From Deltaproteobacteria bacterium (lineage in GTDB: Bacteria > Bdellovibrionota_F > JAHFAK01), in NCBI GenBank assembly GCA_023250585.1, contig JAHFAK010000057.1, forward strand, positions 5,245-13,952: DNA of 8,708 nucleotides, given 5' to 3'. Within the stretch, counting starts at the first letter, position 1, and each line of letters starts with the position of its first letter. The notes beneath the pieces were generated by a model that saw only the letters and a list, made by a program, of their open reading frames with translations, was not told the DNA's origin and made no database searches. This document shows positions 1-8,708 of this stretch, in pieces. The position numbers were made by a program, and so were the translations under genes.

Positions 1-285
1 TTCTAAAGAAAGAGGTCTATAATTTTCACAGAATCTCTTGTAGATAGCGCCGTATTTTGTATTAAATTCCGAAATTTGTGCCTCAAGTTTTTTTCGTATA
101 TCATCGGGTAGCTTATAATCATATAAATCTTCAGGCTTTTGAACGATCTTTTCTTCTCCAGTTTTTTTATTCTTTATCCAAATGTAGAGGTATTGATCTC
201 GTATAAAAACTTCACCAGGTTTTGAAGAGAATACTAAACTGACTTCCCTTGTACCATCTTCGGCTAATGAATTAAGTACATTCCA
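1..285 (-). pseudogene. Continuation of the exported-protein gene in a shifted frame, cut by the left edge
   Basis: Read on the minus strand from 285 down to 1, 95 codons are open without a stop, starting WNVLNSLAEDGTREV and ending CENYRPLSLE at the edge. The composition (Lys, Glu, Tyr, Ile, Asp) matches the upstream 218-residue frame. There is no plausible start codon or ribosome-binding site at its beginning: a TAA in this frame lies just upstream at about 294-296, and the first codons are CCT ATT TGG. The simplest reading is that it is the downstream part of the same gene, displaced by a one-base insertion in the TTT at 285-287. The full protein would exceed 308 residues. Whether this is a true pseudogene, a sequencing or assembly error, or (least likely) programmed frameshifting cannot be decided here. 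No domain recognised. Confidence 0.6.
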
Positions 286-928
286 AATAGGTTATTTTCT
301 TTTTTTTATCAAAAAAGTGCTTGGTATCTAAAAATTCATTTTTAGCAAATGCTTCGAGCTTTATATAATCCCACGCAGTTGTTATGAGAGCTTCGGTAGT
401 AGGAATTGTATCAGTATTTTTGCTCAATTCTTCTGTATCTATAAGCAAAGGAAAATGAATGATATCTTTAACAAAACCATTTTTATCAAATTGTTTTTCA
501 ATTTTGAATTCCTGTATAAAATTGCTTTCATTGTTAAGTGTACCTCTATGATTAACATAAACGTCGGTAAGAACTGCGGGGTAATTATGAGATTTAATAA
601 TTGGGCTTGTGAAAAGATCAGCTACTTTCTTTGGGATATAAGTGAAATACAATGTTGTTATGGCATCTTTTTTAAATGGTTTTAGGGTATATGTTTTTAG
701 ATCTGGATTTAGTCTATTTGTTATGTCTGCAATAAAATGGCTATTATAGTTGACCTTACTCTTCTTATGTTTAAAGTCCCATACTAAATTCCTATATTTT
801 TTAATATTTTCTCTGGTGAAGAAATTTGGTTCAAACTCTGCATTTTTTACCGTATCTGCACGAGAGTATGAGGAGATGAACATAATTAAACTTATTGTAA
901 CTACTATGCTTTTTGAGATGTTTTTCAT
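272..928 (-). CDS. Exported protein of unknown function, N-terminal part (frame broken)
   Basis: This 218-residue frame begins with a typical Sec signal peptide: basic start MKNISK, a hydrophobic core at about residues 8-20, and a likely signal peptidase I cleavage after SRA (residue 24). The mature part is charged, rich in Lys, Asp, Phe and Tyr, with no further membrane segment, so a periplasmic or secreted soluble protein is likely. I do not recognise the family. The start is supported by GGAG at 935-938, 6 nt upstream of the ATG. The frame ends in a TAA at 272-274, but the reading frame one base over stays open from there to the window edge and reads like a continuation. Skipping one T of the TTT run (plus-strand 285-287) joins the two as KITY-WNVLNSL. 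This stop is therefore probably an artefact of a frameshift. The gene is monocistronic at its 5' side, following the parS-bearing gap. Confidence 0.7.
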   Translation of the reverse strand: MKNISKSIVVTISLIMFISSYSRADTVKNAEFEPNFFTRENIKKYRNLVWDFKHKKSKVNYNSHFIADITNRLNPDLKTYTLKPFKKDAITTLYFTYIPKKVADLFTSPIIKSHNYPAVLTDVYVNHRGTLNNESNFIQEFKIEKQFDKNGFVKDIIHFPLLIDTEELSKNTDTIPTTEALITTAWDYIKLEAFAKNEFLDTKHFFDKKKKITYLECT

Positions 929-934
929 TTTTAA

Positions 935-938
935 CTCC
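935..938 (-). promoter_or_regulatory. Ribosome-binding site of the exported-protein gene
   Basis: GGAG on the minus strand, 6 nt from the ATG at 926-928. It fixes the start of the signal-peptide protein. Confidence 0.6.
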
Positions 939-970
939 GTACGTATATATATCTTCTTACTTAAATTGCA

Positions 971-976
971 AGTATA
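971..976 (-). promoter_or_regulatory. Candidate -10 box for the exported-protein gene
   Basis: TATACT on the minus strand (5 of 6 matches to the sigma-70 -10 consensus), placed so that the transcript would start about 35 nt before the ATG at 928. No good -35 hexamer is visible at 16-18 nt spacing; the region that would hold it lies next to the parS palindrome. An alternative pair, TTGCAA and TATATA, sits closer to the gene. Confidence 0.25.
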
Positions 977-998
977 ATGCCATGTTTAATACTAATAA

Positions 999-1014
999 TG
1001 TTCCACGTGGAACA
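999..1014. promoter_or_regulatory. parS: parS chromosome-partitioning site (ParB binding site)
   Basis: The 16 bases TGTTCCACGTGGAACA form a perfect palindrome around CACGTG. They match the known bacterial chromosomal parS motif: the B. subtilis consensus is TGTTNCACGTGAAACA, and symmetrical GTTCCACGTGGAAC forms occur in pseudomonads. The symmetry continues into the flanks, giving a 26-bp perfect palindrome at 994-1019 centred between 1006 and 1007. The site lies in a short gap between two minus-strand genes and touches the stop codon of the release-factor-like gene. ParB would load here to organise the origin region for segregation by ParA. mnmG lies 6 kb away, in keeping with the usual origin-proximal position of parS and of the gid-par gene cluster. 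It does not look like a terminator, because no T-run follows on either strand. Confidence 0.8.
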
Positions 1015-1018
1015 TTAT

Positions 1019-1423
1019 TTAATCTTCGTGAAAAAATGAAGGTTTTTTCCTGAATTCTTTTTTTTCAGATTGAATTCTCTTGTGCGCAAGTATTTTTTCT
1101 TTTGCGCGCTTAGAGCGCTTTCGTTTCTGGCGGCGGATTTTTTCTATTGCTTTTTGACGGTCACTTTTTTCTTTAAGGATGAGTTCTTCTATTTTATCAA
1201 TGAGTAAACGTTTTGCTAAAATGCGATTGAGCACCTGGCTTCGCTCTTGTTGCATTTTTACTTCAATGCCGGTTGGAATATGTTTCAAATAAACACAGGT
1301 TGATGTTTTGTTGACATTCTGTCCGCCTTTGCCACCTGAGCGAATGAATTTTTCAATGATGTCAGAATCTTTGACTCCGAGTCGTTCGGCTTTCTCTTCG
1401 ATAATTTTTATTTTCTTCTCCAT
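1019..1423 (-). CDS. Peptide chain release factor-like protein (RF-1 domain, GGQ; MTRFR/C12orf65-like)
   Basis: A 134-residue protein that keeps only the peptidyl-tRNA hydrolysis domain of class I release factors. The motif RSGGKGGQNVNKTST (residues 28-42) contains the catalytic GGQ at 33-35. It is followed by the conserved TGIEVKMQQERSQVLNR segment (51-67) and a strongly basic, probably helical tail (about 84-127). The codon-recognition domains of RF1/RF2 are absent. This architecture fits stop-codon-independent ribosome-rescue factors; the layout and KRAKE-type tail resemble mitochondrial MTRFR (C12orf65) more than E. coli ArfB. The residue before GGQ is Lys, where Pro is more usual. The start ATG has GAGG 10 nt upstream (1434-1437). 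It lies 23 nt after the CNNM/CorC gene and is probably cotranscribed with it. Family assignment is firm; action on stalled ribosomes or split 50S subunits is inferred. Confidence 0.85.
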   Translation of the reverse strand: MEKKIKIIEEKAERLGVKDSDIIEKFIRSGGKGGQNVNKTSTCVYLKHIPTGIEVKMQQERSQVLNRILAKRLLIDKIEELILKEKSDRQKAIEKIRRQKRKRSKRAKEKILAHKRIQSEKKEFRKKPSFFHED

Positions 1424-1446
1424 AATATTTCATCCTCGGGTAACCT

Positions 1447-2694
1447 TCATTCCTCTTTTTGTTCTTTAATGAGTACAACTTTTTCTATTGCTTTATCACT
1501 TGCCTCTTTAATCGTAATTTTTAAACCTTTATGCTGAAAGCTTTCTCCTTGGACAGGAATTCGTTTTAAAATATGGAGTATAAAACCCGCAAGTGTTTCA
1601 TAATCTCCTTCTGGAATTTTAAATCCATGTTGTTCATTTAAATCTTCAATGGAAGCACGTGCATTGATAAGAAAAGTATCGAATCCGAGAGATTTTACTA
1701 ATGATTCTTCTGCATCGTATTCGTCATCAATGTTACCGACAATTTCTTCAAGTATATCTTCAAGAGTAATAATTCCTATGCATCCTCCATATTCATCAAC
1801 GACTGTATGCATACTGCTTCCCTCGTGTTGCATTTTTACGAGGAGTTTATCTATGGGGTGAGTTTCGGGGGCATAATTGATTTCGTGAACATATTTTTGA
1901 ATATTTTTTTCTTCACGATTCACAAAAAGAAGTTCATGAATATTGAGCATTCCTACAATATTATCTATTCGTTCAGAATAAACGGGATACCGTGAGAATC
2001 CATTGACTTCAAGCTCTTTAATTGCATCGTCTATAGTTGCAGTTATCGAAATTGCTTTTACATCGATGAGCGGAATCATGACTTCTTTTGCGGATGTTTT
2101 GGTAAACGTGAGAATTCTCTCAATCATTTTTCTTTCTGATTGTTTCACGTCGCTTTTTGATGTATCTCTTCGAATAATGAGCGCCAGCTCTTCTTTGGTT
2201 AATAAAAATCTGTTTTCATATTCTTCCGCATGAAATACTTTAAGCATAGTTGAAGAAATACGTGAAAAAATTAGGGTAAAAGGTCTGAAGATTATTGAAA
2301 AAATCCACAGTGGAACTGCAAGAATGGGGAGCAAAATAGGAGCATTTTTTTTGAAATATATTTTAGGTATAATTTCTCCACATAATAATACAAAAGGGAA
2401 AATGATTATTAACGTGAGATACTCATATTCGGACCCAAAGTTGAGTATAATAAAAAGTGAAAAAAGTGTGGAAGCAGTAATTTCACATACATTTGTTCCG
2501 AAGAGCGTTGTTGCAAAAAGTTTTCCTGGATTTTTAATGAGTGAATAAACTATTTTTGCCCATTTTTTATTTTTATTTACTTCGTTTTTTAATCGAATTC
2601 GATCGTACGAAATAATTCCCAGCTCGCTACCTGAAAAAAATGCCTCAAGACAAATTGCGATACCAATTGATATGAGTAACGTTGTATTCATCAT
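1447..2694 (-). CDS. CNNM/CorC (HlyC/CorC) family membrane protein with DUF21, CBS pair and CorC domain
   Basis: A 415-residue inner-membrane protein with the complete three-part architecture of the family. The DUF21/CNNM transmembrane domain covers about residues 1-180, with hydrophobic segments near 4-25, 60-85, 92-108 and 118-145 and the conserved GEIIPK motif at 106-111. Two CBS modules follow (about 203-258 and 272-325, with VVDEYGG at 298-304 and ITLEDILEEIVG at 309-320). The C-terminal CorC_HlyC domain covers about 335-412. Relatives such as CorC/MpfA export or sense Mg2+ (and Co2+), and the CBS pair typically binds adenine nucleotides. The old name 'hemolysin' for this family is not evidence of toxicity. 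Two consecutive ATGs open the frame; a weak GAGAG lies about 9 nt upstream. It follows a shorter paralogue across a 156-nt gap holding a long inverted repeat, and precedes the GGQ protein by 23 nt. Confidence 0.88.
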   Translation of the reverse strand: MMNTTLLISIGIAICLEAFFSGSELGIISYDRIRLKNEVNKNKKWAKIVYSLIKNPGKLFATTLFGTNVCEITASTLFSLFIILNFGSEYEYLTLIIIFPFVLLCGEIIPKIYFKKNAPILLPILAVPLWIFSIIFRPFTLIFSRISSTMLKVFHAEEYENRFLLTKEELALIIRRDTSKSDVKQSERKMIERILTFTKTSAKEVMIPLIDVKAISITATIDDAIKELEVNGFSRYPVYSERIDNIVGMLNIHELLFVNREEKNIQKYVHEINYAPETHPIDKLLVKMQHEGSSMHTVVDEYGGCIGIITLEDILEEIVGNIDDEYDAEESLVKSLGFDTFLINARASIEDLNEQHGFKIPEGDYETLAGFILHILKRIPVQGESFQHKGLKITIKEASDKAIEKVVLIKEQKEE

Positions 2695-2722
2695 TATGTG
2701 TATCTCTCGGTTATTTCAGTTA

Positions 2723-2839
2723 TTAGGGAAGTATACATATTCTTTTTTTATTTTCTATCGACGTCGCTTCCATAATACTATTAAGAACAGGAAAGCGCGA
2801 TCGATAGAAAATAAAAAAAGAATATGTATACTTCCCTAA
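2723..2839. repeat. Long perfect inverted repeat, candidate MITE-like element or giant hairpin
   Basis: Arms 2723-2761 and 2801-2839 are exact reverse complements over 39 bp, with a 39-nt centre. Inside the centre a weaker stem (CGCTTCC at 2765-2771 against GG-AA-GCG at 2790-2797, one bulged A) extends the hairpin, leaving an 18-nt loop. The arms are AT-rich with a T7/A7 run, so this is not a standard terminator with a short GC stem and a trailing U-tract. Read as an element, GGGAAGTATAC...GTATACTTCCC (2726-2836, 111 bp) is flanked by TA on both sides, as expected for IS630/Tc1-mariner type insertion. However, TTA/TAA are part of the palindrome, so the duplication is not independent proof. 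It sits between two genes whose neighbours are packed tightly; removing the element and one TA would leave a 43-nt gap. No transposase is encoded. Confidence 0.8.
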
Positions 2840-2850
2840 AACCGCGATCA

Positions 2851-3912
2851 TCATTTTATTTTTTCCACGAGGAGTCTTTTAATTTTATTATTTTCTACTA
2901 AATCAACATAAATTTCGCCAAAAATTTCTTCGAGTAGATCTTCCATAGTGATGAGCCCAGCGAGTTTTCCATATTCATCTACCACAATAGCCATATGAAG
3001 TTTTTTTGTTTTTAATTCTCTGAATAAAACATCAGCTTTTTTATTAATGGGAATATAATAGGGTAGACGTATAATTTTTTGGAGTTCAAAAACAAAATCA
3101 ATATCTTTAGTTTGTCTGCGAGTAATAGTTAAAAGATCTTTCGTAAGAAGAACTCCAATAATAACATCCGTATCTTTCTCATAAACAGGAATGCGAGAAT
3201 AATAATTTATACGTACGGCTTCCATGAGCTTTTCTAGTGGCTCATCAATGGCAAGAGAAAATATATTTTCTCTTTTAGTCATAATGTCGGCGACTACTTT
3301 ATCTCCCAATTTAAAAACATTATAAATAAGATCCTGTTCATCTTCTCCAATAATGCCTTCTTTCTTTGATGCTTCAATAAGCATTTTAAATTCGTCTTCC
3401 ATGAGAGAGTTTTTTTCGTTCGGTTGAAAACTTAAGCTTGTAACAACAAAATAGGTGAATTTTGAAATGACTAACCGAATAGGAGTTAAAATTTTATTAA
3501 TAACCGTAATTGTATCGCAGGCAATAATGGCAAAGTTGATATGAAATCGAGCCGCAAGTGTCTTTGGAGTTATTTCTCCAATAATAAGCAATAAGGGTGT
3601 GGTAATGAAAATTGAAATTGCGCTAATCATCCATAATGGCTTTGCATGGAATAGTTTATAAAAAATAGTTGCACTCAGTATAGAAATGAGAATGGTGCTC
3701 AAATCATTGCAGATAAGAATAGTGATAAGCACTTCTCGAGGCTCTTTTAGAAGTTCTTTAATAGCTTTATATTTTGGATGTTTATCTTTTTTTAATTTTT
3801 CTAGATCAAGTTTATTGATCGAAAATAGAGCGGTTTCCGTTGCTGAAAAAAATGCTGAGATAAAAAAAAGCGTTAAAATGAGTATCAGATGAGATAAAAG
3901 CGAAGGGTCCAC
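2851..3912 (-). CDS. CNNM/CorC family membrane protein, short form lacking the CorC domain
   Basis: A 353-residue paralogue of the neighbouring gene. The DUF21/CNNM membrane domain covers about residues 1-165, with hydrophobic segments near 6-24, 61-85, 92-112 and 124-160, FFSATETALFS at 21-31 and GEITPK at 112-117. The CBS pair follows (about 205-262 and 280-335, with VVDEYGKLAGL at 310-320 and ITMEDLLEEIFGEI at 321-334). The protein stops about 20 residues after CBS2, so the C-terminal CorC_HlyC domain is missing, apparently naturally because the end is clean. Likely role is divalent-cation (Mg2+/Co2+) transport or sensing, possibly in complex with the longer paralogue; this is inferred. 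The start is GTG at 3910-3912, directly abutting the TAA of lon. The ribosome-binding site AAGGAAA (3924-3930) lies inside the end of lon, so translation is probably coupled to lon. Confidence 0.87.
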   Translation of the reverse strand: MDPSLLSHLILILTLFFISAFFSATETALFSINKLDLEKLKKDKHPKYKAIKELLKEPREVLITILICNDLSTILISILSATIFYKLFHAKPLWMISAISIFITTPLLLIIGEITPKTLAARFHINFAIIACDTITVINKILTPIRLVISKFTYFVVTSLSFQPNEKNSLMEDEFKMLIEASKKEGIIGEDEQDLIYNVFKLGDKVVADIMTKRENIFSLAIDEPLEKLMEAVRINYYSRIPVYEKDTDVIIGVLLTKDLLTITRRQTKDIDFVFELQKIIRLPYYIPINKKADVLFRELKTKKLHMAIVVDEYGKLAGLITMEDLLEEIFGEIYVDLVENNKIKRLLVEKIK

Positions 3913-6330
3913 TTATATGGTTATTTCCTTAAACTGTTTTCTTCTCTTTGTTTTTTTGAATTTTTTACGAATATTCTTGTGGACCTCAAGTTTTTCCTCA
4001 AAAACATATTGAAAAATTTCTTCCACGGTATCAGCAAAGATAATAGTTAATTTTTTACGATATTCAAGAGAAATTTCTTGTACATCGTTCTTATTTGCAA
4101 GAGGTAATATAACCGTAGAAAGTTTTGCTCTCATAGCTGCGAGCACTTTTTCCTTTATTCCTCCAACAGGCAATATCCTTCCACGCAGAGTAATTTCACC
4201 GGTCATTGCAATGTCTTTATTAATTTTTCTTCCCGTAATTGCTGATAAAAGAGATGTTGCCATTGTAATACCTGCTGATGGTCCATCTTTTGGAATTGCG
4301 CCAGCAGGAACGTGTGTATGAATATCAATCTTTTCGAAAATTTTTGAATCAATATTATAATTTTTCGCGCGAGCTTTTATATAGCTCAATGCCGCAAAGG
4401 CTGATTCTTTCATAACTTCTCCAAGTTGGCCCGTGAGCGTTAAGCCTCTTTTGCCTTCAGTCACTGATGTTTCAATATGAAGTATTTCTCCTCCATATTG
4501 TGTCCACGCAAGCCCAGTTGCAATTCCAACCTGATTTTCTTTTAATTTATCTTCTCCAACTGCTTTTTCTGCTCCTAAATATTTTTTAACTTCTCGAATA
4601 TCAATTTTTTTCGGATACGTTTTACCTTGGGCTTTTAACCGTGCGGTTTTTCGAAAAACTGCCGCAATCTCTCGCTCAAAGTTTCTTAAACCGGCTTCTT
4701 TCGTATAATATTGTACAATATAAGAAAGAGCTTTTGGTGTTAGGCTCAATTCTTCATGTTCAAGACCATTTTCTTCGAGCTGCTTAGGAAGTAAAAATCT
4801 CAAGGCTATATTAATTTTTTCTTCAAGTGAATAACCTGAAAGATACATGATTTCCATTCTGTCTTTGAGAGCAGCAGGAATGGGGTCAACGAGATTTGCG
4901 GTTGCTATAAACATGACTTTTGATAAGTCGAATCCAATATTTAAATAGTGATCTCTGAATGAATTGTTTTGTTCTGGATCCAATACTTCGAGTAATGCGC
5001 TTGATGGATCACCTTTGAAATCTGAGCCGAGTTTATCTATTTCATCGAGCATGAATACCGGATTATTTGTCTTTGCAAGTTTAATTCCTTGAATGATACG
5101 TCCCGGCATTGATCCCACATAAGTTCGGCGATGGCCACGTATTTCAGCTTCGTCTTTAATTCCTCCGAGGGACATTCGTATAAAGCTTCGATTCATTGCT
5201 CGCGCAATTGATTTCCCGAGAGATGTTTTTCCAACTCCCGGAGGTCCAACAAAACAAAGAATTTGGCCTTTCATTTTTTTCTTTAATTTGCAGACGCTTA
5301 AATATTCAAGAATTCGTTCTTTTATTTTTTCCAAATTGTAGTGATCTTCATCGAGAATCTTTTTTGCTTTGTTAATAATAAGATTGTCATTGCTTGCATC
5401 TTTCCATGGTAGCTCAAGAATCCAATCAATATATGTTCGTGTCATTGAAGCTTCTGCGGAATCGGCATGCATTGATTCCAGCCTTTTCAATTGTTTCATG
5501 ACTTCTTCTCGAGCCTCTTTTGAAAGCTTTGCATTTTGAGCGCGATTCTGTAATTCTTCCAGTTCTTCGGTTTTATCATCGCTATCACCGAGCTCGCTTT
5601 TAATAGCCTTCATTTGTTCGCGTAAAAAATATTCCTTTTGAGTCTTGGAAATGCCTTCTTTTGCTTGATTTTCAATGCGGACTTGCATTTCAAGAATTTC
5701 AAGCTCTCGATGGAGAAACTCTGATACTTTTGCTAAACGTGCAATGGGATTATTCATTTCAAGAAGCTCTTGTGCTTCATTAACTTTCAGCCGCAAATTT
5801 GATGCAATAAGATCCGAAAGTTTTGCTGGATCTTGTAGCTCTTCAATAAGTGCCATGATATCGGGTGAAAGCACTTTTCCATGAGCAATAATTTTCTCAC
5901 AGGTAGTTTTAATATTTCTTAAAATAGCATCTGATTCAGCTGCAGGCCGTGGAGATATTTCATCCGAAATTCTTTTAACTTTGGTAAACACGGTATTTTG
6001 TCTTTTGAATACATCAGTTATTTGAGCTTTGGCTAATCCTTGCGTAAGGATTTTTACTCGACCATCCGGAAGCTTATGCATTCGCATGATAATGGCGATG
6101 CAGCCTGTTTTGTAAATACCGTCAGGAATTGGATCTTCGTCTTGCTCATTTTTTTGTGCAACAAGAAAAATGAGACGATCCTTTGCCAAGGCTTCATCAA
6201 CAGCGGTTATGGAAGCTTCTCGACCTACAAAGAGAGGTAGTATCATGGATGGAAAAATGACAATATCTCTCATTGGCAAAAGAGGCATTACTTCAGGTAA
6301 ACTTAATGGATCATTTTGAAAGTCAAACAT
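3913..6330 (-). CDS. lon: ATP-dependent protease Lon (endopeptidase La)
   Basis: An 805-residue complete LonA protease. Domains in order: the N-terminal LON substrate-binding domain (about 10-205, starting LPEVMPLLPMRDIVIFP); a coiled region (about 207-290); the AAA+ module with Walker A GPPGVGKTS (362-370), Walker B VFMLDEID (425-432), sensor-1 IATAN (475-479) and arginine finger region LKDRME (488-493); and the C-terminal protease domain. The catalytic Ser685 lies in KDGPSAG (681-687) and Lys728 in GGIKEK (723-728), the same 43-residue spacing as E. coli Ser679/Lys722. Lon degrades misfolded and regulatory proteins in the cytoplasm. The last 26 residues form an unusually basic tail (KKFKKTKRRK at 789-798). 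GAGGGAGA (6337-6344) is a strong ribosome-binding site for the ATG at 6328-6330. The hsp20 stop is 2 nt upstream, so they are cotranscribed. Confidence 0.97.
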   Translation of the reverse strand: MFDFQNDPLSLPEVMPLLPMRDIVIFPSMILPLFVGREASITAVDEALAKDRLIFLVAQKNEQDEDPIPDGIYKTGCIAIIMRMHKLPDGRVKILTQGLAKAQITDVFKRQNTVFTKVKRISDEISPRPAAESDAILRNIKTTCEKIIAHGKVLSPDIMALIEELQDPAKLSDLIASNLRLKVNEAQELLEMNNPIARLAKVSEFLHRELEILEMQVRIENQAKEGISKTQKEYFLREQMKAIKSELGDSDDKTEELEELQNRAQNAKLSKEAREEVMKQLKRLESMHADSAEASMTRTYIDWILELPWKDASNDNLIINKAKKILDEDHYNLEKIKERILEYLSVCKLKKKMKGQILCFVGPPGVGKTSLGKSIARAMNRSFIRMSLGGIKDEAEIRGHRRTYVGSMPGRIIQGIKLAKTNNPVFMLDEIDKLGSDFKGDPSSALLEVLDPEQNNSFRDHYLNIGFDLSKVMFIATANLVDPIPAALKDRMEIMYLSGYSLEEKINIALRFLLPKQLEENGLEHEELSLTPKALSYIVQYYTKEAGLRNFEREIAAVFRKTARLKAQGKTYPKKIDIREVKKYLGAEKAVGEDKLKENQVGIATGLAWTQYGGEILHIETSVTEGKRGLTLTGQLGEVMKESAFAALSYIKARAKNYNIDSKIFEKIDIHTHVPAGAIPKDGPSAGITMATSLLSAITGRKINKDIAMTGEITLRGRILPVGGIKEKVLAAMRAKLSTVILPLANKNDVQEISLEYRKKLTIIFADTVEEIFQYVFEEKLEVHKNIRKKFKKTKRRKQFKEITI
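3924..3930 (-). promoter_or_regulatory. Ribosome-binding site inside lon for the downstream GTG start
   Basis: AAGGAAA on the minus strand, 11 nt before the GTG at 3910-3912. It lies in the last codons of lon, with stop TAA and start GTG directly adjacent, and it supports the non-ATG start. Confidence 0.6.
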
Positions 6331-6332
6331 AC

Positions 6333-6806
6333 CTATTCTCCCTCAATTTGAATTTTTTTTGGACGACCTCTTCTATCTTCTATTTTTGGTAAAACTATAG
6401 TGAGGATTCCATCTTTAAGCGTTGCTGTAATTTGTCCGGTGTTTGCGCATGAAGGAAGCTCAACAACGCGATTGAATTTTCCGTACCCGCGTTCAATGCA
6501 ATAGTAATTACATTTGTCTCTTTCATTCTTTTGTTTATTTTTTATTCCCTTGATCACGAGAGCATCTCGTAAAATAGAAAGTTCAATATCTTTTTTGAGA
6601 ACACCAGGCATTTCAGCTTCTACGAGGATTGTCTCGCCTGCTTCAAAAACATCAACTGCGACAGGAAAATTAATATTGTCGTATACTTTTTGATTTTCTT
6701 TTTGTATCTCAAAAATATTTTTAAATGCTTTTCCAATTTCGTCATGAAATTGTACTAATTTCTCGATTGATTCCTTGGGAATTTTTGACATATTCCGATG
6801 CTCCAT
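6333..6806 (-). CDS. Small heat shock protein, Hsp20 / alpha-crystallin family
   Basis: A holdase chaperone that binds unfolding proteins without ATP. From this start it has 157 residues. The alpha-crystallin domain spans about residues 46-141 and contains VLVEAEMPG-like TILVEAEMPG, GKFNRVVELP and LKDGILTIVLPK, all family hallmarks. A short N-terminal arm precedes it, and the C-terminal I-x-I oligomerisation motif is present as IQI, 3 residues from the end. An in-frame ATG also exists at 6840-6842 (169 residues), but it has no ribosome-binding site. A strong AAGGAGAGG (6819-6827) lies inside that extension, so the ATG at 6804-6806 is preferred. A third candidate, ATG at 6789-6791 (152 residues), has GGAG 9 nt upstream. 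The gene leads the lon cluster, so chaperone and protease are probably induced together. No CIRCE element or clear sigma-32 promoter was seen. Confidence 0.92.
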   Translation of the reverse strand: MEHRNMSKIPKESIEKLVQFHDEIGKAFKNIFEIQKENQKVYDNINFPVAVDVFEAGETILVEAEMPGVLKKDIELSILRDALVIKGIKNKQKNERDKCNYYCIERGYGKFNRVVELPSCANTGQITATLKDGILTIVLPKIEDRRGRPKKIQIEGE

Positions 6807-6818
6807 ATTATGGTTAAT

Positions 6819-6827
6819 CCTCTCCTT
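6819..6827 (-). promoter_or_regulatory. Ribosome-binding site deciding the hsp20 start
   Basis: AAGGAGAGG on the minus strand, near-perfect anti-16S complement, 12 nt before the ATG at 6804-6806 and 27 nt before the ATG at 6789-6791. It lies within the coding sequence if the upstream ATG at 6842 were used, which argues against that longer start. Confidence 0.6.
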
Positions 6828-6884
6828 TTTTAATAATAACATGTTTTTTATTGCTATACAAATAAAAAGTGATGAAACGTAACA

Positions 6885-6910
6885 ATGTCATTGTTTGCTC
6901 GCAATGACAT
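6885..6910. repeat. Inverted repeat (9-8-9) in the hsp20/mnmG divergent gap, candidate operator or REP-like remnant
   Basis: ATGTCATTG (6885-6893) and CAATGACAT (6902-6910) are exact reverse complements around an 8-nt spacer. The site lies in the 127-nt gap between divergent hsp20 and mnmG, 43 nt upstream of the longest possible hsp20 frame and 60 nt upstream of mnmG. The geometry resembles a dimeric repressor operator (as CIRCE does, 9-9-9), though the sequence is not CIRCE. Alternatively, on the minus strand it begins GTCATTGCGAGC, which resembles a dispersed palindromic repeat common in many bacterial genomes. A TATAGT at 6910-6915 could be a -10 box for mnmG without a convincing -35. Confidence 0.45.
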
Positions 6911-6969
6911 ATAGTTTAAAGCCCTCTTCCGTCTAGACATTACGAAGATGTTCATTTATAAGCTTACGT

Positions 6970-8708
6970 ATGCAAAATACTTTCGACATTATTGTTATTG
7001 GCGCTGGCCATGCAGGAATTGAAGCTTCTCTTGCTGCTGCTCGTATGGGAATGTCTACGTTAAATATTACGTTAACCATTGATAAAATAGGTGCGATGTC
7101 ATGTAACCCAGCCATTGGAGGATTAGCCAAAAGTCATTTGACCAAAGAGATTGATGCCCTTGGCGGTGAAATGGGAATTGCTACGGATGCCACCGCAATT
7201 CAGTATAAGATTCTCAATCGCAAAAAAGGCCCGGCGGTTCGAGCAACGCGAGCGCAAGTCGATCGTTTTGCGTATAATGACTTTATGAGACGTATATTTC
7301 TGAATGAAAAAAATCTGACCGTTTATCAAGGAGAAGCAAGTTCATTACTCATGAAAAAGGGTTCTGTAGCTGGAGTTACTACAGCCGCAGGAGACACTTT
7401 TCATTCTAAGGCAGTTATTATCACAACGGGCACATTTTTAAATGGGTTAATGCATACTGGAATGGAAGCTGTTTCTGGTGGACGAGTTGATGAACAAGAA
7501 TCAAAATCGCTATCAGATTCAATTCGTGACTTTGGATTTGCAATGGGAAGATTAAAAACGGGCACTGTTCCCCGGCTTCATCGAGATTCAATTGATTATT
7601 CGAAGATGAGTCTTCAGCCTGGCGATGATGATTATCTTCCCTTTTCACATAAGACAAAGACAAGGCTTACGGAGCATGTTCCGTGTTATCTGACGTATAC
7701 GAATAGTACAACTCATAAAATCATTGAAGATAATCTCGATCAATCACCTATGTATACGGGAAAAATTATCGGCATTGGCCCGCGCTACTGCCCTTCTATC
7801 GAAACCAAAATAGATAAATTTCGTGATAAAGAACGACACCAACTTTTTGTTGAACCTGAAGGATTAAATACTCCGTATATGTATATTAATGGTATGAGTA
7901 CATCGTTGCCGAAAGATGCTCAGGAGTATATGGTTCATTCCGTTGAAGGATTGGAAAATGCACAAATACTTATATATGGATATGCAGTTGAATACGATTA
8001 TATTCAACCAACTGAATTGTACGCGACGTTAGAAACAAAAAAAATTGGGAATCTGTATTTTGCCGGACAAATCAATGGAACTTCGGGTTACGAAGAAGCC
8101 GGCGCTCAAGGACTCATTGCTGGAATCAATGCTTGTCTTAAAATTAAGGAAGCAGAGCCATTAATTTTAGGAAGAGATGAAGCATATATGGGAGTTCTCG
8201 TAGATGATCTTGTCACCAAAGGCACGGAAGAGCCATATCGCATGTTTACCTCATGTGCTGAATATCGATTGCTTCTTCGCGAAAATAATGCAGACATTCG
8301 TTTAATGGAAAAAGGATTTAACCTTGGATTAATCAGCGAAGATGCATATCACAATCTTCAAAAGAAAATAGAAACAATCGAGGCACTTCGTCATGATTTA
8401 GAAAAGAAATTTATTAAGGCGCAGGACAAAGCTGTGAGTCTTTATTCATTTTTAAAGAGACCTGAAATTTCTTTTGCTGATCTGAAGCAATACTATCCAA
8501 CTCTTGAAAACATTTCCGATGATACGCTTAAAGAAGTAGAAACAGCAGCAAAATACGATGGGTACATTACCCGTCAAGAAGATGAAGTGAAAAAACTAAA
8601 AAGCCAAGAAAATATAAAAATTCCCGACACATTTTCGTATCAAGATATTCCGGGTCTCACTAAGGAATCACAAGAAAAGCTTGAAAAAATTCGTCCCAAA
8701 ACCCTCGG
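6970..8708 (+). CDS. mnmG: tRNA uridine-5-carboxymethylaminomethyl synthesis enzyme MnmG (GidA), 3' end cut by window
   Basis: 579 codons are present before the right edge, against about 629 residues in E. coli, so roughly 50 C-terminal residues are missing. With MnmE, MnmG installs the carboxymethylaminomethyl or aminomethyl group on U34 of certain tRNAs, using FAD, NADH and methylene-tetrahydrofolate. Visible hallmarks are the FAD-binding VIGAGHAGIEAS (9-20), CNPAIGG (45-51), KGPAVRA (86-92), TGTFLNG (153-159), SGGRVDEQESKSLS (169-182), GIGPRYCPSIE (268-278), NGMSTSLP (307-314), and AGQINGTSGYEEAGAQGL (365-382). Cys45 and Cys274 match the two functional cysteines of the family. Two conserved spots deviate: TGTVPR instead of TGTPPR (197-202), and Cys429 where FTSRAEYR normally has Arg. 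A stop at 6934-6936 and lack of other starts fix the ATG; the ribosome-binding site is weak. The gene is divergent from hsp20. Confidence 0.96.
   Translation, partial: MQNTFDIIVIGAGHAGIEASLAAARMGMSTLNITLTIDKIGAMSCNPAIGGLAKSHLTKEIDALGGEMGIATDATAIQYKILNRKKGPAVRATRAQVDRFAYNDFMRRIFLNEKNLTVYQGEASSLLMKKGSVAGVTTAAGDTFHSKAVIITTGTFLNGLMHTGMEAVSGGRVDEQESKSLSDSIRDFGFAMGRLKTGTVPRLHRDSIDYSKMSLQPGDDDYLPFSHKTKTRLTEHVPCYLTYTNSTTHKIIEDNLDQSPMYTGKIIGIGPRYCPSIETKIDKFRDKERHQLFVEPEGLNTPYMYINGMSTSLPKDAQEYMVHSVEGLENAQILIYGYAVEYDYIQPTELYATLETKKIGNLYFAGQINGTSGYEEAGAQGLIAGINACLKIKEAEPLILGRDEAYMGVLVDDLVTKGTEEPYRMFTSCAEYRLLLRENNADIRLMEKGFNLGLISEDAYHNLQKKIETIEALRHDLEKKFIKAQDKAVSLYSFLKRPEISFADLKQYYPTLENISDDTLKEVETAAKYDGYITRQEDEVKKLKSQENIKIPDTFSYQDIPGLTKESQEKLEKIRPKTL

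Follow-up and report, generated by a model that had tools for sequence, protein, structure and literature searches.

An intergenic palindrome belongs to a dispersed MITE-type repeat family whose arms are probably homogenised by DNA template switching

A long and exact palindrome in a short gap between two related genes raises the questions of what kind of element it is and what keeps its two arms matched. The palindrome lies in a stretch of 8,708 nucleotides (the window), between two minus-strand genes with Pfam CNNM and CBS matches. The start codon of one, a CNNM/CBS/CorC_HlyC-domain gene (1447-2694), is 28 nt from the palindrome, and the stop codon of the other, a CNNM/CBS-domain gene (2851-3912), is 11 nt from it. 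The gap between these two CNNM/CorC genes (2695-2850) measures 156 nt, and the arithmetic of an earlier sequence-only reading, by which removal of the palindromic unit would leave 43 nt, holds. The gap had also been called the only loose one in its surroundings; it is the widest in the minus-strand cluster, but another, of 90 nt, exists at 928-1019. Elsewhere in the window, a short hairpin at 6885-6910 (ATGTCATTGCGAGC...), containing TCGCAATGAC, lies between an Hsp20 gene and an mnmG-like ORF, the latter a long plus-strand frame (6970-8706) that looks MnmG/GidA-like by eye and runs off the window end; GTCATTGCGA-type repeats recur elsewhere in the genome.

The 39-bp perfect inverted repeat described from the letters alone is real. 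On the plus strand, the left arm (2723-2761) and the right arm (2801-2839) are exact reverse complements, with a 39-nt core (2762-2800) between them, such that 2723-2839 forms a perfect hairpin of 117 bases with a 39+39+39 layout. The left arm consists of an outer G/purine-rich part, an ATATTC block and a T-rich inner part ending in TATCGA. The conserved core, CGTCGCTTCCATAATACTATTAAGAACAGGAAAGCGCGA, holds an imperfect inner stem, CGCTTCC/GGAAAGCG, and with this stem counted in, the arms reach 47 nt at 94%. Folding of the hairpin strand gave -44.5 kcal/mol as DNA (z -15.7) and -66.7 as RNA (z -14.7), and no shuffle was as stable in either case. Two simple readings of the palindrome were rejected. 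It is not well explained as a terminator, given that copies often sit between divergent genes and that no T-run follows the stem in the window, nor as a small ORF (ATG TTC TTT...), since changes in arm length break the frame in several copies.

The expectation of further copies was borne out. Searching the same genome (2.24 Mb in 164 contigs) by BLAST with the palindrome gave at least about 41 distinct places, and the core pattern gave 76 copies, with 0 in the control; all 76 were extracted and compared. They occupy intergenic gaps irrespective of how the flanking genes point (19 divergent, 10 convergent and 33 tandem); for two copies that seem to fall inside large ORFs, the likely true gene starts (cysteine desulfurase-like and MazG-like, named by eye) lie downstream. 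Beyond this genome, the core was absent from the one other genome of the same phylum that was searched, and the only match among 59 other genomes was a weak, AT-rich one to the arms, which together point to an isolated lineage. Viral contigs, plasmids and phages were without a match, whether searched by the core pattern or by DNA similarity. Identity to Lon relatives in named genomes does not exceed 50%, and no 16S sequence was found in the draft genome.

The copies fall into two families, which we separated, together with the arm boundaries, by script and by eye, so that counts are good to within a few copies. Family B (about 43 copies) comprises complete miniature elements of about 155 bp with GTAA...TTAC ends and no gene of their own. 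Sequence outside the palindrome is conserved in this family, and the complete element runs from the end GTAAYRGCTCAGTTAATGGGGGAG through arms of 37-40 bp around the conserved core of about 40 nt to the end TAACTGAGGSATTAC on the other side, with 8-bp target duplications outside in many copies (for example AGAAGTTT, TATATCTC, CAGAGCTT and TTTTTACT). The terminal inverted repeats, GTAAYRGCTCAGTTA and TAACTGAGGSATTAC, are imperfect and about 15 bp long. Target duplications in family B numbered 14 exact 8-mers and 9 longer matches, against about 1.2 and 0.6 in shuffles. In family A (about 33 copies, the window copy among them) the flanks are unique, the inner arms T-rich and the outer arms highly diverse and purine-rich, and as a group these copies showed neither target duplications nor ends above chance in comparison with shuffles. 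About 128 occurrences of the end sequence were counted in the genome, against 6 in the control; a viral scan with it returned 29 short matches, none of which had the end context of the element.

The feature is thus a dispersed, non-autonomous, intergenic repeat of the MITE type. The sequence-only reading was right about this kind of element, as attested by the 76 dispersed copies and, in the complete ones, by the short terminal inverted repeats and 8-bp target duplications. The window copy has a core identical to cores in both families and carries CAGTTATTAGGG at 2717-2728 (plus strand), twelve bases that match the inner end of the family B terminus (GTAATCCCTCAGTTATTAGGG) exactly and sit next to the palindrome where that end would be expected. 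This 12-mer is probably a remnant of the element end, and because the window copy keeps it, we read that copy as an older, worn member that would have lost most of its ends. We infer that family A inserted as a MITE does. A possible 8-bp direct repeat, TCATCATT, at 2688-2695 and 2848-2855 (plus strand), is a weak candidate that is not supported as the target duplication of the window copy, since across family A such repeats are no commoner than in shuffles and the spacing is unlike that of family B. The element would need no host function, and whatever influence the hairpin had on the two CorC genes would be incidental.

Between copies the arms differ greatly, whereas inside any one copy 98-99% of positions form Watson-Crick pairs. 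In 57 aligned copies, 97.7% of 2069 cells were paired, against 68.1% when right arms were shuffled between copies and 41-53% when they were slid; two-sided changes occurred in 36 of the 38 pairs, and the covariation score was 0.693 against 0.171. Arms were perfect in 48 of the 68 measured copies, with an internal mismatch rate of 1.4%, while the pairwise difference between copies reached 0.19-0.28 in the arms against about 0.10 in the core. When each copy was compared with its nearest relative, two-sided changes outnumbered one-sided ones by 101 to 22 in family B and by 208 to 14 in family A, and transversions made up 46 of 100 two-sided changes in family B and 121 of 202 in family A. G-U cells were few (about 13 of 2069, or about 0.6%). 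Those mismatches that do occur lean to A-C on the core strand, equivalent to G-U on the other strand (16 versus 5). Length changes are matched as well: one copy (L127) carries one additional G in each arm, and the lengths of T-runs agree between the arms within each copy. The inner stem is normally mismatched (CGACGTCGC versus GCGCGCTCG), but this mismatch has been erased toward the left sequence in L134, L095 and one L103 copy, in which the right side is the complement of the left, and toward the right sequence in L145, in which the left side is the complement of the right.

The core, too, has been rearranged. Relative to the asymmetric ends, it is forward in 22 elements, inverted in 18 and unclear in 3, and two copies (L119 and L073) with identical 37-nt arms carry the same core in opposite orientations. 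Variants of the core, for example CAGGAAAG and CGGGGTAAG, occur in both arm families. That the core varies less than the arms, and that its variants are common to A and B, suggests core exchange between copies or selection on the core. Some elements lack the hairpin altogether. These six or so elements (L162, L166, L175, L184, L187 and L188), about 33-43 bp long, look like family B elements from which the hairpin was deleted, the join lying at short direct repeats (GGCAT, GGTAT or GGGAGTA), and most keep their target duplications.

We think it likely that the arms of this MITE-type family are homogenised by DNA template switching, also called quasipalindrome correction. In this model, the arms would fold into a DNA hairpin at the replication fork, or pair across sister strands, and the polymerase would copy one arm using the other as template. 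A new base in one arm would then be either erased or written into both, and the same template switching could flip the core. Spread of the element itself would be the work of a DDE-type transposase that recognises GTAA ends and makes 8-bp duplications. The signatures of quasipalindrome correction seen here are two-sided, multi-type and length-matched arm changes, conversion of arms in both directions, and inversion of the spacer. In yeast, template switching is described as leaving two signatures, homogenised arms and inverted spacers (PMC8604942), and in RNA genes mutation patterns consistent with it have been invoked to explain compensatory changes of several bases (PMC8794818). Correction seems to happen in place, given that family A, although far more diverged, has no more internal mismatches than family B (1.1% versus 1.7%).

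Several other explanations need to be weighed against arm-to-arm copying. A functional RNA hairpin, transcribed and kept paired by selection as an RNase III site, an mRNA stabiliser or an sRNA, would acquire its covariation through compensatory mutation. The strong covariation of the arms and the conserved core are what such an RNA would show, and the small surplus of mismatches equivalent to G-U on one strand is a weak hint in the same direction. If RNA selection kept the stem, however, G-U pairs and transitions would be expected to dominate, whereas G-U cells are rare and transversions account for 46-60% of two-sided changes. The two arms change in length together, copies lie in all orientations relative to genes, and cores face both ways inside the element, all of which also speaks against an RNA, as does an inner-stem mismatch that is tolerated in most copies and yet erased, in both directions, in four; Rfam gave no match in the window. 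The sequence-only reading had held that a single-copy sequence with covarying arms would instead indicate a regulatory RNA structure; the arms do covary, but they do so in many dispersed copies and without G-U intermediates. We therefore regard an RNA hairpin as quite improbable. Two-sided changes, common transversions, few G-U cells, matched length changes, a mismatch erased both ways and both core orientations fit DNA copying between arms better. It is also unlikely that the palindrome is renewed at transposition, with one half of a single-stranded or hairpin intermediate templating the other such that each new copy starts out perfect. Such renewal would account for the many copies with perfect arms, inverted cores would follow from it too, and the genome has four Y1-transposase matches. 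But the diverged family A, in which target duplications cannot be traced, is not more mismatched than family B, and the 8-bp duplications point to a DDE transposase, while the Y1 loci have no clear element ends. An equally doubtful proposal concerns the core, which could be a selected and independently exchanged cargo, either a protein-binding or a recombination site, with the arms serving only as a renewable DNA stem; a dedicated factor, and not passive template switching, would then flip the core and pass it between copies.

The two remaining explanations concern the nature of the repeat itself. The sequence-only reading had favoured an IS630/mariner-like MITE with TA on both sides as its target site. 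TA does adjoin GGGAAG and CTTCCC in the window, and the genome has one DDE_3 (IS630-type) match. The TA pairs are really part of TTAGGG...CCCTAA, however, and in complete copies they lie inside the element and not at its edge, which removes the mariner/IS630 reading: complete copies reach past TA to GTAA...TTAC ends, their duplications are of 8 bp and not TA, and the outermost bases of the arms lack the conservation expected of transposon ends. Nor does the one DDE_3 transposase locus have matching ends nearby, so that the IS with matching ends envisaged for such an element was not found, and we consider this origin very improbable. That the palindrome is an assembly artefact, either a foldback or arms merged by the assembler, is scarcely credible. 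Although the assembly is a draft in 164 contigs, the 76 copies have unique flanks and those of family B have 8-bp duplications, which excludes foldback as the main cause; in addition, the cores are asymmetric and about 20 copies keep arm mismatches.

A search of the genome for IS66, DDE_3, DDE_Tnp_1 and Y1 transposases gave no locus with convincing matching ends. PF03050, for the IS66 transposase, had 0 matches, and at one of the four Y1 loci (L148) one E2 scored 15 against 9 for shuffled sequence. Searches of the literature for IS66/GTAA MITEs and for the type C palindrome sequence turned up nothing of direct use. The genome contains other repeats of related design. A second type of MITE (L168, L171, L172, L180, L181, L183 and others) shares the GTAA...GCTCAGTTAATGG ends and has 8-bp duplications and a different palindromic interior (of the GTCATCCCGCGGCTTGACCGCGGGATCC type). 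A third type of palindrome (L197-L201; C25, C75, C100, C101 and C163) has a 27-nt core, GCTTCCTCTTATAAAACTTCACTGAGC, without variation among its five copies; the long arms are different each time and, in most copies, perfectly paired.

Covarying stems are usually taken as proof of a functional RNA. In this mobile repeat, the arms of dozens of copies show near-perfect covariation, but with the marks of DNA copying, and so imitate RNA covariation. The family is, on this reading, a record in nature of how a bacterium corrects hairpins, and a warning for RNA discovery based on covariation. The 8-bp duplications and near-identical pairs of copies could also let events be ordered, giving the rates at which arms are copied, cores inverted and hairpins deleted.

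Among known systems, we take family B to resemble IS66-type MITEs in its 8-bp duplication and GTAA terminus, although the IS66 transposase itself was not found in this genome. Like bacterial MITEs in general, including ERIC and Correia elements (PMC10969869), the present elements are short, non-coding, intergenic repeats in tens of copies, with short terminal inverted repeats and target duplications, and among other MITEs, too, there are known truncated copies that lack ends. They differ in being mostly a near-perfect palindrome, with arms that vary between copies but match within them and a core in both orientations. Rickettsia palindromic elements and REP/REPIN repeats are likewise dispersed and palindromic; the former insert inside genes, whereas the present elements are intergenic, and REPs are GTAG/CGTC-tagged hairpins of 20-40 bp (PMC3733652), as opposed to about 115-155 bp here, with 8-bp duplications in complete copies. 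With quasipalindrome correction and template-switch mutation (PMC8604942, PMC8794818, PMC7202029), the family shares arm homogenisation, spacer inversion and multibase two-sided changes. The cases in the template-switch papers that we found, however, lie in coding genes, RNA genes or reporter loci, whereas here the same changes recur across dozens of dispersed copies of one mobile repeat.
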